Assembly (NCBI RefSeq): GCF_000166135.1
Contig: NC_014666.1
Location: forward strand, 2,418,001 to 2,482,000
Source of the DNA: Pseudofrankia inefficax
GTDB lineage: Bacteria; Actinomycetota; Actinomycetes; Frankiales; Frankiaceae
Length of the DNA stretch: 64,000 nucleotides
Direction: 5' to 3'
The position numbers were made by a program, and so were the translations under genes. Shown piece after piece: positions 1-64,000 of this stretch. Below the pieces are notes generated by a model. The model ran no database searches. It had not been told where the DNA came from and saw nothing but the letters and a program-made list of their open reading frames with translations. Every line of letters begins with the position of its first letter. Within the stretch, counting starts at the first letter, position 1.

Positions 1-109
1 CGGCTCGGCGTCTCTGACCGGCTCGGCGTCTGACCGGCTCGGCGAGGCCCACCCCGGGCCGGTTCGCGGTCGCTCAGCAGCCGAGAACCGACCCCGGGCC
101 CGCCGCTGG
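1..109. repeat. Short imperfect direct repeats at window edge
   Basis: The first 50 bases hold about three imperfect copies of a GACCGGCTCGGCGTCT-like unit. The copies differ by a CT insertion and by the last one turning into CGAGG. No gene is visible between the window edge and the stop of the glycosyltransferase. The copies may continue outside the window, so number and extent are unknown. Confidence 0.5.
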
Positions 110-1090
110 TCAGCCGAGGCGGCGGCGGGTCTCGACGAGCACCGCGCGAAAGCCGCCACCGCCAGCCCGGGCGGAGGCGTGCACGAGATGGTCTTTCACC
201 AACTCGCCGAAAGAGACCGGGTGGCGGGCGACCATGACGACGGCCTTGCCGGCCGCGGCGGGAATGGCCTGACGGGTCTTCGCCGCCAACATCAGTTCCT
301 GCCCCGCCGCCTTGAGGCCCAGCACCGCCCGCCAGAACGCCAGCCCGGACCGGCGGGCCCGCTCCAGCTCAATGCTGCTCTGTGTGTGGACGCGTTCGCG
401 GCGCAGCACGAACGTGATGCCGTCGAGCATCTTCTGGGCGTCGCTTGACGTGTTCGCGCCGTGCATCCGGTACTCCGCGTAGCACTCCTCGGTATCCAGC
501 ACCGGGTACTGGCGCGCGAGCCGGAGGTATAGCTCGTAGTCGTCGGCGCCCTTCAGCCTGCGGTCCTCCGACCAGCCGCCGGCCGTCGTCAGCAGGGAAC
601 GGCGGAACAGCACGGTCGAGGGCGGAACGATCCAGGACTGATAGAGCAGCTCCCGGTAGTGATCCCGCCGGACCGCCGGCCGCAGGTCCGCCGCGCCGGA
701 CTCCCACGGCGCGCCGTCGGCCCTGATCATGCGGTTGCGCCCGGAGACGAACGCGGCGTCCGGTTCCGTGTCCAGGAGTTTGGTCGCGTGTGCCAGCGCG
801 CTGGGCACCAGGCGGTCGTCCTGGTCGAGGAACACGACGTAGTCGGTGTCCGCCCGCCGCAGGCCGGCATTACGCGCCGCTCCGACGCCCTGGTTCTGCT
901 GCTTGATCACTTCGACCGTGGGGAACTCGGCCAGGACAGCGTCCGGGTCGTCGGTGGAGCCGTCGTCCACCACAATCACCCGCGCCGGCGGTGGTTCTTG
1001 TGTCAACGCGCTGGTCAACGCGTCACCGAGAAGTGCCGCACCGTTGTAGATCGGCACAATGACGGTGATCGGCAGTGGCTCTGCCGGCAT
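110..1090 (-). CDS. Family 2 glycosyltransferase
   Basis: A 326-aa GT-A fold glycosyltransferase that would transfer a sugar from a nucleotide-sugar donor. The N-terminus reads [14 protein letters not shown], then [11 protein letters not shown] (nucleotide-binding Asp) and FLDQDDRL, the family DxD-like metal site; GAARNAGL lies between. No membrane segment is obvious, so it is probably cytosolic. An ATG at 1144 is possible, but the ATG at 1090 has AAGGAGG about 6 nt upstream while 1144 has no Shine-Dalgarno sequence, so 1090 is chosen. It is divergent from malate synthase and no other cell-envelope sugar gene lies beside it on this side. The acceptor cannot be told from sequence. Confidence 0.85.
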
Positions 1091-1150
1091 TCCAGCCTCC
1101 TTCTCCGAGGGACACGAGAAGAGTATTCCGTATTTCTCCTTCATTCACGT

Positions 1151-1200
1151 AGGAGGTCTCGGGAGTCATGTTTCATAATTTACTTCCGTGTGGAAGATAG
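1151..1200 (+). other. Possible 10-codon upstream ORF before malate synthase
   Basis: A perfect AGGAGG at 1151-1156 stands 11 nt before an ATG at 1168 that opens a 10-codon ORF ([10 protein letters not shown]) ending in TAG at 1198-1200. The stretch is unusually AT-rich for this window (CATAATTTAC) and lies in the divergent region between the glycosyltransferase and malate synthase. It could be a translated leader or just promoter sequence with a chance Shine-Dalgarno match. A TGACGTCA palindrome lies a little further downstream. Confidence 0.25.
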
Positions 1201-1360
1201 GGTCGACATTAACGTGAGTGTTAGGCCGTCTCGACGTGACGTCAGGCAGACCGGATCAGCGGGGAAGTACACCGCGCGCCCGGATATATCTGCCCAGGTG
1301 GCGCCCGTTGGCCCCGGCGGCGGCCAGACTGGGACCTGGCCGGCGAGGGATGGAGGCGCG

Positions 1361-3049
<1,689 letters not shown>

Positions 3050-3066
3050 CCGGTCACGAACGGTGC

Positions 3067-3099
3067 CCCACGTGGGCCTGACCAGGAAAGTTATCCACG
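3067..3099. promoter_or_regulatory. Palindrome and DnaA-box-like site upstream of moxR
   Basis: The 247-bp gap between malate synthase and the MoxR gene holds a perfect 10-bp palindrome CCCACGTGGG (3067-3076). At 3091-3099 is TTATCCACG, one mismatch from a consensus DnaA box. Both are visible, but a single DnaA-like box has little weight. Either may be part of the moxR promoter region. Confidence 0.3.
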
Positions 3100-3296
3100 C
3101 GAAACATAACCCTCCGCGTCCATCACATCCCGGACTCGTAGCAGTACGCGATTCTGGCCCGTTCCACTGGCACTATGGGACGGACGGATAACGGATCCAA
3201 GGGGATCAGTGCGACGTGTTGGCCATGCGCGCCGACTCGCCGCCGGGTCGCGCGCACCGTGCGCGGCGATGAGACGGACGTAGGGCGGGGAAGTCC

Positions 3297-4181
3297 ATGT
3301 CGTTGCAGGAACACGCCTTCGCTGATGTCGCGGACGTCCGCGGCCGGTTGCGGGAGACGGGCTACCTCGCCGACGAGGCGATCGCCACCACCATCTTCCT
3401 CGCGGACCGGCTGCGCAAGCCGCTGCTGGTCGAGGGACCGGCGGGCACCGGCAAGACGGAGCTCGCCAAGGCGCTGGCCGGGTCCACCGGGGCCGAGCTG
3501 ATCCGCCTGCAGTGCTACGAGGGCCTGGACGAGGCGCGCGCGCTCTACGAGTGGAACTACAAGAAGCAGCTGCTGCGCATCCAGTCCGCGTCCGGCGACG
3601 GCGGTGGTGACTGGCGCTCGACGCACGACGACATCTTCAGCGAGGAGTTCCTGCTCGCCCGGCCGCTGCTGTCCGCGATCCGCCGGGACGGGCCGACCGT
3701 GCTGCTCATCGACGAGACCGACAAGGCCGACGTCGAGGTCGAGGGCCTGCTGCTGGAGGTGCTCTCCGACTTCCAGGTGACCATCCCGGAGCTCGGCACG
3801 ATCGCCGCGACCCGCCGGCCGTTCGTCGTCCTGACCTCGAACGCGACCCGTGAGCTGTCGGAGGCGCTCAAGCGCCGCTGCCTCTACCTGAACCTGGACT
3901 ACCCGTCGGCGGCCCGGGAGAAGGAGATCCTGCTCGCCCGGGTCCCCGAGCTGCCGGAACAGCTGGCCGAGGCGCTGGTCCGCACGGTCCGCGCGCTGCG
4001 CGCGATGGAGCTGAAGAAGGCCCCGTCGATCGCGGAGACCATCGACTGGGGCCAGACCGTGCTCGCGCTCGGTTTCGACTCGCTGGACGAGGAAGAAGTG
4101 AAGAGCACCCTGGGTGTGGTGCTCAAGCACGCGAGCGACCAGGCCCGCGCGATCAGCCAGCTCAAGCTCGGCGCCAACTGA
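3297..4181 (+). CDS. MoxR-family AAA+ ATPase
   Basis: A 294-aa MoxR/CoxD-type AAA+ ATPase. Walker A is GPAGTGKT (residues 47-54), Walker B is VLLIDE (135-140), and a sensor region reads VLTSNATRELSEALKRRCL. MoxR proteins work as chaperone-like ATPases on a partner with a von Willebrand A domain, usually for metal-cofactor insertion or complex assembly. The next gene, 46 bp downstream on the same strand, encodes exactly such a VWA protein, so the pair is almost certainly an operon. The start at ATG 3297 follows a GGGGAAG sequence. The client protein is not evident in the window. Confidence 0.92.
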   Translation: MSLQEHAFADVADVRGRLRETGYLADEAIATTIFLADRLRKPLLVEGPAGTGKTELAKALAGSTGAELIRLQCYEGLDEARALYEWNYKKQLLRIQSASGDGGGDWRSTHDDIFSEEFLLARPLLSAIRRDGPTVLLIDETDKADVEVEGLLLEVLSDFQVTIPELGTIAATRRPFVVLTSNATRELSEALKRRCLYLNLDYPSAAREKEILLARVPELPEQLAEALVRTVRALRAMELKKAPSIAETIDWGQTVLALGFDSLDEEEVKSTLGVVLKHASDQARAISQLKLGAN

Positions 4182-4227
4182 CCCGACCCGGTCGGCAGGG
4201 GTCCGGTCGGATGAACAGGGGTTTCGG

Positions 4228-5649
4228 ATGAACCTGGTGGACCGCACGGTCGAGTTCACGGCCGCGCTACGGCGGGCCGGCGTGCCGGTGAGCACGGCCG
4301 AGACCGTCGACGCCGCCCGTGCCGTCGGCGCGATCGGCTGGCTGGACCGGGAGGCCGTCCGGGCCGCCTTCGCGACCACGATGTGCAAGCGGCCGCTCTA
4401 CCGCAACGCCTTCGACACCCTGTTCGACCTGTACTTCCCGCCCCGGATCGGCGACGGCGTGGCCATCGGCGGCGACGGCGTCCCGGGCCTCGGTGACGGC
4501 GAGCCCAGCGGCGAGGAGCGCGAGCCGACCCGCGAGGAGCTGGACGCGCTGAAGAAGGCGCTGCGCGAGCAGCTCCAGCAGGCCCTGCTCGACGGCGACG
4601 ACGAGTCGCTGCGCGACCTCGCCCGCCAGGCCGTCGCCGCGTTCGGCTCCGCCCCCGGCGGCGGGCAGAACGGCCGCTCGTGGTTCGTCTTCCGGGTGCT
4701 GCGCGCGATGTCCCCGGACACCCTGATCGCCGCCCTGCTCGCCGCGATGCTCGGCCCACAGGAACGCGGCGGGCTCGCCGAGCGGATCGCCCGGCAGACC
4801 ATCACCGACCGGATCCGCTCCTTCGAGGAGATGATCCAGTCCGAGATCCGCCGCCGGATGGCCGAGGAACGCGGCCTTCAGGCCACCGAGCGCACGGCGG
4901 TCAAGCCGCTCACCGACCAGGTCGAGTTCCTGCGGGCCTCCCACCAGGACCTCGTCGAGCTGCGCCGCCAGGTCTACCCGCTGGCCCGACGGCTCGCGAC
5001 CCGGCTGACCGCCAAGCGCCGGTCCGGCCGCACCGGCCGGCTGGACTTCCGCCGCACCGTCCGCGCGTCGCTGGCCACGGGCGGCGTGCCGCTGGAGACC
5101 AAGCACCGCCCGCACAAGCCGCACAAGCCCGAGCTGGTCGTGCTGTGCGACGTCTCCGGCTCGGTCGCGTCGTTCGCGCACTTCACCCTGATGCTCACGC
5201 ACGCCCTGCGCGAGCAGTTCTCGAAGGTGCGGGCGTTCGGCTTCATCGACACGACCGACGAGGTCACCCGGTTCCTGCGCGGCGTCGACCTCGGCGACAT
5301 GATGGGCCGGATCGCCAGCGAGGCGGACCTGGTCTGGTTCGACGGCCACAGCGACTACGGCCACGCCATCGAGGTGTTCGCCGAGCGCTATCCGGACGCC
5401 GTCGGCCCCAAGACGTCCCTGCTCGTCCTCGGCGACGCCCGCAACAACTACCGCGCGACCGAGTCGACCATTTTCAAGCGGCTGTGCTCCCAGGCCCGGC
5501 ACGCCTACTGGCTGAACCCGGAGCCGAAGTCCTACTGGGGCTCCGGCGACTCGGCGACCAAGGCCTACGGCGACATCGTCGACGAGATGGTCGAGTGCCG
5601 CAACGTCGAACAGCTGGAAGCCTTCATCGAGCGGCTCCTGCCGACCTGA
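4228..5649 (+). CDS. VWA domain-containing (CoxE-like) protein
   Basis: A 473-aa protein of the CoxE/VWA family that partners MoxR ATPases. The C-terminal VWA domain carries the MIDAS start LCDVSGSV (DxSxS, about residues 306-313) and a late GDARNNYR motif typical of CoxE-like proteins. The N-terminal half is helical and charged, with a Gly-rich acidic insert around residues 70-95. ATG 4228 is chosen because it opens the conserved MNLVDRTVEF; upstream in-frame sequence overlaps moxR and looks like a shadow. Its last 60 coding bases recur in damaged form at 7306-7366, beyond the radical SAM gene. Confidence 0.9.
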   Translation: MNLVDRTVEFTAALRRAGVPVSTAETVDAARAVGAIGWLDREAVRAAFATTMCKRPLYRNAFDTLFDLYFPPRIGDGVAIGGDGVPGLGDGEPSGEEREPTREELDALKKALREQLQQALLDGDDESLRDLARQAVAAFGSAPGGGQNGRSWFVFRVLRAMSPDTLIAALLAAMLGPQERGGLAERIARQTITDRIRSFEEMIQSEIRRRMAEERGLQATERTAVKPLTDQVEFLRASHQDLVELRRQVYPLARRLATRLTAKRRSGRTGRLDFRRTVRASLATGGVPLETKHRPHKPHKPELVVLCDVSGSVASFAHFTLMLTHALREQFSKVRAFGFIDTTDEVTRFLRGVDLGDMMGRIASEADLVWFDGHSDYGHAIEVFAERYPDAVGPKTSLLVLGDARNNYRATESTIFKRLCSQARHAYWLNPEPKSYWGSGDSATKAYGDIVDEMVECRNVEQLEAFIERLLPT

Positions 5650-5788
5650 TTTCCCCGATCCGTTGGCTGTTACGCGATTCGGCGGAATCCTGTCGACCTT
5701 GCTGGGACAATTCTCCTGCGGGGCCGTGACAGCGACCGATCCTCCAGGACGCGATGGCGCCGCCCAGGTGTGCAACAGGGGGCCCATC

Positions 5789-5989
5789 ATGGACCAGTCC
5801 GCGTTCGCCGCGAGCACCAGTGACCTCGATTCCGGGATGTCCGCGCTTGACCACGCCCTCGCCCGGCGGGCGTCCGCCGACGGAGACCTGGTGAGCGGCG
5901 CCTACGTGCACAACTCAGGCCCGTGCCTGTTCCGCCCACGTCATTCCTCGTCCACGTCGGCCTCCCGGCTGACGGACACCAAGAACTGA
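5789..5989 (+). CDS. Candidate RiPP precursor peptide of the FxsB partner
   Basis: A 66-aa ORF starting at ATG 5789 behind AGGGGG (5777-5782) and ending 3 nt before the FxsB-type radical SAM gene. That size and position fit a maturase substrate. The middle part LDHALARR resembles the leader of FxsA-type precursors. The usual C-terminal F-x-S-x-x ending is absent; the tail is Ser/Thr-rich (SSSTSASRLTDTKN). Aromatic-x-x triplets that such enzymes could cyclize are YVH (residues 39-41) and FRP (48-50). What is seen is the ORF, its Shine-Dalgarno sequence and its position; the precursor role is inferred. It could instead be a degenerate precursor or a chance ORF. Confidence 0.5.
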   Translation: MDQSAFAASTSDLDSGMSALDHALARRASADGDLVSGAYVHNSGPCLFRPRHSSSTSASRLTDTKN

Positions 5990-5992
5990 CGG

Positions 5993-7273
5993 GTGGTGCC
6001 CGCCGCATTGCCGTGGCCGGTACCGGTTCGCGGGCCGGCCAACGCGGGCTTCATCCCCGCGGCGGATCGAGCGGCAGCGGCCTGGAACGCGCCGCTACCG
6101 CCCGGGTGGACGCCCACGCCGTTCCGTGAGTTCGTTCTCAAGGTCGCCTCGCGCTGCAACCTCGACTGCGACTACTGCTACGTCTATCACCTGGCCGACC
6201 AGTCGTGGCGAGCTCAGCCGCGGTTCATGACCGACGAGACAGCGGCCGCGACGGCGGACCGGGTCGCCGAGCACGTGCGAACCCACGAACTGGAGTTCGT
6301 GAACTTCCGGCTTCACGGCGGGGAGCCGCTGCTCGCGGGCCAGGATCGGCTGCGCCGGATCGTCCGCATCCTCCGTGAGCGTCTCACCCCGCTGACGGAG
6401 GTCACCGTCACGGTGCAGACGAACGGCGTGCTGCTCGACGAGCCGATGGCGGCATTCCTCCTCAAGGAGGACATCGGCGTCGGCATCAGCCTGGACGGCG
6501 ACCGATATGCCAACGACCTGCATCGCACCTACGCCGACGGCCGGTCCAGCTATGACGAGGTGGTCGCGGCTATTCGCATGATGCAGCGGCCCGAGTTCCG
6601 CTCGCATTTCCTCGGACTGCTGTGCACAATTCAACTGGAGGCGGACCCGGCCCAGGTCTGGGGCGAATTGCTCAGGCTGGGCGTCGAGGGCGCGGATTTC
6701 CTGCTCCCGCACGGCACCTGGGAAAACCCACCACCGGGCCTCACCCCGGGCGATGGTCGCACCCCTTACGCCGACTGGCTCATCCCGCTGTTCGACAGCT
6801 GGTTCGACGCGCCGATCAGGCAGCTCTCGGTGCGCACCTTCGAGTCGCTGGTGCATCTGTTGCTCGGGGGAGTAGGCGCCCACGAGTCGTTCGGGCTCGC
6901 CCCGGTCGCGCTGGTCGTCGTCGAGTCGGACGGTTCCTATGAGCAGGTGGACACGCTGAAGGCCGTCGGGCAGGGCGCCGCCGCCAGCGGTCGGACCGTG
7001 TTCACGGACCCGCTCGACGCGCTGTTCGACGTTCCGGCCTTCGTGCAGCGCCAACTCGGGCTGCATGGCCTTTCCGCCGAGTGCCACCGCTGCGAGGTCG
7101 TGGCGACCTGCGGAGCTGGGCTGTTCCCGCACCGCTACCGGCCCGGGGGCGGATTCACCAACCCGACGGTCTTCTGCGCGGACCAGTACGCGCTGATCGT
7201 CCACATACAGCGGCGCGTCGAGGAGGCTCTCGAGCGCCGGGGCACCACTCTGGCGGCCGTCCGCGCCGGTTGA
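5993..7273 (+). CDS. fxsB: FxsB-family radical SAM/SPASM peptide maturase
   Basis: A 426-aa radical SAM enzyme. The 4Fe-4S motif CNLDCDYC (C55, C59, C62) follows FREFVLKVASR, then come LHGGEPLL, QTNGVLLDE and GISLDGDR. A SPASM-like Cys cluster lies near 364-395 (CHRCEVVATCGAG, then FCADQ). The blocks HLADQSWR, DFLLPHGTW and DGSYEQVDTLK are typical of FxsB, the family that links an aromatic ring to a nearby beta-carbon in precursor peptides. It starts at GTG 5993 (or GTG 5996), 3 nt after the 66-aa ORF, so translation is probably coupled. The usual larger FXSXX neighbours (HEXXH, TIR-like proteins) are missing, so this is a minimal cassette. Confidence 0.88.
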   Translation: MVPAALPWPVPVRGPANAGFIPAADRAAAAWNAPLPPGWTPTPFREFVLKVASRCNLDCDYCYVYHLADQSWRAQPRFMTDETAAATADRVAEHVRTHELEFVNFRLHGGEPLLAGQDRLRRIVRILRERLTPLTEVTVTVQTNGVLLDEPMAAFLLKEDIGVGISLDGDRYANDLHRTYADGRSSYDEVVAAIRMMQRPEFRSHFLGLLCTIQLEADPAQVWGELLRLGVEGADFLLPHGTWENPPPGLTPGDGRTPYADWLIPLFDSWFDAPIRQLSVRTFESLVHLLLGGVGAHESFGLAPVALVVVESDGSYEQVDTLKAVGQGAAASGRTVFTDPLDALFDVPAFVQRQLGLHGLSAECHRCEVVATCGAGLFPHRYRPGGGFTNPTVFCADQYALIVHIQRRVEEALERRGTTLAAVRAG

Positions 7274-7381
7274 CCGGGCGTCGGCCCGTGTGGCTTGGAC
7301 CTGCGGGCCTACGGCGACGTCGTTGACAGGGCGGTCGAGCGCCGCGACGTCGGACACCTGGAAGCCGCATCGACTGCCTAA
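7274..7381 (+). pseudogene. Decayed duplicate of the VWA gene 3' end
   Basis: Right after the FxsB stop, the same frame stays open for 35 codons to TAA 7379-7381 and encodes RAYGDVVDRAVERRDVGHLE, close to KAYGDIVDEMVECRNVEQLE at the end of the VWA protein. At DNA level 7306-7366 aligns without gaps to 5562-5622, with about 51 of 61 bases identical by my hand count. It has no start codon or upstream part, so it is a remnant, not a gene. The two copies flank the whole RiPP-like cassette. Confidence 0.75.
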
Positions 7382-7391
7382 CGTTGAGGCC

Positions 7392-9116
7392 ATGAGGAGC
7401 TCCCCTGCGCCGTCGGATCTCGCGGCGGTGGCCGACGGAATTCTGGACGACTTGTTCGCGCGCCGGCCCGAGTGGGCGACCGAGCTCGGCGACCACAGGT
7501 TCGACGACCGGCTCACCGACTACGGCCGGGGCGCGCACGCCGACCTCGTCCGGGCGCTGGCCCGGCACCGGGCGGCGCTCGACCGGGTCGACGTCGCGGG
7601 GCTTGACCCCGAGGCGGCGGTGGACCGGTCGATGCTCTCAGACCTGCTCGCGGCCCAGGAGTTCGAAGCCACCGCGCTGCGTGAGCACGAGTGGAACCCA
7701 CTCGTCCACCTGCCCGGCCACGCGCTGCACCGTCTGCTCGCCCGGCCGTTCGCGCCAGCCCCCGATCGGCTGCGGCTGCTTGCCGGCCGGCTCGGGGCCC
7801 TGCCGGACGCGCTGGCGACCGCCAGGCGAGTCCTCGGCCCGATGCCCCGGGTGCACGTCGAGACCGCCGTCGGGCAGGCCGGTGGACTGGCCGGCCTCAT
7901 CGGTGCGGACGTAGGCGCGATGCTGGCGGGGGAGCCGTCGCTGCGCTCGCTGGTCGAGCCAGCCCAGGCGGCGGCGCTGCGAGCCGTCGAGGAGTTCGCC
8001 GACTGGCTGCGTGACCGGTTGCCCGGCGCGGCGGCCGGTTCGGGCGCTGGCGCGGATACCGAGGCCGACCGAGGGGCGGGGGACGACGGGCGTCTCGACG
8101 CCGACCCACGCGGCCCACGGCTTGGCGAACGGCTGTGGGCGGGCCGGCTCGGGCATGCGCTGGCCAGCGACCTGACCTCGGCCGAGATCGTTTCCGCGGC
8201 CCGCGAACGGCTCGACTGGCTCTCTGAGGAGATCGCCGCCGTCGCCGCCGAGTTCCTGGGCGAACCGGCTGGCCCCGGCGTCGTGCGTCGGGCCCTCGAC
8301 CGGGTGGCCGCCGACGCGCCGACCGACGCGACGGTCGTCGCCGACATCCGCGCGGCGCTCGCGGAGGTCAACGCCTTCCTCGCGGCGACGGAGCTGGTCG
8401 GCCCGACCGATGCCCCGCTGGAGGTCGTCGTGATGCCAGAGTTCGCGCGGGGCGTCTCGGTCGCCTACTGCGACCCGCCCGGACCGCTGGAGACCGCGCC
8501 TCTAACTACCTTCTACGCGATCGCCCCGACGCTCGCCGGCTGGCCTGAGGAACGCCGGCGGTCGTTCTACCGCGAGTACAACCGGGCCTCTCTGCGTAAC
8601 CTGACCGTCCACGAGGCGATCCCGGGCCATCATCTGCAGCTTGCCGCGTCCACTCGGTTCCGCGGCCCGACGCGGGTCCGGGCCGCCGCCTGGTCCGGGA
8701 CATTCACCGAGGGCTGGGCGGTCTACGCCGAGCAGCTCATGGCTGAGGCCGGCTTCGGCGGGCTGCCCGTGCGGCTGCAGCAGCTGAAGGTACAGCTGAG
8801 GATGACGATCAATGCTTTGCTCGACCACGGCGTGCATTGCGAAGGGATGTCCCGCGCGGAGGCGATGTCCCTGATGAGGGATCGCGGGCTACAGGAGGAG
8901 GGCGAGGCCTTCGGCAAGTGGCGCCGGGCGCTGCTGACCTCCGGACAGCTGTCCACCTATTTCGTGGGCTGGAAGGAGCTGACCGAACTCCGCCAGTCGC
9001 TGAGCCCGGCGCCTTCGGCCCTGCGCGCCTTCCACGACGAGCTCCTCGCGCACGGCTCACCCCCGCCCCGCCACCTGCGCGCATTGCTGCGCACCTCGGC
9101 CTTCATCACCGCCTGA
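7392..9116 (+). CDS. DUF885 family protein (predicted metallohydrolase)
   Basis: A 574-aa DUF885 protein, the usual length for the family. The characteristic motif HEAIPGHH is at about residues 407-414, and downstream are FTEGWAVYAEQLM and an MTINALLDHG segment. The His-Glu-...-His pattern and helical architecture suggest a zinc peptidase-like fold, but the family reaction is not settled. The start at ATG 7392 follows GAGG (7386-7389). An Ala/Gly/Asp-rich insert (around residues 215-240) breaks the conserved N-terminal part. No signal peptide is evident. It lies just downstream of the VWA remnant, so it was probably next to the VWA gene before the cassette arrived. Confidence 0.85.
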   Translation: MRSSPAPSDLAAVADGILDDLFARRPEWATELGDHRFDDRLTDYGRGAHADLVRALARHRAALDRVDVAGLDPEAAVDRSMLSDLLAAQEFEATALREHEWNPLVHLPGHALHRLLARPFAPAPDRLRLLAGRLGALPDALATARRVLGPMPRVHVETAVGQAGGLAGLIGADVGAMLAGEPSLRSLVEPAQAAALRAVEEFADWLRDRLPGAAAGSGAGADTEADRGAGDDGRLDADPRGPRLGERLWAGRLGHALASDLTSAEIVSAARERLDWLSEEIAAVAAEFLGEPAGPGVVRRALDRVAADAPTDATVVADIRAALAEVNAFLAATELVGPTDAPLEVVVMPEFARGVSVAYCDPPGPLETAPLTTFYAIAPTLAGWPEERRRSFYREYNRASLRNLTVHEAIPGHHLQLAASTRFRGPTRVRAAAWSGTFTEGWAVYAEQLMAEAGFGGLPVRLQQLKVQLRMTINALLDHGVHCEGMSRAEAMSLMRDRGLQEEGEAFGKWRRALLTSGQLSTYFVGWKELTELRQSLSPAPSALRAFHDELLAHGSPPPRHLRALLRTSAFITA

Positions 9117-9349
9117 CCAGCCATCCAACGCCGGGGGTCCGGTACGCCAGTTCAGTCCTGCGCGATCGTCGCGGTCTCGCTCCGCTCAACAACCACGGCG
9201 TAGCGCGGCGGGTCGGCGGCCGGGACTGTCGGTGCGCCGCGCCGGCTCTCCGCCATTTCCGGGTGATGTGAACCAGTCTGCGGCCGGGCGCGTCCAACGT
9301 CATCGTGGTGCCTCAGAGCGCACCGCGCAGACCGAGGAGGAACGCGGCG

Positions 9350-10597
9350 ATGGCGGTGGACGAACTTCTGGACACCCGGGTCGAGCCCGTGGCCGATGGG
9401 CGGGACGACAGTCCCGGTGTGGGAGCAGGCCGCTGGCCGGCTGGCTCGCGGGGGATTCGCTTCTCCCGCCGAGGCGTGATCGTCGCGGCGGTCGTGCTGG
9501 TCGGCATCGTGGTGCTGGTAGCGGTGCTAGGCAGCGTCGTCGGCTCACGTGGCGGCAATGGAGGCGACAGCTCCAGCGGCAGCGCGAGGTCGGTCCCGGC
9601 CGCCGCTCCGGCGGGTGGTTTCGGCGTCAACAGTGCGGACAGCTCGGCCGGCGGGACCGAGATCGCGCCCGACTCCGCCGCCGCACCGGCGGCCGGCGCC
9701 GCCTCGTCCGTCGCGGGCTCCGGGGTGGCGCCGGCTCCGACGGGCGCCGACTCGGGCGCCGGGCGGCCGGCCGGGGTCCAGCCGCGCATCGTGTGGACCG
9801 GGTCGATGAACGTCCAGGTGGCGGCCGGCGCCGTCGATCCGACGATCCACAAGATCTCCGCCGCCGCGCAGGGACTGGGCGGCTACCTGTCGGCCAACCA
9901 GGTGACCGGTACGGCGACCACCACCGACGACGTCCCGCAGAGCGCCACGATCACCGTCCGGGTGCCCGCGGCCTCGTTCGGCAAGCTGCAGGACGCCGTC
10001 ACCGGCGTCGGCACCGTCCAGTCGTCCACGACGTCCTCCCAGGACGTCACCGCCCAGTACGTCGACCTGCAGGCCCGTGAGGACGCGCTGACGACGTCGC
10101 GGGGCACCTACCTGACGTTGCTGTCGAAGGCGACGACGGTCGGCGACATCCTTGCCGTCCAGCAGCAGATCGACGGGGTCCAGACGCAGATCGAGCAGAT
10201 CGAGGGACAGCGCAAGGTCCTCGCCGACCAGAGCGACCTGGGCACCCTGACCGTCGACCTGAGCGAGAAGGGCGCCCAGGTGCACGAGCCGGGCAAGGAG
10301 AACGGCTTCGTGCACGCGTTCCGCGTCGCGGGCCGCAGCTTCCTGCGCGGCCTGGAGGGCATCATCTCCGCGCTCGGCGTGGTCGCGCTCATCGCGCTGG
10401 TGGTCGCCGTCCTTTACCTGCTCTACCGCCTGGTCGGCCGGATTCGCCGTGGTACCGGTGGCACCCCGGCCAGCCGGGTAGCTGTCCCGGCACCTGCCGC
10501 CAGGAAGGCCAGGCCCACCGAGGCGACCGCCGTCGCGGACGACGAGCCCGGCACCGAGACGACCGGCGGCGTCGAGACCACGGGCGGCGGGGGCTGA
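9350..10597 (+). CDS. DUF4349 membrane-anchored protein
   Basis: A 415-aa envelope protein. The N-terminus is cytosolic; a membrane helix (about residues 43-62, VIVAAVVLVGIVVLVAVLGS) is followed by a Ser/Gly/Ala-rich linker. The DUF4349 domain follows (WTGSMNVQV through SDLGTLTVDL), with a coiled-coil middle rich in Gln and Glu (VQQQIDGVQTQIEQIEGQRK). A second helix is near 345-367, then a basic and acidic tail. The start at ATG 9350 has GAGGAGG 9 nt upstream. The family has no fixed function; the topology suggests an extracytoplasmic coiled-coil domain between two helices. A convergent hairpin follows the stop. Confidence 0.85.
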   Translation: MAVDELLDTRVEPVADGRDDSPGVGAGRWPAGSRGIRFSRRGVIVAAVVLVGIVVLVAVLGSVVGSRGGNGGDSSSGSARSVPAAAPAGGFGVNSADSSAGGTEIAPDSAAAPAAGAASSVAGSGVAPAPTGADSGAGRPAGVQPRIVWTGSMNVQVAAGAVDPTIHKISAAAQGLGGYLSANQVTGTATTTDDVPQSATITVRVPAASFGKLQDAVTGVGTVQSSTTSSQDVTAQYVDLQAREDALTTSRGTYLTLLSKATTVGDILAVQQQIDGVQTQIEQIEGQRKVLADQSDLGTLTVDLSEKGAQVHEPGKENGFVHAFRVAGRSFLRGLEGIISALGVVALIALVVAVLYLLYRLVGRIRRGTGGTPASRVAVPAPAARKARPTEATAVADDEPGTETTGGVETTGGGG

Positions 10598-10604
10598 TCC
10601 GGGT

Positions 10605-10634
10605 GGGCCTGGCCGTCGGCTGACAGCCAGGCCC
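10605..10634. terminator. Hairpin between convergent DUF4349 gene and pgm
   Basis: Arms GGGCCTGGC (10605-10613) and GCCAGGCCC (10626-10634) form a perfect 9-bp stem with a 12-nt loop. It lies in the 61-bp gap between two convergent genes, so it could end transcription both ways. No U-run follows, as is common for GC-rich actinomycete terminators. Confidence 0.6.
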
Positions 10635-10658
10635 GCCTTCCCGGGCCCGCGGCCGCGG

Positions 10659-12335
<1,677 letters not shown>

Positions 12336-12570
12336 GGTCGGATCCGGCGGTGCGCGAGCGGACGGCCGGGCGTGCCCGAGCCGGGTGGCGCGGGCCGGGG
12401 CGGCGCCGAGTCGGGCCGCGCGGCCGACAGCGGCCGGCTTGAGCCGCCGGGACGCGCCGGGCCAGGCCGAGTCGCATGGCGCCCGCTGGGGCGCGAGCCG
12501 GGTACCGGCATGGTCGGCCTCCAATACCGCCAGGGCGGCCGCCCGTTGGCGCCGTGCGCCTGGGCGGGCC

Positions 12571-12681
12571 AGGTGTTGACTGGTGGAGCGGGTGTTGACC
12601 TGTACAGCGGGTGTTGACCTGTACAGCGGGCCCTGCGTCCGCTCTACCGACGTGGACACGTCGAACCGGGCGGTACAGGTC
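12571..12681. promoter_or_regulatory. Tandem 19-bp repeats with inverted half upstream of pgm
   Basis: Two perfect copies of a 19-bp unit, GCGGGTGTTGACCTGTACA, occupy 12588-12606 and 12607-12625. A partial copy (AGGTGTTGACTGG) begins at 12571. The core GACCTGTAC returns inverted as GTACAGGTC at 12673-12681. Direct copies plus an inverted half-site are typical of a regulator array. The rest of the 782-bp gap between pgm (12335) and nadD (13118) shows no convincing gene on either strand. Confidence 0.6.
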
Positions 12682-13117
12682 GCCGCCGTGGGCGCGAGCC
12701 GTTGTGACCAGTGCCTCCGTCGGCGCCCCCGAGCCTAGCCGCCAGGACACGACTCGGTGGGGCTCTTTGGAGTCGACGGGGTTACCAGCCGGTGACTCGT
12801 CGCCGAAGCGCGCGATGACGCCGTCAACCCCCTCTCCACCGCCACCTGTCGCTCAGCACTCCGCGTCGGCCCGGCATGGCCCACGCCGGCCGGCTCCGGC
12901 GACTCAAGGGTCAACGGTATGGCGCGGGTCACTCCGTCGGGCTCCATCCCGTCTCGGCGGGGCGCGTCGTCCGCGTACGGCGTTACTGTCCGACGGTGTC
13001 GAACAAGGGCCTTCGCGACCGCGGGGGAGTAGCGGCGCCGCTGTGGCCCCGGCTGGCGGTCCGCTGCCGCATCCCCGACGATGCGGCGCGGCCGCCCGCG
13101 CCGGACCGGTGGTGTCG

Positions 13118-13756
13118 ATGAGTGGCGGCGCCCCGGCGCCCGAGGTGCGACGGCTCGGCGTCATGGGCGGAACCTTCGATCCCGTCCACAACGGGCACCT
13201 CGTCGCGGCCAGCGAGGTCGCCGCGCTGTTCGCGCTCGATGCCGTGGTCTTCGTTCCCAGCGGCCAGCCCTGGCAGAAGGTCGACCGCGAGGTCTCCCCG
13301 GCCGAGGACCGCTACCTCATGACGTTCCTCGCGACCGCCGGCAACCCGCAGTTCACCGTCAGCCGCATCGACATCGACCGCGGCGGCCTGACGTACACCA
13401 TCGACACACTGCGCGAGCTGCACGAGCAGTACCCGGACGCCGAGCTGTTCTTCATCACCGGCGCCGACGCGCTGGCCCAGATCCTCACCTGGCGCGACGT
13501 CCACGAGCTGTTCCCGCTCGCGCACTTCGTCGGCGTGACCAGGCCCGGCTACCAGCTGACCTTCGACGCGAGCCTGCCGGCGCAGTCGCTGAGCCTGCTG
13601 GAGGTGCCGGCGCTGGCGATCTCGTCGTCCGACATCCGCGACCGCGTCGGGCGCGGCGCGCCGATCTGGTACCTGACGCCCGACGCGGTCGTCCGCTACA
13701 TCGTGAAGCGCGGCCTCTACCACCCCCACCCGGACGGGCCGCCGCCCGGCCGCTGA
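13118..13756 (+). CDS. nadD: Nicotinate-nucleotide adenylyltransferase
   Basis: A 212-aa NadD, which adenylylates nicotinate mononucleotide with ATP to deamido-NAD. The nucleotidyltransferase motif [11 protein letters not shown] is at residues 17-27 and the second signature ISSSDIR is near residue 170. PSGQPWQK and FITGADAL are also family blocks. The start at ATG 13118 gives the usual length; two in-frame GTG codons just upstream (13109, 13112) are alternatives, and no strong Shine-Dalgarno sequence decides. rsfS and a phosphatase follow in the same direction, the standard nadD-rsfS order in actinobacteria. Confidence 0.93.
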
Positions 13757-13911
13757 GGTGACGCTGATCACGGGCCAGGCGAACCGGGGCGATACCGCCG
13801 TGACCTCCCGTGCGTCGGCGGCTACCGTGTCCTGGTTGGCGTCGTGTGCCCGCGGACGCGACGGCGCCCCGTTCCGCCACACCGCGACCAACCTCTTGGA
13901 GACCCCGCAGC

Positions 13912-14379
13912 GTGACCGCTTCCCCCCGGGCCGTCGAGCTCGCCCTCATCGCGGCCCAGGCCGCCGCCGACAAACTCGCGAAGGACATCACCGTCCTGGA
14001 CGTCAGCGACCGGCTGGCCCTCACGGACTGCTTCGTGCTCGCCTCCGCCGACAACGAGCGGCAGGTCAAGGCCGTCGTCGACGAGGTCGAGGAGAAGCTC
14101 CGCCTGATCGGGGTCAAGCCGCTGCGCCGCGAGGGCGAGCGCGAGGGCCGGTGGGTGCTGCTCGACTTCGTCGAGATCGTCGTGCACGTCCAGCGCGTCG
14201 AGGAGCGCGAGTTCTACGACCTCGAACGGCTCTGGAAGGACTGCCCGCAGATCGAGTTCGTCGACCGGGACGCGGCCGCGAGGACGGCCGTCCCCGTCGG
14301 TGGCGGCTCCGAGCCCGGGGTCGGCAGCGCCGCGGGAGGCGTCCTCGGTGACCCGAGCGGACGGGCCGGCTCCTGGTGA
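13912..14379 (+). CDS. rsfS: Ribosome silencing factor RsfS
   Basis: A 155-aa RsfS/Iojap protein that binds uL14 on the 50S subunit and blocks subunit joining during starvation. The core DVSDRLALTDCFVLASADNERQ and the later WVLLDFVEIVVHV and FYDLERLW blocks are intact. A 35-residue Gly/Ala-rich tail is extra to the family core. The start at GTG 13912 has CTTGGAG upstream. Its stop overlaps the GTG start of the phosphatase gene by 4 nt (GTGA), so the two are translationally coupled. Confidence 0.95.
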   Translation: MTASPRAVELALIAAQAAADKLAKDITVLDVSDRLALTDCFVLASADNERQVKAVVDEVEEKLRLIGVKPLRREGEREGRWVLLDFVEIVVHVQRVEEREFYDLERLWKDCPQIEFVDRDAAARTAVPVGGGSEPGVGSAAGGVLGDPSGRAGSW

Positions 14380-15146
14380 GGCTGCTGCTCCTGCGGCACG
14401 GCCGGACGGAATGGAACAACGACGGGCGCTTCCAGGGCCAGGCCGATCCGCCGCTGGACGAGGTCGGCCAGGCCCAGGCTGAGCGGGTGGGGCCGGTCAT
14501 CGCCGCGATGCGCCCCGACCTGATCGTCTCCTCGGACCTCCAGCGCTGCCGCGCGACCGCGGACCAGATCGGGCCGCTGTACCGGTCCGACGCCCGGCTG
14601 CGTGAGATCGACCTCGGTGGCTGGTCCGGCCTGACCTCTGAGCAGGCTGGCCGGCTGTACCCCGCGGAGGACGCCGCCTGGCGCCGTGGCGAGGACATCC
14701 CGCGCGGGGGCGGCGAGACCTACCGCGACGTGGCGGCCCGCGCCGGCGCACTGTTCGACGAGCTCGTCACGGCGGGCCTACCGGGCGATCCGGACAGCCT
14801 GGTGGTGTTCGTGCTGCACGGAGGCACCGCCCGGTCGCTCATCGGCCACCTGCTCGGCCTGCCCCCGGACACCTGGTGGCACTTCGGGCCGCTGCGCAAC
14901 TGTCACTGGGCCCTGCTGAGCAGCGAGCACGGACGCTTCCGCATCCTCGAGCACAATGCCGGGGTCCCGTGGGCTGGTAAGGTTGACACCGGTCCGCAGC
15001 AAGGGACCGCCTCGGTGGTGCTCCCCAGCCAGACGACCCTGAGTCAGACGACCCTGAGTCAGACGGCGGTGGTCGGAGACGCCACCGCGTCGGCCCCGGA
15101 CACGGATCCGATAGACTCGCCGACACGGCCGCAGCCGGCCCGCTGA
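14376..15146 (+). CDS. Histidine phosphatase family protein
   Basis: A 256-aa histidine phosphatase with the catalytic LRHGRTEWN near residues 6-14 (His8), SDLQRCRATAD, and the second His in VLHGGTARSLIGH. In actinobacteria the homologue after rsfS is often annotated as glucosyl-3-phosphoglycerate or phosphoglycerate-mutase-like phosphatase; the substrate cannot be fixed here. The last 40 residues are not part of the fold and hold a Thr/Ser/Gln repeat (TTLSQTTLSQT) made by a 15-bp DNA repeat. Coupled to rsfS by a GTGA overlap. Confidence 0.85.
   Translation: MRLLLLRHGRTEWNNDGRFQGQADPPLDEVGQAQAERVGPVIAAMRPDLIVSSDLQRCRATADQIGPLYRSDARLREIDLGGWSGLTSEQAGRLYPAEDAAWRRGEDIPRGGGETYRDVAARAGALFDELVTAGLPGDPDSLVVFVLHGGTARSLIGHLLGLPPDTWWHFGPLRNCHWALLSSEHGRFRILEHNAGVPWAGKVDTGPQQGTASVVLPSQTTLSQTTLSQTAVVGDATASAPDTDPIDSPTRPQPAR
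15020..15064 (+). repeat. 15-bp in-frame minisatellite at the phosphatase 3' end
   Basis: About three copies of a CAGACGACCCTGAGT unit run through the C-terminal codons of the histidine phosphatase, the first one degenerate. Because 15 is a multiple of three, copy changes keep the frame and simply add or remove TTLSQ. Confidence 0.7.
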
Positions 15147-15220
15147 CCCTCGGTCAGCGGCACGGGAAGCCGGCCGGCGGGTCGCCTGAACCAGGCGGAA
15201 CGGTAGTAAAGTACGTGCAC

Positions 15221-15258
15221 GGCCGGTCAATCCCGGCCAGCGGAACCTGTAGTACAGT
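15221..15258 (+). promoter_or_regulatory. Hairpin and -10-like elements before tRNA-Ala
   Basis: A short stem GGCCGG (15221-15226) / CCGGCC (15233-15238) follows the phosphatase gene and may end its transcript. A -10-like TACAGT lies at 15253-15258 and a second, TAAAGT, at 15207-15212. I see no clear -35 at 17 nt, so the exact tRNA promoter is uncertain. Confidence 0.35.
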
Positions 15259-15285
15259 AAGGCCCCGGTAGGGAAAAACGAATAT

Positions 15286-15362
<77 letters not shown>

Positions 15363-15415
15363 GAGTTGCCAAGTTCGAACCATGATCTTGGCTTTTTTGG
15401 TCCCCTGGAGATAGG

Positions 15416-15447
15416 ACGCCGTTCGGGTAAATCCCGAGCGGCGTTTT
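15416..15447 (+). terminator. Intrinsic terminator after tRNA-Ala
   Basis: Arms ACGCCGTTCGGG (15416-15427) and CCCGAGCGGCGT (15433-15444) form a 12-bp stem with one G-T pair and a 5-nt TAAAT loop. TTTT follows at 15444-15447. This is the cleanest U-tailed terminator in the window. Confidence 0.85.
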
Positions 15448-15540
15448 GCTGTGCCCGTTAATACGCCGACCTCGGTCCAGGGGGCTCCCTCAGGCGGGAA
15501 GCAAGGGCACTCAAGCTCCGACCCTGTTCCGCGAAGCTGA

Positions 15541-15744
15541 AAGCCTCGTACCCGAACCATCCACGACCGCCCGCTCGTCCGCGAAACCGCCAACGCCATG
15601 GCCGCGGGTGGCCTGATCGTCCGCTGGCACGACCGCCCGGCGATGCACCGGCTGACTCCGGACCTCCTGGCCTACGTCGATCGCGCTGCCGGGACTACCG
15701 CTCCCAGGGTTGGTCCGGATGCGCGCTCGTGGACGTCGTTGTGA
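15541..15744 (+). pseudogene. Coding remnant downstream of tRNA-Ala
   Basis: The frame is open from 15541 to TGA 15742-15744, and the translated part (NAMAAGGLIVRWHDRPAM, then HRLTPDLLAYVDRAAG) looks like real protein by codon use and composition. It has no proper start region (an ATG at 15598 would give 48 aa), so it is probably the 3' end of a lost gene. I do not recognise the family. Its position just past a tRNA is where integrated elements leave scars. Confidence 0.4.
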
Positions 15745-15806
15745 GTGCTGACAGTTCCTTGTGACTGACCCAGCAGTCTGTCTGACCCATCAGATATGGT
15801 CGCCGT

Positions 15807-15866
15807 ATGCCGACAAACGAACACGAGACGCCACTGGACCTGGTCCGTCTCGATCCGTCCCTATGA
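15807..15866 (+). pseudogene. Truncated N-terminal gene fragment (19 codons)
   Basis: ATG 15807 opens MPTNEHETPLDLVRLDPSL and then stops. The sequence resembles the start of a family of small actinobacterial proteins of unknown or Rpn-nuclease-like type that begin with a similar PLELVRxxPxL pattern; that match is from memory and weak. The fragment ends at TGA 15864-15866, just before the large hairpin at 15891. With the 15541-15744 remnant it suggests a deletion scar in this 577-bp stretch. Confidence 0.35.
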
Positions 15867-15890
15867 CCTCCGCGTGTGAACCGCAGGGTT

Positions 15891-15925
15891 GGGCCGGCGC
15901 GTCGTTCATCACGACGCGCCGGCCC
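15891..15925. terminator. Strong hairpin downstream of the convergent amidohydrolase gene
   Basis: Perfect 14-bp arms GGGCCGGCGCGTCG (15891-15904) and CGACGCGCCGGCCC (15912-15925) enclose a 7-nt loop. It lies 15 bp beyond the stop of the minus-strand amidohydrolase gene, so it is most likely that gene's terminator. It may also shield it from read-through from the tRNA side. Confidence 0.75.
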
Positions 15926-15939
15926 TGTCTGTTTCCGGT

Positions 15940-17664
15940 TCAGTCCGTGCCGTGGCGCAGGAGCTTGCCCGGGGTGGCCTGGGTGCATTCGCCGTTGATG
16001 AAGGTGGTGCGGCCGTTGACGATGATGCGGTCGTAGCCGATGGCCTTCTGGATGAGGCGCCATTCGCCGGCGGGGTAGTCCCAGACTCGTTCCTGGGGGC
16101 CGCTGTCGATGGTGTCGGGGTTGTAGACGACGACGTCGGCGGGGGCGCCTTCGGCGAGGAATCCGCGGCCCTTGAGCCCGGCGGCGATGGCGGGGTAGTA
16201 CGACAGCCGCCAGTGGGCCTCTTCGAGCGACATGATCTCGTGCTCGCGGATCCAGTAGCCGAGCAGTTCGGTGGGGTAGCGGGCGGTGGTGACGAACTTG
16301 GTGTGCGCGCCGCCGTCGCTGACGCCGGGCAGCGCGACGGAAGAGGTCGCGATCTCCTTCATCGACTGCGGTGGCGTCATCAGCATCGGAGTGGCGAACC
16401 CGACCCGCAGCTGGCCGGCGACCGCGACGTCGAGGAAGGCGTCGATCTCGTGCTTGTTCTCGCGTGCGGCGACCTCGCCGACGAAGAAGCCCTCGTAGCG
16501 TTCCTTGAGCTCCTGGGCGTTGGGGACGTCGCTGGAGATCCAGTGGATCTTGATGTCAGTCAGGTCGTAGCCCGCTCCGAACAGGCCGCCGCGCTCCTCG
16601 TGAACCTCCTTCATCGCGGCCCGACGGACGGGATCGGCGAACTTGACCATCTTCTCGTCGATCGTTCCCATGCAGGCTTCTTTCCAGCAGGGAATGGCGT
16701 CGGCGAGGTTGTAGTCCTCGAGGGTGAACTCGGAGACGAAGTTGGTGGTCAGCGCCTGGGCGAAGACCCGCAGGCCTTCCTGCTCGTTGTAGTACTCGAG
16801 CTGCTTGATGGCGTCGCGGTGGCTGTACTTGGCGCCGCCGTGCTGGTTGAGCGCGCCGTCGGCGAGCAGCGCGTTCCAGATGATGGCGCGGCCGCTCTCG
16901 CGGGCCATCAGCGCGGCGGCCTCTAACGTTCCGGTGAGCTGGGCGACGCCGCGCCCGAGGGATCCCATGGCCCGGGAGAACCCGATGACCTCCCGGTCGG
17001 TCATCAGGTCGGTGACCATCGGGGTGCCGTCGAAGTCGAGCTGGACGTTGCCGATCTCGCCGTTGATCTGGGCGCTGAAGCCGCAGGCGCCGGCCTCCAT
17101 GCCCTCCACCAGCAGCCGGCACATCGTGTCGAGCTGGTCGTCGGTGACGCGGTAGGCCTTCGCGTTGTCGACGCCGGCCACGTAGGCGTAGAGCGGGGCC
17201 AACGGGACGAAGGCCATCACGTTGACGCCCTTGGCGGTGCGCTCGACGCTGTCGAGGAACTCCGGGAAGGTCTCCCAGTCCCAGGGCATGCCGGCCCGCA
17301 TCGTCTTGAGTGGGACCGCCTCGTTGCGCGAGAGGCTCAGCATCGTGCGGTCGCGGTCCTCGGGCTTGCAGGGCGCGAAACCGAAGCCGCAGTTGCCGAT
17401 GACGACGCTGGTGACGCCGTGCCAGCCGGACATCGTGCACCAGGGGTCCCAGAACAGCTGGCTGTCGTAATGGGTGTGCAGGTCGACGAAGCCGGGCGCC
17501 ACGATCCTTCCGGAGGCATCGACGACCTCGGTCGCGTCGGAGGCGTCGATTCGTCCGATGGCCACGACGCGGCCGTTGGCGATCCCCACGTCGGCCTTGT
17601 AACGCGGGGTGCGAAGGCCGTCGATCACGGTTCCGCCCTTGATGACGATGTCCAGCTTCGACAT
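15940..17664 (-). CDS. Amidohydrolase family protein (N-acyl-D-amino acid deacylase-like)
   Basis: A 574-aa amidohydrolase of the D-aminoacylase/dihydroorotase-like group. The N-terminal beta-sandwich (VIKGGTVIDGLRTPRYKADV) is followed by GFVDLHTHYD with metal ligands H63 and H65. SDGGAHTKF and a C-terminal FLAEGAPADVVVYNPDTI complete the fold. Members hydrolyse N-acyl amino acids or related amides; the substrate here is unknown. The start at ATG 17664 is preceded by AAGGGAAGGGG. It is divergent from a TetR gene across a palindrome at 17752-17771, and a related-role amidohydrolase follows the TetR. Confidence 0.85.
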   Translation of the reverse strand: MSKLDIVIKGGTVIDGLRTPRYKADVGIANGRVVAIGRIDASDATEVVDASGRIVAPGFVDLHTHYDSQLFWDPWCTMSGWHGVTSVVIGNCGFGFAPCKPEDRDRTMLSLSRNEAVPLKTMRAGMPWDWETFPEFLDSVERTAKGVNVMAFVPLAPLYAYVAGVDNAKAYRVTDDQLDTMCRLLVEGMEAGACGFSAQINGEIGNVQLDFDGTPMVTDLMTDREVIGFSRAMGSLGRGVAQLTGTLEAAALMARESGRAIIWNALLADGALNQHGGAKYSHRDAIKQLEYYNEQEGLRVFAQALTTNFVSEFTLEDYNLADAIPCWKEACMGTIDEKMVKFADPVRRAAMKEVHEERGGLFGAGYDLTDIKIHWISSDVPNAQELKERYEGFFVGEVAARENKHEIDAFLDVAVAGQLRVGFATPMLMTPPQSMKEIATSSVALPGVSDGGAHTKFVTTARYPTELLGYWIREHEIMSLEEAHWRLSYYPAIAAGLKGRGFLAEGAPADVVVYNPDTIDSGPQERVWDYPAGEWRLIQKAIGYDRIIVNGRTTFINGECTQATPGKLLRHGTD

Positions 17665-17751
17665 TGCGTCCCCTTCCCTTGGCTGCGACGGCCCTGGACC
17701 GGCGAGCCCGAGTGGGCGGGACGGCGCGGAGCCTGCCGGGAAGGTAACTTA

Positions 17752-17771
17752 CTTGTTGGGTGCCCAGCAAG
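17752..17771. promoter_or_regulatory. Inverted repeat, likely TetR operator
   Basis: Arms CTTGTTGGG (17752-17760) and CCCAGCAAG (17763-17771) match at 8 of 9 pairs around a 2-nt centre, between the divergent amidohydrolase and TetR genes and 17 bp before the TetR start. Size and place suit a TetR-family operator acting on both genes. Confidence 0.65.
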
Positions 17772-17787
17772 CGGGTAGGGTCGGTTC

Positions 17788-18504
17788 ATGCCATCGCAGA
17801 GCCCTCGTCGCAGCCAGGTCGAGCGGCGCACGCGCTCGGAGGACGCGCTGTTGGACGCGGCCGCCGAGATGATCGCCGACCGCGGGGTGGACCGCGCGTC
17901 ACTGGCCAGCATCGGCGACCGGGCCGGGGTGAGCCGCGGGCTGCCCACCCACCTCTTCGGCTCGAAGGACACGCTGGTGGCCCGGCTGGCCGCGCGCGCT
18001 CAGGAACGCATCGCGGCGCACTCGCTCGCCACCCTCGACAGGCAGTCGCGCCGGGCCGAGGAGCTGTCCGGGCTGGAGATGGTGCTGCTGACGGTCGACT
18101 GCTACCTCGACCTGTTCGAGAAGCCGGGTTTCGACGAACGGGCCTTCCTGGTGATGTGGGGGTCGCTGTTCCCCGCCTCGTCGTCCGTGCAGGGAATGGC
18201 CGAGGCGGAACGGCACAGCTACGACTCGCTGTCGGACGTGATCACCTCGGGCCAGCGGGACGGGTCGATCAGGGCGGACGTCGATCCGATCACGTCAGCG
18301 GTGCTGGTCCTCGGCCTGATGCGGGGAGTCGCGGGACTTCAGCTGGCCGGCACGGCGGTCGTCGACATGGCCCGCGTTCGCGACACCTGCGCCGGCTGGA
18401 TCGTCTCGTCTCTGGCCACCGGCCAAGGCGCGGCAGCTACGGGACACGATCGCGCCCCGACCTCGACCTTTCCGTCTCTTGGTGTGGTGCCCGACTCCCA
18501 CTGA
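17788..18504 (+). CDS. TetR family regulator
   Basis: A 238-aa TetR/AcrR regulator. The HTH is in residues 20-65 (DALLDAAAEMIADRGVDRAS, then IGDRAGVSRGLPTHLFGSKD), where GLPTHLFGSKD replaces the more common LYYHFxSKD. The ligand-binding C-terminal region is unremarkable. It is divergent from one amidohydrolase gene and followed 26 bp later by another, so it probably controls both through the 17752-17771 palindrome. The start at ATG 17788 has GTAGGGT upstream. Confidence 0.88.
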   Translation: MPSQSPRRSQVERRTRSEDALLDAAAEMIADRGVDRASLASIGDRAGVSRGLPTHLFGSKDTLVARLAARAQERIAAHSLATLDRQSRRAEELSGLEMVLLTVDCYLDLFEKPGFDERAFLVMWGSLFPASSSVQGMAEAERHSYDSLSDVITSGQRDGSIRADVDPITSAVLVLGLMRGVAGLQLAGTAVVDMARVRDTCAGWIVSSLATGQGAAATGHDRAPTSTFPSLGVVPDSH

Positions 18505-18530
18505 CGCCCTCGCAGAGCGAAGGAATCGCC

Positions 18531-19757
18531 ATGACGCAATCCGCCGAGCAGATCACCGTGTTCGACGTCGACAACCACTACTGGGAGACGAGCGACGCCT
18601 TCACCCGGCATCGCAACCCCAAGTACGCCGACCGCGGCGTGCAGGTCAAAGAGGTCGACGGGCGGATGCGTTACGTCGTCCGCGGCGAGCTGCACCCCTG
18701 GATCCCCGGTCCCGGCGATGTCAACCCGAGGCCTCGGCCCGGCGCGCTGTTCGACTACTTCGCCGGCAAGGGCACCAAGGCCGACGTCGCCGGCTCGCTG
18801 ACCAGCGAGGACCCCGCGGACCACCCGGAGTGGTACGACCACGACGCCCGGATCAAGGTCATGGACCAGCAGGGCGTCGAAGCGCTCTGGCTGTTCCCCT
18901 CCCAGGGCGTCTGCATGGAAGGCCCGATGCAGCCGGACATCGAAGCGTCGGTCGACATCTTCCGCGCCTTCAACCGCTGGATCGACGACGACTGGGGGTT
19001 CGCCTACCAGGACCGGATCTTCGCCGTGCCCTACCTGACGCTCTCGGACCTGCCCAGCGCGATCGCCGAACTCGAATGGGCCCTAGGCAAGGGGGCGCGG
19101 GTCGCTGCCCTGCGACCAGGGCCGGTGTTCACCGCCGATGGCTTCAAGTCGCCCGCTGACCCGCTCTTCGACCAGTTCTGGGCGCGCGTGGCCGAGGCTG
19201 GTCTCGTCATGACGGCCCACGCCGGTTTCGACGACGGCTACCGCGACGTCGAGGACGCGGTCGCCCGCGCCTGGGGCTACCAGAGCCGCCGTCGCCAGGG
19301 CTCGGTGTCCTCGCTGGCGTTCTACGAGCCCTTCGTCGACGCGATCATGCACCACCGCCTGGTCCACGACTTCCTCGCCGCCGTCCTCACGCACGGCCTC
19401 TTCGAGAGGCATCCCACCCTCCGGCTGGCCAGCATCGAGAACGGCGCCACCTGGGTACCCGAACTGGTCAGGGTGCTGCGCCGGCTGCACAGCCAGAACC
19501 CGGGCATGTTCGCCAGGAACCCGGTCGACCAATTCCACGAGAACGTCTGGATCGCGCCCTTCGTCGAGGACGACGTCCTCGAGCTCGCGCGGCACATTCC
19601 GGTCGAGCGCATCCTGTTCGGCTCCGACTGGCCGCACGCCGAAGGCGTTGCCAATCCCCGCGACTTCTTCGGGCACCTGACGGGATTCTCTGCCGCGGAC
19701 CAGATCAAGATCATGCGCGACAACGCCCGCGAGCTGGTTCCCACCAGCCGCCGGTGA
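18531..19757 (+). CDS. Amidohydrolase 2 family metal-dependent hydrolase
   Basis: A 408-aa TIM-barrel amidohydrolase of the ACMSD-like group. It opens with FDVDNHYWE in place of the usual DxHxH. MTAHAGFDDGY supplies the mid-barrel His and LFGSDWPHAEG the late Asp. Such enzymes are decarboxylases or hydrolases in aromatic and heterocycle breakdown; the exact reaction is unknown. The start at ATG 18531 follows GCGAAGGAA. It lies 26 bp after the TetR gene and is probably part of the same regulon as the divergent amidohydrolase. Confidence 0.85.
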   Translation: MTQSAEQITVFDVDNHYWETSDAFTRHRNPKYADRGVQVKEVDGRMRYVVRGELHPWIPGPGDVNPRPRPGALFDYFAGKGTKADVAGSLTSEDPADHPEWYDHDARIKVMDQQGVEALWLFPSQGVCMEGPMQPDIEASVDIFRAFNRWIDDDWGFAYQDRIFAVPYLTLSDLPSAIAELEWALGKGARVAALRPGPVFTADGFKSPADPLFDQFWARVAEAGLVMTAHAGFDDGYRDVEDAVARAWGYQSRRRQGSVSSLAFYEPFVDAIMHHRLVHDFLAAVLTHGLFERHPTLRLASIENGATWVPELVRVLRRLHSQNPGMFARNPVDQFHENVWIAPFVEDDVLELARHIPVERILFGSDWPHAEGVANPRDFFGHLTGFSAADQIKIMRDNARELVPTSRR

Positions 19758-19778
19758 CCGCGAAGGCCCGCCGGCCGT

Positions 19779-19897
19779 CTTGATCGCCGTTTGGCCCTCT
19801 GGTGGACCCCGTCAGTTTCATGATCGCCGATTGGGCTCTGGGGTGGTTGTAAAAACGTCCTCGTCACGACCACCTGAGGGCCCAAACGACGATCAAG
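19779..19897. mobile_element. MITE-like or palindromic repeat element
   Basis: A TTGATCGCCGTTTGG-CCCTCTGGTGG unit (19779-19805) is repeated directly at 19819-19846 with changes. It returns inverted at 19870-19897 (CCACCTGAGGGCCCAAACG onwards), so the outer arms are terminal inverted repeats of about 27 bp with a few mismatches. The inner part contains TGTAAAAACGTCC, unlike nearby sequence. No ORF is present. It lies between a hydrolase gene and a methyltransferase gene that converge on it. It could be a non-autonomous transposon or a dispersed palindromic unit. Confidence 0.6.
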
Positions 19898-19982
19898 GCA
19901 ACGCGAGCGCCCGACGGCGACCTTGCCGCCGCGACCGCGTCTTTCCGCCAGTCGAGCAGCGCCTAGCGCCCGCCGCGCCTCT

Positions 19983-20756
19983 TTACAGCCGGTGGGTGCG
20001 CAGGACGCCGGTCAGCATCGGGAGGGTGAACTCGCCCTGGGCCGTGGCCGGTGTGCTGGCGAGGAAAGCGCGGATTCGGTCGAACGTGGCCTGTTGTTCC
20101 TGCGCCGGCATGACCAGCAATCCCGCGTGTGTCGCGATTTTCGCGACGAGGGATTCGGCGGTGCGGCGCTGGCCGTGTGGGAACTCGGCCTGCTCCGGCG
20201 AGCCGAACCGGGCGGCCACGCCAGTGCGCGGCAGGTGGAGGCTCCCGGTCGCGGCGCGCCAGGTGCTGAGCCTGTCACGCCGGCCGAGAGCCGCGCTCCC
20301 GCCGACCCGCGCGAGGCCGGCGACCCAGTCGACCCGGTCGTCGGTGACGTTCCACAGGCCGGCCAGGATGCCGCCGGGCGCGAGGACCCTGGCTATCTCG
20401 GGTCCCGCGACGGTCATGTCGAACCAGTGCAGGGAGTGGCCGGCCAGCACGGCGTCGACGGACCCGTCGGGCAGGGGGATCGCCTCGGCGCTGCCCGGCA
20501 GGGCGCGGGCGGCCGGCAGCGCGCGGCGTAGCTCGGTCAGCATCGCCGGGTCGGGCTCGACCGCGACGACGTCGGCGCCCAGCGCGACCAGCGCGGCGGT
20601 CAGCTTGCCGGTCCCGGCGCCGAGGTCGAGCACCCGGGGGCCGGGCGCTGGCGCGAGCGCCCAGCGCACCGCGTCGTGCGCGTAGTCCGGGCGGTGCTCG
20701 GCGTACGCGGTCGCGGCCGGGCCGAAGGACGAGGCGAGCCGGGTGTCCTGGTCCAC
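19983..20756 (-). CDS. Class I SAM-dependent methyltransferase
   Basis: A 257-aa methyltransferase with motif I VLDLGAGTGK (about 42-51), the motif II acidic residue in VVAVEPDPAML, and motif III in VLAPGGILAGLWN. The block FGPAATAYAEHRPDYAHDAV is typical of the small-molecule MenG/BioC-like group. The substrate is unknown. It is alone on its strand and points towards the MITE-like repeat. Confidence 0.85.
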   Translation of the reverse strand: MDQDTRLASSFGPAATAYAEHRPDYAHDAVRWALAPAPGPRVLDLGAGTGKLTAALVALGADVVAVEPDPAMLTELRRALPAARALPGSAEAIPLPDGSVDAVLAGHSLHWFDMTVAGPEIARVLAPGGILAGLWNVTDDRVDWVAGLARVGGSAALGRRDRLSTWRAATGSLHLPRTGVAARFGSPEQAEFPHGQRRTAESLVAKIATHAGLLVMPAQEQQATFDRIRAFLASTPATAQGEFTLPMLTGVLRTHRL

Positions 20757-20908
20757 GAGGTCATCCTATTTGCGCCGGGTGTACCTCCGCGACCAGAACG
20801 CCGGCCGCGGGTCGGGCGGGGATCTTCGGGCGTTCCCAGGATGGCGGTGCTGACGTCCGCCTCGCTCGGCGTGCCTGCGCCGAAGCCCGCTGGCTTTGAC
20901 TTCCCTGT

Positions 20909-20982
20909 CACCTGGCAGGTAAGTTGAACCCGCGTGATCAACATTACGACGGGCGTGGCTGGCCTTGGCCTGTGCCACGCCC
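20909..20982. promoter_or_regulatory. Inverted repeats in the divergent gap before the SnoaL-like gene
   Basis: The 342-bp gap between the methyltransferase and the SnoaL-like gene contains the compact palindrome ACCTG-G-CAGGT near 20910. It also has a 9-bp stem GGGCGTGGC (20951-20959) / GCCACGCCC (20974-20982). The first could be an operator and the second an attenuator or terminator. Nothing else gene-like is seen in the gap. Confidence 0.4.
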
Positions 20983-21098
20983 GCCGGTGAGATCGCCGTC
21001 CCGCTCCCGGGGTGGCGTGGAAGGGCTTCGGCAACGACTGACGGCGCAGGCGGCGATCAGGCGTGTCGGCTTCGACGAGAACGGCGGAGTGATTACCT

Positions 21099-21512
21099 GT
21101 GGATGACATCGAGGCGATCAAGCAGCTCAAGGCCAGGTACTGCCGATTACTCGACACGAAGGACTGGGCGGGTTATCGCCAGGTCCTCACGGATGACGTC
21201 GTCATGGACACCACGGATTCCGGCGGCGACGTCATCGCCGGCGGGGATCCCTTTCTCGACTTCCTTCAGGTCGCGCTCGCGGGCACTGTGACGGTTCACC
21301 AGTGCCACACCCCGGAGATCACCGTGACCTCGCCGTCGTCGGCCGACGGAATCTGGGCGATGGAGGATCGCGTTCGTTTCCCGGACGGGTCCGACCTGAA
21401 CGGCTTCGGTCATTACCACGAGACGTATGAGAAGTCCGACGGCGCCTGGCGGATCAAATCCTCCAGGCTGACCCGGCTGCGGATGGACTTCAGCAAGCCG
21501 GAGAGCGGCTGA
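21099..21512 (+). CDS. SnoaL-like / NTF2-fold protein
   Basis: A 137-aa single-domain protein of the SnoaL-like NTF2 fold. It begins with IKQLKARYCRLLDTKDW and ends in a WRIKSSRLTRLRMDF strand. Members are small cyclases, isomerases or ligand-binding proteins, often encoded next to SDR genes. An SDR gene follows 193 bp downstream in the same direction. The start at GTG 21099 has GGCGGAG upstream. Confidence 0.8.
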   Translation: MDDIEAIKQLKARYCRLLDTKDWAGYRQVLTDDVVMDTTDSGGDVIAGGDPFLDFLQVALAGTVTVHQCHTPEITVTSPSSADGIWAMEDRVRFPDGSDLNGFGHYHETYEKSDGAWRIKSSRLTRLRMDFSKPESG

Positions 21513-21705
21513 TCCTCGCGCGCCGCCCGCGAATCGTCGTCCCGATTCTTCGACCGCGCCCAGCCGAGCGCCGCGAGGGCCTCGACCGGGCGGCGCGCGC
21601 CCTTTTCTCACCATGGCTGTCCTCACGACCTCGGCCGTCGCCTGCCCGCGACCAGGCGGCGGCCGGCATCCGACTCAGCCCGCATCCGACAGCAGGGAGA
21701 ACGAG

Positions 21706-22572
21706 ATGGAATCCGAGCGGCCGGCCGCGCAGGTAGCGGTTGTCACGGGTGGAGCGTCGGGGTTCGGCCGGGCGCTGGGCGGGCGCTGCGCCGCGCGTGG
21801 CCTGCGGGTCGCGCTGCTCGACCGGGACGGGGAGCGTGCCGAGTCCGAGGCCGCGGCGATCACCGCGGAGCACGGGGTGGAGGCGTTCGGCCTCGGGGTC
21901 GACGTCGCGAGCGGCGAGGCGGTGCGCGCGGCGGCGGGCGCCGTCGCCGACCGGTTCGGCCGGGCGGACGTCGTCGTGTCGAACGTCGGTGTCCAGCTGT
22001 TCGGCGCGGTCGAGCGGCTCACGGATGACGAGTGGCGCTGGGTCCTGGACGTGAACGTGCTCGGCGCGGCCCGCACCGCCCAGGCGTTCCTGCCCCTTCT
22101 CCGGGCCGCCCCGCACGGCCGGCTGGCGTTCACGACCTCGTCGTCGGTCCTGTCGCCGGCCGCCCGGCTGGGCGCGTACCAGGCCAGCAAGTTCGCCGTC
22201 TGGGGGCTGGCGGAGACGCTGCGGCTGGAGCTCGCGCCCGACGGGATCGCGGTGTCCGTCGTCTTCCCGTCCGGGATGGCCTCACGGCACCTGGAGACCA
22301 GCGCCGAGGCCCAGCCCGACCACCTGCGTCGGGCGATCGGGGAGCAGGACGACTTCGTCGCCATGGTCGCCAGCAATCCCGAGATGGTGCAGAACCCGGT
22401 CTCGCCGGACGAGGCCGCGGGCAACGTCATCGAGGCGCTGCTCGCCGGGGAGCGGTACATCGTCACGCACGGAGACCTCGTCGACCCGGTCAGGGCGCGC
22501 GGCATAGACCTCGACCGGGCGGCCGCGGCCGCCCTCGGTCAGCGACCGGCGCCGGACGCCGCCCCTGCCTGA
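21706..22572 (+). CDS. SDR family NAD(P)-dependent oxidoreductase
   Basis: A 288-aa short-chain dehydrogenase. The cofactor loop is VTGGASGFGRA (TGxxxGxG, near residue 15), SNVG stands in place of NNAG, the catalytic Ser lies in TTSSSVLS, and the YQASK Tyr/Lys pair follows. The C-terminal extension after residue 220 is longer than minimal. It opens with AGGGAGA before ATG 21706. Substrate unknown. A TetR gene converges on it. Confidence 0.88.
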   Translation: MESERPAAQVAVVTGGASGFGRALGGRCAARGLRVALLDRDGERAESEAAAITAEHGVEAFGLGVDVASGEAVRAAAGAVADRFGRADVVVSNVGVQLFGAVERLTDDEWRWVLDVNVLGAARTAQAFLPLLRAAPHGRLAFTTSSSVLSPAARLGAYQASKFAVWGLAETLRLELAPDGIAVSVVFPSGMASRHLETSAEAQPDHLRRAIGEQDDFVAMVASNPEMVQNPVSPDEAAGNVIEALLAGERYIVTHGDLVDPVRARGIDLDRAAAAALGQRPAPDAAPA

Positions 22573-22583
22573 CCGGGTGGGCG

Positions 22584-22612
22584 GGCGCTCTCCGAGAACG
22601 CCGGGGAGCGCC
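22584..22612. terminator. Hairpin between convergent SDR and TetR genes
   Basis: GGCGCTCTCC (22584-22593) and GGGGAGCGCC (22603-22612) pair over 10 bp with one wobble and a 9-nt loop, in the 42-bp convergent gap. Likely a two-way terminator. Confidence 0.6.
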
Positions 22613-22614
22613 GG

Positions 22615-23277
22615 TCAGATGCCGTTCGGGGGCTCGATCACGGCGCGCGCCGCCTCCATCCAGTTCTGCCCGGAGAGCCGGCGGAACGCCTGGACGACCA
22701 TCGTGCCCAGGTCGAAGTCGGGGGACAGCAGCCACTGGGTCGCGAGGCCGTCCCAGGTGGCCACGAACTGCCGCGCGACCGCCACCGGATCCAGGCTCGG
22801 GTGTGCCTGGCCGGTCTTCTGGCGCTCGGCGACGAGGCGGCCGTAGGTCTCGACGTTGGTTCGGTACTGCCGGGTGAAATAGTCCTCGGCCGGGTGTCCG
22901 GGCGTCGCGGCGAGGCCGGTCAGGGCGACCCGAAGCCGCAGCAGCGGTTCCCGCCGGGTGGCGGAGCGCGCGGCGTCGGCCAGGGCGTCGATGTCGAGGC
23001 CGGCCAGCCCGTCGGCCGGGCGCACCCCGTCCCGCTCCGCGTGGCGGACGGCCAGCTCCTGGTCCCGTTCGAGGGCGGCGAGCAGGAGATGGTCCTTGCT
23101 CGGGTAGTGGTACAGGACCGTCGCCTCGCTGGTGGCGGCCCGTCGCGCGACCTCGGCCGTGGTGACGTTCGGGTGCCCCTGCTCGAGGACCAGGTCGAGG
23201 ACCGCCTGGGCGATCTCACCGCGGCGGATGGCCGTCCGGGCGTAGTGACCGCGCGGGCCGCGGGCCGTGGAAGCCAT
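22615..23277 (-). CDS. TetR family regulator
   Basis: A 220-aa TetR regulator with the HTH in residues 18-62 (AQAVLDLVLEQGHPNVTTAE, then VARRAATSEATVLYHYPSKD). The C-terminal part includes QNWMEAARAVI. It converges with the SDR gene and is divergent from the PKD lipoprotein gene at 23500, so either could be its target. Confidence 0.88.
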   Translation of the reverse strand: MASTARGPRGHYARTAIRRGEIAQAVLDLVLEQGHPNVTTAEVARRAATSEATVLYHYPSKDHLLLAALERDQELAVRHAERDGVRPADGLAGLDIDALADAARSATRREPLLRLRVALTGLAATPGHPAEDYFTRQYRTNVETYGRLVAERQKTGQAHPSLDPVAVARQFVATWDGLATQWLLSPDFDLGTMVVQAFRRLSGQNWMEAARAVIEPPNGI

Positions 23278-23391
23278 GGACCGACCCTACCGATCCCAAA
23301 TCCGAGTGTCTTTCGGTGATCGCCAGTGTTCGCCCTTGGCTTCCCCCTGTCCTGCAGCAACATCCTCTCCGAGGTGGGTCGAATCTAGAAG

Positions 23392-23420
23392 TTGACTCAG
23401 GTTTGGGGTGGGACCAGTAT
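23392..23420 (+). promoter_or_regulatory. Probable promoter of the PKD lipoprotein gene
   Basis: TTGACT (23392-23397) and CAGTAT (23415-23420) are spaced by exactly 17 bp and lie about 80 bp before the GTG start. The -35 matches consensus at 5 of 6, the -10 more weakly. Confidence 0.5.
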
Positions 23421-23499
23421 CGCCTGCGGGTCGACGGAGGGGTCCGCGGGGGCGCCTCCCGGCGATCACGCACCAGGTCAGGCGAACGCGGGAGGAAAT

Positions 23500-25686
23500 G
23501 TGAGACGAGGACCGGCGGCATCGACTGGAAGACACGGGGGTCGCCGAGGCCGGCCCGTTCTCGCCGTTCCGGCGGCCGCGGCGGTCATCGGGATCGCCGC
23601 GGTGACGGCCTGCTCGTCGGGTGCCGACGCCGCTTCCAGCTCGCCGACGACGTCCCCCACCCAGGCGTTGAAGAGCGACGTCGGACGCCCGTTACGCATC
23701 AGCGCCGAGCCGACCGCCGGGGAGCCCTGCGCGACGGGGAGCAACGGAGGCCCCCTGGTGACCGCGTCGTGCGTCGACCCGGCGCTGGACAAGCCCTATG
23801 TGGACCTAGACGAACGCCGGACCATCACCGACCCGGCGACCAAGGTCACGGTGAAGGTGCGGTACGTGCACGGCGGATTCACCGGGACGAAGGGAAAGTT
23901 CTCGTTCTACTTCCCGGACAGGTACGCCGGCCGGTTCTTCGAGTCCACCTACCCCTTGGTGACCAAGGAGGACGCCGACCCGGAGACGGTCGTCTTCGCC
24001 ATCTCGACCAACTCCTACGTCGTGTCGGACAACAACGCAGGCGGACTGCCCGGCGGCGGCGCGATCGCGGGCTACGAGCTGAACGCGGCGTCCGCGAAGT
24101 TCTCCAGGCTGGTCGCGGCGCAGGTCTACGACGACACCGCCCGGCCGCGCGGCTACCTCTACGGGGCCAGCGGTGGTGCCTACCAGACCCTGGCCGCGAT
24201 GGAGAACACCGACGGTGTCTATGACGGCGCCGTGCCGATGGTCCCGGGCACCTCGAACTCGCTCCCGAGCAACCTGACCGTCGAGTCGCTGGGGCTGCGG
24301 GTGCTGAAGGACAAGCTGCCCCAGATCGACGACGCGATGGAGCCGGGCGGCAGCGGCAACCCCTATGCCGGCCTCAACCCGGAACAGCAGGCGGTCCTGC
24401 GCGAGACGGCGCGGCTCGGCTTCCCACTGGGCGGCTGGTGGGACTACGCGCACATGAGCCGCAACGAGGTCGCCGCCATCGGCGCCGGGGTCCGGATCAT
24501 CGACCCGACCTACGTGGATGACTTCTGGACGAAGCAGGGGTACGCGGGCACCGACCCGGCGTCGTCGGTCGCGGCCGCCCGCGTCCAGGCCACCGCCACC
24601 GTGACCGGCGTCGTCGGCTCGCCGCCGACCGGCCTGGAGCTCTCCGGGCTGCCGACCGGCGACCTGACCGGGGCCGACATCGACCTCACGAGCGGCGCGG
24701 CCGCGGGCAAGTCGGTCGCGCTCGGCACCGCGAGCGGCAGCACCGTCACCTTCGCCCCCGACGCGGACGCCACGGTGACCAGCGCGATCAAGGCCGGCGA
24801 CCAGGTGCGTCTCGACAACTCCTGGTACCTCGCCCTGCAGTACTACGAGCGCTACCAGGTCCCCCCGGCCGACCGGGGCCTGTCCGCCTGGAACCAGTAC
24901 GTCGACGCCAGTGGGAAGCCGCTCTACCCGCAGCGGGCGAGCCTGACCGGGCCGATCTTCGCCCAGCAGGGCAGCGGCGGTGTGCCCACCGGGAAGTTCC
25001 ACGGAAAGATGATCATGTTGGCGTCGACCCTCGACGTGCTGGCCTTCCCCTGGTCCGCCGACTGGTACCGCCAGCAGGTCAAGGCCTTCCTCGGCTCGAA
25101 CGCGGATGGCAGCTACCGCCTGTGGTACATGGACAACGCCGCGCACACCCCGCCGGAGACGAAGGCTGCCGGCGCGCACATCGTCAGCTACGACGGTGAG
25201 CTCCAGCAGGCGCTGCTCGACCTCGACGCCTGGGTCACGCGGGGGACCGCGCCCCCTGCGACGACCGGCTACACGATCGACAAGGACACCCAGATCCACG
25301 TCGCGGCCACCGCCGCCGAGCGCGGGGGCGTCCAGCCCGTCGTCAGCCTGGCCGTCACCAAGGTCGGGAAGAACGAGGTCAAGCCGGCCGTCCGCGTGGA
25401 CGCCAAGGCCGGGGAGGCCGTCACGCTCACCGTGGCCGCGCAGGAACCACCGGGCGGTGGGAAGATCACCAGGGTCGAGTGGGACTTCGCGGGCACCGGC
25501 GACTTCGCCGACAGCTCTCGGCTGGACAAGGCCGACAGCACCGTGCGGCTGACCACCAGCCACACCTTCACCAAGCCCGGGACCTACTTCGCCGTCGTCC
25601 GGGTCACCTCGCAGCAGCAGGGCGACGCCACGGCGGCCTACACACTGGTCCAGAACCTCGGCCGCGTCCGCGTCGTCGTCAGGTAG
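23500..25686 (+). CDS. Secreted alpha/beta-hydrolase-like lipoprotein with C-terminal PKD domain
   Basis: A 728-aa predicted lipoprotein. A basic N-terminus is followed by a hydrophobic stretch and lipobox VTAC (Cys38), then a Ser/Thr linker. The central region has the nucleophile elbow YGASGGAY (Ser224) and a late HTPPE segment that could supply the catalytic His. The last 100 residues are a PKD/Ig-like domain (VEWDFAGTGDFADS, then HTFTKPGTYFAVVRV). The start at GTG 23500 has GGAGGA 4 nt before it; an ATG two bases upstream is followed at once by TGA. Closest known architecture may be tannase/feruloyl-esterase-like or tripeptidyl-peptidase-like hydrolases; the substrate is unknown. Confidence 0.75.
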   Translation: MRRGPAASTGRHGGRRGRPVLAVPAAAAVIGIAAVTACSSGADAASSSPTTSPTQALKSDVGRPLRISAEPTAGEPCATGSNGGPLVTASCVDPALDKPYVDLDERRTITDPATKVTVKVRYVHGGFTGTKGKFSFYFPDRYAGRFFESTYPLVTKEDADPETVVFAISTNSYVVSDNNAGGLPGGGAIAGYELNAASAKFSRLVAAQVYDDTARPRGYLYGASGGAYQTLAAMENTDGVYDGAVPMVPGTSNSLPSNLTVESLGLRVLKDKLPQIDDAMEPGGSGNPYAGLNPEQQAVLRETARLGFPLGGWWDYAHMSRNEVAAIGAGVRIIDPTYVDDFWTKQGYAGTDPASSVAAARVQATATVTGVVGSPPTGLELSGLPTGDLTGADIDLTSGAAAGKSVALGTASGSTVTFAPDADATVTSAIKAGDQVRLDNSWYLALQYYERYQVPPADRGLSAWNQYVDASGKPLYPQRASLTGPIFAQQGSGGVPTGKFHGKMIMLASTLDVLAFPWSADWYRQQVKAFLGSNADGSYRLWYMDNAAHTPPETKAAGAHIVSYDGELQQALLDLDAWVTRGTAPPATTGYTIDKDTQIHVAATAAERGGVQPVVSLAVTKVGKNEVKPAVRVDAKAGEAVTLTVAAQEPPGGGKITRVEWDFAGTGDFADSSRLDKADSTVRLTTSHTFTKPGTYFAVVRVTSQQQGDATAAYTLVQNLGRVRVVVR

Positions 25687-25746
25687 CGCCTGGGCCGCGG
25701 CCATCCTCGATCCCGCCGCCGGGCCGGGGGTGGCCGACCGGCCGTG

Positions 25747-26568
25747 CTACGGGGTGACGCTCAGCGGAGCGTCGACGGTGTCCGCTCTGGCCAGCAACAG
25801 GGTCGCGCTGAGCACCGCGAGCAGCGCCAGCACCAGGGCGGGCCACCAGCCTGGGCGCACGGTGTCGCCCAGCACGGACAGGCCGACGACGGCGGGGACG
25901 ACGACCTCGACCGACCAGAGTGTCGCGGTGACGGCGGTGACCTCGCCGCGCTCCAGCGCCTGGGCGTACGCGTAGGTCCCCGCCACGCCGTACAGCAGGA
26001 CGGCGTAGGCCAGCGGCTGTTCCAGCAACTGGGGGAGTCCCGTCGCGTGGCCCTGCAGGGCGCGGGCGCCGAGGGCCGCGCCGGAGTACGCCAGCCCGGC
26101 CAGGAGCGCCAGGCCCACGGGTCTGGCGCTCCTGGCCAGGACCGCCAGCACCAGCAGCGCCACCGCGGCGACGAGCAGGCCCAGCCGGACCGCGGCGCTG
26201 GTCGTCGGCGCCGGCTGGTGGCCACCGCAGCAGGCCAGCACGACCAGCGCCACGACCAGCACCCCGACCGAGACGGCGGCCGAGCGCCGCAGCGGCACCC
26301 GCAGCACGACGTGGCCCAGCACGGCGGTGACGGCGAGGGAGCCGGCGAGGACCGACTGGACGACGAACAGCGGCAGGTGCCGCAACGCCAGCAACGACAG
26401 CAGCCAGGCGATGCCGTCGAAGGCCAGCCCGACGAGGTAGGCCGGGCGGCGCAGCAGATCGGTGACCGCCGCGCCGCGGCCGGCCGCCTGGGCCTGGAGC
26501 ACGCTGCTGGTGCCGTAGAGGACGGCCGCCGCGCAGGCGGCGGCCAGCGACCAGACGAATCCGATCAC
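25747..26568 (-). CDS. DMT/EamA-like multispanning membrane protein
   Basis: A 273-aa integral membrane protein with about nine or ten hydrophobic helices and short loops, like EamA/DMT-superfamily permeases. It starts at GTG 26568, which overlaps the upstream gene's TGA by 4 nt (GTGA). The open frame extends 43 codons further, but that part is a shadow of the DUF2156 gene. Coupling to an MprF-like protein suggests a role in lipid or amino-acid handling at the membrane; that is inference. Confidence 0.75.
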   Translation of the reverse strand: MIGFVWSLAAACAAAVLYGTSSVLQAQAAGRGAAVTDLLRRPAYLVGLAFDGIAWLLSLLALRHLPLFVVQSVLAGSLAVTAVLGHVVLRVPLRRSAAVSVGVLVVALVVLACCGGHQPAPTTSAAVRLGLLVAAVALLVLAVLARSARPVGLALLAGLAYSGAALGARALQGHATGLPQLLEQPLAYAVLLYGVAGTYAYAQALERGEVTAVTATLWSVEVVVPAVVGLSVLGDTVRPGWWPALVLALLAVLSATLLLARADTVDAPLSVTP

Positions 26569-28373
26569 GGACCGCTGCCGCCGGACAGGAAACGGCCGAT
26601 GACGGGAATCTCGTCGACTCCTTCGGCTTCGGCGATGGTCAGGCCCTGGATGGCAGAATGCTCCACCGCGTCGAGCAGGACGTAACGGGGTCGCCATTCG
26701 GGCCGGTACTTCTCGTTGAAGTGCCAGAGTGACTCGATCTGGGCGTGTTCGGAGAGCCGGTGCAGCGCGTTCTGCAGCAGGGCCGTGCCCCGCCCCGGGC
26801 TCTCGTCGGCCAGGATGGCCCGCAGGATCGCGAAGTTGAGCCCGAGGCCGTGCTCGCCCCGCTCACGCAGGTGGATCGCCGTGGCGATCACCATGAAGTC
26901 GGTGACGCCGTTCGGGGTGTCGGGGTCCGCGCAGCGGCGCATCACGTCCAGCGACCAGCCGTCGATGTCGCTCGACGGCACCCACTGGATGAATCCCAGC
27001 GCGGCGCCCGCCGGGTCGTGCGCGACGGTCAGCAGCAGCCCGGTGTCGAGCGGGTCGAACAGCCGCGACAGGGTCATCGAGAAGCCGCGTTCGGCGTCGC
27101 CGTGCCGGGTGTCGCCGGCGAGCTTGGTCAGCGCCGCGGCGAGGTCCGGGTCGAGCCGCGCGGGGTCGTGGAAGCTGACCGTGCAGCCGGCCTTCGTGAG
27201 CCGGTTGTGCGCGCCGCGCAGGCTCTTCATCGTCCGGCCTTCGAGGGTGAACGCCTCGCAGTCCAGGATCGCCTCGTCACCCAGGTAGACCGGCCGCAGG
27301 CCGATCTCCTCGTACCGGGGCAGCCAGTCCCGGGAGGCGCCGACGACCGCCAGCGACCAGCCGTTCCGCTCGGCGTAGTCGCTGAAGTCCGCCCAGACCT
27401 GCTCCCGGTCCGCGACCGGGCCAATCGGGTCGGGCGAGACCAGGCAGACCCCGTTGCGCACCGCGAACGCGACCACGCTGCCGCCACTGAACATCCACTG
27501 CTTGTCGTCCCGCAGCGCAAAATACGCCAGGGTGTCGCCCCCGTAGGCGGCGACGACCGCCCGGGCCCGCTCCCGGTCGGCAAGGTGCGCGGACTGGCTG
27601 CGCGGTACCGGCAGCCGGGGGGACAGGACCAGCCAGCCGACGAGGATCAGAATCGCCAGCCCGGCGCTGGTGAGCGCCGGGGTTACGAACGTGCCGGCCG
27701 GCAGCGGCGCGTGGTCGTCGCCGGCCAGCCGCTCGACGACCCCGCGCGCCGACTCACCCGGGTGCTGATGGCCACCGACCGCCCACACGAAGCCGAGGGC
27801 GGCGACCATGGTCACGACCGCGCCGGAGCCGGCCAGCACCAGGGCCCGGCGCACCGTCGCGGCGTTGGGCCGGACCGGGAAGGCCGCCCGTTGCCACCAC
27901 AGCAGGCCCGCGACCAGCAGGTTCACGACGGCCACCTCGACCTGGAGGCCGCGCAGCAGGTGCAGCGCCGCCGACCCCACCAGGGCGGCCTCCGTACCGA
28001 GGAGCGCGAGGCGCTGCCCACGGCGCAGACCGCGCCCGAGCAGGCACAGCGCGGCCGCGACCAGGACCAGCGCCGCGCCGGCGGTCTGCGGCAGCTCGAC
28101 GGGGACCACGTCGACGAGGGCGACGAGCCGGCCCCGGGGCGCGGGCAGCAGCGCGGTCGCGACGTCCAGCGCGGCGACCGCCACGGCCCCCAGCGCGGCC
28201 AGCCGCCGGACCCGCTCGCGCTGCCGGCGTCCGGCGGCCAGGGTGCGGCCACCCTGGATCCGGGGCAGTGTCGCGCCTGGAAGCTGCGCGTCGACGTCGA
28301 CCACTCCGTCCGCCCCCCACCTTTCGAAAGAGGCCTTGGACCGGGTCCCTGGAGTCACATGAATATCGACCAT
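26565..28373 (-). CDS. DUF2156 (MprF-type C-terminal) membrane protein, lysyl-phosphatidylglycerol synthase-like
   Basis: A 602-aa protein. The N-terminal half has about six hydrophobic helices (for example VALVDVVPVELPQTAGAALV) and the C-terminal half, from about residue 260, is the DUF2156/GNAT-like domain that in MprF transfers lysine or alanine from tRNA to phosphatidylglycerol. Blocks seen are FALRDDKQWMFSG, RNGVCLVSPDPIGP, LRGAHNRLTKAG and WHFNEKYRPEWRPRYVLL. Full MprF has a longer flippase part with 14 helices, so this is a short version. The start is ATG 28373, in preference to an ATG five codons upstream. It is coupled to the DMT-like gene and divergent from the next membrane protein. 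Confidence 0.82.
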   Translation of the reverse strand: MVDIHVTPGTRSKASFERWGADGVVDVDAQLPGATLPRIQGGRTLAAGRRQRERVRRLAALGAVAVAALDVATALLPAPRGRLVALVDVVPVELPQTAGAALVLVAAALCLLGRGLRRGQRLALLGTEAALVGSAALHLLRGLQVEVAVVNLLVAGLLWWQRAAFPVRPNAATVRRALVLAGSGAVVTMVAALGFVWAVGGHQHPGESARGVVERLAGDDHAPLPAGTFVTPALTSAGLAILILVGWLVLSPRLPVPRSQSAHLADRERARAVVAAYGGDTLAYFALRDDKQWMFSGGSVVAFAVRNGVCLVSPDPIGPVADREQVWADFSDYAERNGWSLAVVGASRDWLPRYEEIGLRPVYLGDEAILDCEAFTLEGRTMKSLRGAHNRLTKAGCTVSFHDPARLDPDLAAALTKLAGDTRHGDAERGFSMTLSRLFDPLDTGLLLTVAHDPAGAALGFIQWVPSSDIDGWSLDVMRRCADPDTPNGVTDFMVIATAIHLRERGEHGLGLNFAILRAILADESPGRGTALLQNALHRLSEHAQIESLWHFNEKYRPEWRPRYVLLDAVEHSAIQGLTIAEAEGVDEIPVIGRFLSGGSGP

Positions 28374-28437
28374 CCGTCCTGATCGCAACCGCGCCCGAGG
28401 GTGAACCGAAAAACTCCGCGCCTGGCAGAATCCGTGT

Positions 28438-29187
28438 ATGGACTGGTCCTGGCTCGCCGGCTCCTATCATGACCAGATAATCAGAACCGGGCGCCAGCCG
28501 TTGTTGCTGCTGCTCGTCGGCCTGGTCGGCGGATTCCTGTTCATCAGGACATCGGCCCGGCTTATCCGGGCGAATGTCCGATGGTGGCCCGGAAACGTCT
28601 CGGCCGGTGGCGTACATGTGCACCATGAGTTCTTCGGCGTGCTCATCATGCTGGTGGCCGGCACGGTCGGTTTCGGGACGAGTGGGGCCGGCCCCTGGCG
28701 GGACGTCCTGGCGCTCGTCTTCGGGATCGGCGCCGGTCTCGTTCTCGACGAGTTCGCGCTGCTGCTGCACCTGCAGGACGTCTACTGGACCAGGGAGGGC
28801 CGGTCCTCCGTCGACGCGGTCATCGTCGCCACGGCGCTGACCGGGCTCTTCCTGGTCCGCGCGGCGCCCTTCGGCCTGGCCGACATCAGTGGCGACGAGC
28901 GCTCAGCCCGCTGGACGCTGGTCGGGCTCGTGCTGTTCAACCTGTCCCTCACCGTGCTGACCGCGATCAAGGGGAAACCCTGGACGGCGATGTTCAGCGT
29001 CTTCGTGACCGTGCTGGGGATCTGGGGTGCCACCCGACTCGCCGCCCCGCGCAGCCCGTGGGCGCGGCGTCGCTACGACCCGCCGAAGCTGGCCCGGGCC
29101 ACCCGGCGGGCCGAACGCTGGGACAGCCGGCGGGAGCGCGCCTTCTCCCTCATCGCCGGCGCCGAAGGCCCCGATGCTCCCTCATAG
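28438..29187 (+). CDS. Conserved integral membrane protein, function unknown
   Basis: A 249-aa protein with about six membrane helices. The first follows a short N-terminus (PLLLLLVGLVGGFLFI). The loop before helix 2 holds a His cluster, GGVHVHHEFFG (H60, H62, H63, E64), and the next helix ends in a DEFALLLHLQDVYW segment. This His/Glu/Asp pattern at the membrane edge could bind metal. The C-terminus is a basic, Arg-rich cytosolic tail. It is divergent from the DUF2156 gene with a short gap. I do not recognise a named family. Confidence 0.75.
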   Translation: MDWSWLAGSYHDQIIRTGRQPLLLLLVGLVGGFLFIRTSARLIRANVRWWPGNVSAGGVHVHHEFFGVLIMLVAGTVGFGTSGAGPWRDVLALVFGIGAGLVLDEFALLLHLQDVYWTREGRSSVDAVIVATALTGLFLVRAAPFGLADISGDERSARWTLVGLVLFNLSLTVLTAIKGKPWTAMFSVFVTVLGIWGATRLAAPRSPWARRRYDPPKLARATRRAERWDSRRERAFSLIAGAEGPDAPS

Positions 29188-29193
29188 CGGCGA

Positions 29194-30072
29194 TCAGGCG
29201 AATGCGGCGGTGGCGTGCGCGCGCAACAGCAGGGTGACCCAGCTGCGGAACGGCGCCCACCGCTGGGCCAGCCGGCTGAGCTGGCCGAGCTCCGGGCTGT
29301 CGAGGTGGTAGGCCTTCGCCATCGCCTGGTGCAGCCGGCGCTCGTGGCCGGGGAAGACGTCGGGATGGCCGGCGCCGCGGATGAGGATCAGCTCGGCGGA
29401 GAAGGGGCCGATCCCGGGCAGCGCCTGCAGGTGCCGCAGCGCCTCCTCGGTCGGCAGCGCGCGCAGCGTGGCCGCGTCGAGCTCACCGTCGAGGGCGGCC
29501 TGCGCGACGGCGCGCAGCCGGCCCATCTTCAGCTCGGACAGGCCGGGCAGATCGTCGACGGTCCGCAGCGTCGAGGGGGTGGGGAAGGCCGCGGTCGGCT
29601 GACCGGCGACGGTGATCGTCTCGCCGTGCTCGCGGGCGATGGTCGCCTTGAGCCGAGCGGCCTGGGTCAGCCGGATCCGGTGGCCGATGATCGTCCAGCA
29701 GGCCGCCTCGTAGGGCGACGGGAAGCAGACCGGGCGCAGCCCGAGATGACGGGCGGCCAGGCCGGCGGCCACCGCGTCGGCGGCCACGCAGTCGGGAAAG
29801 GCGGCGCCGTCGACGTCCAGGGACAGGATGCGGGCCACCTGCGCCCGGACGGCGGCCGGGTCCGCGCCGCCGGTGAGGTCGGCGTGGACGGTGCCGTCCG
29901 GTGCCTGGCGGATCGCGGCCCCGGCGCTGGTGTGGCCGTCGTCGGTGGGGAAGGCCAGCCGCAGCACGTCGTCGGGCGCCGCGTCGTAGCTGGCGGGCGT
30001 GAAGCCCTCCAGGAACCGGGTACCGGCCGCCAGCGAGAACGGCCCCCGGGGGGTGATCGTGATCGTGGTCAT
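29194..30072 (-). CDS. HhH-GPD DNA glycosylase, AlkA-like
   Basis: A 292-aa protein of the DNA-3-methyladenine glycosylase II type. An N-terminal beta domain (ITPRGPFSLAAGTRFLEGF) is followed by the helix-hairpin-helix (LQALPGIGPFSAELILIRG). After the hairpin the sequence reads DVFPGHERRL; where most relatives have Asp three residues after DxFP, this one has Glu. It starts at ATG 30072 and overlaps the MarR stop by 4 nt (ATGA). Part of a three-gene SRPBCC-MarR-glycosylase operon. Confidence 0.82.
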   Translation of the reverse strand: MTTITITPRGPFSLAAGTRFLEGFTPASYDAAPDDVLRLAFPTDDGHTSAGAAIRQAPDGTVHADLTGGADPAAVRAQVARILSLDVDGAAFPDCVAADAVAAGLAARHLGLRPVCFPSPYEAACWTIIGHRIRLTQAARLKATIAREHGETITVAGQPTAAFPTPSTLRTVDDLPGLSELKMGRLRAVAQAALDGELDAATLRALPTEEALRHLQALPGIGPFSAELILIRGAGHPDVFPGHERRLHQAMAKAYHLDSPELGQLSRLAQRWAPFRSWVTLLLRAHATAAFA

Positions 30073-30518
30073 CGCGTCGTCTCTCCTCGGTCGTCGCGGC
30101 GGGCGAGCTGGTGCAGCGTCGTGAGCAGCCCGGCGGGGTCGGGCACGGCCCGGAAGAACTCGGCGTCGACCTGCTCCACGGCGGCGATCGCCCGCTGGGC
30201 CAGGTCGGCGCCGCGCTCGGTGACCCGCAGCCTCCGGGCCCGGGTGTCGGTCGGGTCGACCTCGCGCACCAGCAGGGCCTTGGCTTCGAGCTTGCGCAGC
30301 ACCTGTGAGGTCATCTTCACGTCGGTGCCGGCCTGGACCGCCACGCTGAGCTGGTTCGGCTCCCCGCCGCGGGAGTTCAGCCACCAGGTCGTCGCGAGCA
30401 GCACGAACTGCACGTGGGTGAGGTCCAGCGGAGCCAGCGCGGCGGCGATGTCACGCTGCCAGCGCAGCGTGACGTGCCACAGCAGGAATCCGGGGCTGTC
30501 GTCGGGATTCGCCGGCAC
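30069..30518 (-). CDS. MarR family regulator
   Basis: A 149-aa winged-helix MarR protein. The recognition region is VAVQAGTDVKMTSQVLRKLE, followed by the wing DPTDTRARRLRVTERG. The FVLLATTWWLNSR helix precedes it. It lies 3 bp after the SRPBCC gene and overlaps the glycosylase gene, so all three are cotranscribed. It probably controls its own operon at the 30966-30995 repeat. Confidence 0.88.
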   Translation of the reverse strand: MPANPDDSPGFLLWHVTLRWQRDIAAALAPLDLTHVQFVLLATTWWLNSRGGEPNQLSVAVQAGTDVKMTSQVLRKLEAKALLVREVDPTDTRARRLRVTERGADLAQRAIAAVEQVDAEFFRAVPDPAGLLTTLHQLARRDDRGETTR

Positions 30519-30521
30519 GGC

Positions 30522-30938
30522 CTAGCGCTCCGCGCGGGCCACCAGGGCGGCGACCACCTCGGGGAAGTCGGCCGTGATCGCCGGGCCGAGCTGCGGGCCC
30601 ACCTGCTCGGCGGCAGCACCCGTGATCTCGGTCCGGTAGACCACCCGGGTCCGGCCGCCGTCGACTCGCTCCAGCCGGTGCTCGGTACGCACGACGAAGT
30701 CGCCGGCGTCCATCTCGTCGGTGAACAGCTCGCCTGGCGTGATCTCGACGAGGCGCATCTCGATGGGGTCGTCACCGGGCGGGGTCATGGTGAAGCGCGT
30801 GCCGACGGCGAACGGGCCACCGACCTCGATCTTCTCGATGCCGTCGTTCCACTCCGGCCACGCCGCCATGTCGGACCAGTGACGCCAGAGCGCCTCCGGC
30901 GTGGCGGTGGTCTCGACGCTGTGCTCGTACTCCCACAT
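30522..30938 (-). CDS. SRPBCC family protein
   Basis: A 138-aa START/Bet v1-like (SRPBCC) protein: MWEYEHSVETTATPEALWRH at the N-terminus and a C-terminal amphipathic helix (FPEVVAALVARAER). The fold binds hydrophobic ligands. The start at ATG 30938 has GGAAGGGGAAG upstream. First gene of the SRPBCC-MarR-glycosylase operon. Confidence 0.85.
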   Translation of the reverse strand: MWEYEHSVETTATPEALWRHWSDMAAWPEWNDGIEKIEVGGPFAVGTRFTMTPPGDDPIEMRLVEITPGELFTDEMDAGDFVVRTEHRLERVDGGRTRVVYRTEITGAAAEQVGPQLGPAITADFPEVVAALVARAER

Positions 30939-30965
30939 GGCGCTTCCCCTTCCGATCGGATGCTC

Positions 30966-31001
30966 TGCGAGAAGATTATCTGCGCGAAGACTATCTGGCA
31001 A
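30966..31001 (-). promoter_or_regulatory. Promoter with tandem 15-bp operator repeat for the SRPBCC-MarR operon
   Basis: Two adjacent 15-bp units, TGCGAGAAGATTATC (30966-30980) and TGCGCGAAGACTATC (30981-30995), differ at two bases. On the minus strand TTGCCA (31001-30996) and TAATCT (30978-30973) are spaced by 17 bp, a good promoter for the gene starting at 30938. The repeat covers the spacer and -10, where a bound repressor would block RNA polymerase. The MarR protein of the operon is the natural candidate. Confidence 0.6.
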
Positions 31002-31113
31002 GGGCTGACTTTCGGGCAGCTGGCTGGTAGCTGACGGTCGAGAACTGGGCACCTTTGGTTACGCCCAGCTGCGCCGCACGACCTAGGCTGTGGCGCGGAG
31101 GGAGGCGGGGGCG

Positions 31114-32220
31114 ATGGCGAACCGGTTCGAGGCGATGGGGCCGGGGACCGGCTGGGAGCTGGCGCAGGCCGGTGACCTCGCGCGCGACGACGCCGAGGTC
31201 GGGATCTGGGACCGCGACGTGCTCGGCGGGCGGCTGACCTGGGACAGGCGCACAGCCGAGCTGCACGGCGTCCGGCTGGAGGACTTCGGCGGGACGATGG
31301 ACGACTTCTACGCGACCATCCACCCCGACGATCTCCCGAAGGTCCAGGAAGCCGTGGAGACGGCGATCGCGGAGCACGGCTCGTACCTGTCGGAGTACCG
31401 GGTGGTGCGCCCGGACGGGTCCCAGGCGTGGATCCAGGGGATCGGGCGGATCGTGGCGAACACGGGCGGCCGGTCCGCCCGGGTGATCGGCCTCGTCGTC
31501 GACGTGACCTGGCGGCGCGCGATGGTCGACATCCTGCAGCGCGCGATCCTGCCGCAGACCCTGCCGCAGGTGTTCGGCATCGACCTGGCCGCCCACTACC
31601 TGCCAGCCGTCCGCGATGCCGGGATCGGCGGCGACTGGTACGACGCCAACGTCCTCCCGGACGGCGCGGTCCTGCTGGTGGTCGGCGACGTCGCCGGCCA
31701 CGGCCTCCCCGCGGTCGCCGCGATGGCCGAGCTACGCCACGCCGCCCGTGCCTACGCGCTGGCGGGCTACTCGCCGGCGGGCATCACCACCCAGCTGTCG
31801 GCGAACCTCGCGCCCGACCCGGACGCCACCACGGCGACCGCGGTCGTCACCCACCTGGACCCGGCCACCCGCCGGCTCACCTGGTCCTGCGCCGGGCACC
31901 CGCCGCCGCTGCTGGTGACCGGCTCGGACGTCCACTACCTCGACGACGTCCACGGCCCCCTGCTCGGCGTCGACCCGACGCTCTCCTACGGGCAGACCGC
32001 GCTGAGCGTGCCGCCCGGCGCCCGACTCCTGCTCTACACCGACGGGCTGGTCGAGCGACGGGATGCCTCCCTCACCGACAGGCTGGACCTCCTCGCCGAC
32101 GTCGCCGCCGACCACTCTCGGCTGGGCCTCGGCGATCTCTGTGACGGCATCCTGGCCGAGGTCGCCGGCGACGCGGACCGGGAGGACGACGTCTGTCTCC
32201 TCGCCGTCCAGGCGCCCTGA
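31114..32220 (+). CDS. PAS domain-containing PP2C (SpoIIE-type) phosphatase
   Basis: A 368-aa protein: an N-terminal PAS fold (GIWDRDVLGGRLTWDRRTAE to VIGLVVDVTWRR, about residues 28-140), then a SpoIIE-like PP2C domain. Metal-site motifs are GGDWYDA, VGDVAGHGL, LLYTDGLVE and DREDDVCLL. In actinomycetes such proteins dephosphorylate anti-anti-sigma factors of partner-switching systems, with PAS as the sensor. No anti-sigma or STAS gene is nearby. ATG 31114 is chosen over GTG 31090 because GGAGGGAGG stands before it. Confidence 0.9.
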   Translation: MANRFEAMGPGTGWELAQAGDLARDDAEVGIWDRDVLGGRLTWDRRTAELHGVRLEDFGGTMDDFYATIHPDDLPKVQEAVETAIAEHGSYLSEYRVVRPDGSQAWIQGIGRIVANTGGRSARVIGLVVDVTWRRAMVDILQRAILPQTLPQVFGIDLAAHYLPAVRDAGIGGDWYDANVLPDGAVLLVVGDVAGHGLPAVAAMAELRHAARAYALAGYSPAGITTQLSANLAPDPDATTATAVVTHLDPATRRLTWSCAGHPPPLLVTGSDVHYLDDVHGPLLGVDPTLSYGQTALSVPPGARLLLYTDGLVERRDASLTDRLDLLADVAADHSRLGLGDLCDGILAEVAGDADREDDVCLLAVQAP

Positions 32221-32459
32221 AGGCGACCGAGATCACGCAATGTGGTCGATCTGTTACTAGAGCGTCGTCGGCCGCGCGGCCGCGATGGTAGGCCGGCCGG
32301 CGGCCGGGGCCGCCGCGACCGTCGGTACCGCCGGCCGCCCCGGCCCGGAGCGGGTCACGGTGCCGCTGCCGGCCGGCCTCGCCGCCTTCCCGGTCGACCC
32401 GCCGGCCCGCGCGACCGTGGTCTGCGGCCCGGTGCCGCCGAGGTCTCTCCGGATCCCCG

Positions 32460-32477
32460 TCAGGTCTTGAAACCTGA
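32460..32477. promoter_or_regulatory. Inverted repeat TCAGGT-N6-ACCTGA
   Basis: Perfect 6-bp arms TCAGGT (32460-32465) and ACCTGA (32472-32477) around CTTGAA, about 200 bp before the P450 start. A second, longer palindrome lies 87 bp downstream. Confidence 0.4.
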
Positions 32478-32563
32478 GGACATCCTCATCTATCGTCCCT
32501 GGCGGGGAGGAGGCGCTGTCTACAGGGAACAGTCGGGGCTGTTCGCCGGGCAGCCACCCATCC

Positions 32564-32584
32564 TGCGAGAACCCGGTTCTCGCA
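32564..32584. promoter_or_regulatory. 21-bp perfect palindrome upstream of the P450 gene
   Basis: Arms TGCGAGAACC (32564-32573) and GGTTCTCGCA (32575-32584) are perfectly complementary around one base. It sits 97 bp before the P450 ATG, within the likely promoter region. A 10-bp arm with a 1-nt centre is too tight for a terminator hairpin and typical of a dimeric regulator site. Confidence 0.7.
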
Positions 32585-32680
32585 TCTGCAAGGTGGCTGA
32601 GGGCCGCGGGTTGGCGTGCCGCCAGCGACCGTCCGCCTCGGGGCCGAGCGCGATACCAAACGACTTCCAGGGGGAAGAGC

Positions 32681-33958
32681 ATGACTCCCGCCACCGTCGC
32701 CGGCCGGGTCGAGATCGACCTGTCGGTGTACAACCCGTTCGACGTCGAGTCGGTCAGGGACCCCTACCCGTCCGTCGAGCGGCTCCTGACGGACTATCCG
32801 GTCGCCTTCCACAAGGACCTCAACGCCTGGCTGGTGTCGCCGCACGACCTCGTGGCCGAGATCCTGCGCGACCCCCGTTACAGCACCCGGTTCGCCGACT
32901 GGAAGGACGCCCCGGCGCCCAAGGCCGAGGCGGAGTGGAACCTCTACGACAAGCTGCAGTCGCTGGCGCTGCCGGTGGTCGCGCCGGCCGAGCACATGCG
33001 GCTGCGCCGGCTGACAGCGCCGGCCTTCTCCCGGCGCGTGATGGACCGGATCGAGGCGAGGATCCGCGACGCCGTCATCGGGATCTTCGATGAGATCGAG
33101 AACCCGGCCGAGTTCAACGTCGCCACCGAGATCGCGGCGAAGGTGCCGATCCGCGCGATCGCCCGGATGGTCGGGGTGCCGCCGGAGGCCGAGACGCTCT
33201 TCGAGCACGGGCTCGGCTGGAACCTGGTCCGTGCCCAGAACCCGATGTACGCGGCGCAGGACCGCCAGCGGTACATCGAGGGGACGCTGCCCGGCCTGCG
33301 GTACCTGCTGGACATCGTCGCCGAGCGCCGCGCGGCCGCCACGACGGGGGCCGAGGACGACGCCGACGCCGACTTCATCGGCACCCTGCTCGCGACCGAG
33401 ATCGACGGCGAGCGGCTGACCGACTGGGAGATCGTCACCCTGATCACCGCGTTGGTGACGGCCGGCGCCGACACCGCCGTCGACCTGCACACGACCGTGA
33501 TCCGGGCCCTGCTCCTGCACCCGGACCAGCGCGCGATCCTGCGGGCCCGCCCCGAGCTGACGGAGGGCGCGATCCTGGAGGTGCTGCGCTGGTCCGGGCA
33601 CGGGAAGTTCGGTGGCTTCCCCCGTTTCCCCCTGGAGGACATCGAGGTCGGCGGACAGCTGCTCGAAAAGGGCTCGTTCGTGATGCCCATGTTCGCCCCC
33701 GCCTGGCTGGACCCGGCGAAATGGCCCGAGCCGCGCCGGTTCGACGTGACCCGCAACCACGCCGGAAACATCATCTTCGGCGCCGGCCCGCACCTGTGCA
33801 TCGGCCTGAACCTGGTGAAGGCCCAGGGCCGGCTGGTGATCGAGGAGTTCGAGCGCCGTTTCGGCGACCAGGCCGAGATCGTCGGGGACGTCGAGTACGA
33901 CCCGACCCATTTCAACGCCCGCCGGATGACCAACCTGACGGTCCGGACGGCCGCGTGA
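32681..33958 (+). CDS. Cytochrome P450
   Basis: A 425-aa soluble bacterial P450. The heme loop is FGAGPHLCIG (Cys373), the ExxR is EVLR and the I-helix is AGADTA (residues 261-266). The I-helix has the acidic residue and first Thr, but Ala follows where a second Thr/Ser is common. The start at ATG 32681 follows AGGGGGAAGAG. The ferredoxin gene starts inside its stop codon (TGATG), so the electron donor is co-translated; no ferredoxin reductase is nearby. Substrate unknown. Confidence 0.95.
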   Translation: MTPATVAGRVEIDLSVYNPFDVESVRDPYPSVERLLTDYPVAFHKDLNAWLVSPHDLVAEILRDPRYSTRFADWKDAPAPKAEAEWNLYDKLQSLALPVVAPAEHMRLRRLTAPAFSRRVMDRIEARIRDAVIGIFDEIENPAEFNVATEIAAKVPIRAIARMVGVPPEAETLFEHGLGWNLVRAQNPMYAAQDRQRYIEGTLPGLRYLLDIVAERRAAATTGAEDDADADFIGTLLATEIDGERLTDWEIVTLITALVTAGADTAVDLHTTVIRALLLHPDQRAILRARPELTEGAILEVLRWSGHGKFGGFPRFPLEDIEVGGQLLEKGSFVMPMFAPAWLDPAKWPEPRRFDVTRNHAGNIIFGAGPHLCIGLNLVKAQGRLVIEEFERRFGDQAEIVGDVEYDPTHFNARRMTNLTVRTAA

Positions 33959-34179
33959 TGTCCGGCTCGCGCGACGCCACCCGGGAATGGCGGGTCGAGG
34001 TGGACCGCAACCGGTGCCTGGGCACCGGAGCGTGCGTCTACGCGGCGCCGTCGATCTTCGACCTGGTCGACGGTGTCGCGACGGTGATCGGGCCGGTCGA
34101 CGGTACCGACGAGGCCCTGGCCGACATCGTCGCCGAATGCCCGACCGAGGCGCTGCGGCTCGTCCGGAGTGGCGACTGA
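33958..34179 (+). CDS. 3Fe-4S ferredoxin
   Basis: A 73-aa ferredoxin with Cys20, Cys26 (CLGTGAC) and Cys61 (ECPTEAL). Three cysteines with C-x5-C spacing and a missing fourth Cys mark the 3Fe-4S type that feeds electrons to bacterial P450s. Its ATG overlaps the P450 TGA by one base. It is the likely partner of that P450. Confidence 0.95.
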   Translation: MSGSRDATREWRVEVDRNRCLGTGACVYAAPSIFDLVDGVATVIGPVDGTDEALADIVAECPTEALRLVRSGD

Positions 34180-34433
34180 CGCCACGGGCGGCCGGTTCAA
34201 CCAATGCGTAGCGCGGTGACCTGCTTTGTGGGTGAAGGCAGCCTGGCCGCGACATAACAGGTTTCCGTGACGTCGACCTGGGCGGCGCGGACAAGCCGGC
34301 CGACGCCGGTTCCGAGGAGAACGCCGTCGTTCGGCGCCCCCGGCGGTTCCGGTCGTTCAGCCGGTCCTTCTCAGGCTGCGAGCGCGCGTCATGCCTCGTG
34401 GTCTCGGCCCCACTGTTGCTAGGAGGCAGCACC

Positions 34434-35576
34434 ATGCAACTGATCCGCCGTTCACACCTCGACAGGCGTCGGCACAGACGACTCGCGACGTTCTTAGGCG
34501 CGTTGTGCGTCCCGTTCCTGCTCGTCTTGGCGTCGCCGGGGGCCTCGGCGGCCGCGCCGGTGTCGCTGCCGGCCGACGAGGTGCCCCATCCGTCGTCACC
34601 CATGGAGTGGTGGTATTTCACCGGCCACCTCCAGGGCACTGACGCCTTCGGAGGGCACCACGAGTACGGGTTCGAAGAGACGATCATTCGCCTGGACGCG
34701 CTGGGCACCGCGCCGACGGCCACCGCCTACGACGGCCAGCTCGCGATCAGCGACATCACTCGGGGCACCTTCAAGCAGAACATGTCCATGTTCTCGCTCC
34801 AGCCCGACGTCATCCCGTCCGGCGGCGGCTTCAACAACACGGTCGGCACGATCCACATGGACGGCAAGAACGGGGTCAACCACCTCTCCGGTGGCTTCGC
34901 CGATCTCAGCTACTCGTCCATCAACCTCACGCTGAGCCAGTCCACGCCGACCGCCCTGCACGGCAATGCCGGCATCATCCCGTACGGTCCCTTCGGGCAG
35001 TCCGCCTACTATTCGCAGACGAACCTCAAGGCCAAGGGCACGCTGTTCGACCACGGCCTGCTGGTCAACGTGACCGGTATCGCCTGGCAGGACCACCAGT
35101 GGGGCCAGTTCGCCCCCGGCACCGGCGGCTGGGACTGGTACAGCATTCAGCTGTCGAACAACACGCAGTACATGCTCTACTTCATCAAGGACGCGAACCA
35201 GCAGATCGTCCAGACGGTCGGCACCCTGGTCCATGCTGACGGCAGCACGACCAACCTCGACCCGACGGCGATCAGCGAGACGCCGCTTGGTACCTGGACC
35301 AGCCCGCACACCGGGCACGTGTTCGACCAGAAATGGAAGGTCAACCTGCCCGGTGGCTCGTTGACGATCACTCCGCAGCTCGCTGACCAGGAGCTCTACG
35401 TGCCAGTCGTGGCGAACTCGACGACCGGCTCGTACTGGGAAGGCTCCTCCAGCGTCACCGGCACCATTGACGGGCAGGCCGTGACCGGGCAGTCGTACGT
35501 CGAGCTCACGCCGACGTTCGCCATGTTCACGAAGGGCTTCATCTTCGACGCGATCAAGCAGGCGCTCGGACTGTAG
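34434..35576 (+). CDS. Secreted lipocalin-like (AttH/CrtC-type) protein
   Basis: A 380-aa exported protein. The signal peptide is basic (RRRHRRLATFLGALCVPFLL) with cleavage probably near ASA-AAP. The mature part has the AttH/carotenoid-hydratase fold: MEWWYFTGHL, WQDHQWGQF, WDWYSIQL, YWEGSSSVTG, GQSYVELT. These proteins have paired lipocalin-like barrels and hydrate or bind hydrophobic ligands. The start at ATG 34434 has TAGGAGG upstream. Actual substrate unknown; the neighbours (P450, glycosyltransferase) would fit a lipid or terpenoid. Confidence 0.8.
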   Translation: MQLIRRSHLDRRRHRRLATFLGALCVPFLLVLASPGASAAAPVSLPADEVPHPSSPMEWWYFTGHLQGTDAFGGHHEYGFEETIIRLDALGTAPTATAYDGQLAISDITRGTFKQNMSMFSLQPDVIPSGGGFNNTVGTIHMDGKNGVNHLSGGFADLSYSSINLTLSQSTPTALHGNAGIIPYGPFGQSAYYSQTNLKAKGTLFDHGLLVNVTGIAWQDHQWGQFAPGTGGWDWYSIQLSNNTQYMLYFIKDANQQIVQTVGTLVHADGSTTNLDPTAISETPLGTWTSPHTGHVFDQKWKVNLPGGSLTITPQLADQELYVPVVANSTTGSYWEGSSSVTGTIDGQAVTGQSYVELTPTFAMFTKGFIFDAIKQALGL

Positions 35577-35591
35577 CCCCCGGCCGAAAGA

Positions 35592-35630
35592 CGGCGGCGC
35601 GGCGGCCCAGCCCCGGCCCCCGCGCCGCCG
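35592..35630. terminator. Hairpin between convergent AttH-like and glycosyltransferase genes
   Basis: CGGCGGCGCGG (35592-35602) pairs perfectly with CCGCGCCGCCG (35620-35630) over 11 bp with a 17-nt loop. It is placed in the 81-bp convergent gap. Confidence 0.65.
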
Positions 35631-35657
35631 GTACCACTCAGCCGGTCGGCACGCGCC

Positions 35658-36908
35658 TCAGCCGGCGACCAGGTCGAAGATGCGCGTCGCGATCTCGGCC
35701 GGGGTCGGCATGGCGCGGATCTCGGCCTGGACCTCGCGGGCACCCGCGCGCAGGTGCTCGTCGCGCACCAGCGCGTCCAGGAGGCCGGCCGGCAGGTCGG
35801 GCTCGGCCACCAGGTCCAGCGCCATGCCGGCGCCGCGCTTCACGACGACGTCCGCGGTGTGCTGGTGGTCGAACAGGTGCGGCACGACGAGCTGCGGGAT
35901 GCCGGCGTCCAGCGCGCCCATGCTCGTGCCGGCGCCCCCGTGGTGGATGACCGCGGAGCAGGTCGGCATCAGCTGGGTCAGCGGCATGTAGCCGACGGCC
36001 CGGACGTTCGACGGGAGCCCGCCGAGGCCGGTCGGGTCCACGGCGCCCAGCGCCAGCACGAACTCGGCGTCGACCGTGGCCGCCTGCTGGAGGATCCGCC
36101 CGACCAGGTTGTGCCCGCTCGACCCGGACAGCTGGGGGATGAGGTTGCCCAGCGTGACGAGCACCCGCGGCCGGGCCGGCTGCTCGTTCAGCCAGTCGGG
36201 CACCACCGCGCCGCCGTTGTAGGGGACGTACCGCATCGACCAGCCCTGCGGCTCGCTCTCCAGCATGCTCGGCGGCGCCACGTCGATGCCGTACCGCTGG
36301 GTCGGCAGGTCCACGCCATGACGGTCGAACACCTCGCCGGCCAGGGCGCGCAGCAGCGGGTCGAGGCCCGCGGTGCGCAGGAAGCCGAAGCCGTGCTCGA
36401 CGGCGGGGATGTCCAGCTTGGCCGCAGCGGCCAGCGCGCCGACCGTCATCGGGCCGTAGACGATCACGTCGGGCCGCCACCGCTCGGCGACCTCGACGAA
36501 GCCGTGCATCATCTCCATGAGCTCGGCGACGTCCGCCTCGGGCAGGATCTCGCTCACGTGCGGCAGGAAGCCCGCGTACTCCGGCGCCTCGCTCAGCGCC
36601 TCCGACACCGACGGCTGCGCGGGCGCGGTGGGCGCGGTGGGCGCGGTGGGCTCAGCCTGGGCGGACGGGCTCTCGGCCGGGGCGTCGCCCGACGTGGACA
36701 GCGCGGCCACGTCGAACGCGTTGAGGAACTGGGCGATGCCCCGGCCGGGCAGCAGGTCCACCACCGGCAGGCCGGCCCCCGCGATCTTGACCACGTCGCC
36801 GCCGCTCGCGACGAGCACCTCGGCGCCGGCCGCCCGCAGCGCCCAGCACACCGGCACCGTCGGCAGGGCGTGGCTCAGCTCGGGGAGTGTCGCCAACAGC
36901 ACTCGCAT
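35658..36908 (-). CDS. GT1-family glycosyltransferase (natural-product type)
   Basis: A 416-aa GT-B fold enzyme of the macrolide/aglycone type. It starts MRVLLATLPELSHALP and contains the donor-site block HHGGAGTSMGALDAGIPQL, then VPHLFDHQHTADV. An Ala/Pro/Thr-rich insert (about 95-125) is made of a GCGGTGGGC-type DNA repeat. Such enzymes add nucleotide-activated sugars to polyketides, terpenoids or lipids. ATG 36908 is preferred to the one at 36926 because GGTAGGCAG precedes it. It is divergent from a TetR gene across 418 bp. Confidence 0.88.
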   Translation of the reverse strand: MRVLLATLPELSHALPTVPVCWALRAAGAEVLVASGGDVVKIAGAGLPVVDLLPGRGIAQFLNAFDVAALSTSGDAPAESPSAQAEPTAPTAPTAPAQPSVSEALSEAPEYAGFLPHVSEILPEADVAELMEMMHGFVEVAERWRPDVIVYGPMTVGALAAAAKLDIPAVEHGFGFLRTAGLDPLLRALAGEVFDRHGVDLPTQRYGIDVAPPSMLESEPQGWSMRYVPYNGGAVVPDWLNEQPARPRVLVTLGNLIPQLSGSSGHNLVGRILQQAATVDAEFVLALGAVDPTGLGGLPSNVRAVGYMPLTQLMPTCSAVIHHGGAGTSMGALDAGIPQLVVPHLFDHQHTADVVVKRGAGMALDLVAEPDLPAGLLDALVRDEHLRAGAREVQAEIRAMPTPAEIATRIFDLVAG

Positions 36909-37244
36909 GGTCTGCCTACCACCCATTCAGTGTCAGTTATGGCCGTCGAAGGCCGTACAGTCCGCGGCCACGAGTGCCGGTTCGTGCCACTTCCTGCACC
37001 GACCCTACGAGCGGTCACCTGATCTCCCGCACAGACCCCCACCGATGACGCGAAAAGCGGGAGACGGCCACGGAGACGTATCCGCGCTGGTCCCAGGCCT
37101 GGCCGCCGTCCCGGGACCGGGCGGGCTTCGTGGCTCGAAGAGAGGCCCGGGGAGGACGGCTGTCGGAAGGCCGTCAACGTCACGGCGGACGCCCACCCGA
37201 GTGGGCGTGGAGCGCGACGGTGAGTGAAGGAATGCGAACGCGTC

Positions 37245-37259
37245 GTAACTACGTGTTAC
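37245..37259. promoter_or_regulatory. 15-bp palindrome GTAAC-N5-GTTAC
   Basis: Perfect arms GTAAC (37245-37249) and GTTAC (37255-37259) flank TACGT. It lies 67 bp before the TetR start, in the 418-bp divergent gap with the glycosyltransferase, and probably binds that TetR. The rest of the gap shows no gene. Confidence 0.6.
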
Positions 37260-37326
37260 ACTTGGCGACACTTTCGGGTTCGTCCGCGCGGCGCCCGAAC
37301 GAGCGAGAGGGTGGTTCGCCACACCT

Positions 37327-37959
37327 ATGGCGAGCGGTACGGTCCGCGACGAGGAGCCACGCAGCCGCCGGATCCGGCGAGACTTCCTGGCCAGCCGGCG
37401 CGATCTGCTGGAGGCCGCCGAGCGGCTGCTCGCGAAGCAGGGCGGCCGGTTCAGCCTGACCGACCTGGCCGCCGAGGCCGGGGTGTCGACGGCCACCGCC
37501 TACCGGCACTTCCCGGACGTCCCCACGGCCCTCGACGCCTACTACACGCAGCTCGTCGAGCTCCTCGTCACGCGCATGGAGGCGGTGCCGCCCGGCCCGG
37601 ACGCGCTGCGCCGGTTCGTCGCGGTGTGTGAGGTCTGGGTCCGGGAGGCCGTCGGCTGGGGCCCGGCCGTCGTACACGTCCGGTCCTCGCGGGGCTTCCT
37701 GCAGCGGCTGCGCGCCGAGGACCCGGTGATCGGGCGGCTGTTCGACGCGCTCGCGCCGATGCTGGCCAAGCTGGCCGACGCGGGCTTCATCCCGCCCACA
37801 CCGGCCGACTACGGCGTGCTTCTCTGGGTCACGGTGTTCGACGAGCGGGTGGTCGTCGACCTGCACGACAGCCTGGGCTGGCCGGCGGCGCGGATCGCGA
37901 CCGAGCTCACCGGCAGCATCCTGCGCGCCCTCGGCCGGCCCGCCGGTGCGACCGGCTGA
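37327..37959 (+). CDS. TetR family regulator
   Basis: A 210-aa TetR protein with the HTH in residues 22-68 (LLEAAERLLAKQGGRFSLTD, then AAEAGVSTATAYRHFPDVPT). It is divergent from the glycosyltransferase and likely controls it and itself. ATG 37327 is used; AGAGGGTGG lies just upstream. Confidence 0.88.
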   Translation: MASGTVRDEEPRSRRIRRDFLASRRDLLEAAERLLAKQGGRFSLTDLAAEAGVSTATAYRHFPDVPTALDAYYTQLVELLVTRMEAVPPGPDALRRFVAVCEVWVREAVGWGPAVVHVRSSRGFLQRLRAEDPVIGRLFDALAPMLAKLADAGFIPPTPADYGVLLWVTVFDERVVVDLHDSLGWPAARIATELTGSILRALGRPAGATG

Positions 37960-37971
37960 CGGCGCGGCCGC

Positions 37972-38010
37972 CGGTCGGACCGGGGTGCCGCGGCCGGCCA
38001 GGTCCGACCG
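37972..38010. terminator. Hairpin between convergent TetR and katG
   Basis: CGGTCGGACC (37972-37981) and GGTCCGACCG (38001-38010) pair over 10 bp with a 19-nt loop, between the TetR stop and the katG stop. Confidence 0.55.
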
Positions 38011-38031
38011 TCCGCGACACCCCGACCACGA

Positions 38032-40875
<2,844 letters not shown>

Positions 40876-40926
40876 CTACACTGACCTGCGCCCGGCGGGG
40901 CCGGGCCCAACGGAGAGGGCGCCGAC

Positions 40927-41706
40927 GTGTTGCTACGTGACAAGACCATCGTCATCACCGGAGTCGGGAGCGGCCTGGGCCGGGAGATGGCCGTGTCCAT
41001 GCTCGCGGCCGGCGCGAACGTGGTTATCGCCGCCCGGTCCGCGGACGGATTACGCGAGACCGCCAAGGAACTCGACCCGGCGGGGGAGCGGGTGCTGGCG
41101 CACCCGGCGGACATCAACGACGAGGAAAGCTGCCGCTCGCTGGTCTCCGCGGCCGTCGACCGTTTCGGCTCGGTCGACGCGGTCGTGCAGGTCGCCGCGT
41201 TCGAGGACGCGTTCGGCGGGCTGTTCGACGCCGACCTCGACAAGTGGGCCCGGGCCTTCGACACGAACGTCCTCGGCAGCCTCCGGCTGCTGCGGGCCGT
41301 CGTGCCGGCGATGAAGGAGCGCGGCGGTGGTTCGGTCGTTCTGGTCGGTAGTCAGTCCGCGTTCAAGGTCGCGCTTCCCCAGGGCGGTTACGCGGCCTCG
41401 AAGGGAGCGCTTCTTTCTGCGATGTACTACCTGGCCGATGAGCTCGGCCCGGACGGAATCCGGGTCAACACGGTCGTGCCCAGCTGGATGTGGGGGCCGA
41501 ACGTGGAAATGTACGTCGACTTCCGCGCCCAGTCCGAGGGGAGGACGACCGAGGAGATCCTCGACGAGATCACCAGGGGGTTCCCGCTGCGGCGCATGAC
41601 GCAGGACCGTGAGGTGGCCGACGCCGCGGTGTTCTTCTGCTCGGACCTGTCCCGGGCCGTCACCGGCCAGTACCTGCTGGTCAACAGCGGCGAGCTGATG
41701 CGCTAG
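40927..41706 (+). CDS. SDR family oxidoreductase
   Basis: A 259-aa short-chain dehydrogenase. The cofactor loop is ITGVGSGLG, VQVAAFEDAF stands where NNAG is usual, the catalytic Ser is in VGSQSAF and YAASKG carries Tyr and Lys. The C-terminal VTGQYLLVNSGELMR resembles the oxidoreductases of steroid or aromatic catabolism. The start is GTG 40927 behind GGAGAGG. It is alone between furA (divergent) and the tandem repeat. Confidence 0.9.
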   Translation: MLLRDKTIVITGVGSGLGREMAVSMLAAGANVVIAARSADGLRETAKELDPAGERVLAHPADINDEESCRSLVSAAVDRFGSVDAVVQVAAFEDAFGGLFDADLDKWARAFDTNVLGSLRLLRAVVPAMKERGGGSVVLVGSQSAFKVALPQGGYAASKGALLSAMYYLADELGPDGIRVNTVVPSWMWGPNVEMYVDFRAQSEGRTTEEILDEITRGFPLRRMTQDREVADAAVFFCSDLSRAVTGQYLLVNSGELMR

Positions 41707-41734
41707 TCCGGCCCGGCCCGCCACGCGGGACCTG

Positions 41735-41833
41735 GCACGGTGGGGTCGAAAGCACGGCGGGGTCGAAAGCACGGTGGGGTCGAAGGCACGGTGGGGTCGA
41801 AGGCACGGTGGGACCAAAGCACGGTGGGGACCA
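41735..41833. repeat. 17-bp tandem repeat, about 5-6 copies
   Basis: Units of GCACGGTGGGGTCGAAA, with T/C and A/G changes, repeat head to tail from 41735 to about 41833. The last two copies are degenerate (GCACGGTGGGACCAAA, GCACGGTGGGGACCA). It lies between the SDR stop and the NfeD-like gene, whose Shine-Dalgarno sequence starts 18 bp later. Confidence 0.85.
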
Positions 41834-41860
41834 GGGACTGGCTGTCACGCGGAGGGGCAC

Positions 41861-42070
41861 ATGGCCGACCAGACAGTGATCGGCAAATCGGGCCGGGTGA
41901 CCGGGAAGATCGCTCCCGGCCTGGTCGGCGAGGTCATGCTGGCGGTCCGCGGCGGGTCAGAGGCGTTCCACGCCTATGCCGAGGACGGCGAGGCGACGAT
42001 CATGGTCGGCTCCCGGGTGCTCGTCGTCGAGTACTACCCGCCGAGGTCGGTGGTGGTGGTCCGGGTGTGA
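41861..42070 (+). CDS. Small NfeD-like OB-fold protein
   Basis: A 69-aa soluble protein of the NfeD C-terminal type: GKSGRVTGKIAPGLVGEVML, then GSRVLVVEYYPPRSVVVVRV. OB-fold NfeD proteins are usually encoded just before flotillin/SPFH genes, as here (293 bp upstream of the flotillin gene). It has no membrane or protease part, so it is the short stand-alone form. The start at ATG 41861 has GGAGGGG upstream. Confidence 0.8.
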   Translation: MADQTVIGKSGRVTGKIAPGLVGEVMLAVRGGSEAFHAYAEDGEATIMVGSRVLVVEYYPPRSVVVVRV

Positions 42071-42362
42071 GCGGCCGGGCCAGGTCGGCGGGCGCCCGGA
42101 GGCTCGTGCCCAGGCGGCGCCTGGCACCGCGTCACGGGGTGGTCCGGACTGCCCCTACAAGATCTCCTGGAGAGTCGCCAAGCTGACACGCACGGCGTCG
42201 GCCGAGTGCCAGAATTCCGCCCTGGAAGCGACTTCTCTGCTCCTGGGCGGAAAATCACGGCTCCCGTCCACCTGTCCCAGAAGCCACTTTCGCGCTATCC
42301 CGAGCACCGTCCGGGTAGGTGCGAGCCGGCGGTCCGGGTTCGGTTGGCCAACTGGAGGGGTC

Positions 42363-43859
42363 GTGCTCTACGTAATCATCGGTGCGGCGGTTGTCGGCGT
42401 ACTGGTGGCGGTCGGGCTGTTCAGAATGATGTGGCGGGTCGCCGAGCCGAACGAGGCCCTGCTCATCTCCGGTCTGCGGGCCCGCCGGGGCCAGCATGAC
42501 GCCGTGGCCGAAAGCCTCGGTTTCAAGATCGTCACGGGCAAGGGTGTGCTCGTCACCCCGGCCGTGCAGAAGGTCAGGCGCATGTCGCTGGATCTGCGGG
42601 CCGCGCAGCTCGGCATCGACTGCGTCACCCAGCAGGGCATTCCGGTGGGCATTCGGGGCGTCGTCATTTTCAAGGTGGGGGACGACTTCGCCTCGATCGC
42701 GAACGCGGCCCGCCGTTTCCTCGACCAGCAGGACGCGATGGAGACGCGTGTCCACAACGTGTTCGCCGGCCACCTGCGGGCCATCGTCGGCCAGCTCACC
42801 GTCGAGGACCTCATCCGGGACCGGGAGAAGCTGACGCAGCTCACCCGGGCCAGCTCCGGCACCGAGATGGAGAAGCTGGGGCTGATCGTCGACTCGCTGC
42901 AGATCCAGGAGATCGACGACCCGACCGGCTACATCGCCAACCTCGGCCGCCCACACGTCGCGGCCGTCGCGGCCCAGGCCAGGATCGCCGAGGCGGAGGC
43001 CGACCGGCAGGCCGCCGAACAGGAACAGATCTCCCTGGCGCTCAAGTCCGAGGCGAGTCGCAACAGCTCGATCAAGCGGTCCGGATTCCAGGCCGAGGTC
43101 GACGAGGCGGCCGCGCGGGCGACCCAGTCGGGGCCGCTGGCCGAGGCGGTCGCCCACCAGCAGGTCGTGGTCGAACAGACCAAGGTCGCCGAGCTGGAGG
43201 CGAACCGGGAGGAGCAGCGGTTGCAGGCCGCCGTCCGCAAGCCCGCCGACGCCCGCGCGTACGAGCAGACCACGCTCGCCCGCGCCCTGCGCGACGCGAA
43301 CATCAGCTCCGCCGAGGCGGACGCCCGGCAGATGGAGCTGGCCGCGCAGGCCAACGCGGTCCGGGTCCGCGCGGAGGCCGACGCTCGGGCAAGGCAGATC
43401 GAGGTGCTCGCCACGGCCGAAGCGGAGTCGACCCGCAAGACCGGTGACGCGAACGCCCACGCCAAGCGGTCCGTCGGCACGGCCGAGGCGGAGGCGATGC
43501 GGGCCAAGGGCCTGGCCGAGGCCGAGGCCATCAAGGCGAGGGCCGAGGCCTTGGCCGCCAACCAGGACGCCGTGATCGGCCAGCAGCTCGCGGAACAGTG
43601 GCCAGCCATCGTCGAGGCCGCGGCCAAGCCCTTCGGCGCGATCGACCAGCTGATCGTGCTGAATGGCGCGGCCGGCCTGGGTGACGCGCTGGCCCAGGCA
43701 CTGTCTCAGGGAGCGAGCGCCCTACAGCTGGCCCGCAACATGATCGGCGGGCTCGGCGGCGCGAGCGGCACCGGGGGCGTCGGCGGATCGAGCCTGGCCA
43801 AGGGGGCGTCGGCGAACGGCACGGCGCGGACAGCGGAAGGCGGCAGGTCGACCACCTGA
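42363..43859 (+). CDS. Flotillin/SPFH (band 7) family protein
   Basis: A 498-aa flotillin. An N-terminal membrane helix (LYVIIGAAVVGVLVAVGLF) is followed by the SPFH domain to about residue 180. A long Ala/Glu-rich coiled coil (about 190-420) comes next, with repeats such as ARAEALAANQ and AEAEAMRAKGLAEAEAIKAR, and the tail is Gly/Ser-rich. Flotillins organise membrane microdomains. GTG 42363 has GGAGGGG a few bases upstream; the frame is open for a long way before it but reads as non-coding. Paired with the NfeD-like gene. Confidence 0.9.
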   Translation: MLYVIIGAAVVGVLVAVGLFRMMWRVAEPNEALLISGLRARRGQHDAVAESLGFKIVTGKGVLVTPAVQKVRRMSLDLRAAQLGIDCVTQQGIPVGIRGVVIFKVGDDFASIANAARRFLDQQDAMETRVHNVFAGHLRAIVGQLTVEDLIRDREKLTQLTRASSGTEMEKLGLIVDSLQIQEIDDPTGYIANLGRPHVAAVAAQARIAEAEADRQAAEQEQISLALKSEASRNSSIKRSGFQAEVDEAAARATQSGPLAEAVAHQQVVVEQTKVAELEANREEQRLQAAVRKPADARAYEQTTLARALRDANISSAEADARQMELAAQANAVRVRAEADARARQIEVLATAEAESTRKTGDANAHAKRSVGTAEAEAMRAKGLAEAEAIKARAEALAANQDAVIGQQLAEQWPAIVEAAAKPFGAIDQLIVLNGAAGLGDALAQALSQGASALQLARNMIGGLGGASGTGGVGGSSLAKGASANGTARTAEGGRSTT

Positions 43860-44006
43860 GCCGAGAGCCACCTAGTGAGACCCGGGCCGCTGGCGGAACT
43901 CGCCGGCGGCCCGGCGCCGTTCCGGCCCGCCCGCCGGCTGGTGATCACTGTTCCGACCCTCGGCTGGTCGTCCCGGCGGCAGTCTCACGACCGTCCGAGG
44001 TCCAAA

Positions 44007-44882
44007 TCAGCGATCACGACCTACCGGCGCCGGTGCGTAGAGCAGGCCGGACGCGGCTTCGGCGACGGCGGTCACCAGTGCCGCGGGTGCCCCGCGACGG
44101 CCCCGGACGTGCAGGGGCTCGGGCTCGACCGGGGGGAGGTCGTGCCGCTGTTCCAGGCCCTCCGGCGCGGTGCCGAGGTGGGCGAGCAGCGCGACCCCGA
44201 GGCCCGCGCGGGCGGCGTGCAGCACCCCGGCCAGATGGCCGGCCTCGCAGACGACGGAACCGGCCTGGCCGCTGTCGCCGAGAACCTTCAGGGCTCTGCG
44301 GCGAATCGTGCAGGGCTCGTCGATCGCGACCAGCGGGATGTCGCCGCGGCCCTCCGGCAGGTGCCACCCCGGCGCGGCGTACCAGGCGAGCGGCAGCGCG
44401 CCGGCCGGGCTGACGTCGCGGCCCCGGACGTCGCCCATGAACAGGGAGGCGTCGAGGGCGCCCTCGTCGAGGCGGTCGTTGAGCTGTTTGCCGCGGTCGA
44501 TGCGGAACCGGACCGAGCAGTCCGGGAAGCTCGTCCGCAGCCGCGCCGTGATCGAGGGAAGCAGCAGGTCGGCCGCGTGCTCGGTCGCGCCGATCACCAG
44601 CGTGCGCCCGGAGTCGGCCGCCTGCAGCCGGCCGAGGGCGTCGTCGTGGGCGGCGAGGATCTTGCGGGCCTCGGCGACGAGCAGCTCGCCCTCGGGGGTG
44701 AACTGCGCGCGGTTGCCGCCCCGGCGCACCAGCGGACGGCCGCACACCTGCTCGAGGCGCCGGATGTGCTGGCTGACGGCGGACTGGGACAGGTGCAGGC
44801 TGTCGGCCGCCCGACGGAAGCCGCCGGAGTCGGCGATCGACGTCAGGCTGCGGAGTGCGACTATGTCCAGCACGCCCGCCAT
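44007..44882 (-). CDS. LysR family regulator
   Basis: A 291-aa LysR regulator: IVALRSLTSIADSGGFRRAA, then LHLSQSAVSQHIRRLEQ for the winged HTH and a periplasmic-binding-like effector domain. It is divergent from the cysteine leader and desulfurization operon across 200 bp, as CysB/Cbl-like regulators often are. No own target site is obvious. Regulation of that operon is inferred from position only. Confidence 0.9.
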   Translation of the reverse strand: MAGVLDIVALRSLTSIADSGGFRRAADSLHLSQSAVSQHIRRLEQVCGRPLVRRGGNRAQFTPEGELLVAEARKILAAHDDALGRLQAADSGRTLVIGATEHAADLLLPSITARLRTSFPDCSVRFRIDRGKQLNDRLDEGALDASLFMGDVRGRDVSPAGALPLAWYAAPGWHLPEGRGDIPLVAIDEPCTIRRRALKVLGDSGQAGSVVCEAGHLAGVLHAARAGLGVALLAHLGTAPEGLEQRHDLPPVEPEPLHVRGRRGAPAALVTAVAEAASGLLYAPAPVGRDR

Positions 44883-45045
44883 GTTCGACAGGGTAGCTGG
44901 GCTTTTGTGGCCCGATCGGCGGATGCGTCGATTCGTCCGGCCCGGCCGCGGGCCGCACCGGCCGTGGTCGCCGGGCGCACGGGTGCCAGGTCGCCGGGCC
45001 GCGCGGGTGATAAGCAGGCGCGATCGGCCCGATCGCGAATCGTCG

Positions 45046-45075
45046 TTGGCCAGGGGCGGACGAATCCACTATCTT
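45046..45075 (+). promoter_or_regulatory. Leaderless promoter of the cysteine leader ORF
   Basis: TTGGCC (45046-45051) and TATCTT (45070-45075) are 18 bp apart. The ATG of the leader ORF begins at 45083, 7 nt after the -10, the usual distance to a transcription start. No Shine-Dalgarno sequence fits between them, so the mRNA probably starts at the AUG. Confidence 0.6.
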
Positions 45076-45082
45076 CACTGAC

Positions 45083-45223
45083 ATGGTCGAGATTGGTCCC
45101 GAGGACCGCGCCCCGCGGTCGGTCGCCGGACGCTCGGCTGTCCCCCCGCGCCTGTCCGGCCGACACCTCACCCGGCGACGCGTGATCGACTTCATGCGTC
45201 GCGGCGTCACCTGCTGTCGCTGA
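45083..45223 (+). CDS. Cysteine-responsive leader peptide (attenuator ORF)
   Basis: A 46-codon ORF whose last part is HLTRRRVIDFMRRGVTCCR followed by TGA. Arg-rich RRxxDFxR followed by Cys-Cys (residues 44 and 45) at the very end matches the class of actinobacterial leader peptides placed before sulfur genes; in mycobacteria leaderless poly-Cys ORFs attenuate operons when cysteine is plentiful. Scarce Cys-tRNA stalls the ribosome and changes downstream folding. The downstream genes are a sulfur operon, which supports the reading. The ORF, cysteines and position are seen; the mechanism is inferred. Confidence 0.75.
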   Translation: MVEIGPEDRAPRSVAGRSAVPPRLSGRHLTRRRVIDFMRRGVTCCR

Positions 45224-45316
45224 CCAGCTGACGCCGTAAGTCCCGCCGCGCCGGCGCGCGGCACCTCCACTCTCTGTCGCTCGACCGCCTGGTCCGTCGC
45301 CTGGCCACCTGGCCCG

Positions 45317-45344
45317 GGCGGCCTGCGCCTGCGCCCAGGCCGCC
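45317..45344 (+). promoter_or_regulatory. Candidate attenuator hairpin downstream of the leader ORF
   Basis: GGCGGCCTG (45317-45325) pairs with CAGGCCGCC (45336-45344) over 9 bp, about 93 nt after the leader stop and about 93 nt before the first structural gene. Further G/C-rich inverted parts (GCCGCCGGCGG) follow at once and could form competing structures. No U-run, so a Rho-type or translational mechanism is as likely as intrinsic termination. Confidence 0.45.
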
Positions 45345-45437
45345 GGCCCGCCGCCGGCGGTCGTCTCCTGCCCTGCCCGAGGCCGCCCGGCGCGGCGCGC
45401 TCACGCCTGCCCTCGGCATCCCGACGAAAGGTCGGTC

Positions 45438-46202
45438 ATGACTCTCGCCCATGAGGCCACCGTTCTGAGCTGGCCCGAGCCCGCCGGCCCCGCGCTGCGC
45501 GGCACCCTCGTCGTGCTGCCCGGCCGGGGCGAGTCCCCGCAGGTGTACGAGCGCTTCGGCCGCCGGCTGGCCACCGACGCCTACCGGGTGCACGCCGTGA
45601 CGGCGCCCACCGACGATCCCGGCCGCGCCCGCGACGAGCTGTCCGCCGTGCTGGCCTCGGCCGACCCGGGCGTGCCGCGGATCGTGGTCGGCTCGGACGC
45701 GGGCGCGGCGTTCGCCGCCTACCTGGCCGCGAACGGCGAGCTGCCCACGGCCTCGGCGCTCGTACTGGCCGGACTGCCGACCAGCGCTCCCGTCGCGCCG
45801 GCCAGGGAGTGGGACGAGGAGCTCGGCATCCGCACCGCCTGCCCGACCCACCAGGCCCGGATCAGCGCGGGTGGCGTGCGCCGGGCGGCGCTGTTCGCCG
45901 AGCTGCCGGACGCCTGGCTCGACCCGGCCATCCCCGGCCGGCTGGACTTGCCGATGCTGGGAGTCCACGGCCGCGACGACGCGGTCAGCCCGCTCGACCC
46001 GGCCCGCCGCTGGTATGCCGCCGCGCCGCGCGCCGAGCTGGTCACGATCGCCGGCGGCCGCCACGACGCCCTGAACGACCAGACACACCGCACGGTCGCC
46101 GCGGCCGTCGTGCAGTTCCTCGAACGGCTGCGCGCCGGCGCCGAGCTCGCCCCGATCGCGGTGACCGAGCCGCTGCGCGCCCCGGTGGGCACCGATGCCT
46201 AG
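45438..46202 (+). CDS. Alpha/beta hydrolase with Asp nucleophile position
   Basis: A 254-aa alpha/beta hydrolase, first structural gene after the leader. The nucleophile elbow reads VGSDAGA, which puts Asp87 where the GxSxG Ser usually is; the catalytic acid region is GRDDAVSPLD and the His is His209 in GGRHDAL. An Asp nucleophile is typical of haloalkane dehalogenases and epoxide hydrolases. The start at ATG 45438 has GAAAGG upstream, and the stop overlaps the next gene by 8 nt. Role in the sulfur pathway unknown. Confidence 0.85.
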   Translation: MTLAHEATVLSWPEPAGPALRGTLVVLPGRGESPQVYERFGRRLATDAYRVHAVTAPTDDPGRARDELSAVLASADPGVPRIVVGSDAGAAFAAYLAANGELPTASALVLAGLPTSAPVAPAREWDEELGIRTACPTHQARISAGGVRRAALFAELPDAWLDPAIPGRLDLPMLGVHGRDDAVSPLDPARRWYAAAPRAELVTIAGGRHDALNDQTHRTVAAAVVQFLERLRAGAELAPIAVTEPLRAPVGTDA

Positions 46203-48060
46203 GTATGTGATCGTCGGCGCCGGGGCGGTCGGGGTGACCCTGGCCGCCGAGCTGCGCCGCGCCGGCCGGGAGGTCGTGCTGGTCGGGCGCGGCCGGCAGC
46301 TGGAGCTGCTGCGCGCCGGCGAGGTCCGCTACTTCAACCCCGACGAGTCCTGGGCCCTCGACGTGCCCGCGGCCGGCGGCCCGGACGAGGTCGGCCTGGA
46401 TCTCGACGACGTGCTGGTGCTGGCGACCAAGACTCAGCAGGCCGAGGAGGCGCTCGCCGTCTGGGCGCGCCAGCCGGTCGCCGGCGGCCGGTGGCGGGCC
46501 GGCGAGGTGCTGCCGGTCCTCACCGTGCAGAACGGGCTGGAGGTGGAGCGCGCCGCGCTGCGCCGGTTCGCCACCGTCGTCGGCTCGGTCGTGTGGGTGC
46601 CGTCGACCTACGTCGCGGACGGCGAGGTCGCCAACCCGGCCGGCCCGGCGCGCGGGGTGTTCTGGCTCGGCACGTATCCGGACGGCCCCGCGTCGCCGGC
46701 CGCGCGGACGATCACCGACGACCTGGTCGCCGCTGGTTTCGAGGCGCAGCTGGTCACCGACCTGTCCCGCTGGAAGGCCTCGAAGCTCCTCGGCAGCGCG
46801 ACCTTCGCGCTCGACGCCCTCTACGCCCCTGGCCCGGACCGGGACCGGGCCGCCAGGCTCGTGGCGGCCGAGGCCCGCGCGGTGCTGACCGCCGCCGGCT
46901 ACGACCCGGCGGACGCCCGGGCGGAGAGCACGGTCCGGCTGGACCGGTTCGGGCTCCAGCCGATCGACGGGCACGAGCGCGGCGGCAGCTCCACCTGGCA
47001 GAGCCTGGCGCGCGCCCGCGACGCCGAGACCGACTTCCTCAACGGCGAGATCGCGCTGCTCGCCCGGCTGGCCGGCCGGCGCGCGCCGGTCAACGCGGCC
47101 CTGGCCGCCCGGGTGCAGCGCGCGGTGACCGAACAGACGCCGCCGGGCTCCCTGCCGGCCGACGACCTGGCCGGGCTGCTCGCCGCGGCGACCGTCCTCG
47201 TCGACGCCGAGACCCTGCGGGCCGAGCTCGCCGGCTCGGTGGCGCCCGCGTTGCTCGACGTCCGCTGGGCGCTCGGCGACGCCGACGGCGAGAAGCACTA
47301 CCTGGACGGGCATCTGCCCGGCGCGGTCTACGTCGACCTGGAGACGGAGCTCGCCGCGCCCGCCTCCGCCGCGGGCGGGCGCCACCCGTTGCCGGCCCTC
47401 GCGGACCTGGAGCGGTCGGCCCGTCGCTGGGGGCTGCGCGACGGCCAGCCGGTCGTCGTCTACGACGACAACGGCGGGCAGAGCGCCGCGCGCGCCTGGT
47501 GGCTGCTGCGCTGGGCCGGCGTGGCCGACGTGCGGCTCCTCGACGGCGGCCTCGGCGCCTGGACCGCCGCCGGCGCGCCGGTCGTGCCCGGGGCGCAGCG
47601 GCCCGAGCCGGGCGACATCTCGCTGAGCGAGGGGCACCTGCCGGTCCTCGACGCCGACGCGGCCGCGGCGCTCACGGACAGCGGGGTGCCGGGCGGCGCG
47701 GTTCTGGTCGACGCCCGCGCCGCGCAGCGGTACCGCGGCGAGGTCGAGCCGGTCGACTCCCAGGCCGGCCACATCCCCGGCGCCGTCAGCCTGCCGACCG
47801 CGGACAACGTCGGCGCGGACGGCCGGTTCCTGCCGGTGGCGGCGCTGCGGGCGCGGTTCGCGGGCCTGACGACGGCCGGGACCGGGCCCGAGGTCGGCGT
47901 CTACTGCGGCTCCGGCGTGACCGCGGCCCACGAGATCGCCGCGCTGGCCGTGGCGGGCATCGACGCCGCGCTCTACCCGGGCTCGTGGTCCGCCTGGTCG
48001 GCCGACCCCGCCCGCCCGGTCGCCACCGGCCCCGACCCGAAAGAGCGGAAGCCAGCATGA
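46195..48060 (+). CDS. Ketopantoate reductase-like / 3-mercaptopyruvate sulfurtransferase fusion
   Basis: A 621-aa fusion. Residues 1 to about 330 are a PanE/ApbA-like domain (GAGAVGVTLAAELRRAG, then LTVQNGLE and SRWKASKLLGSATFALDAL). From about 340 come two rhodanese domains: an N-terminal one without the Cys (VYDDNGGQSAARAWW) and a C-terminal one with CGSGVTA (Cys571), the mercaptopyruvate-sulfurtransferase type. A fusion of these two is not one I know. Read continuously in one frame with no sign of an internal start. Overlaps the hydrolase by 8 nt and the next gene by 4. Confidence 0.85.
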   Translation: MPRYVIVGAGAVGVTLAAELRRAGREVVLVGRGRQLELLRAGEVRYFNPDESWALDVPAAGGPDEVGLDLDDVLVLATKTQQAEEALAVWARQPVAGGRWRAGEVLPVLTVQNGLEVERAALRRFATVVGSVVWVPSTYVADGEVANPAGPARGVFWLGTYPDGPASPAARTITDDLVAAGFEAQLVTDLSRWKASKLLGSATFALDALYAPGPDRDRAARLVAAEARAVLTAAGYDPADARAESTVRLDRFGLQPIDGHERGGSSTWQSLARARDAETDFLNGEIALLARLAGRRAPVNAALAARVQRAVTEQTPPGSLPADDLAGLLAAATVLVDAETLRAELAGSVAPALLDVRWALGDADGEKHYLDGHLPGAVYVDLETELAAPASAAGGRHPLPALADLERSARRWGLRDGQPVVVYDDNGGQSAARAWWLLRWAGVADVRLLDGGLGAWTAAGAPVVPGAQRPEPGDISLSEGHLPVLDADAAAALTDSGVPGGAVLVDARAAQRYRGEVEPVDSQAGHIPGAVSLPTADNVGADGRFLPVAALRARFAGLTTAGTGPEVGVYCGSGVTAAHEIAALAVAGIDAALYPGSWSAWSADPARPVATGPDPKERKPA

Positions 48061-49202
48061 CCGTCGAGTTCATCAGCGCCGTCAACATCAACTCCAGCAA
48101 CGAGCTGAACCGGCTCGGCCAGCCCGGCGTCGACGTGGCGTTCTTCACCCGGTACGTCAACGCGCTGGAGGACGCCGGCTTCGACCACACCCTGTGCGCC
48201 TACGCGTCCCCGTTCCAGGACCCGTTCGCGATCGCCAACCAGATCGTGGCCCGCAGCGAGCGCGTCACCCCGATCGTCGCGCTGCGGCCGAACACGGTCT
48301 ATCCGACCGTCGCGGCCAAGGCCCTCGCGACCCTCGACCAGTTCGGTGCCGGCCGGGCGATCGTGCACTTCATCTCCGGCGGCAGCGACGCCGAGCAGGC
48401 CAGGGAGGGCGACTACCTCCCGAAGGAGAAGCGCTACGCCCGCACGGCCGAGTACATCGAGATCTGCCGCAGGGTCTGGACCTCGACGGAGCCGTTCAGC
48501 CACGAGGGCGAGTTCTACAAGTTCGACGGCTTCTTCAGCACCGTGTGCCCGACGAACGGCACCATCCCGGTGTCGGTCGGCGGCTCGTCGGCCGACGCCT
48601 ACCGGGTCGGCGGCGCGCTGGGCGACATCTTCGGCCTGTGGGGTGAGCCGCTCAAGGACACCCGGGACCAGATCGACGCCGTCAACGCCGAGGCCGCGAA
48701 GGCCGGGCGCACCGACCGGCCGCGGATCTGGGTGACCTTCCGGCCGATCATCGCGCGGACCGAGGAGCTGGCCTGGGAGAAGGCGCACCGGATCCTCTCG
48801 GTGCTCGCCGGCACCCACGCTGAGCAGAGCGCGTTCCGCAGGATCCTCGGTGGCGACGCCCCGCAGAACGTCGGCTCCCAGCGCCTGCTGGAGATCGCCG
48901 CCCGCCAGGACGTGCACGACCGGGCGCTGTGGACGCCGACCGCCAGCGCCACCGGCGCGGCGGGCGCCTCGACCGCGCTGGTCGGCACACCCGAGACCGT
49001 CGCCGCCGCGATCCTCGACTACGTCGATCTCGGCGCCGACCTGGTCTCCATCCGCGGCTACGACAACCTCAACGACCTCATCGACTACGGCCGCTACATC
49101 CTGCCGCTGGTCCGCCAGGAACTCGCCCACCGGGAGGCCACCGGGCAGCGCGGCACCCTCCAGGACGACCACCCCGGCGCCCTCGCGACGGCCGCCCGCT
49201 GA
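48057..49202 (+). CDS. SsuD-like LLM flavin-dependent monooxygenase
   Basis: A 381-aa luciferase-like oxygenase near alkanesulfonate or dimethylsulfone monooxygenases. Blocks are RPNTVYPTVAAKALATLDQF, ISGGSDAEQAREGDYL, VGGSSADAYRVG and STALVGTPETVAAAI. With reduced FMN it would cleave a C-S bond in a sulfonate or sulfone. It starts with an ATGA overlap. A close paralogue follows. Confidence 0.9.
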   Translation: MTVEFISAVNINSSNELNRLGQPGVDVAFFTRYVNALEDAGFDHTLCAYASPFQDPFAIANQIVARSERVTPIVALRPNTVYPTVAAKALATLDQFGAGRAIVHFISGGSDAEQAREGDYLPKEKRYARTAEYIEICRRVWTSTEPFSHEGEFYKFDGFFSTVCPTNGTIPVSVGGSSADAYRVGGALGDIFGLWGEPLKDTRDQIDAVNAEAAKAGRTDRPRIWVTFRPIIARTEELAWEKAHRILSVLAGTHAEQSAFRRILGGDAPQNVGSQRLLEIAARQDVHDRALWTPTASATGAAGASTALVGTPETVAAAILDYVDLGADLVSIRGYDNLNDLIDYGRYILPLVRQELAHREATGQRGTLQDDHPGALATAAR

Positions 49203-49275
49203 TCCCGTCGCCGACCCAAGCCGCTACCGCCCTGGCCCGCCACTGCTCAGCGCCTGCCGCCGAGAGGAGCCCCGC

Positions 49276-50493
49276 GTGACCACCGAGCCCGTGTTCGACG
49301 CCGCCATCCCCGAGACCGCCGCGCCCGAGGTCGAGTTCATCAGCCTCTCGCACCTGAACCCGTCGACCGAGCTGAACCCGGTTCCCAGCCGTGGCATCGA
49401 CCTGAAGTACTTCCGCCGCTACGTCCGCTCGCTGGAGGAGGGCGGCTACGACTACACGCTGCTGCCCTACGGCTCGAACAGCGCCGACTCGTTCGTCGTG
49501 GCCAGCGCCGTCGGCCAGCTCACCGAGCGGCTGCGCCCGATCGTCGCGCTGCGGCCGAACACCACGTTCCCGACGGTGGGGGCGCAGAAGCTGGCGACCC
49601 TCGACCAGCTGACCGAGGGCCGCGCGGTCGTCCACCTCATCTCCGGCGGCTCCGACGCGGAGCAGGCCCGGCAGGGCGACTACCTGCCCAAGGAGAAGCG
49701 CTACGCGCGGACGTCGGAGTACATCGACGTCCTGCGCCGCTCCTGGACCGAGGCCGCGCCGTTCAGCCACGACGGTGAGTTCTACAAGTTCGACGACTTC
49801 GGCCCCGGCTTCGCGCCCTATGCCGCGCCGGTCCCCATCTCGATCGGCGGCCAGTCCGACGAGGCGTTCCAGGTCGGCGGCGAGAAGGCCGACATCTTCT
49901 CCTTCTGGGGCGAGCCCCTGGACGACCTGCGCTCCGAGATCGAGCGGGTCAACGGGATCGCCCGCGCCGCCGGCCGGACCACGCTGCCGCGGATCTGGGT
50001 GACCTTCCGCCCGATCATCGCGCAGACCGACCAGCTCGCCTGGGAGAAGGCGCACGAGTACGTCGCCAAGGTCGCCGCCACCTTCGCGGCGGCCGGCTCG
50101 GCCGCGCGGCGCTTCGTCGGCAACGCCCCGCAGAACGTCGGCTCCCAGCGGGCGCTCGCGTTCGCGAACCGCTCCGAGCTCTACGACCGGGCGCTGTGGA
50201 CGAAGACCGCCGCCGTCACCAACGCCGCCGGCGCGTCGACCGCGCTGGTCGGCTCGCCGGAGACGGTCGCCGCGGCGATCCTCGACTACGTCGACCGCGG
50301 CGCGTCGCTGGTGTCGATCCGCGGCTACGACACGCTCGCCGACGCGGTCGACTACGGCCGCTACGTGCTGCCGCTGGTCCGCCAGGAGATCGCGCACCGC
50401 AAGGCCACCGGCCGGCGCGGCACCCTGCAGGCCGAACACCTCGGCAACTACGCGCCCGAGTACGGCCAGTACGCGACGGCGGGCCAGCCGTGA
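49276..50493 (+). CDS. SsuD-like LLM flavin-dependent monooxygenase (paralogue)
   Basis: A 405-aa paralogue of the preceding gene with the same blocks (RPNTTFPTVGAQKLATLDQL, ISGGSDAEQARQGDYL, IGGQSDEAFQVG) and a 20-residue N-terminal and C-terminal extension. Tandem duplication is likely; the two may act as different subunits or on different organosulfur substrates. Starts at GTG 49276 after GAGAGGAGC; the stop overlaps the next gene (GTGA). Confidence 0.9.
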   Translation: MTTEPVFDAAIPETAAPEVEFISLSHLNPSTELNPVPSRGIDLKYFRRYVRSLEEGGYDYTLLPYGSNSADSFVVASAVGQLTERLRPIVALRPNTTFPTVGAQKLATLDQLTEGRAVVHLISGGSDAEQARQGDYLPKEKRYARTSEYIDVLRRSWTEAAPFSHDGEFYKFDDFGPGFAPYAAPVPISIGGQSDEAFQVGGEKADIFSFWGEPLDDLRSEIERVNGIARAAGRTTLPRIWVTFRPIIAQTDQLAWEKAHEYVAKVAATFAAAGSAARRFVGNAPQNVGSQRALAFANRSELYDRALWTKTAAVTNAAGASTALVGSPETVAAAILDYVDRGASLVSIRGYDTLADAVDYGRYVLPLVRQEIAHRKATGRRGTLQAEHLGNYAPEYGQYATAGQP

Positions 50494-51704
50494 CCCCTTC
50501 CCTCGAGACGACGGCGCTCGACACGACCCGCGCGACGTACTCGTTCCCGGTCCCGGATCTCTCGGACGAGGCCCTCGCGGCCGTCACCACCGAGATCGCC
50601 GCGACGGCGGCCGAGTACGACCGGACCGGCGAGACCCCGTGGGAAGGGCTCTGGGCGGCGCACCGCGCCGGCCTGCTCACCGCCTCGGTCGGCAAGCAGT
50701 TCGGCGGGCCCGGGGTCAGCCAGCGCGAGCTGGTCCGCATCCTGGTCGCGATCGGTGAGGGCGACGCCTCCGTCGGCCTGCTCGCGTCCAACCTGCTGAT
50801 GACCCAGGCGGGCCAGGCGGCGCACCCGCACTGGCCGGCCGGCTACTACGACGACCTGCTGCGCCGCTCGCTCGACGGCCCGGCGCTGGTCAACGCGATC
50901 CGGGCCGAGCCCGAGCTGGGCGCGCCGGCCCGCGGCGGCATCCCGAAGACGACGGCGACCCGGACCGCCGACGGCTGGCTGCTCAACGGTCACAAGGCCT
51001 ACGGCAGCGGCGGCCCGGCGCTGGCGTACCACACCGTGTGGGTGGTCGCCGACGAGCCGGGCGGGGACCCGGGCCAGCCCAGGGTCGGGCATCTCATCGT
51101 CCCCGGCGACCTGCCCGGGATCCGCTGGGTGTCGACCTGGGACCACCTCGGCCTGCGGGCCACCCACACCGACGACGTGATCTACGAGAACGTCGAGCTG
51201 CCCGCCGACGCGTTCGTCGAGATCCCGCGCGGCCCGGACGGGGTCTACCGGGACCCGGCGGCGATGGCTGGGCCGGGAGGCTGGGGCCATCCCGCGCTCT
51301 ACGTCGGCGTCGCCCGCGCGGCCCGGTCGGCGTTCGCCGAGTTCGCCCGCTCCCGGGTGCCGTCGGCGCTGGGCAGGCCGATCGCCCAGACCGAGCGCAT
51401 CCAGTCCGTCGCCGGCGAGATCGACCTGCAGATCACCCAGGCCGAGACGCTGCTCTACGGCGCGCTGCTGCGGATCGAGGCCGGCGACACCGCGGTCCTG
51501 CCACAGCTGTCCAACGTGAAGGTGGCCATCGCCCGCGCGGTGATCGCCGCGACCCAGACCGCGGTCGCGGCGCTGGGCAACCCCGGCCTGTCCCGCCACC
51601 AGCCGCTCGAGCGGCATCTGCGCGACGCGCTGTGTATCCGGGTCCACCCGCCGCAGGAGGACACCGTCCTGCTCGCGAGCGGCCGGCGCGTCCTCGGGGC
51701 CTGA
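50490..51704 (+). CDS. Acyl-CoA dehydrogenase-fold monooxygenase, DszC/SfnB-like
   Basis: A 404-aa protein of the acyl-CoA-dehydrogenase fold: LVRILVAIGEGDASVGLLAS, then TRTADGWLLNGHKAYGSGGP, STWDHLGLRATHTDD and a helical C-terminus. In sulfur loci this group (DszC, SfnB) is flavin-dependent and oxidises thioethers, sulfones or thiophenes. Its place after two SsuD-like enzymes fits that use. Overlap with the upstream gene is 4 nt. Confidence 0.85.
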   Translation: MTPSLETTALDTTRATYSFPVPDLSDEALAAVTTEIAATAAEYDRTGETPWEGLWAAHRAGLLTASVGKQFGGPGVSQRELVRILVAIGEGDASVGLLASNLLMTQAGQAAHPHWPAGYYDDLLRRSLDGPALVNAIRAEPELGAPARGGIPKTTATRTADGWLLNGHKAYGSGGPALAYHTVWVVADEPGGDPGQPRVGHLIVPGDLPGIRWVSTWDHLGLRATHTDDVIYENVELPADAFVEIPRGPDGVYRDPAAMAGPGGWGHPALYVGVARAARSAFAEFARSRVPSALGRPIAQTERIQSVAGEIDLQITQAETLLYGALLRIEAGDTAVLPQLSNVKVAIARAVIAATQTAVAALGNPGLSRHQPLERHLRDALCIRVHPPQEDTVLLASGRRVLGA

Positions 51705-51867
51705 CCCCGCCACGCCCGTCCCGACCGGCGGCCGGATCCCCGCCGCCGATCATCCCGCGCCGACTGGCCGACCGCACCTGCCGTCGTCGGCCGATCCCAC
51801 CGTGCGACCAGCCAAGACCTGGCGTCCGGCCAACTCCGCAAGTCCTCTGTCCTGAAAGGGCACCCGC

Positions 51868-53586
51868 ATGTCCATCGTCCGACGCCTCGCGTCGTTGAAC
51901 TCCGGGCCGAAACCTGGCCTCAGACGCGGGCGCCGTCCCGCCGTCGCGGCCGCGGCCACAGCCGGGCTGCTCGCCCTGGCCGCCTGCGGCGGCGCGAACA
52001 ACCAGACCGCCACCGCGGCGGACACGGGCGCACCCAAGGCCGGCGGCACGCTGAAGGTCTCGTTCTTCCCGGACAACCCGTCGCTGTCCTGCATCGACCC
52101 GTTCCAGGTCTACTGGATCGAGCACCGCACGATCATCCGCAACTTCGCCGACTCGCTGACCGACCAGGACCCGGCGACCGGCAAGATCGTGCCCTGGCTC
52201 GCCAAGAGCTGGGACATCAGCTCCGACGGCCTGAACTACACGTTCCACCTGCGTGACGGCGTCACGTTCTCCAACGGGAAGAAGGTCGACGCCCAGGCCG
52301 TCGCCGACGACGCGGCTGGCTGGATCGCGACCGTGAAGGCGACCAACGGCGCCACCTACGGCGCGTCCTACATCCAGGGCCTCTCCGGCGCGACCGTGGT
52401 CGACCCGCTGACCGTCAAGCTCACGCTGTCCCAGCCGAACTCGTCGTTCCTGCAGGCGACGTCGACGACGAACCTGGCGATCACCGACCCGGCCGAGTAC
52501 ACCGAGACGCCGACCCAGCGCTGCACCGGCCAGGGCGTCATCGGCTCGGGCGCGTTCGTGCTCGACCACTACACGCCGAAGGTCGAGACGGTCCTCACCA
52601 AGCGGCCGACGCCGTACAGCTGGGCGTCGAGCCTGGAGAAGAACCAGGGCAGCGCCTACCTCGACAAGGTGATCTTCAACTACGTCGCCGAGGACAGCGT
52701 CCGCACCGGCAACCTGGTCTCCGGCGCGATCGACATCGCCTGGCCGCGCAACCCGTTCACCGTCCAGGACGCGAAGCTGATCACGGCCTCGGGCGACACC
52801 GTCGAGAAGCGGTCGTTGCCCGGCGTCGCCTACACCCAGTTCGCCAACACGGCGCCCGGCCGCGTCCTGAGCGACCCGGAGGTCCGCAAGGCGCTGTACA
52901 AGGCAACCGACATCAAGACCTACGCGGCCACCGTCTTCGGGCCGGACTACCCGGTCGTCCAGGGCGTCTTCAACTCGACCACGCCGGGCTTCAAGTCCGA
53001 GGCGTCGAAGCTCGCCTACGACCCGGCCGGCGCCGCGAAGATCCTCGACGCCGACGGCTGGACCCTGGGCTCGGACGGGTTCCGGCACAAGGACGGCAAG
53101 GAGCTGACGATCGAGTACCCGGTCAGCCAGTTCTCCGCCGGGGCGGAGCTGCTCCAGTCGCAGCTGAAGAAGGTCGGCATCAACCTCAACCTGCGCACGC
53201 TCACCCCGGCGGAGCTCGCGACCTATCTGCCGAACGGTGACTACGACCTGACGCAGACCTACTTCACCCGGGCCAGCATCGGCGCCCTGCAGTACATCCT
53301 CAACCCGGACGTCGCGAACTCGAAGGCGCTGGCGAACCGCTCCGCCTCGCCGGACGTCACCGCCCACATCAAGGACCTGTTCGCCCAGGCGCTGCAGACC
53401 ACCGACGCGAGCCAGACCTCGAAGGCCTACGCCGACCTGCAGGACTACCTGATCGACCAGGGCGTCTCGTTCCCGCTGTTCGAGCGGGTGCAGGAGGCCG
53501 GCGTGTCCAGCCACATCCACGGGTTCGCCTTCACGTCGGAGAGCTTCCTGAAGCTCAACGACGTCTGGAAGGACAACGGCTCCTAA
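51868..53586 (+). CDS. ABC transporter substrate-binding lipoprotein (SBP_bac_5)
   Basis: A 572-aa solute-binding protein of the Opp/Dpp/Gsi group. The lipobox LAAC (Cys40) ends a signal with RRGRRPAVAAAATAGLLALA. The body has GGTLKVSFFPDN, FRHKDGKELTIEYPVSQF and LVSGAIDIAWPRNPF. A sulfur-bearing peptide or organosulfur ligand is plausible. The start at ATG 51868 has GAAAGGG upstream. Confidence 0.9.
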   Translation: MSIVRRLASLNSGPKPGLRRGRRPAVAAAATAGLLALAACGGANNQTATAADTGAPKAGGTLKVSFFPDNPSLSCIDPFQVYWIEHRTIIRNFADSLTDQDPATGKIVPWLAKSWDISSDGLNYTFHLRDGVTFSNGKKVDAQAVADDAAGWIATVKATNGATYGASYIQGLSGATVVDPLTVKLTLSQPNSSFLQATSTTNLAITDPAEYTETPTQRCTGQGVIGSGAFVLDHYTPKVETVLTKRPTPYSWASSLEKNQGSAYLDKVIFNYVAEDSVRTGNLVSGAIDIAWPRNPFTVQDAKLITASGDTVEKRSLPGVAYTQFANTAPGRVLSDPEVRKALYKATDIKTYAATVFGPDYPVVQGVFNSTTPGFKSEASKLAYDPAGAAKILDADGWTLGSDGFRHKDGKELTIEYPVSQFSAGAELLQSQLKKVGINLNLRTLTPAELATYLPNGDYDLTQTYFTRASIGALQYILNPDVANSKALANRSASPDVTAHIKDLFAQALQTTDASQTSKAYADLQDYLIDQGVSFPLFERVQEAGVSSHIHGFAFTSESFLKLNDVWKDNGS

Positions 53587-53626
53587 AGGACGACGGCTCC
53601 TGACGAAGCCCGACCGCTAGTCGGCA

Positions 53627-53659
53627 GCGCCGCCCGCCCGTGGCCCGGGCGGGCGGCGC
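53627..53659 (+). terminator. Strong intra-operon hairpin after the binding-protein gene
   Basis: GCGCCGCCCGCCCG (53627-53640) and CGGGCGGGCGGCGC (53646-53659) pair perfectly over 14 bp with a 5-nt loop. It lies between the SBP gene and its permease gene. It likely halts part of the transcripts or protects the upstream mRNA 3' end, giving more binding protein than permease. No U-run follows. Confidence 0.65.
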
Positions 53660-53688
53660 CCCGCCACCTCCGTGAGAAAGCCAGGCCC

Positions 53689-54681
53689 ATGACTCGATAC
53701 ATCGTGGGACGCGTGCTCCAGGCGATCGTCGTGCTCTGGGCCGCGTTCACGCTGACCTTCGCGATCCTCTATCTGCTGCCCAGCGACCCGATGCAGCTGC
53801 AGCTCGGCGCCGCCGGCATCGAGGAGGACAGCCTCACCCCGGCCCAGCTGGCCGCCGAGAAGCACAAGTTCGGCCTCGACCAGTCGATCTGGGCGCAGTA
53901 CTGGCATCACCTGTCCGGCGCGGTCCACGGCGACTTCGGCCAGTCGATCGCCCAGGGCGTCCCGGTCACGCACATCCTCGGGCAGCGGATCGGCCAGACC
54001 CTGCTGCTGTCGGTGGCCGCCGCCGTCGTGTCGCTCGTCGTCGGGGCGGCCCTCGCCTATGTCGCGACGTTCGTGCGGTGGAACCCGTTGCGGGTGTTCC
54101 TCTCCCGCCTCCCCGCGCTCGGCGCGTCGTTCCCGCAGTTCTTCGTCGCGCTGCTGCTCATCGACTTCTTCTCGTTCCAGCTCGGCTGGTTCCCGGCCAC
54201 CGGGACGCAGGGGGTCGGCTCCCTGGTGATGCCGGTCGTGACGATCTCGGTCCTCACGTCGTCGGTGCTCGCCCAGGTGCTGATCAAGAGCTTCGAGGAG
54301 ACGCTGCGCCAGCCGTACATCGTCACCGCCCGCGCGAAGGGGCTGTCCCGCTCGGCCGTCCACCTCAAGCACGCGTTCCGCAACGCCGCGCTGCCGGCGG
54401 TCACCATCCTCGGCGTCCTCGTCGGCCTCACCGTGACCAGCTCGATCGTCGTCGAGTCGGTGTTCACCCGGGAGGGCGTCGGCCGGCTCGCCCAGGAGTC
54501 GGTGCTGTCGCAGGACGTGCCCGTCGTCCTGGCCGTGGTCACCGTCGCCGCGGCCATGTTCGTCTTCGTCAACCTCGTCGTCGACCTGCTCTACCCGCTG
54601 CTCGACCCGCGGATCGCGCGGTCGGGCGGCCGGAAGGTGACGGCGCCGAGCACACCCGTGGTGGAGGTCAGCGGACTATGA
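53689..54681 (+). CDS. Opp/Dpp-type ABC permease subunit 1
   Basis: A 330-aa permease like DppB/OppB: N-terminal TRYIVGRVLQAIVVLWAAF, the coupling EAA-like loop IVTARAKGLSRSAVHLKHAF, and about six helices. Overlaps the second permease by 4 nt (ATGA). Forms the importer with the two following genes and the SBP. Confidence 0.9.
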   Translation: MTRYIVGRVLQAIVVLWAAFTLTFAILYLLPSDPMQLQLGAAGIEEDSLTPAQLAAEKHKFGLDQSIWAQYWHHLSGAVHGDFGQSIAQGVPVTHILGQRIGQTLLLSVAAAVVSLVVGAALAYVATFVRWNPLRVFLSRLPALGASFPQFFVALLLIDFFSFQLGWFPATGTQGVGSLVMPVVTISVLTSSVLAQVLIKSFEETLRQPYIVTARAKGLSRSAVHLKHAFRNAALPAVTILGVLVGLTVTSSIVVESVFTREGVGRLAQESVLSQDVPVVLAVVTVAAAMFVFVNLVVDLLYPLLDPRIARSGGRKVTAPSTPVVEVSGL

Positions 54682-55670
54682 CCGAGCATGTCCTACTGGC
54701 CCCCGGCCAGCCGGCCCCTAAGGCCCCGGCGGCACCGAGCGAGGCCCCCGCCACGACCACGGCTGAGCATGCTGCCGTGACCACGGCCGAGCACCGACCC
54801 GCGTCGCCGGCCGTGACGACCCGTTCCGACGAGCCGACCGGGCGCTGGGGCGCCGCGCGGGCCCGCCTCGCGCAGCTCGCCCGCAAGCCGGTGTTCCTGC
54901 TGGCCGTCCTCTACGTGCTGTTCGTGGTCGTGTCGGCGTTCGCGCCGGGCCTGTTCACCTCGTACGGGCCCTACGACACGCATCCCGAGGCGGTCGTGCA
55001 GGCGCCGAGCATCCACCATCTGTTCGGCACCGACACGTACGGCCGCGACCTGTTCAGCCGGGTGCTGCACGGCTCAGCGCTCACCATCAAGGCCACGCTG
55101 ATCGCCCTGGGCATCGCCGTCGTCGCCGGCCTCGCGCTCGGCGTCGTCTCCGGTTTCGTCGGCGGCCTGGTCGACGCGGTCCTCATGCGGCTCGTCGACG
55201 TGCTGCTCGCGATCCCCAGCCTGCTGCTCGCGCTGTCGATCGTCACGGCGCTCGGCTACGGCACCGTGCCGGTCGCGATCGCGGTCGGCGTCAGCATCAT
55301 CCCCGGCTTCGCCAGGACCACCCGGGCCGAGGTGCTGCGGGTCAAGACGCTGCCCTACGTGGAGGCGGCCCGCGCCGGCGGCGCCTCCTGGGGCCGGGTG
55401 CTGCTGCGGCACATCCTGCCGAACTCGTGGGGCCCGGTCGCCGTGCTCACCGTCCTCGACGGCGGCATCGCGATCATCGCGATCGCCTCGCTGAGCTTCC
55501 TCGGGTTCGGCGCCAAGCCGCCGGCCGCCGAGTGGGGAACCCTGATCGCGACCGGCCGCAACTACCTGCTGACCGCCTCGTGGATCAGCCTGCTGCCCGG
55601 CCTGTTCGTGGCGCTGCTGGTGCTGTCCCTCAACCACATCTCCAAGACCATGCAGGAGCTGGAACGGTGA
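54678..55670 (+). CDS. Opp/Dpp-type ABC permease subunit 2
   Basis: A 330-aa permease like DppC/OppC. A 50-residue Ala/Pro/Thr-rich cytosolic lead is followed by the helices; HLFGTDTYGRDLFSRVLHG and YVEAARAGGASWGRVLLRH are family blocks. The long lead contains a repeat of TTAEH. GTGA overlap with the ATPase gene. Confidence 0.9.
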   Translation: MTEHVLLAPGQPAPKAPAAPSEAPATTTAEHAAVTTAEHRPASPAVTTRSDEPTGRWGAARARLAQLARKPVFLLAVLYVLFVVVSAFAPGLFTSYGPYDTHPEAVVQAPSIHHLFGTDTYGRDLFSRVLHGSALTIKATLIALGIAVVAGLALGVVSGFVGGLVDAVLMRLVDVLLAIPSLLLALSIVTALGYGTVPVAIAVGVSIIPGFARTTRAEVLRVKTLPYVEAARAGGASWGRVLLRHILPNSWGPVAVLTVLDGGIAIIAIASLSFLGFGAKPPAAEWGTLIATGRNYLLTASWISLLPGLFVALLVLSLNHISKTMQELER

Positions 55671-57406
55671 CGGCGATCCTTCCCGAGACCGGCCTTTCCA
55701 AGGCCGCCGTGCCGGCCGATCCGTCAGGCCGCCCGCTGGTCGAGATCCGCGGCCTCGACGTCGGCTACGTCCGCCACCGCGAGGTCCGCCCGGCCGTCGT
55801 GGGGCTGGACCTGACGGTCCGGTCCGGCGAGGTGGTCGCCGTCGTCGGCGAGTCCGGCTCGGGCAAGACCACCACCGCGAACGCCGTCATCGGCCTGCTG
55901 CCGGCCAACGGGCGGATCACCGCGGGCTCGGCTGTCATCGACGGCGTCGAGACCGCCGGAGCCTCCGAGGGCACCCTGCGGACGCTGCGGGGCTCCGTCG
56001 TCGGGCTCGTCCCGCAGGACCCGATGGTCGGCCTCAACCCGACCCGGCGGATCGGCGCGCAGATCGCCGAGGCGGTCCGGCTGCGCGGGGTCCGCGGCCC
56101 ACAGGTGGACGCCGAGGTGCTGGAGTTCCTCGGCCAGGCGGGCGTCCCCGACCCCGCCGCGCGGGCCAGGCAGTACCCGCACGAGCTGTCCGGCGGCCTG
56201 CGCCAGCGGGTGCTGATCGCGATCGCGCTCGCCGGGCGGCCCAAGCTGATCATCGCGGACGAGCCGACCAGCGCCCTCGACGTCACCGTCGAGCGCAGGA
56301 TCCTCGACCACCTGACCGGCCTCGTCCGGGAGCAGGGCATCGCGCTGCTGCTCATCACCCACGACCTGGCCGTCGCCGCGGACCGGGCCGATCGGGTGAT
56401 CGTCATGCGGGATGGCCGGATCGTCGAGCAGGGCGAGCCGCGGACCATCCTCGTCACCCCGCGCGAGGCATACACCCGGGCGCTCATCGCCGCCGCGCCG
56501 GGGCTCGCGCACGGCGGGCGGGTCGTGCCGCGCTTCGACGTGCGCGGCCAGCCGGCACCGGAGCCGATCCTGGTCCTGACCGACGTCCGCAAGACGTTCC
56601 CGGCCCGGGAGACCCGCCGCGGCCAGCGTGGCTTCAACGCGCTGGACGGCGTGTCGATCCAGGTGCCGCGCGGGCGGACCCACGCGCTGGTCGGCGAGTC
56701 CGGCTGCGGGAAGACCACGACGCTGCGGATCGCGCTCGGCCTCGAGGCGCCGACCAGCGGCTCGATCGTGCTGGACGGCGCCGAGCTCGGCGGCCTGTCC
56801 TGGGGCAGGCAGCGGCCGCTGCGGCGCAAGGCCCAGCTCGTGCACCAGAACCCGTTCGCCGCGCTCGACCCGAAGTTCACGATCCGTCAGTCGATCACCG
56901 AGCCGCTGGTGGCGATGCGGATCGGCGACCGGCGCGGCAGGGACGCGCGGGCCAGGGAGCTGCTGGACCAGGTGGCGCTGCCGGCGGCGTACCTCGACCG
57001 GCTGCCCACCGAGCTGTCCGGCGGCCAGCGCCAGCGGGTCGCGATCGCCAGGGCGCTCGCGCCGAGCCCCGACCTGCTGATGCTCGACGAGCCGGTCAGC
57101 GCGCTCGACGTCTCCGTGCAGGGGCAGATCCTGCGGCTGCTCACCGAGCTGCAGGCCGAGCTCGGCCTGTCCTACCTGTTCGTCTCCCACGACCTGGCCG
57201 TCGTCGCGGAGATCTCCCACACGGTGTCGGTGATGAGCGGCGGGCGGGTCGTCGAGGAGGGCCCCGTCGCCGAGGTGTTCACCAACCCGCGCAGCCCGCA
57301 CACCCGCGAGCTCATCGACGCCATCCCCGGCCAACGCACCGCGGCCCTGGCCCGGGACGCTCCGACGCCCGGCGCCGCATCAGTGCCGGCGACCGATGGC
57401 TCCTGA
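55667..57406 (+). CDS. Fused tandem ABC ATPase (DppD-DppF type)
   Basis: A 579-aa protein with two complete nucleotide-binding domains. NBD1 has Walker [10 protein letters not shown] (61-69), signature LSGGLRQRV and Walker [16 protein letters not shown]2 starts near 300 with [18 protein letters not shown] and [12 protein letters not shown]. One chain would supply both ATPases of the importer. Typical peptide importers use either two genes or this fused form. Confidence 0.92.
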
Positions 57407-59252
57407 CGGCCAGGCGCGGCCACCGGGGCCCGGCTCCGGCGGCCGTCGCCCGTCCGCGCTGGCGGCACAGCTCGCCGGCGCCCGGGCGAACCCGGGGCCG
57501 GCGTGGGTCGCGACCGTCAGCGGCCTGCTCAACGGGGCCACCATGGTCGTCGGCGCGAGCGCCGTCGGCTGGTCGACCGACCATCTCGTCGTCCCGGCGC
57601 TCACCGGCGGGCGGGTGCCGGCGAGCGCCTGGTGGGACAGCGCGCTGTTCATCGCCGGCGTCTCGGCCGTCCGGTGGAGCACGATCTTCGTGCGTGGCGT
57701 CGCGACCGGGCTGGTGCAGCACCGGGCGGCGGCCCACACCCGCCGCGCCGTGGTCCGGCGCTACCTGAAGCTGGACCTCGGCTGGCACCGGCGCCATCCG
57801 CCCGGCCAGCTGCTCGCGCACGCCGTCTCCGACGTCGACGCGCTCTGGTCGCCGATGCAGTTCGCGTACTTCGCGGTCGGCATGGTCTTCATGCTGCTGC
57901 TGGCGCTGGCCGAGCTGTTCTGGCGCGACCTCGCGCTCGGCCTCGTCGGGCTCGCGCTCGTCGCCGGGGTGCTCGGCCTCAACCTGCTCTACCAGCGGCT
58001 GCTCGCGCCGCGGGCCCGCGAGGCGCAGGCCGCCCGCGGCACGGTCGGCTCGGTGGCGCTGGAGTCCATCGAGGGCGGCCCGGTGGTCCGCAGCCTGGGC
58101 CTCGCCGGCATCGAGGACGACCGGTTCGCGCCCGGCGTCGAGGCGCTGCGCCTGGCCGACGCGCGGATGGCGAAGGTCGGCTCAGCGTTCGACCCGATGC
58201 TGGAGCTGCTGCCGAGCGTCGCGGTGCTGGCGGTGCTGGCCGTCGGCGCGCCCCGGGTGGCACGGGGCGATCTCACCGTCGGCGACCTCGTCGGCGTCGT
58301 GTACCTGCTGCTGACGATCGCGATCCCGCTCAACGTGATCAGCCGCTTCCTGTCGATGCTGCCGATGGCCAGCGCGGGCCGGGAGCGGGTCGACGGCGTG
58401 CTGGGCGACCCGGACGTCGCCCGGTTCGGCGAGCGACGGCTGAGCGGGCGGGGCGGGCTGCGGGTCGAGCTGCGCGGCGTCGGCGTCGTCCGCGACGGTC
58501 ACCGGCTGCTGGACCGGGTCGACCTCACGCTGGAACCGGGCACCATCACCGCCGTCGTCGGGACGGTGGGCGCGGGCAAGACGACGCTGCTCGACGTGGC
58601 CGGCGGGCAGAGTCACCCGTCGGTGGGCGTGGCGCTCTTCGACGGCCTCGACGTCCGCGAGCTCGCCGAGGACGCGGTCCCGGCGAGCGTCGCCGTCGTG
58701 TCGCAGAGCCCGTTCCTGTTCGCCGAGTCGATCCGGGCGAACCTCGCGCTGTCCGGCCACCCGCGCGAGCACCGCGAGTACGACGAGGCCGAGCTGTGGC
58801 GCGCCCTGCGGGCCGCGGCGGCCGACGAGGTCATCCGCGGCCTGCCCGACGGGCTGGACACCGTGGTCGGTGAGCGCGGCGCGACGCTGTCGGGCGGCCA
58901 GCGCCAGCGGGTCTGCCTGGCCAGGGCGCTGGTCCGCCAGCCCAGGCTGCTGGTGCTCGACGACGCCACCTCGGCGCTGGATCCGCGGGTCGAGCGCCAG
59001 GTGCTCGCCGGCCTCGCCGAGCTGGTCGCGGCCGGCGGCCCGACCGTGCTGATCGTCGCCAACCGGCCCGCCACCGTGGCGCTCGCCGACCGGGTGGTCT
59101 TCCTGCGGGCCGGGCGGGTGGCGGCCACGGGCACGCATGAGCGGCTGCTGGCGATCGAGGAGTACCGCCGGATCGTGACCGCCTACGACCACGCCCCAGC
59201 CGTCGAGGACGCGGGGGAGGTGGCCGACGATGAGCTCTGGCGCGTCTCCTGA
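57396..59252 (+). CDS. ABC exporter half-transporter, degenerate ATP site
   Basis: A 618-aa type IV exporter half: six helices (about 35-330) then an NBD. Walker A is GTVGAGKTT and the signature LSGGQRQ is intact. Walker B is LLVLDD (Asp522), followed by Asp523 where the catalytic Glu belongs, and the H-loop His is replaced by Asn556 (VANRP). It overlaps the ATPase gene by 11 nt. The next gene encodes its natural partner; together they form a heterodimer. Confidence 0.88.
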   Translation: MAPDGQARPPGPGSGGRRPSALAAQLAGARANPGPAWVATVSGLLNGATMVVGASAVGWSTDHLVVPALTGGRVPASAWWDSALFIAGVSAVRWSTIFVRGVATGLVQHRAAAHTRRAVVRRYLKLDLGWHRRHPPGQLLAHAVSDVDALWSPMQFAYFAVGMVFMLLLALAELFWRDLALGLVGLALVAGVLGLNLLYQRLLAPRAREAQAARGTVGSVALESIEGGPVVRSLGLAGIEDDRFAPGVEALRLADARMAKVGSAFDPMLELLPSVAVLAVLAVGAPRVARGDLTVGDLVGVVYLLLTIAIPLNVISRFLSMLPMASAGRERVDGVLGDPDVARFGERRLSGRGGLRVELRGVGVVRDGHRLLDRVDLTLEPGTITAVVGTVGAGKTTLLDVAGGQSHPSVGVALFDGLDVRELAEDAVPASVAVVSQSPFLFAESIRANLALSGHPREHREYDEAELWRALRAAAADEVIRGLPDGLDTVVGERGATLSGGQRQRVCLARALVRQPRLLVLDDATSALDPRVERQVLAGLAELVAAGGPTVLIVANRPATVALADRVVFLRAGRVAATGTHERLLAIEEYRRIVTAYDHAPAVEDAGEVADDELWRVS

Positions 59253-61116
59253 GCCGCCGCCTGCCTTGTCAGCGGAGTACGTCCCGGCGCTGGACCGGTA
59301 CGGGCTCGCGGACCTGTCGGGTGTGGGGCCGGCGCGGCTCGTCGCCGTCGCGCTGGGCGCCTCGCCGCGACTGCGCGAGGGGCTGGCCCTCACCGGCCTG
59401 CTCGCGCTGCTCGCGGGCGCCGGCCGGATCGTCGCGCCCCTCACCGTGCAGCACGTGCTGGACGCGGGTCCGCGGCCGGGCTCGGTCACCCCGGCGGTCC
59501 TCGTCGGGTCGGGTGCGCTGCTCGTGGCCGGGGTGTCGTCCGTGCTGCTGAACCGGCGGCTGCAGTTCCAGGTCGAGCGGGCGCTCGCCGGGCTGCGCCG
59601 GGCCGGGCTGCGCCGCGTCCACGACATGGCCGCGACGACCGCAGACCGGGTGCCCAGCGCCGACCTGGTGACCCGGCTGACCAGCGACCTCGACCAGGTC
59701 ACGACCTTCCTGCAGGGCGGCGGCATCCAGTTCGTCACCAACGCGGCCCAGCTGGTGATCGCCATGGTGATCATGCTGATCTACAGCTGGGTGCTGTCCC
59801 TGCCGGTGCTGCTGCTGGCCGTGGCGCTGGTCGTGACGATGGTGTCGGTGCAGCGGGTGATCGCCCGCCGGTTCGACCAGGCGCGTCGCGACCTGTCCCG
59901 GATGCAGAGCGCCGTCGCCGAGTCGGTGACCGGAGCGCCGGTGATCCGCTCGACCGGCACCGGGCGGCGGACCCGGGCCAAGCTGGACGAGGCCGTCGAC
60001 CGGGCCCGGGACAGTTTGGTGCGTACCCTCTGGCCGCTGCACGGGAACACCGCGTTCGGGGAGCTCGCGATCTCCACGATGACCATCGCGGTCATCCTCG
60101 GCGGGGTCTGGTGGGCGCGGGTCGGCGGCCCGGCCCAGCCACGGCTGACGGCCGGCGACCTGGTCGCGATGGTGTTCCTGGTGACGTTCTTCGTCCGGCC
60201 GCTGCAGTTCCTCGTGCAGAGCCTAGGCGAGGCGCAGAACGCGCTCACCGGCTGGCGGCGCGCGCTGGAGCTGGTCACCACCCCCAGCGCAGAGGTGCGC
60301 CACGGCGCACCTCTGCCGGCCGGCCCGGTCGGCGTCGCGCTCGACCGGGTGTCGGCGCGGTACGGCGACGGGCCACTGGTGCTGCGCGAGCTGACCGTCC
60401 GGATCGCCCCCGGCGAGCATGTCGCCGTCGTCGGGCGCACCGGCTCGGGCAAGTCGACGTTCGCGAAGCTGCTCACCCGCCGGGTCGAGCCGGCGGCCGG
60501 GACGGTGGTCCTGTCCGGCGTCCCGCTGGGGCGGATCGACGACGGCGCGCTGCCCGGCCGGGTGGTCGTCGTCCCGCAGGACCCGTTCCTGTTCGACGGG
60601 ACGCTCGGGGCGAACATCGCCCTCGGCTCGCCGGGGGCCGCGGACGCCACGTCGCTGGCGGCGCTCGCCGAGCTCGGGCTCACCGACTGGCTGGCGACGC
60701 TGCCCGACGGTCTCGCGACGCCGGTCGGGCCGCGGGGCGACCGGCTGTCCGTCGGCGAACGCCAGCTCGTGGCGCTGGCCAGGACCGCGCTCGCCGACCC
60801 CGACCTCGTCGTCCTGGACGAGGCGACCTCGGGCGTCGACCCGGCGACCGACGTCGCCGTGCAGGCCGCGCTCGCCGCGCTGACCCGCGGCCGTACCACC
60901 GTCTCGATCGCCCACCGCATGATCACCGCGGCGAGCGCCGACCGGGTGCTCGTCTTCGCCGACGGCCGGATCGTCCAGTCCGGCCCACACCGCGAGCTGC
61001 TCGCCCAGGAGGGCCCCTACCTGGGCCTCGTCGCCGCCTGGAACCGGCCAACGGCCGACGAGATCGCCCGGCCGGCGGCCGGCCCTGATGACCCCGACCG
61101 GAGGAACGTCCGATGA
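59230..61116 (+). CDS. ABC exporter half-transporter, active ATP site
   Basis: A 628-aa exporter half with six helices and an NBD: Walker A GRTGSGKST, catalytic Glu531 in LVVLDEATSG and His562 in IAHR. Its signature is changed from LSGGQ to LSVGE. So the competent site would combine this Walker A/B with the partner's LSGGQ. Overlaps the previous gene by 23 nt and the next by 4. Cargo unknown; expelling a toxic desulfurized product is one option. Confidence 0.88.
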   Translation: MSSGASPEPPPALSAEYVPALDRYGLADLSGVGPARLVAVALGASPRLREGLALTGLLALLAGAGRIVAPLTVQHVLDAGPRPGSVTPAVLVGSGALLVAGVSSVLLNRRLQFQVERALAGLRRAGLRRVHDMAATTADRVPSADLVTRLTSDLDQVTTFLQGGGIQFVTNAAQLVIAMVIMLIYSWVLSLPVLLLAVALVVTMVSVQRVIARRFDQARRDLSRMQSAVAESVTGAPVIRSTGTGRRTRAKLDEAVDRARDSLVRTLWPLHGNTAFGELAISTMTIAVILGGVWWARVGGPAQPRLTAGDLVAMVFLVTFFVRPLQFLVQSLGEAQNALTGWRRALELVTTPSAEVRHGAPLPAGPVGVALDRVSARYGDGPLVLRELTVRIAPGEHVAVVGRTGSGKSTFAKLLTRRVEPAAGTVVLSGVPLGRIDDGALPGRVVVVPQDPFLFDGTLGANIALGSPGAADATSLAALAELGLTDWLATLPDGLATPVGPRGDRLSVGERQLVALARTALADPDLVVLDEATSGVDPATDVAVQAALAALTRGRTTVSIAHRMITAASADRVLVFADGRIVQSGPHRELLAQEGPYLGLVAAWNRPTADEIARPAAGPDDPDRRNVR

Positions 61117-62204
61117 CCACGCTCGCCAGCGTCGAGCCCAGCGAGGCCGCGGCCCCGCGACCGAAGAAGCGGCTCGGGTTCAACACCCGGGTCTCGTTCC
61201 CGACGGGCGAGGCTGCCCGCGGCCTGCGCGAGGGCATCGAGCTGTTCCAGGCCGCCGAGGCGCTCGGCTACCAGTCGGGCTGGGCCTACCAGCGGCACTT
61301 CGACAACTACCTGTCCTCGCCGCTGCCGTTCTTCGCCGCCGCCGGCCAGCACACCACCACCATCACCCTCGGCAGCGCCGTCATCCCGATGCGCTACCAG
61401 GACCCGATCCTGCTGGCCGAGGCGGCCGGCACCACCGACCTGCTGACCGGCGGCCGGCTGCAGCTGGCGTTCTCCAGCGGCACCGACCTCTGGGACGGCG
61501 TCTTCGGCGGTGTCGGCACGGACGCCCGCACCGAGGGCCAACGGCGCCTGGCCCGGTTCCTCGCCGGCGTCGGGGGCGAGACCATCCACACCGTCACCGA
61601 GCAGAAGGGCCCCGCCGGCCCGCCCGCCGGCACCAGGCTGACGGTGACCCCGCACAGCCCGGGCCTGCGCGGCCGGATCTGGTACGGCTCGGGCCACATC
61701 GCCTCCGCGGTCCAGGCCGCCCGCCAGGGGCTTCGCCTGATCACCGGCACGATCCTGCACGAGGTGACGCAGGAGTCGTTCCCCGAGTACCAGGCGCGGC
61801 TGATCGGCGAGTACCGCGCCGCGTGGACGGCCGCGCACGGCACGCCCCCGCCGCCGGTGGCGGTCGCCGCGTCGGTGCTGCCGGGCACGACGCCCGAGCT
61901 GCGCGCGACCTACGCGGCCTACGACCTGGAGCGGCGCACCCAGGGGCCGGCCGCGTCCCGGCCGAAGGGGGCCCTGCCGCCGACCTTCTCGGCCGACCTC
62001 CCCAAGGGCTTCCTGATGAGCCCCGTCTACCACGGTGACCCGGACTCGGTCGCCGCCGCGGTCCTGGCCGACCAGGGCCTCGCCGCGGCGGACGAGCTCG
62101 TCCTGTTCCTACCGCCGGCGTTCGGCCTGGCCGAGAACATCCGACTGCTGTCCGACCTGGCGCGGACCGTCGCCCCGGCGCTGGGTTGGACGCCCGCCGG
62201 CTGA
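61113..62204 (+). CDS. LLM class flavin-dependent oxidoreductase
   Basis: A 363-aa luciferase-like oxygenase, distinct from the two SsuD-like ones: LGFNTRVSFPTGEAARGLRE, then GWAYQRHFDNYLSSPLPFF, TTTITLGSAVIPMRYQDPIL and AAGTTDLLTGGRLQLAF. Starts by an ATGA overlap with the exporter gene. It would need FMNH2, which the next gene can supply. Confidence 0.85.
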   Translation: MTTLASVEPSEAAAPRPKKRLGFNTRVSFPTGEAARGLREGIELFQAAEALGYQSGWAYQRHFDNYLSSPLPFFAAAGQHTTTITLGSAVIPMRYQDPILLAEAAGTTDLLTGGRLQLAFSSGTDLWDGVFGGVGTDARTEGQRRLARFLAGVGGETIHTVTEQKGPAGPPAGTRLTVTPHSPGLRGRIWYGSGHIASAVQAARQGLRLITGTILHEVTQESFPEYQARLIGEYRAAWTAAHGTPPPPVAVAASVLPGTTPELRATYAAYDLERRTQGPAASRPKGALPPTFSADLPKGFLMSPVYHGDPDSVAAAVLADQGLAAADELVLFLPPAFGLAENIRLLSDLARTVAPALGWTPAG

Positions 62205-62274
62205 CGCCTGTGGCGCGGCTCGCCTGCCGCCCGCCCCTCGACTTCCCTGCGTGCCCACCCCGACAGGAGAGACC

Positions 62275-62796
62275 ATGACCGTCAGCCAAGCGACCGGACC
62301 GATCACCGATGCCTCCCTGTTCACGGCCGTCCTGAGTCACTTCGCCTCAGGCATCACCGTCATCAGCTCGACGAGTGACGGGCGGCCGGTCGGGCTGACC
62401 TGCCAGTCCTTCTTCAGCCTGTCCCTCGACCCGCCGATGGTCGCGTTCTCGGTCGCCAGGACGTCGACGTCGTTCGCCGCGATCCGCCGCGCGGGGGACT
62501 TCGTCGTCAACGTGCTGTCCGCCGAGCAGCGCGACGTGAGCTCCGCGATGGCGCGCAGCGGGACCGACAAATGGGCCGACGTCCGCTGGGAGCGGGGGAC
62601 CATCACGGGTCACCCGGTCATCGAGGAGACGCTCGCGTACCTGGAGTGCCGGATCGCGGCCGAGTACGACGGCGGCGACCACGTCATCGTCACCGCGCAC
62701 GTGCTCGGCCTCGGCCACGCCACCCACGAGACCGCCCGGCCGCTGCTGTTCTACCGGTCGAGCTACCACGGCCTGGCCGACCACGCCCGCGCCTGA
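62275..62796 (+). CDS. Flavin reductase
   Basis: A 173-aa flavin reductase of the HpaC/DszD-like type: FASGITVISS, PVGLTCQSFFSLSLDPPMV and FVVNVLSAEQ. It would supply reduced FMN or FAD to the monooxygenases of the operon. The start at ATG 62275 follows ACAGGAGAGA. Last gene of the operon. Confidence 0.92.
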   Translation: MTVSQATGPITDASLFTAVLSHFASGITVISSTSDGRPVGLTCQSFFSLSLDPPMVAFSVARTSTSFAAIRRAGDFVVNVLSAEQRDVSSAMARSGTDKWADVRWERGTITGHPVIEETLAYLECRIAAEYDGGDHVIVTAHVLGLGHATHETARPLLFYRSSYHGLADHARA

Positions 62797-62808
62797 CGGC
62801 TGCGCGGA

Positions 62809-62851
62809 CTGACGGCCGTACGGACCGGCCGACCCCGTACGGGCCGGTCAG
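62809..62851. terminator. Hairpin between the flavin reductase and ChaB genes
   Basis: CTGACGGCCGTACGG (from 62809) pairs with CCGTACGGGCCGGTCAG (to 62851) with two unpaired bases in the second arm. It is in the convergent gap and covers the ChaB stop. Probably the two-way terminator of the operon. Confidence 0.6.
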
Positions 62852-63252
62852 CCGCGGCGAGCCTTGGCCGTGGCGGCCGTGTTGGCCTTCTCGATCGCGG
62901 CGACGAGCTGCTGCCTGGTCATCGACGACCGGCCCTTGATCTCGAGGCGCCGGGCGATCTGGAGCAGGTGCTCCTTGGTCGCGTTGGCGTCGACACCGCC
63001 GTGGCTGGCGCGCCTCACCGTGCGCGGCGTGGCCGCCTGGGCGTCGGACGGGCCCTTCGCGCCGCCGGCCTTGACCTCCCAGTGGTCGCCGACCTTCTCG
63101 AACGAGTGCTTGAGCGCGGCGTACGCGGTCTGGCTGGCCCGTCGCCCCGCGCCGTACTGCTTGATGGCCGAGTCGTGGGTCTTCACCCAGGTGTCCTGGG
63201 CCTTGCGCGACGACCGCGCGACGGTCGATGGCATGTCCTGCCTGCCGGGCAT
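62848..63252 (-). CDS. ChaB family protein with Rho N-terminal-like domain
   Basis: A 134-aa protein. The ChaB part reads MPGRQDMPSTVARSSRKAQD, then AYAALKHSFEKVGDHWE, and the C-terminus has a SAP/Rho-N motif (TKEHLLQIARRLEIKGRSSM, then TRQQLVAAIEKA). ChaB is named for cation transport regulation, but the fold suggests nucleic-acid binding in actinobacteria. ATG 63252 fits the family start; ATG 63234 is an alternative. GGGAGG lies upstream. Confidence 0.88.
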   Translation of the reverse strand: MPGRQDMPSTVARSSRKAQDTWVKTHDSAIKQYGAGRRASQTAYAALKHSFEKVGDHWEVKAGGAKGPSDAQAATPRTVRRASHGGVDANATKEHLLQIARRLEIKGRSSMTRQQLVAAIEKANTAATAKARRG

Positions 63253-63414
63253 GTCCGCGAGCACCTCCCGTGTCTCGGCTCCCTGGGGTCCGGGACGCCG
63301 TCGGCGGCGGTACCTACCCCGGCGCCGCCCGCTCAACCGACAGCCGCCCGCCCAACCGGCGCAGGCCCTCAACCGGCAACGGCCCGGCGCGCGGCCTGTG
63401 GGAGGGTCGCAGGC

Positions 63415-64000
63415 ATGGTGAGGGTGCCCACCCGGACGATGAACGACGGTCGCGCGCTGCCCGTGCTCGGGCTCGGGACCTACCGGACCGACGACGCGGC
63501 GGCGGCCGACGCCGTGCGGGCCGGGCTCGCGGCCGGCTACCGGCTGATCGACACCGCAGCGTCGTACTACAACGAGGCGGGTGTCGGGCAGGGCATCGTC
63601 ACCAGCGACGTGCCCCGCGACGAGATTCTGGTGACCACGAAGCTGATGGGCGTCGACCATGGCTACGAGCCGGCGCTGCGCGCGTTCGACGAGTCCCGCA
63701 AGCGGCTCGGCCTGGAGTACGTCGACCTCTACCTGATCCACTGGCCGCTGCCGCGTCTCGACCGGTACGTCGAGTCCTGGCGGGCGCTGCTGCGGCTGCG
63801 GGACGACGGGCTGGTCCGGTCGGTAGGCGTCTCGAACTTCAACCCGGCCCACGTCGAGCGCCTCCTCGCGGAGACCGGCGTCGCCCCGGCGGTCAACCAG
63901 GTCGAGATGCACCCGTACTTCGCCCAGGAGCCGGTGCGGGCCTACAACGCGGCGCACGGCATCGTCACCCAGGCCTGGCAGCCGCTGGCCCGCAAGACGG
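63415..64000 (+). CDS. Aldo/keto reductase (truncated by window end)
   Basis: The first 195 residues of an aldo/keto reductase: LPVLGLGTYRTDD, AGYRLIDTAASYYNEAGVG (Asp and Tyr of the tetrad), VTTKLMG (Lys), YLIHWPLP (His) and VGVSNFN. About 80 residues are outside the window. It reduces carbonyls with NADPH; substrate unknown. The start at ATG 63415 has GGGAGG upstream. Confidence 0.92.
   Translation, partial: MVRVPTRTMNDGRALPVLGLGTYRTDDAAAADAVRAGLAAGYRLIDTAASYYNEAGVGQGIVTSDVPRDEILVTTKLMGVDHGYEPALRAFDESRKRLGLEYVDLYLIHWPLPRLDRYVESWRALLRLRDDGLVRSVGVSNFNPAHVERLLAETGVAPAVNQVEMHPYFAQEPVRAYNAAHGIVTQAWQPLARKT

Follow-up and report, generated by a model that had tools for sequence, protein, structure and literature searches.

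Gene content behind the VWA gene

The window, a stretch of 64,000 nucleotides from contig NC_014666.1 of Pseudofrankia inefficax, carries a short gene cluster in which every feature assigned to a strand lies on the plus strand. At its left side, a gene for a MoxR-like AAA ATPase (3297..4181), common to both alleles of the locus described below, showed matches to the Pfam families AAA and AAA_5 and a best NCBIfam match to NF047784 (MadB) at 304 bits, under the cut-off of 475. It is followed by an intact VWA (CoxE-like) gene (4228..5649; Pfam VWA_CoxE, PF05762, E 1.1e-44). In the relatives G001 and G002, amino acid identity amounts to 99% for the AAA protein and 98.5% for the VWA protein.

The VWA gene precedes a two-gene cassette made up of fxsA (5789..5989), a precursor-peptide-like gene of 66 aa with the conserved stretch SGAYVHNSGPCLFRPR, and fxsB (5993..7273; TIGR04269), encoding a radical SAM/SPASM cyclophane-forming maturase. 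The 66-aa protein, which ends in TDTKN and lacks an FxSxx C-terminus, gave no NCBIfam or Pfam match, and the same absence of FxSxx characterizes its relatives in G001, G003, G004, G005 and Parafrankia soli. FxsB scored 468.5 bits against TIGR04269, above the curated cut-off of 370, and matched Pfam Radical_SAM; the radical SAM motif is CX3CX2C, and the translation contains CNLDCDYC. Further downstream are a DUF885 gene (7392..9116; Pfam PF05960, E 6.6e-101) and a DUF4349 gene (9350..10597; PF14257), the latter forming the right bound of the variable slot and having relatives downstream of VWA in other genomes as well.

The second VWA 3' end

Between fxsB and the DUF885 gene, positions 7306-7366 were found to be identical to 5562-5622, within the VWA 3' end, at 51 of 61 bases without gaps, which bears out the repeat reported in a preliminary description of this DNA. 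Beyond the VWA gene and this remnant, the next-best site on either strand of the window reached 36/61, and the best ungapped score of the remnant match was 41 versus 18 for 400 random 118-nt pieces drawn from 9200 onward. No third repeat copy was found when 7274-7391 was searched in the own genome, the query matching only itself and the VWA end among the 40 of 187 first-look candidates scored. The intact 61-bp copy (5562..5622) has a decayed counterpart (7306..7381), consisting of the repeat and a short tail with small deletions, whose VWA frame closes with TAA at 7379-7381. That both copies encode the same C-terminal peptide holds for 13 of 20 residues in the VWA frame, and the remaining residues differ. 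Outward extension of the alignment, as the preliminary description had proposed, followed VWA homology on the right to about 7379 with a small gap, and from there the sequence is collinear with G002 into DUF885; on the left, homology ends at 7306, and 7274-7305 resembles VWA 5500-5561 no better than random pieces do. The precursor-like ORF and fxsB do sit, as had been described, between two copies of the VWA end.

The remnant is closest to the VWA tail of its own genome (51/61), followed by those of G001 and G002 (50/61 each) and of G003 to G007 (44 to 48/61). Its ten changes fall 5, 3 and 2 at codon positions 1, 2 and 3, that is, 8/10 at positions 1 and 2, whereas those of the seven functional VWA tails pooled fall 2, 4 and 22 (the 22 including one undetermined base); the difference gave a Fisher P of 0.002 with or without that base, for rows that are not independent. 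The changes in the remnant therefore ignore coding, as those of dead sequence would. Because ten changes in 61 exceed the 3 to 6 expected since the split from G002 (P 0.001 to 0.05, assuming that four-fold sites are a fair clock), the remnant may be older than that split or may be decaying faster than four-fold sites. The spacer between the malate synthase and AAA genes has been slower still (7/247 changes relative to G002), perhaps since it holds signals.

Direct repeats flanking two genes recall a mobile element, with the cassette inserted in the VWA 3' end and the two VWA ends as attachment-site or target duplication, and a related cassette does occur in Parafrankia soli at a place away from VWA. 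Nevertheless, by family searches of the two genes between the copies, the precursor-like ORF and the radical SAM maturase, neither is a recombinase, they leave little room for another gene, the repeat copies are 84% identical, and a second VWA tail was not seen in the four other genus cassette carriers or in a 14-kb P. soli stretch, so that an element of this kind is highly improbable.

Slot arrangements in related genomes

The locus was compared in eight genomes of the genus, one per species, so that the two alleles were never sampled within one species. The closest relative among the genomes compared is Frankia sp. AgB1.9 (G002), with DNA identities of about 92-96%, against about 86-89% for G001, in long matches to the neighbouring 19-kb query (among the matches listed), and a local three-gene tree pairs it with the own strain with a support of 1.0. 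The parent state predicted in the preliminary description, moxR-VWA-DUF885 with neither cassette nor remnant, is present in G002, where the stop codon of VWA and the start codon of DUF885 share bases (TGATG). A single BLAST alignment links 7306-9090 (remnant and DUF885) to the VWA tail and DUF885 of G002, and another single match links 2896-7288 to VWA-fxsA-fxsB of G001. The fxsAB cassette lies behind VWA in 5/8 genus genomes, spread over the genus tree, and in G001, G005 and P. soli the next gene after fxsB is a convergent TPR gene; the AAA-VWA pair also occurs without the cassette in family loci examined. What lies between VWA and the DUF4349 gene varies within the genus; two of the states of this slot are VWA-fxsA-fxsB, with or without the convergent TPR gene, and VWA-DUF885.

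The preliminary description had explained the repeat by gain of the cassette through recombination between duplicated VWA ends, or else by loss of a tandem VWA gene. The first explanation is not supported, since G001, G003, G004 and G005 have the cassette behind VWA and no remnant, which is the very case that the description itself had set against it. Likewise, when seven loci were rechecked for a second VWA tail, a copy was detected only in L053, the remnant of the window itself, and not in L035, L037, L038 or L039; nor was there any sign of a recurrent hotspot, the extra matches at those other loci that had more than one hit being chance words or split VWA pieces. As for a complete second VWA gene, once present and then replaced or eroded to its tail, the remnant is indeed a VWA 3' end, but none of the eight genus genomes yielded a tandem VWA gene (in three of them with part of the first-look candidates scored), the one additional hit within the genus, in G003, is a paralogue at 25% identity, and homology ends abruptly at 7306, 32 bases past the fxsB stop, all of which makes this origin very unlikely.

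A probable joint between two alleles

Taken together, these arrangements indicate that the window probably records the joining of two alternative alleles of the slot behind VWA, the remnant being the orphaned tail of the VWA-DUF885 allele. Both parental arrangements are present in relatives, the remnant and DUF885 are collinear with G002, and the breakpoint lies at 7288/7306: the bases 7274..7288 are the last of the VWA-fxsAB type, the same as in G001 past the fxsB stop, and the 17 bases 7289..7305 are like neither parental type. We infer a single event, with homology-facilitated illegitimate recombination as the route. In the ancestry of the strain, a piece of one slot allele would have been joined to the other allele, by ordinary homology on one side and, on the other, by an illegitimate join leading from 15 bases after fxsB to about 88 bases before the VWA end of the VWA-DUF885 allele. 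The product would have been intact VWA, fxsA, fxsB, orphaned VWA tail and DUF885, and the orphaned tail, having no job, would have decayed since. The opposite course, a repeat-mediated deletion from a window-like state to that of G002, is not favoured, the VWA end of G002 being intact and free of the changes of the remnant.

The locus displays homology on one side and a joint without it on the other, as both flanks are G002-like, VWA is shared and the joint 7288/7306 links dissimilar sequences. Short microhomology at the illegitimate joint is a feature of homology-facilitated illegitimate recombination; none is visible here, where 17 bases matching neither parental type and decayed sequence adjoin. 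These 17 bases, the lack of visible microhomology and the surplus of changes in the remnant count against the two-allele reading, as does the sampling of one genome per species. Precedents for this process, in the parts of PMC3240628 and PMC5361080 that deal with it, likewise have one side joined by homology and the other without it, and the 3' end of the displaced gene downstream of the new material. The present event differs in being old and reconstructed from sequence alone, and the displaced piece is the end of a chaperone-type VWA gene, not an effector, an immunity gene or an Rhs tip.

Because four other genus carriers have no remnant and the supported splits of the fxsB tree agree with the species tree (one fxsB split has a support of only 0.595), the sequence comparisons place the cassette before the scar in the genus, the scar being a later swap and not the origin of the cassette. 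The sequence of events is thereby revised, with the peptide cassette as a long-standing resident of the genus and the scar as the younger feature.

Either block may have been the newcomer. If fxsAB entered, close to the earlier view, a fragment of VWA (as homologous anchor), fxsA and fxsB came into a VWA-DUF885 chromosome, its free end was joined inside the recipient VWA and the old end was pushed downstream. VWA-DUF885 is the state of the nearest relative, G002, and displaced 3' ends of such origin have been proposed for Vibrio T6SS and Rhs loci in the relevant part of PMC5361080. Against this, the four-fold divergence of fxsB from G001 (23.2%) is about that of vertically inherited genes (AAA 7.9%, VWA 16.4%, malate synthase 20.4%, DUF4349 33.8%), and its tree conflicts with the species tree at none of its supported splits. 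Moreover, the VWA 3' half from 4946 (four blocks) is G002-like, sharing 30 sites with G002 versus 10 with G001 (one block accounting for 16 of these 30), so that the donor would need to be very close kin. In a sliding three-way comparison, shared sites point to G002 in the left flank and in 4946-5660 and, by a small margin, to G001 in 3546-4946 (31 versus 24), and no clean edge of an imported tract was detected. We consider this polarity possible, at somewhat below even chances.

Alternatively, the DUF885 block entered, a fragment from inside the VWA tail through DUF885 replacing what stood behind fxsB (the TPR gene in G001 and G005) in a VWA-fxsAB chromosome. The wide distribution of the cassette behind VWA across the genus tree argues for this polarity, as does the TPR gene after fxsB in relatives, a close homologue of which is absent from the own genome (best 38% over part). 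DUF885 and DUF4349 are also further from G002 than the left flank (four-fold divergence 17.1% versus 10.8%, P 0.002), but codon bias may account for this. A look for vestiges of the TPR gene in 9081-9245 found none, and DUF885 would have had to enter twice or to stem from the G002 lineage. Used as a query against 58 genomes, 9090-9245 matched itself and otherwise produced nothing beyond short weak hits. The chances of this second polarity are likewise below even, if marginally better than those of the first.

Whichever block moved, the joint and both parental arrangements survive in sequenced relatives, and the outcome of a one-sided illegitimate recombination is legible at single-base level and open to rough dating; to our knowledge, little is known about the uptake routes of the genus. 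The scar would be a neat fossil left by ordinary recombination in the chromosome of a soil bacterium.

The precursor peptide and its maturase

The conserved stretch of the precursor relatives reads GAY[VA]HNSGP, followed by F, from which a crosslinked motif of His-Asn-Ser or Tyr-x-His may be predicted. The cassette resembles FxsB-type triceptide (three-residue cyclophane) cassettes (TIGR04269), which, as far as described in the part of PMC11002830 concerned, have a radical SAM/SPASM maturase adjoining a short precursor-like gene, and differs from them in the missing FxSxx at the precursor end. Among 393 sampled genomes of the class, 6 contained precursor and maturase as a pair; in a plasmid collection searched with fxsB, 164 records matched, all below 60% identity. 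The open-licence literature yielded no report joining fxsB, cyclophane and radical SAM, and this precursor could conceivably be undescribed so far.

The TPR protein of G001 showed DUF4062 and TPR matches above cut-off and, among cyclophane-type families, matched HaaT best, although at 251 bits against a cut-off of 1125, unlike a HaaA-type system. PADLOC returned no convincing defence assignment, its matches (AAA, viperin-like radical SAM and TPR) all being weak. MoxR-vWA ternary systems with genes for FxSxx peptide processing (PMC7159879) resemble the present locus in that both combine genes for a MoxR ATPase and a vWA protein with a precursor gene and one for a radical SAM-SPASM protein, and the MoxR-vWA-VMAP system has a VMAP gene and a metallopeptidase in the same operon; in contrast, the present AAA-VWA pair also occurs without the cassette, and the P. 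soli cassette without VWA next to it.

We tentatively suggest, while leaning slightly against it, that the variable site downstream of VWA is home to a cyclophane peptide pair restricted to this lineage, whose precursor belongs to a new class (GAY[VA]HNSGP core, no FxSxx) and predicted His-Ser or Tyr-His crosslinks, the scar reflecting natural swapping between the peptide system and DUF885 at one chromosomal site. The lack of FxSxx makes this precursor a modest lead that peptide chemists could test. In the own genome, ORFs upstream of two other fxsB genes end in FQSSI and FDSSI.

A second VWA 3' end behind fxsB

The genes at the locus follow the order malate synthase, MoxR-like AAA ATPase, CoxE-like VWA gene (4228-5649), a precursor-like ORF of 66 amino acids (fxsA, 5789-5989), fxsB (5993-7273; TIGR04269, 468.5 bits against a cut-off of 370), a decayed VWA 3' end (the remnant, 7306-7381), DUF885 (7392-9116) and DUF4349 (9350-10597). 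As claimed in the preliminary description, 7306-7366 matches 5562-5622, at the 3' end of the VWA gene, without gaps, and 51 of the 61 bases were counted as identical. Because the third-best place for this repeat in the window agrees at 36/61, the value of 51/61 lies far outside chance, and the segment score of the repeat was 41, compared with a maximum of 18 among 400 random pieces drawn from 9200 onward. A search of the own genome, in which 40 of 187 candidates were scored, yielded the VWA end and the remnant as the sole two places. The similarity starts at 7306 (the preceding 32 bases are no closer to the VWA gene than random pieces) and runs rightward through a small gap to about 7379; when compared with G002 (Frankia sp. 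AgB1.9), it runs on into DUF885. G002 is the nearest genome according to the local tree and to DNA identity among the long matches listed.

Two parental arrangements and a joint

The VWA search gave a match in 53 of 58 genomes, own genome included and weak paralogues counted, and the genus set comprised eight genomes, own genome among them. Behind VWA, the own genome carries fxsA-fxsB-remnant-DUF885, G001 and G005 (Pseudofrankia sp. BMG5.36) carry fxsA-fxsB-TPR, G003 (Frankia nepalensis CN7) and G004 (Pseudofrankia asymbiotica NRRL B-16386) carry fxsA-fxsB-DUF885 without the remnant, and G007 (MAG HOG45C) has none of these genes in the 4.3 kb that remain before its contig ends. In G002 DUF885 lies right behind VWA, which confirms the moxR-VWA-DUF885 order that had been claimed as the parent state. 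Searches that used the VWA tail and the remnant found no second VWA tail in the four other cassette-bearing genus loci, in G002 or in the Parafrankia soli stretch; besides their own VWA gene, these six loci returned matches of 10- to 20-base words only, and the same queries recovered the 61-base copy in the positive control, the locus with the window's remnant (L053). A further rearranged state of the slot was observed in G006 (locus L040), where two DUF4349-like genes flank DUF885 in the order DUF4349-DUF885-DUF4349. In G005 (L039) and G006 the interval from malate synthase to AAA also contains some 1.5 kb of additional sequence.

The window and G001 form a single alignment over 2896-7288, ending 15 bases past the fxsB stop, and the window and G002 form another over 7306-9090, which takes in remnant and DUF885 together and whose G002 counterpart is a functional VWA end followed by DUF885, the start codon of the latter overlapping the VWA stop. 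The 17 bases between the two alignments are of neither G001 nor G002 type. This pattern is the mark of a VWA-fxsAB allele joined to a VWA-DUF885 allele, and the remnant adjoins DUF885 as the VWA end behind which that gene formerly lay. The feature is real, and a recombination scar is a good explanation for it, both parental arrangements being still visible in relatives; the proposed route through duplicated VWA ends was not confirmed. The anatomy of the window agrees with homology-facilitated illegitimate recombination, which the available text of PMC3240628 describes as having homology at one side and none at the other, and which that of PMC5361080 proposes as the source of displaced 3' ends in Vibrio T6SS and Rhs loci. 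The joint may be the product of one such event. The two polarities, an insertion of fxsAB ahead of DUF885 or of the tail-DUF885 block after fxsB, have about even odds. Some 150 bases (about 9091-9240), which comprise the last part of DUF885 and sequence before DUF4349, do not align to G002, and nothing convincing was found as their source.

Age of the remnant and of the cassette

The remnant differs from the intact copy by 10 changes, distributed as 5, 3 and 2 over codon positions 1, 2 and 3, and 7 of its 20 residues are altered. Pooled over seven functional tails of relatives, the changes numbered 2, 4 and 22, with an undetermined base included in the last figure; the contrast gave a Fisher P of 0.002 with or without that base, the rows not being independent. 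The tails closest to the remnant are those of the own genome (51/61), G001 and G002 (50/61 each), those of G003-G007 being more distant (44 to 48 of 61). A four-fold-site clock predicts 3 to 6 changes since the G002 split, and the probability of at least 10 is 0.001 to 0.05. These values suggest that the joint is roughly as old as the G002 split, or older, unless free sequence outpaces four-fold sites. The malate synthase-AAA spacer is slower still (7/247 bases differ from G002 and 20/247 from G001), and 23/129 bases of the VWA-fxsA spacer differ from G001.

Four-fold divergence from G001 was 23.2% for fxsB, 7.9% for AAA, 16.4% for VWA, 20.4% for malate synthase and 33.8% for DUF4349, the value for fxsB being about what a vertically inherited gene should show. 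The supported splits of the fxsB tree accord with the species tree, and together these data suggest, as the simplest reading, that the cassette has long resided in the genus and was lost in some members. Divergence from G002 was 17.1% in DUF885 and DUF4349 versus 10.8% in the left flank, and the VWA 3' half of the own strain is G002-like, mostly owing to one 200-base block. Within 3546-4946 (AAA and VWA genes), 31 sites are shared with G001 versus 24 with G002, the opposite of the flanks, which hints at a further exchange.

Precursor and TPR gene

In Parafrankia soli NRRL B-16219 (G017), a related fxsA-fxsB-TPR unit is located on a contig other than that of the VWA locus, and therefore the unit is not confined to the slot behind VWA. 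Among 393 class genomes, matches to the precursor (E at most 0.001) and matches to this fxsB type (E at most 1e-140) came from the same six, own genome included. The precursors of the window, of the genus loci L035, L037, L038 and L039 and of P. soli (L152) have in common GAY[VA]HNSGP with an F after it, and none of them has the FxSxx C-terminus; in the own genome, two further fxsB genes are preceded by ORFs ending in FQSSI and FDSSI. The known links of three-residue cyclophane enzymes include, in the available text of PMC11002830, Phe-Ser, Tyr-Asp, His-Ala and Tyr/His-Arg, a range that makes His-Asn-Ser or Tyr-x-His a plausible candidate substrate of this maturase.

In G001 (L035, 6074-8728, minus strand), G005 (L039) and P. 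soli (L152), fxsB is followed by a TPR gene in convergent orientation, and no close homologue of it was found in the own genome. The G005 and P. soli proteins are 78-79% identical to that of G001, in which DUF4062 and TPR score above cut-off and NB-ARC, HaaT and FxSxx_TPR below.
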